This document shows positions 1 through 8,184 of a DNA stretch of 8,184 nucleotides, piece after piece; the stretch's first letter is position 1, and every line of letters begins with the position of its first letter. The notes beneath the pieces are model-generated. The model had not been told where the DNA came from and made no database searches. It saw only the letters and a list, made by a program, of their open reading frames with translations. The stretch comes from an uncultured Eubacteriales bacterium (GTDB lineage: Bacteria > Bacillota_A > Clostridia > Lachnospirales > Lachnospiraceae), in contig CADCPV010000397.1 in assembly GCA_902803345.1 (NCBI GenBank), positions 1 to 8,184 on the forward strand. Reading direction: 5' to 3'. The position numbers and the translations under genes were made by a program.

Positions 1-869
1 CGCGCCCGCTCGACATCCTCAGTCCAGTCGAGATACTTGAACGGTGCCGCGATCTCACTCGTGTCAAGCCAGTTCAGGAAATCCTGCCACATCTCTTCCG
101 ACCACATCGCATCGATTTCCGTCGCACTGTACACGCCCTGTTTCAGCCGCTCAAAGCCGAAATCATCGCGAAGATGTGACTTCTCAGCGTTGTCGACAAC
201 CTTTTCCGCAAGATGCGCCGGAATAAAGCAGACGCCTTCATTGGAGCCGAACACGACATCGCCGGGCATGCAGATTGCTTCGCCGATCCGGCAGGGTGAA
301 TTGTAGCCGGTCATAATATAGTCGCGGATCGGAGTCGGGTGCACGCCGCGGTAGTAAATCTGGATGCCTTCGATCGTCTTGATCTGGTCAAGATCACGGA
401 TACCGCCCCAGATGACGGCGCCGCCGCGCTTGGTTTTGTTTTTGACCTGCGTCGACAGGTTGCCGCCGAAGAAGGTTCCGTAATAAACCTTGTCAAACAG
501 GTCCACGACCATAACATCATCCTCGACGAGACGGTCCACGGCGGACTTGTTGTAGCCGCCCTTGAAGCCGAATTCTCTGGATTCGGCAGTTGCGACATCA
601 TGCAGATCCTGACGGAACGGCACGCAGACACAGGTCAGTGCGCGGCCCACGAGACGGTGGCCGGTATCTGTGGGGTGCGTGGTCAGAAGGTGCGCTTCTG
701 TCTGGAATTCATAGCCCTGTGACCAGGCCAGGCCCCAGACTTCCTCGAGGGTCAGACGGCGCATCCGCTCCAGCACTGAAGCCGGTACCTTCGGCCTGCC
801 GTCTTCCATTCTTTCGCCTTCCCAGAGCGGGGTCATGGCGATTACTTCTTCCGGTTTGTTGAAAAACAT
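1..869 (-). CDS. RraA-family (HMG/CHA aldolase-like) protein, C-terminus outside window
   Basis: The reading frame starts at ATG 869-867, with a GGGAGAG ribosome site at 876-882 (6-nt spacing), and stays open for 289 codons to the window edge, so the C-terminus is missing. Residues about 70-225 match the RraA / 4-hydroxy-4-methyl-2-oxoglutarate aldolase fold. Visible motifs are FGGNLST (134-140), GGAVIWGGIRDLDQI (149-163), whose R158-D159 pair corresponds to the substrate and metal residues of the aldolases, and PGDVVFGSNEGVCFIP (202-217). Family members include class II pyruvate aldolases acting on aromatic-degradation or sugar-derived keto acids, and the RNase E inhibitor RraA. Typical RraA proteins are about 160-230 residues. 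This one has about 65 extra N-terminal residues and a C-terminal tail rich in Trp and acidic residues (about 230-289), as in the long cytosolic RraA-like subfamily. An aldolase or decarboxylase role is more likely than RNase E control, but the substrate cannot be read from the sequence. No partner gene lies within the window. Confidence 0.85.
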   Translation of the reverse strand, partial: MFFNKPEEVIAMTPLWEGERMEDGRPKVPASVLERMRRLTLEEVWGLAWSQGYEFQTEAHLLTTHPTDTGHRLVGRALTCVCVPFRQDLHDVATAESREFGFKGGYNKSAVDRLVEDDVMVVDLFDKVYYGTFFGGNLSTQVKNKTKRGGAVIWGGIRDLDQIKTIEGIQIYYRGVHPTPIRDYIMTGYNSPCRIGEAICMPGDVVFGSNEGVCFIPAHLAEKVVDNAEKSHLRDDFGFERLKQGVYSATEIDAMWSEEMWQDFLNWLDTSEIAAPFKYLDWTEDVERA

Positions 870-892
870 TGCAGTCTCTCCCTTCGTGTATT

Positions 893-922
893 GCGGCCGC
901 CCCATTCGTCCCGGCGGGCCGC
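893..922 (-). repeat. GC-rich inverted repeat in the leader of the RraA-like gene
   Basis: GCGGCC (893-898) and GGCCGC (917-922) can pair in the mRNA leader around an 18-nt loop that itself contains GC-rich segments. It sits between the predicted transcription start and the ribosome site. It could be a 5' stability hairpin. There is no T-run, so it is not a terminator. Confidence 0.3.
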
Positions 923-935
923 TTCTTTTACCGAA

Positions 936-964
936 ATCTTAACACAGCAAAGGGAAAGTTGCAA
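936..964 (-). promoter_or_regulatory. Sigma-A-type promoter of the RraA-like gene
   Basis: On the minus strand, TTGCAA (964-959), a 17-nt spacer and TAAGAT (941-936) give a near-consensus promoter. The expected start is near 929, leaving a 5' leader of about 60 nt. It lies just after the stop codon of the DUF4097 gene. No terminator is visible between the two genes, so read-through from the PadR operon may add to expression. Confidence 0.7.
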
Positions 965-979
965 GATTTTCTTCATCTG

Positions 980-2494
980 TCAATAGCTTTTCACCTTGAT
1001 ATCACCGCTTGTCGTAGAGATGGAATAATTTCCTTCCGGGCCGTAAGCCGGGGAAACGGAAACCTTTCCGCTCGTGGTGCTGATGCTGATGACAGGGATC
1101 GTATGGAAGCACATTTCAATATCACCGCTTGTCGTCCGGACAGAGAAGCGGTCGATATCGTGATCAAAATTCGCATCTTCATACTTCACTTCGCCGCTTG
1201 TCGTGGCGATCGAAAAATCCCGGCTCTTCACATCCCGCATCGTCACATCTCCGCTGCCGGATTCTGCCGTGAACTTCTCTGCCGAAAGATCCCGGATTTC
1301 AATCTTTCCGCTTGAGGTACGGCAGGACAGATTCTCCGCAGAACCGTATCCAAGCCTTCCGCACTGGAGTTTAATGTCCCCGCTCGAGGTCCGGATCTCT
1401 CCCTTCTCAAGGTGAAATACTGCTTCCGATTTAATTTCTCCGCTGGAAGTATTCAGATTCAGCGTTCCTCTCAGCACCAGCTTTTCAGGCAGGATAATAT
1501 CTCCGCTTGAGGTTTCAATATCCAGTTTCTCTAATTCGGATTCTTTCCCCCATACCTCCTGCTGGCGGAACGGCAATCCGATCACAACATCTTCATCGCT
1601 GCCAAACAGACCGAATAAGGAGAACGAGCTGCCGATTTTCTTTTCAATCCAGAGACTTCCGTCATGATAATCGACTTTATAATGATTCTGTGCACCTTTC
1701 GAAAAAGTCACCGTAACATTTTTTGAATTCGAATCCTCAAAGCGCACATCTCCGGAAGAAGTACGGATTATCAGGCTTTCAACCGGATCTTCGTATGTGA
1801 CTTCCTTACTGTCTCCGTCAAAAAGGCTGAAGGGAAAGATGCTGGTCGTGAAATTGACGGTCCGTTTCACAATCGAAGCAGAAGCGATTACCCCGATCAC
1901 CGCAACTGCAGCGATCAGGATTATAGAAAGCTTTTTCCTGCGCGGCGACCTGGGCAGCTGTTTTTCTTCCGGGCGAGCTGTCTTCTGCTCCTCGATGTTC
2001 CGGATCGCGCGCTGAATCGCTTCCTCGCTGAGACCGGCTGCGGAAGTACCGTTTCCATCACTCTTTCCGGAAGCGGTTTCCTGCGTATTGTCTGCATCAT
2101 TTCCGTAATCCTTTTCGGAAGCCAGTCTTCCTTCCTGTCTGAGCTCAGTCTCCACGGTCTCTTCGATGATGTTTTTCTCAGAATTCCCGGCGGTTTCCTC
2201 CGGCTGTGCCGCAGGTTCCGGTGCCGGCTCTTCTGTTTTCTCTATTGCGTCTGCAGGCATGGCCGGAGTGTCTTCTTTGGCACTTTCCGATGCTTTCACA
2301 CCAAGCGCCGCCAGCATTTCGAGCGCATCCTGGTCCGGGTCGCCGATCGACTGCACCGCTTCTTCCTCGCTGAAGCCTTCCTCTATCCGGTCGTCGATCA
2401 TTTCCGAATAGTAGTCTGTTACCCGCCGCCGGTCCTGCGGCGAAAGGTCCCTGAGTCTGTCCGAAAGCTGACTTAAAAAATCAAATCTGTTCAT
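980..2494 (-). CDS. DUF1700-TM-DUF4097 membrane protein with ten TSSGD-type repeats
   Basis: 504 residues. Residues 1-63 form a helical DUF1700-like domain (NRFDFLSQLSDRLRDLSPQD, then a GFSEEEAVQSIGDP motif). Residues 64-180 are an acidic, low-complexity linker rich in Glu, Ala and Pro. PRSPRRKK (181-188) followed by a hydrophobic helix (about 189-208) implies N-in/C-out topology. Residues 235-504 are a DUF4097-type beta-repeat domain with ten copies of a T/S-T/S-S-G-D/E/K-I/V motif, centred near 247, 331, 351, 371, 395, 414, 433, 456, 475 and 497. Such repeats are expected to stack as a parallel beta-solenoid outside the membrane. The ATG overlaps the stop codon of the PadR gene by 4 nt (ATGA), so the two are probably translationally coupled and co-transcribed. 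PadR plus DUF1700/DUF4097 is a recurrent pairing in Bacillota, and the protein probably senses or responds to the cell envelope. The molecular function is not established. The stop is TGA at 982-980. Confidence 0.85.
   Translation of the reverse strand: MNRFDFLSQLSDRLRDLSPQDRRRVTDYYSEMIDDRIEEGFSEEEAVQSIGDPDQDALEMLAALGVKASESAKEDTPAMPADAIEKTEEPAPEPAAQPEETAGNSEKNIIEETVETELRQEGRLASEKDYGNDADNTQETASGKSDGNGTSAAGLSEEAIQRAIRNIEEQKTARPEEKQLPRSPRRKKLSIILIAAVAVIGVIASASIVKRTVNFTTSIFPFSLFDGDSKEVTYEDPVESLIIRTSSGDVRFEDSNSKNVTVTFSKGAQNHYKVDYHDGSLWIEKKIGSSFSLFGLFGSDEDVVIGLPFRQQEVWGKESELEKLDIETSSGDIILPEKLVLRGTLNLNTSSGEIKSEAVFHLEKGEIRTSSGDIKLQCGRLGYGSAENLSCRTSSGKIEIRDLSAEKFTAESGSGDVTMRDVKSRDFSIATTSGEVKYEDANFDHDIDRFSVRTTSGDIEMCFHTIPVISISTTSGKVSVSPAYGPEGNYSISTTSGDIKVKSY
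999..1204 (-). repeat. Near-identical DNA copies of the TTSGD/E repeat core
   Basis: The 17-nt string ATATCACCGCTTGTCGT occurs exactly at 999-1015 and 1119-1135, and a shorter variant (TCGCCGCTTGTCGT) lies at 1191-1204. They encode the last few T-T-S-G-D/E-I/V motifs of the DUF4097 domain. The upstream repeats (1240-1760) use more diverged codons, so the 3' end of the gene may have expanded or been homogenised more recently. Confidence 0.6.
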
Positions 2495-2829
2495 GCACTG
2501 GCCTCCTCACTCTCCGCCGCGCCAGTCTTGCTGCTGACGAACCGGTAAATTGCCATGATTTCCTTCCACTCTTCCGTAAATTCCTCGAGCCTTTTGATGC
2601 CCGGCTTCGTAATACGGTAATATTTCCGAAGCCTTCCGCTGTGCTCCACCGAATGCTCGTCCATCATCCCGTTGTCCTCCAGACGCCTGAGAATCGGATA
2701 GAGCGTGGATTCCGAAATCGAAATGTACGGTTTCACGTCTTTTATGATCTGGTAGCCGTAGGATTCCTCATTTCGGATCGCCGCAAGCACGCAGACGTCC
2801 AGAAGGCCCCGTTTCATCTGATTGTCCAT
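2491..2829 (-). CDS. PadR-family transcriptional regulator
   Basis: 112 residues from ATG 2829. An ATG 6 nt further upstream (2835) is only 1 nt from the AGGAGG site (2837-2842), whereas 2829 has ideal 7-nt spacing, and MDNQMKRGLLDVCVLAAI is the usual PadR N-terminus. The winged helix-turn-helix covers residues 6-80: GLLDVCVL (helix 1), SYGYQIIKDV (helix 2), ESTLYPILRRLEDNGMM (recognition helix, with the hallmark STLYPxLxRLE), and the wing GRLRKYYRITKPG. The C-terminal helix LEEFTEEWKEIMAIYRFV (81-98) is the short dimerisation helix of subfamily-2 PadR proteins. It probably represses its own operon through the palindrome at 2851-2871. The stop overlaps the start of the DUF1700/DUF4097 gene, so the membrane protein is the regulated partner. 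The inducer is unknown. Confidence 0.9.
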   Translation of the reverse strand: MDNQMKRGLLDVCVLAAIRNEESYGYQIIKDVKPYISISESTLYPILRRLEDNGMMDEHSVEHSGRLRKYYRITKPGIKRLEEFTEEWKEIMAIYRFVSSKTGAAESEEASA

Positions 2830-2836
2830 ACGCATA

Positions 2837-2842
2837 CCTCCT
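2837..2842 (-). promoter_or_regulatory. Ribosome site that fixes the PadR start
   Basis: AGGAGG on the minus strand (2842-2837) lies 1 nt before ATG 2835 and 7 nt before ATG 2829. The second ATG is therefore the functional start. Confidence 0.75.
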
Positions 2843-2850
2843 TTTGCGAT

Positions 2851-2871
2851 ATACTATACATTGTATAGTAT
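2851..2871. promoter_or_regulatory. Perfect 21-bp palindrome, putative PadR operator
   Basis: The half site ATACTATACA (2851-2860) is followed by a single T (2861) and its exact reverse complement TGTATAGTAT (2862-2871). PadR regulators typically bind AT-rich dyads containing ATAC/GTAT half sites over their own promoters. The position over the -10 box fits repression by blocking RNA polymerase, with derepression by ligand. Confidence 0.75.
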
Positions 2872-2881
2872 TGTTTGTCAA
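2853..2881 (-). promoter_or_regulatory. Sigma-A promoter of the padR / DUF4097 operon
   Basis: TTGACA (2881-2876), a 17-nt spacer and TATAGT (2858-2853) make a strong promoter. The expected start is near 2846, giving a very short leader that is mostly ribosome site. The -10 box and most of the spacer lie inside the 21-bp palindrome. Confidence 0.8.
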
Positions 2882-2967
2882 GAGGTATTTTTCCCTTTCC
2901 GCTCGGAAAATAGCATGAGAACGACGACTGTTATAAATTTTCTGCAAAAAACCGATTTCGGCATAAA

Positions 2968-3012
2968 CTGTTGGACATCTGTTGGACAGCATGGCTTATA
3001 GTTGGGACAACT
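2968..3012. repeat. TTGGACA direct repeats plus adjoining dyad
   Basis: CTGTTGGACA occurs twice in tandem (2968-2977 and 2979-2988, 11-nt period). A related TTGGGACA follows at 3002-3009 inside the dyad AGTTG-GGA-CAACT (3000-3012). The spacing of about one and two helical turns places the copies on one DNA face, as in regulator arrays. They lie in the 218-nt gap between the divergent PadR promoter (ending 2881) and the small gene at 3100. A weak plus-strand promoter reading (TGGACA 2972-2977, N19, TATAGT 2997-3002) has poor spacing. No other gene or RNA is evident in this gap. Confidence 0.4.
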
Positions 3013-3099
3013 GCTGATGCTTTTGGCCTGCTCTTTTCGAAATGAGTCATCCAACTGCACGGCAGAACCGCAAAAACACATCCGATGGAGGAAACAAAT

Positions 3100-3476
3100 A
3101 TGCCGAGTCCGGAAAAAAAGAAAAACGAATCTCTTGAGAAAAACTGGCTGAACTATGCGCTGTTATGCCGATGGTCGGAAAACAGATGCTTGCTGCAATT
3201 ATGGCAAACCACTCCACTCAGATGTTCCGGAATCCGGCAACGGGAGAACTCGGCGTGGACGCTGTAATGTACAAAAACAACTACGACAAGTACATGAAAG
3301 ATCCCGCAATCGATCTGATGGCTGAGAAACTGCAGGATCCGGAAGAAAGATCAAAAATCTGCAACGATGCCGTTATCCCGACTACTGATAAAATTGATTC
3401 AGCGAACCTCCTGATGACCTATATGGACTGTAAGAAAGAAGCCGCCAAAAATGTTGCGCCTGTGATTGGATTATAA
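3100..3476 (+). pseudogene. Small unrecognised gene, apparently frameshifted
   Basis: A good start exists at ATG 3100 (GGAGG at 3087-3091, 8-nt spacing). That frame reads MPSPEKKKNESLEKNWLNYA and then becomes unconvincing (Cys/Arg/Trp-rich), ending at TGA 3267. The -1 frame opens after TGA 3135-3137 and reads a plausible soluble protein from about 3159: VMPMVGKQMLAAIMANHS, then an acidic helical segment with DPAIDLMAEKLQDPEER, ending ...KNVAPVIGL at TAA 3474-3476. The internal ATG at 3165 has no ribosome site. The simplest reading is one gene of about 125 residues that lost one base between 3138 and about 3165, either as a real pseudogene or as a sequencing error. Programmed -1 slippage is less likely. 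The dnaX-like A-AAA-AAG near 3113-3120 would run straight into the TGA at 3135, and the later G-AAA-AAC is a weak site. I do not recognise the family. It shows no membrane helix or signal peptide and lies 125 nt upstream of the CARF nuclease. Confidence 0.6.
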
Positions 3477-3505
3477 GATACGCCGCGCGCTGTATAGCAG
3501 GCAAT

Positions 3506-3520
3506 GTGCCTATAATGCAC
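3506..3520. repeat. Short dyad enclosing TATAAT upstream of the nuclease promoter
   Basis: GTGC (3506-3509) and GCAC (3517-3520) flank CTATAAT. The TATAAT (3511-3516) lacks a convincing -35 box at 16-18 nt, so it is either a weak second promoter or an operator-like dyad just before the better promoter at 3521. Confidence 0.25.
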
Positions 3521-3549
3521 TTGTTTTTTTCCGGATTATCGCCTACAAT
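3521..3549 (+). promoter_or_regulatory. Sigma-A promoter of the CARF nuclease gene
   Basis: TTGTTT (3521-3526), a 17-nt spacer and TACAAT (3544-3549). The expected start is near 3556, about 46 nt before ATG 3602. Because transcription would begin after the in-frame GTG at 3506, it also argues against the longer reading of the protein. Confidence 0.6.
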
Positions 3550-3601
3550 AAGAGCGGAAACAATCTGTCCCAATAATTACCTGATTCAGAGAGAAGCGGC
3601 C

Positions 3602-4774
3602 ATGAATATCCTGATTAAATTTTTGAGCATGGAACCGATTGAAAACCTTGTCACCGCCATGCACTGGCGCATTGACAAGATCATTTTCTTCGGGTATGAA
3701 GACTATCTCGCGCACCGAAAAAAAGACACGGAAAGTTTTCTCAAAAAATACTGCCGGGTCGGGCGGGTGGAATTTCATACGGTTTCCCGGACGAATTTAG
3801 ACAATATCCTGAAGAAAATCCGGGAGCAGGTGATTGCGGAACACGAATACGGGAATTCTGTATTCCTGGATCTGACAGGCGGAAAAGGCCAGGTTCTCGC
3901 TGCTTTCGGCATGGTGGAAAAAGAGCTTTCGCTACCGATGCACCTCTACTGGATCAGCGAAGACCGGCTGATTGAATACTGTCACGAGAAAGAAAAACGC
4001 CTGTCTTCCATTGTTCAGCCGCAGTCGGTCGAACTGGATCTGAACCGCTATATTGAGATGCGCGGCGGGGTGATCAACTACCGGATGCATAAGGAAATCA
4101 AGGAAATCGACGATGAAGAGACCGAAGAGATCGTCAATTCGATCTGGAGCCTGTTCCTGAAATACGAAGAGAGCTGGTCCGCAATTTCGGGCTTTCTGCA
4201 GCGCACCCTGCGGACGGAAAGCCTGCAGATTACGCTGGACAGCCACGATGTCCGCGACGAGCTGAAAAAGTCCCGCTCGCTTCCTCCGGTCCTCCTGGAG
4301 CAGTTCCTCACAGACGGGGAAAAACGGGGAATTTTCCTGGATCTCAGCCTTTCGCGCCGGGATATCAGCTTCCGCTTCCGCTCGTATACCGTCCGCAATA
4401 TCCTGGCAGACGCGGGGAGCATTCTGGAGCTGCATGTCTACCAGATTTTCCGCGCGCAGACCCCGAACTGCAAGGTCGGCGTACACCTGGACTGGGACGG
4501 CATCATTCACAACCGTTCCGGCAAAGACGTTGTCAATGAAATCGACGTCCTGGTGCTGCACGGCCTGATTCCGACCTTCATCTCCTGCAAGATCGGTACG
4601 GCAGACAAAAACGCACTGTACGAGCTTTCGGCTGTAGCAGCGCGTTTCGGCGGAAGATTTTCAAAAATGATGCTCGTTGCCGGGAAAGGAATGTCGGAAA
4701 CGGACCTGCTCCGGGCTGCCGAAATGGATATCCAGGTCATGAACCGGGATATGACGCTGCTGAATCCTGAATAA
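3602..4774 (+). CDS. Card1/Can2-like protein: CARF domain plus PD-(D/E)xK nuclease domain (DUF1887 family)
   Basis: 390 residues from ATG 3602, with a weak purine-rich ribosome site (AGAGAGAAG, 3588-3596). An upstream in-frame GTG (3506) would add 32 residues unlike the family and lies before the predicted transcript start. Residues 1-145 resemble a CARF Rossmann domain: strand MNILIKFLS, KIIFFGYE (26-33), and the ligand-loop motif FLDLTGGKGQVLAA (88-101), followed by HLYWISEDRLIEY. Residues about 150-260 are a linker/winged-helix-like region. Residues 270-390 form the nuclease domain, with E276 in SILELHVYQIF, E313-x-D315 in VNEIDVLVLHG, and ISCKIG with K330. In characterised relatives (Treponema Card1, Can2), cyclic tetra-adenylate from type III CRISPR binds CARF and switches on metal-dependent cleavage of single-stranded or nicking of double-stranded nucleic acid. 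The length is close to Card1 (about 370). No CRISPR array, cas10 or cyclase is seen here. Serine 328 occupies the acidic position of the usual E-x-K. Family assignment is firm, but activator and activity are inferred. Confidence 0.85.
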   Translation: MNILIKFLSMEPIENLVTAMHWRIDKIIFFGYEDYLAHRKKDTESFLKKYCRVGRVEFHTVSRTNLDNILKKIREQVIAEHEYGNSVFLDLTGGKGQVLAAFGMVEKELSLPMHLYWISEDRLIEYCHEKEKRLSSIVQPQSVELDLNRYIEMRGGVINYRMHKEIKEIDDEETEEIVNSIWSLFLKYEESWSAISGFLQRTLRTESLQITLDSHDVRDELKKSRSLPPVLLEQFLTDGEKRGIFLDLSLSRRDISFRFRSYTVRNILADAGSILELHVYQIFRAQTPNCKVGVHLDWDGIIHNRSGKDVVNEIDVLVLHGLIPTFISCKIGTADKNALYELSAVAARFGGRFSKMMLVAGKGMSETDLLRAAEMDIQVMNRDMTLLNPE

Positions 4775-4795
4775 ACAGTGCTGTAATTAATGCAG

Positions 4796-4831
4796 AAGAG
4801 CCGCTGACTTCGGTCGCGGCTCTTGTTTTTT
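4796..4831 (+). terminator. Intrinsic terminator of the nuclease gene, UUCG loop
   Basis: AAGAGCCGC (4796-4804) pairs with GCGGCTCTT (4816-4824). An inner GAC/GTC extension with one bulged T closes a TTCG tetraloop (4809-4812), and a run of six T follows (4826-4831). On the minus strand the same hairpin is followed only by a TTCTGCATTAATT-like tract, so it may stop the convergent ABC operon weakly. The permease stop codon (4832-4830) overlaps the T-run. Confidence 0.9.
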
Positions 4832-5963
4832 ATCGCTTATCCTTATCAATAAACTCCAATGCAATCGTTGCAAGGATCACAAATCCCAGAGAAAAAGCGA
4901 TCATAACCATCCAGCATCGGATAACATTTCCGCGTGTATGCTCATAAGCGGCATTATAACTTGTAATCCGTGAGGCCTCGGTCACATATTCTTTTACGCG
5001 CTGTTCGCCGATCGCGTTCAGAATATCGCCGAGTTTGATATGCAGATCATATTCGGCTCCTTCGAACTGCTGCAGCATACCGGTCTCAAGAATGGTATCC
5101 GCCACCTGCTCCATCGTCAGCCCGTCCGGTGTCGATATTTCGCTGAGCTGACTTCGCACCGCGTCATTCTGAAGCAAAACGACCACATCATCCACCGTCA
5201 GGGTGTGATCGATTTCCGTGTTTCTCATATTGCTCAGTGTATTCCACCCTGATACCGCGGGAAGACTGTTGAAATCCGCCAGCGCAGCAATGCTCCGGAG
5301 TCCGTAACGGGAAAGCGTCGCTCCGGAAACGGACAGCGTCCACTGCGGAAGGGCCACCATGCCGCCTGAGAAGATCAGCTGGAACACCAGAAGAAGCGGC
5401 ATGACCGTCATGGCAGCCGTCGTCGTCCTGACAAAACTCGACACGAGAAGGCCCATCATATCCGAAGCAAAGGTGATCAGAAAAGCCGAAATGCCGATGT
5501 CGAGATAAATCCATCTGGTAATAAAGCCTTCTTTCGGGAATGGAACGCCGGCTCTTACACATACGATCATCAGCAGAATCGTCTGCGCAAGGCAGAGGAG
5601 GGCCTGATAAATCACATGGGCGCAGACATACGAGGAAATATGCATTCCGGAACGGTGTTCCCGCTTGACGATCCCGCGTTCCCGGCAGACCACCTGGATC
5701 GAGTTAAAGCAGCCGTTCCATACACAGGCGAGCGTGATGGCAAAGGAGCCCACGAGCGTCCCTTCCATTGTAACAAACATATTGGATCTGGTGACCATGG
5801 CGACGATCACACCGATCGCCGCTGCCATCGGCAGCACTTTCCAGTCGTTCTGGTATATAAACATCCGCAAAAACTTTACAAGATAAATCCGGATCTGGAA
5901 GAGTCTTCCGCGGTGGCGTCCGATCCCGTTCACTTCAACAGACTGTTCGATTTGTTCAGGCAT
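4830..5963 (-). CDS. ABC-2 / ABCG-like transporter permease
   Basis: 377 residues from ATG 5963, preceded by GGAGGT (5974-5969) at 5-nt spacing. An in-frame ATG at 5978 lies upstream of that site and is rejected. Predicted membrane helices lie near residues 43-59, 68-90, 112-138, 151-176, 184-206 and 350-372. The segment WNGCFNSIQVVCRERGIVKREHRSG (82-106) is the ABCG-type signature region, in which an F-N-x-x-x-x-x-x-ER-x-I-x-x-RE pattern forms the cytosolic helix contacting the ATPase. Between helices 5 and 6 lies a large extracytoplasmic domain (about 207-348) with many acidic residues, larger than in short ABC-2 exporters and resembling the ABCG external loop. The start overlaps the ATPase stop by 8 nt, so the two are coupled and form one transporter, probably an exporter. 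The substrate is unknown. The gene ends inside the convergent terminator. Confidence 0.85.
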   Translation of the reverse strand: MPEQIEQSVEVNGIGRHRGRLFQIRIYLVKFLRMFIYQNDWKVLPMAAAIGVIVAMVTRSNMFVTMEGTLVGSFAITLACVWNGCFNSIQVVCRERGIVKREHRSGMHISSYVCAHVIYQALLCLAQTILLMIVCVRAGVPFPKEGFITRWIYLDIGISAFLITFASDMMGLLVSSFVRTTTAAMTVMPLLLVFQLIFSGGMVALPQWTLSVSGATLSRYGLRSIAALADFNSLPAVSGWNTLSNMRNTEIDHTLTVDDVVVLLQNDAVRSQLSEISTPDGLTMEQVADTILETGMLQQFEGAEYDLHIKLGDILNAIGEQRVKEYVTEASRITSYNAAYEHTRGNVIRCWMVMIAFSLGFVILATIALEFIDKDKR

Positions 5964-7290
5964 GCTGCACCTCCGCATATTTTTCTATGAATTCGTCAGC
6001 CCGGCCTTCACCGCCCTCTTCTTTCCGGTTCACCGACATGACGATTTCCTCCATCCGCTGTTTTCCGAAAAAGGCTCTCGCGTCGTCAATACTTCCGAAA
6101 AACGCCAGCCGCCCCGTGCGGTTCGCGTCCTTGGCCAGCACGATGACATCGTCAAAGAGGTCAATCACACGGTCCGGCGTATGGGTGATCACGATAATGA
6201 TTTTCCCCTGATCGGCGATGTTCCGAAGCTGCTCGAAAAGCTCCCGCGCCATGACGCCGTCCAGTCCGGAATCCGGCTCATCCAGGATGAACAGGGACGG
6301 ATTTGATATAAATTCCATCGCAATGGAAAGGCGCTTCCGCTGTCCGCCGGAAAGCTTTGACACCATACTTCCGGCAACCGGTTCCAGGCCGAATATTCGC
6401 ATAACTTCCGTGACGCGCTCTTTCCTCAGCGCCGCCGGATAATCGATCGGCAGTCTGAGAAGCGCCGCGTCCGTCAGGGTTGCCTGAACCGTATCGGCTC
6501 CGCGCATCAGGTCCTGCTGCGGGACAAAGCCGATATCATACTGCATCTTCTTATAGTTTTCGTAAACATTAGCATTGTTGAGCACGATTTTCGCGTTTGC
6601 GCGCTCATATCCGTTGACTGCATTCAGATAAGTAGTCTTTCCTGCACCGGATCCGCCCAAAAGCAGCACCATACTTCCCGGCTCAATGTACATATGGATG
6701 TCACGAAGCAGATACTTTTTCTTGAAAAACTCTGTCACGCTCCGGTCTTCGATATTGACGGTCAGGCCTTTATCCATCACCCGGGCATTGACGCCGGACA
6801 GGGAAGCTGCCTGCTCCTGATAGTCCGAAACCTTCCACTTCGGCTGAAATCTCCTGTTCCAGCCGAATATTACGAGAAAAATGCTGGTGAGGGGAATTGC
6901 CAGAAACAGCCAGCGCTTCTTTGCGTCAAACACTTCGAGAAGCGCGATGATCACACGGATCAGGAAGATCGTCTCGACAACATAAACCAGAGTGTCCAGA
7001 GACCCGACCACGACCCATATACGATTGCTTTCCGGTATGAACAGGGCGGCAGCGCTCCCGAGCGTCGTCAAAACGCTCGTCATGAAAAGCACACGTCCCT
7101 CCGGCTCCCGTGCGGCACACAGCGCCAGATCATAATATTTCAGGCAGGGAATCAGGGCGCGCCAGGGTTTCACACCGCATTTTTTAAATACGCCCCACAG
7201 TCCGATGCATATCAGAACGCCGGCGGCAGCGCTTAAATAACCGGCTTCTCCGAAAAGAAGGGTTAAAAGCAGTTTCATTATTCGTGGCAT
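5956..7290 (-). CDS. ABC transporter ATPase with N-terminal membrane domain
   Basis: 444 residues from ATG 7290, chosen because AGGAGA (7302-7297) lies 6 nt upstream. A longer in-frame ATG (7347) has no ribosome site and would start almost at the predicted transcription start. Residues 1-145 contain about four membrane helices (near 13-35, 67-85, 91-119 and 127-143), with KPWRALIPCLKYYDLALCAA (41-60) resembling the W-x-A-L-I-P core of DUF5684-type domains. The ATPase domain covers about 175-415: Walker A GGSGAGKTT (212-220), Q-loop FVPQQD (255-260), signature LSGGQRKR (313-320), Walker B and D-loop LFILDEPDSGLDG (333-345), and the H-loop histidine H370 in THTPD. The IDLFDDVIVLAK...FFGSIDDARAFFG tail is ABCG-like. 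All catalytic residues are present. It should hydrolyse ATP to drive the six-helix permease encoded next, with which it overlaps. The acidic tail (421-444) is outside the conserved core. Confidence 0.9.
   Translation of the reverse strand: MPRIMKLLLTLLFGEAGYLSAAAGVLICIGLWGVFKKCGVKPWRALIPCLKYYDLALCAAREPEGRVLFMTSVLTTLGSAAALFIPESNRIWVVVGSLDTLVYVVETIFLIRVIIALLEVFDAKKRWLFLAIPLTSIFLVIFGWNRRFQPKWKVSDYQEQAASLSGVNARVMDKGLTVNIEDRSVTEFFKKKYLLRDIHMYIEPGSMVLLLGGSGAGKTTYLNAVNGYERANAKIVLNNANVYENYKKMQYDIGFVPQQDLMRGADTVQATLTDAALLRLPIDYPAALRKERVTEVMRIFGLEPVAGSMVSKLSGGQRKRLSIAMEFISNPSLFILDEPDSGLDGVMARELFEQLRNIADQGKIIIVITHTPDRVIDLFDDVIVLAKDANRTGRLAFFGSIDDARAFFGKQRMEEIVMSVNRKEEGGEGRADEFIEKYAEVQHA
5969..5974 (-). 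promoter_or_regulatory. Ribosome site that fixes the permease start
   Basis: GGAGGT (5974-5969) is 5 nt before ATG 5963 and lies within the last codons of the ATPase gene. It excludes the ATG at 5978 and supports translational coupling of the two transporter subunits. Confidence 0.75.
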
Positions 7291-7296
7291 CTTTGT

Positions 7297-7302
7297 TCTC
7301 CT
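7297..7302 (-). promoter_or_regulatory. Ribosome site that fixes the ATPase start
   Basis: AGGAGA (7302-7297) lies 6 nt before ATG 7290 and downstream of the alternative ATG 7347. Residue 1 is therefore the Met of MPRIMKLL. Confidence 0.75.
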
Positions 7303-7359
7303 ATTACTTTTTTCGGTCGTTGGTGACTGATTCGGCTGTACGGACACCCGACCCGCATT

Positions 7360-7388
7360 ATTATACCCGTTTTCTTCCGGGCTTTCAA
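7360..7388 (-). promoter_or_regulatory. Sigma-A promoter of the ABC transporter operon
   Basis: TTGAAA (7388-7383), a 17-nt spacer and a perfect TATAAT (7365-7360). The expected start is near 7353, so the leader is about 62 nt. GGTCG near the 5' end of the leader and CGACC near the ribosome site could pair, which may affect translation, but no known riboswitch is recognised. Confidence 0.8.
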
Positions 7389-7402
7389 TCCAAATTCCTT
7401 AC

Positions 7403-7450
7403 AAAAAAGACATGTTTTTTCAGCCTGTCCTCCTCTGACAGCCGGGTCAG
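7403..7450. repeat. Dyad elements between the divergent ABC and ykgJ-type promoters
   Basis: Three dyads lie in the 197-nt divergent gap (7291-7487). A6-GA-CATG-T6 spans 7403-7420. CTGTC (7425-7429) pairs with GACAG (7437-7441) across 7 nt. CTGAC (7435-7439) pairs with GTCAG (7446-7450) across 6 nt, ending 2 nt before the -35 box of the plus-strand promoter. They could be operators serving either promoter. The short stems and lack of a known consensus keep this tentative. Confidence 0.3.
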
Positions 7451-7452
7451 CC

Positions 7453-7481
7453 TTTACACACCGGTCATATTATGTTATGAT
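7453..7481 (+). promoter_or_regulatory. Extended -10 promoter placing the start on the ATG (leaderless mRNA)
   Basis: TTTACA (7453-7458), a 17-nt spacer and TATGAT (7476-7481), with the extended -10 TG at 7473-7474. Standard spacing from the -10 box puts +1 at 7488, which is the A of the initiation codon. No Shine-Dalgarno sequence is present upstream of that ATG. Confidence 0.7.
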
Positions 7482-7487
7482 ACCTGC

Positions 7488-8180
7488 ATGAAACGACAGA
7501 TTGATCTCTCGGAAATCTCCGACGGAAAGCTTTATCAAATTGACGATCTGTGCCGGCTCGGCTGCTCCGACTGTCTGGGCTGCAGTTCCTGCTGTCATGA
7601 CACGGAAGGACTGATTCTGGATCCTTTGGATGTAGCACGGCTTGTAAAGGCATCCGGCAGGGATTTTATGAGCCTGATTGAACGGGAGCTGGAGCTTTCG
7701 ATGGTCGATGAGATGCTGCTTCCAAAGATGCGCATGGATCAGCGGAATGCCTGTCATTTTTTAGATGCGAACGGGCGCTGCAGCATTCACCCGGACCGCC
7801 CGGGCATCTGCCGGCTCTTTCCGCTGGGCAGATATTATGAGAACGATGATTATCGCTACTTCCTTCAGACGTTGGAATGCCGGAAGCATGACCGCTATAA
7901 ACTGCGGATCCGTGACTGGCTCGACGAAAAGGATGCAGAGGCTTATCACGACTATATCATGAGCTGGCACCGCTTCCTGAAGCTGATGGAAGAAAAACTC
8001 CCGCTTCTCACGGAGGAGAGCAGGAGTTCCGTAACCAGTTATATCCTGAAAATGTTCTTCCTTGCACCGTATCAGGCTTCGGAAGCGCCCGGCAGTGAAT
8101 TTGATACTGCAGATTTCTACAGCGAATACTATGCCCGGATGTTCCGGGTCCGGGAAGCGCTCGAAGTACTCGGGAATTGA
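7488..8180 (+). CDS. YkgJ-family cysteine-cluster protein (putative metal-binding)
   Basis: 230 residues, ATG 7488 to TGA 8178-8180. The cysteine pattern matches the YkgJ / CxxCxxCC family, predicted to chelate zinc or iron or an Fe-S cluster. It has C22, then C26-x2-C29-x2-C32-x2-CC (35-36) near the N-terminus, C89-H90 in NACHFL, then GRCSIHPDRPGICRLFPLGR (97-115) with C98, H101, C108 and the hallmark RPxxCRxFP, plus C131. The C-terminal half (about 140-230) is helical and rich in charged and aromatic residues, with no membrane helix or signal peptide, so the protein should be cytosolic. No enzymatic role is established for the family. The start is set by the promoter, since the in-frame extension upstream (to 7284) crosses the promoter and lacks family similarity. 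The gene is divergent from the ABC operon and appears to be translated from a leaderless message. Confidence 0.85.
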   Translation: MKRQIDLSEISDGKLYQIDDLCRLGCSDCLGCSSCCHDTEGLILDPLDVARLVKASGRDFMSLIERELELSMVDEMLLPKMRMDQRNACHFLDANGRCSIHPDRPGICRLFPLGRYYENDDYRYFLQTLECRKHDRYKLRIRDWLDEKDAEAYHDYIMSWHRFLKLMEEKLPLLTEESRSSVTSYILKMFFLAPYQASEAPGSEFDTADFYSEYYARMFRVREALEVLGN

Positions 8181-8184
8181 CCCA

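What the first reader, a model, noticed from the sequence alone, without database searches (positions are those of the whole stretch)
3602..4774. Stand-alone CARF nuclease with no CRISPR partner in view
The protein has the CARF plus PD-(D/E)xK layout of Card1/Can2, effectors known to be switched on by cyclic oligoadenylate from type III CRISPR. Yet its promoter, terminator and neighbours (a broken small gene, an ABC exporter, a PadR operon) make it a single-gene unit with no cas gene or array within about 3.4 kb on either side. It may serve a distant type III system, respond to another nucleotide signal, or act as an orphan stress or defence nuclease.
Basis: partly seen in the sequence, partly recalled or inferred. 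Interest (0 to 1): 0.7.

Follow-up and report, generated by a model that had tools for sequence, protein, structure and literature searches.

The report
Stand-alone CARF nuclease, non-cA4 pocket
A gut-bacterial enzyme built like the alarm-triggered nucleases of CRISPR belongs to a branch that mostly lives without CRISPR and has lost the usual alarm-binding residue; a few CRISPR-linked cousins sit beside a different alarm system, SAM-AMP, which hints that such sensors may read other signals.

The parts
3602..4774 (+). CARF--PD-(D/E)xK nuclease gene, 390 residues, ATG start (homologues begin at the same Met)
3602..3991 (+). CARF domain, about residues 1-130
   Evidence: structural matches of residues 1-130 to CARF domains
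3869..3889 (+). pocket motif D90-L-T92-G-G-K95-G96 (cA4-type relatives: NxT[GC]GTKxM)
4352..4771 (+). PD-(D/E)xK nuclease domain, about residues 251-390
   Evidence: PF09002 at residues 272-383
4427..4429 (+). E276, invariant acidic residue (Cdn1 E274)
   Evidence: 95 of 95 rows; Cdn1 numbering
4535..4546 (+). N312-E313-I-D315 (Can2 E276/D278; Cdn1 E308/D310)
   Evidence: E313 and D315 in 95 of 95 rows
4583..4591 (+). S328-C-K330, ExK with Glu replaced by Ser
   Evidence: 95 of 95 rows
4622..4624 (+). E341, Glu in 89 of 95 rows; Lys in Can2 and VC1899
4796..4832 (+). terminator-like hairpin (UUCG loop) and T-run after the gene
   Evidence: not listed by the consensus scan

Best explanation
The gene encodes a stand-alone, probably dimeric, ligand-gated nuclease of Card1/Can2 build: a small nucleotide-like ligand binds the CARF dimer, the PD-(D/E)xK domains turn and close, and nucleic acid is nicked or cut, slowing the cell or an invader. 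It belongs to a chromosomal Bacillota branch that mostly does without type III CRISPR and whose pocket has lost the cA4 contacts, so its ligand is probably not cA4 from Cas10. Shown by computation: family, fold, conserved catalytic residues, loss of the cA4 signature, purifying selection, no association with type III. Inferred: dimer, gating, nuclease activity, defence or stress role. Unknown: the ligand and its synthase.
For: Family and fold. Low dN/dS: 0.13-0.18 for the window against L001-L004, 0.02-0.18 whole-gene in the 12 of 16 pairs with finite values. RAMPs in 9 of 80 relatives' genomes and in 2 of 29 carriers among 299 Lachnospiraceae, Fisher p 0.39. Lys99 place basic in 0 of 95 rows, D/E at residue 90 in 93 of 95, against 10 of 10 lysine-bearing relatives with RAMPs on the same contig. 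Catalytic residues E276, E313, D315, S328, K330 in 95 of 95 rows.
Against: No biochemistry. Window genome not held, completeness of relatives' genomes not given. VC1899, the nearest solved orphan, showed only weak RNase activity not regulated by cA4. The ExK Glu, essential in Cdn1 as E323, is Ser here. Pocket and type III do not match perfectly: the Negativicutes trio and G341 lack the lysine yet lie near type III genes; G536 (Thr) is type III-linked; G726 (Arg) has no RAMPs. The SxK and orphan state are not unique to this branch.
Confidence: 0.62

Rival explanations
1. SAM-AMP-like sensor. The branch's pocket binds SAM-AMP or a related adenosyl compound; stand-alone members answer an endogenous or phage-provoked SAM derivative, and one lineage was drafted as a second effector into SAM-AMP-type III-B operons.
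For: The three Negativicutes members lie in Cmr operons of genomes with CorA plus a DEDDh protein (G045, G047) or plus a SAM-AMP lyase (G052). CorA in 4 of 189 genomes, this CARF at E below 1e-80 in exactly 3 of those 4 (3.6e-6, kinship ignored). G054 also has Cmr, CorA and DEDDh, elsewhere. Their four Cas10s have Asp where four cOA-side Cas10s have Asn, the change described for SAM-AMP synthases. Acidic pocket positions.
Against: One clade; the pocket change predates the recruitment on the tree. The window clade has K95-G96, unlike the trio. CorA alone may be the SAM-AMP effector. No known SAM-AMP synthase in most carriers (no RAMPs in 71 of 80).
Confidence: 0.2
2. Ordinary cOA effector acting in trans for a type III locus elsewhere in the genome or gained by transfer.
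For: Fold of Card1/Can2; G020 carries RAMPs on another contig and Cas10 or RAMPs lie outside the fetched CARF stretch in G029, G051-type cases G054, G060, G074, G077.
Against: 71 of 80 genomes without RAMPs; no association in 299 genomes; cA4 signature lost.
Confidence: 0.08
3. Decaying CRISPR effector 'cast adrift', as proposed for VC1899.
For: Best structural match is VC1899, described so in PMC7969007.
Against: Low dN/dS in CARF and nuclease parts and invariant catalytic residues over 95 rows.
Confidence: 0.06
4. Effector of a CBASS-like or other cyclase system.
For: CARF domains are nucleotide sensors; in some distant members the gene lies near gdpP, a c-di-AMP phosphodiesterase gene.
Against: SMODS in 0 of 50 carriers' genomes; mCpol over cut-off in 1 of 50, on a Cas10. 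Other cyclase families were not searched.
Confidence: 0.04

Closest known systems
VC1899 of Vibrio cholerae (PDB 1XMX), orphan DUF1887 protein
   Different: 17% identity over the structural alignment; VC1899 has ECK and Lys at the 341 place, the window SCK and Glu; VC1899 keeps Arg at the Lys99 place, the window has Gly
Can2 / Card1 / Cdn1 (cA4- or cA6-activated type III effectors)
   Different: cA4 residues (Can2 S19, T42, K99, Y118) read S9, Y32, G96, L115; ExK Glu is Ser; no cas genes beside the window gene
Lysine-bearing DUF1887 members of type III loci in Bacillota (for example L146, L149, L150, L152)
   Same: PF09002 nuclease with the same S-x-K and E341
   Different: NxT[GC]GTKxM signature and RAMPs on the same contig in 10 of 10 genomes
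SAM-AMP type III-B systems (CorA with NrN, DEDD or lyase)
   Same: Sister proteins of the branch lie in such genomes, two directly beside corA
   Different: The window gene has no such partner in view; the papers seen describe CorA, not a CARF protein, as the SAM-AMP receptor

Membership tests
CARF4 / DUF1887 (PF09002) CARF nucleases | profile match to the family | tested here: met
   PDLC01880 E 8.4e-28; PF09002 27.7 bits over cut-off 26.4
CARF4 / DUF1887 (PF09002) CARF nucleases | CARF + PD-(D/E)xK two-domain fold | tested here: met
Can2/Card1 cA4-activated effectors | cA4-contacting residues (Can2 S19, T42, K99, Y118; Cdn1 T9, Q11, T37, K104, Y124) | tested here: not met
   window S9, E11, Y32, G96, L115; 0 of 95 rows basic at the Lys99 place
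Can2/Card1 cA4-activated effectors | catalytic E, E, D, E, K of Cdn1 (E274, E308, D310, E323, K325) | tested here: inconclusive
   four of five kept; E323 place is Ser, as in type III-linked relatives
Can2/Card1 cA4-activated effectors | encoded with a type III system | tested here: not met
   no cas gene in the window; no RAMPs in G001-G004; window genome itself not held
Can2/Card1 cA4-activated effectors | cA4-activated nuclease activity | not testable with these tools
   needs biochemistry
SAM-AMP signalling component | located in a CorA/DEDD/lyase Cmr locus | tested here: not met
   for the window gene; met for sisters L046 and L048 in one operon, and for L049 with CorA and lyase on another contig
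SAM-AMP signalling component | binds SAM-AMP | not testable with these tools
   needs biochemistry
CBASS or mCpol effector | SMODS or mCpol synthase in the genome | tested here: inconclusive
   SMODS 0 of 50, mCpol over cut-off 1 of 50 (on a Cas10) in relatives' genomes; window genome not held

The most novel reading that the evidence does not exclude
This CARF branch is a sensor class that does not read cyclic oligoadenylates. Its changed pocket (D/E for N at residue 90, no Lys99, often acidic at 95 or 96) reads SAM-AMP or a SAM-like nucleotide. Stand-alone members are a CRISPR-independent nuclease switch in gut Firmicutes, and one lineage was drafted back into SAM-AMP-making III-B operons beside corA, which would make it the first CARF protein tied to SAM-AMP.
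Probability: 0.2. Interest if true: 0.85.

Novelty: new variant of a known kind. Interest (0 to 1): 0.58.

Why it matters
CARF domains are generally treated as receptors of cyclic oligoadenylates in type III CRISPR. A selected, mostly CRISPR-free CARF nuclease branch with a changed pocket, and sisters inside SAM-AMP systems, makes two open questions testable: what orphan CARF proteins such as VC1899 sense, and whether SAM-AMP has receptors other than CorA.

Tried and rejected
Rejected: SxK with E341 as a mark of the orphans. Seven of 7 type III-linked comparison rows also have S328 and E341, and 6 of 95 branch rows lack E341. Limited: 'loss of the lysine = orphan', because of the Negativicutes trio and G341 (no lysine, near type III genes), G536 (Thr, type III-linked) and G726 (Arg, no RAMPs). 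Weak PF22335 matches were not counted as Cas10, since the family also rings in E. coli; RAMPs (PF03787) were used.

Led nowhere: plasmids and phages (no match), viral contigs (no relative), NCBIfam, PDB by single sequence (weak), Pfam and PDB for the DEDDh protein (only weak or no matches) before its motif alignment and fold. No gene-family neighbour of defence type recurs beside the gene in the clusters looked at, but the neighbours were not scanned against a defence library.

Limits: the trees are quick ones without bootstrap; the split used as root has 71% support. In one search, 13 rows were left out (duplicates, fragments, odd frames); a further 13 (long branches, near-duplicates, G341's row L132 among them) and 12 comparison rows were added. 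The patterns contain SCK, so its 80 loci are biased towards SCK and are the best 80 of 240. The protein list shows 120 of 706. The motif counts were partly misplaced by the script; one search recounts them (D/E at residue 90 in 93 of 95 and 0 of 95 basic at 96; D/E at 95 or 96 in 82 as printed, 83 with row L051 read by eye).

Papers: PMC12825302 outline, sections 21-23 and passages; PMC7969007, PMC10600005, PMC11229360, PMC12255297, PMC12669027, PMC11346440 passages only; others as search listings. That no CARF-SAM-AMP link is in print rests on the searches and those passages, in an open-licence library. The 2020 CARF classification paper (recalled) is not held.

Full report

A WIDE, SELECTED BRANCH. 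The protein search gave 706 homologues at E 1e-3 or better, 120 listed. In genome contigs 240 stretches were confirmed and the best 80 kept, mostly Lachnospiraceae and other Clostridia by record title. The closest kin (L001-L004, 71-75% identity) are uncultured Lachnospiraceae or Clostridiales. In L001-L003 a gene clustering with the window's CxxCxxCC gene overlaps or abuts the 3' end of the CARF gene on the other strand (Pfam confirmed for L001 and L003). Whole-gene dN/dS of the window against these four is 0.13-0.18 (dS above 1, so approximate). Over 16 pairs the 12 finite values are 0.02-0.18, and four pairs have saturated dS; the linker part (residues 131-250) reaches 0.32. No match on plasmids or phages and no relative among viral contigs.

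NO TYPE III PARTNER. RAMPs (PF03787) were found in 4 of 50 and 5 of 30 relatives' genomes, 9 of 80, and in none of G001-G005. The Cas10 stretch overlaps the fetched CARF locus in 3 of these 9 (L046, L048, L049), the three Negativicutes. In samples of 299 Lachnospiraceae genomes with the same handles, 29 carry a member at E 1e-3 or better (distant and partial ones included) and 40 carry RAMPs; 2 carry both (G020 on different contigs, G341 on one contig), Fisher p 0.39. Completeness of these genomes is not given. SMODS was in 0 of 50 genomes; mCpol in 2 of 50, one over cut-off, at the place of a Cas10.

THE POCKET CHANGED. In Can2, Ser19, Thr42, Lys99 and Tyr118 hold cA4, conserved with Can1 (PMC7969007). 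In Cdn1, T9, Q11, T37, K104 and Y124 are stated to be conserved in all clades (PMC12825302). By alignment the window has S9, E11, Y32, G96 and L115. Over 95 branch rows the Lys99 place is basic in none, residue 90 is D or E in 93 (Asn in the NxTGGTKxM form), and D/E stands at 95 or 96 in 83 (with L051 read by eye). Residues 11 and 14 are D/E in 77 and 85 rows. The window clade differs in one respect: it has K95-G96; K or R at 95 occurs in 10 of 95 rows.

CONTROL. In 398 genomes of the phylum, 20 have a PF09002 match. Ten have the lysine (G501, G516, G519, G538, G543, G631, G663, G666, G668, G689; in G689 the gene is in pieces), and all ten have RAMPs on the same contig, nine within about 4 kb and G631 at about 18 kb. 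One has Thr there and RAMPs (G536). Four lack the lysine and RAMPs (G504, G558, G583, G654). One has Arg and no RAMPs (G726). Two are the Negativicutes G045 and G047. The last two are a long fusion frame (G335, no RAMPs) and a broken copy (G621, RAMPs not tested). Kinship was not corrected for.

THE NUCLEASE. E276, E313, D315, S328 and K330 stand in 95 of 95 rows, E341 in 89. In Cdn1, E308A, D310A and E323A abolish activity; the E323 place is Ser here. Seven of 7 type III-linked comparison rows also have Ser there and Glu at 341, so this is a common variant, probably active. VC1899 and Can2 have Glu at that place and Lys at the 341 place.

THE TELLING EXCEPTION. Rooted on seven type III-linked relatives (six with the lysine), the Negativicutes trio nests inside the stand-alone branch (clades of 53 and 78 rows, 98% and 99%), and type III linkage changes twice on the tree (root split 71% only). 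In Anaerovibrio JC8 and Schwartzia succinivorans the gene is followed after 11 and 15 bases by corA (PADLOC CorA E 9.6e-76 and 2.3e-79), then by a cmr-like block with cas10, a DEDDh-type gene and a cas6-like gene (names other than CorA, Cas10 and RAMP matches are by eye). The DEDDh family keeps D7, E9, H151 and D156 in 20 of 20 rows and D91 in 90% or more and folds like oligoribonuclease and REXO2. In the third genome (G052) the CARF gene ends a cmr-like block, and corA followed by a SAM-AMP lyase relative (PDB 9gad E 2.3e-14) lies near the end of another contig.

In 189 genomes of that family corA is in 4 and this CARF, at E below 1e-80, in exactly 3 of those 4 (3.6e-6 by chance if genomes were independent). 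Nine further genomes have weaker matches, at least one of them broken and most of them in long frames. G880 has corA without this CARF. A fourth branch carrier, G054 (Oscillospiraceae), has Cmr, CorA and DEDDh elsewhere. In 12 other genomes with a CARF protein on a type III contig, none of CorA, DEDDh or lyase was found in the stretches fetched (L175-L187), nor in those of five further branch genomes (G020, G029, G060, G074, G077).

The Cas10s of the four SAM-type genomes have Asp at the place where four Cas10s from the comparison loci have Asn. PMC10600005 reports such an Asp (D70, at the place of Pyrococcus N300) as a mark of SAM-AMP synthases; the B. fragilis sequence itself was not aligned here. 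CorA with NrN, DEDD or lyase is given there and in PMC11229360 as the SAM-AMP set.

READING. The window gene most likely encodes a ligand-gated stand-alone nuclease that does not read cA4. The sisters make SAM-AMP, or something like it, the best named candidate, weakened for the window clade by Lys95 and by the lack of a known synthase. VC1899, called 'cast adrift', is the precedent for an orphan; low dN/dS argues against decay here.

Noticed in passing
L054-L078, for example L073:4172-13203: Distant members (27-30% identity to the window) sit in a shared chromosomal block: DnaB in 11, ribosomal protein L9 in 10 and a GdpP-like DHH protein in 9 of the 80 loci (clusters; Pfam on L073). It looks vertically inherited, and gdpP hints at c-di-AMP as a ligand to test.
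   Followed up: partly
G504, G558, G583, G654 (L147, L144, L151, L142): A second stand-alone lineage with a different pocket motif (LSNG[NH]PVAA) and no RAMPs in 4 of 4 genomes.
   Followed up: partly
G809, G821, G822, G839, G860, G862 (L166, L168-L170, L172, L173): Matches to the nuclease part of the profile inside long frames (876-1397 aa) in Selenomonadaceae, some with ECK: possible multi-domain relatives of the nuclease.
   Followed up: no
L195:8403-10004 (G880): A corA gene without cmr genes or CARF on its 13.3 kb contig.
   Followed up: partly
window 3085-3476: Two overlapping small frames upstream of the gene, perhaps one broken gene; no Pfam match above cut-off. Left as pieces.
   Followed up: no
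window 980-2494: DUF4097 'toastrack' protein beside PadR; its repeated coding motif gives the direct repeats at 995-1218.
   Followed up: no
L175 (G341): A distant member without the lysine lies about 6 kb from RAMPs and without CorA, DEDDh or lyase in 16 kb: an exception to both rules.
   Followed up: partly
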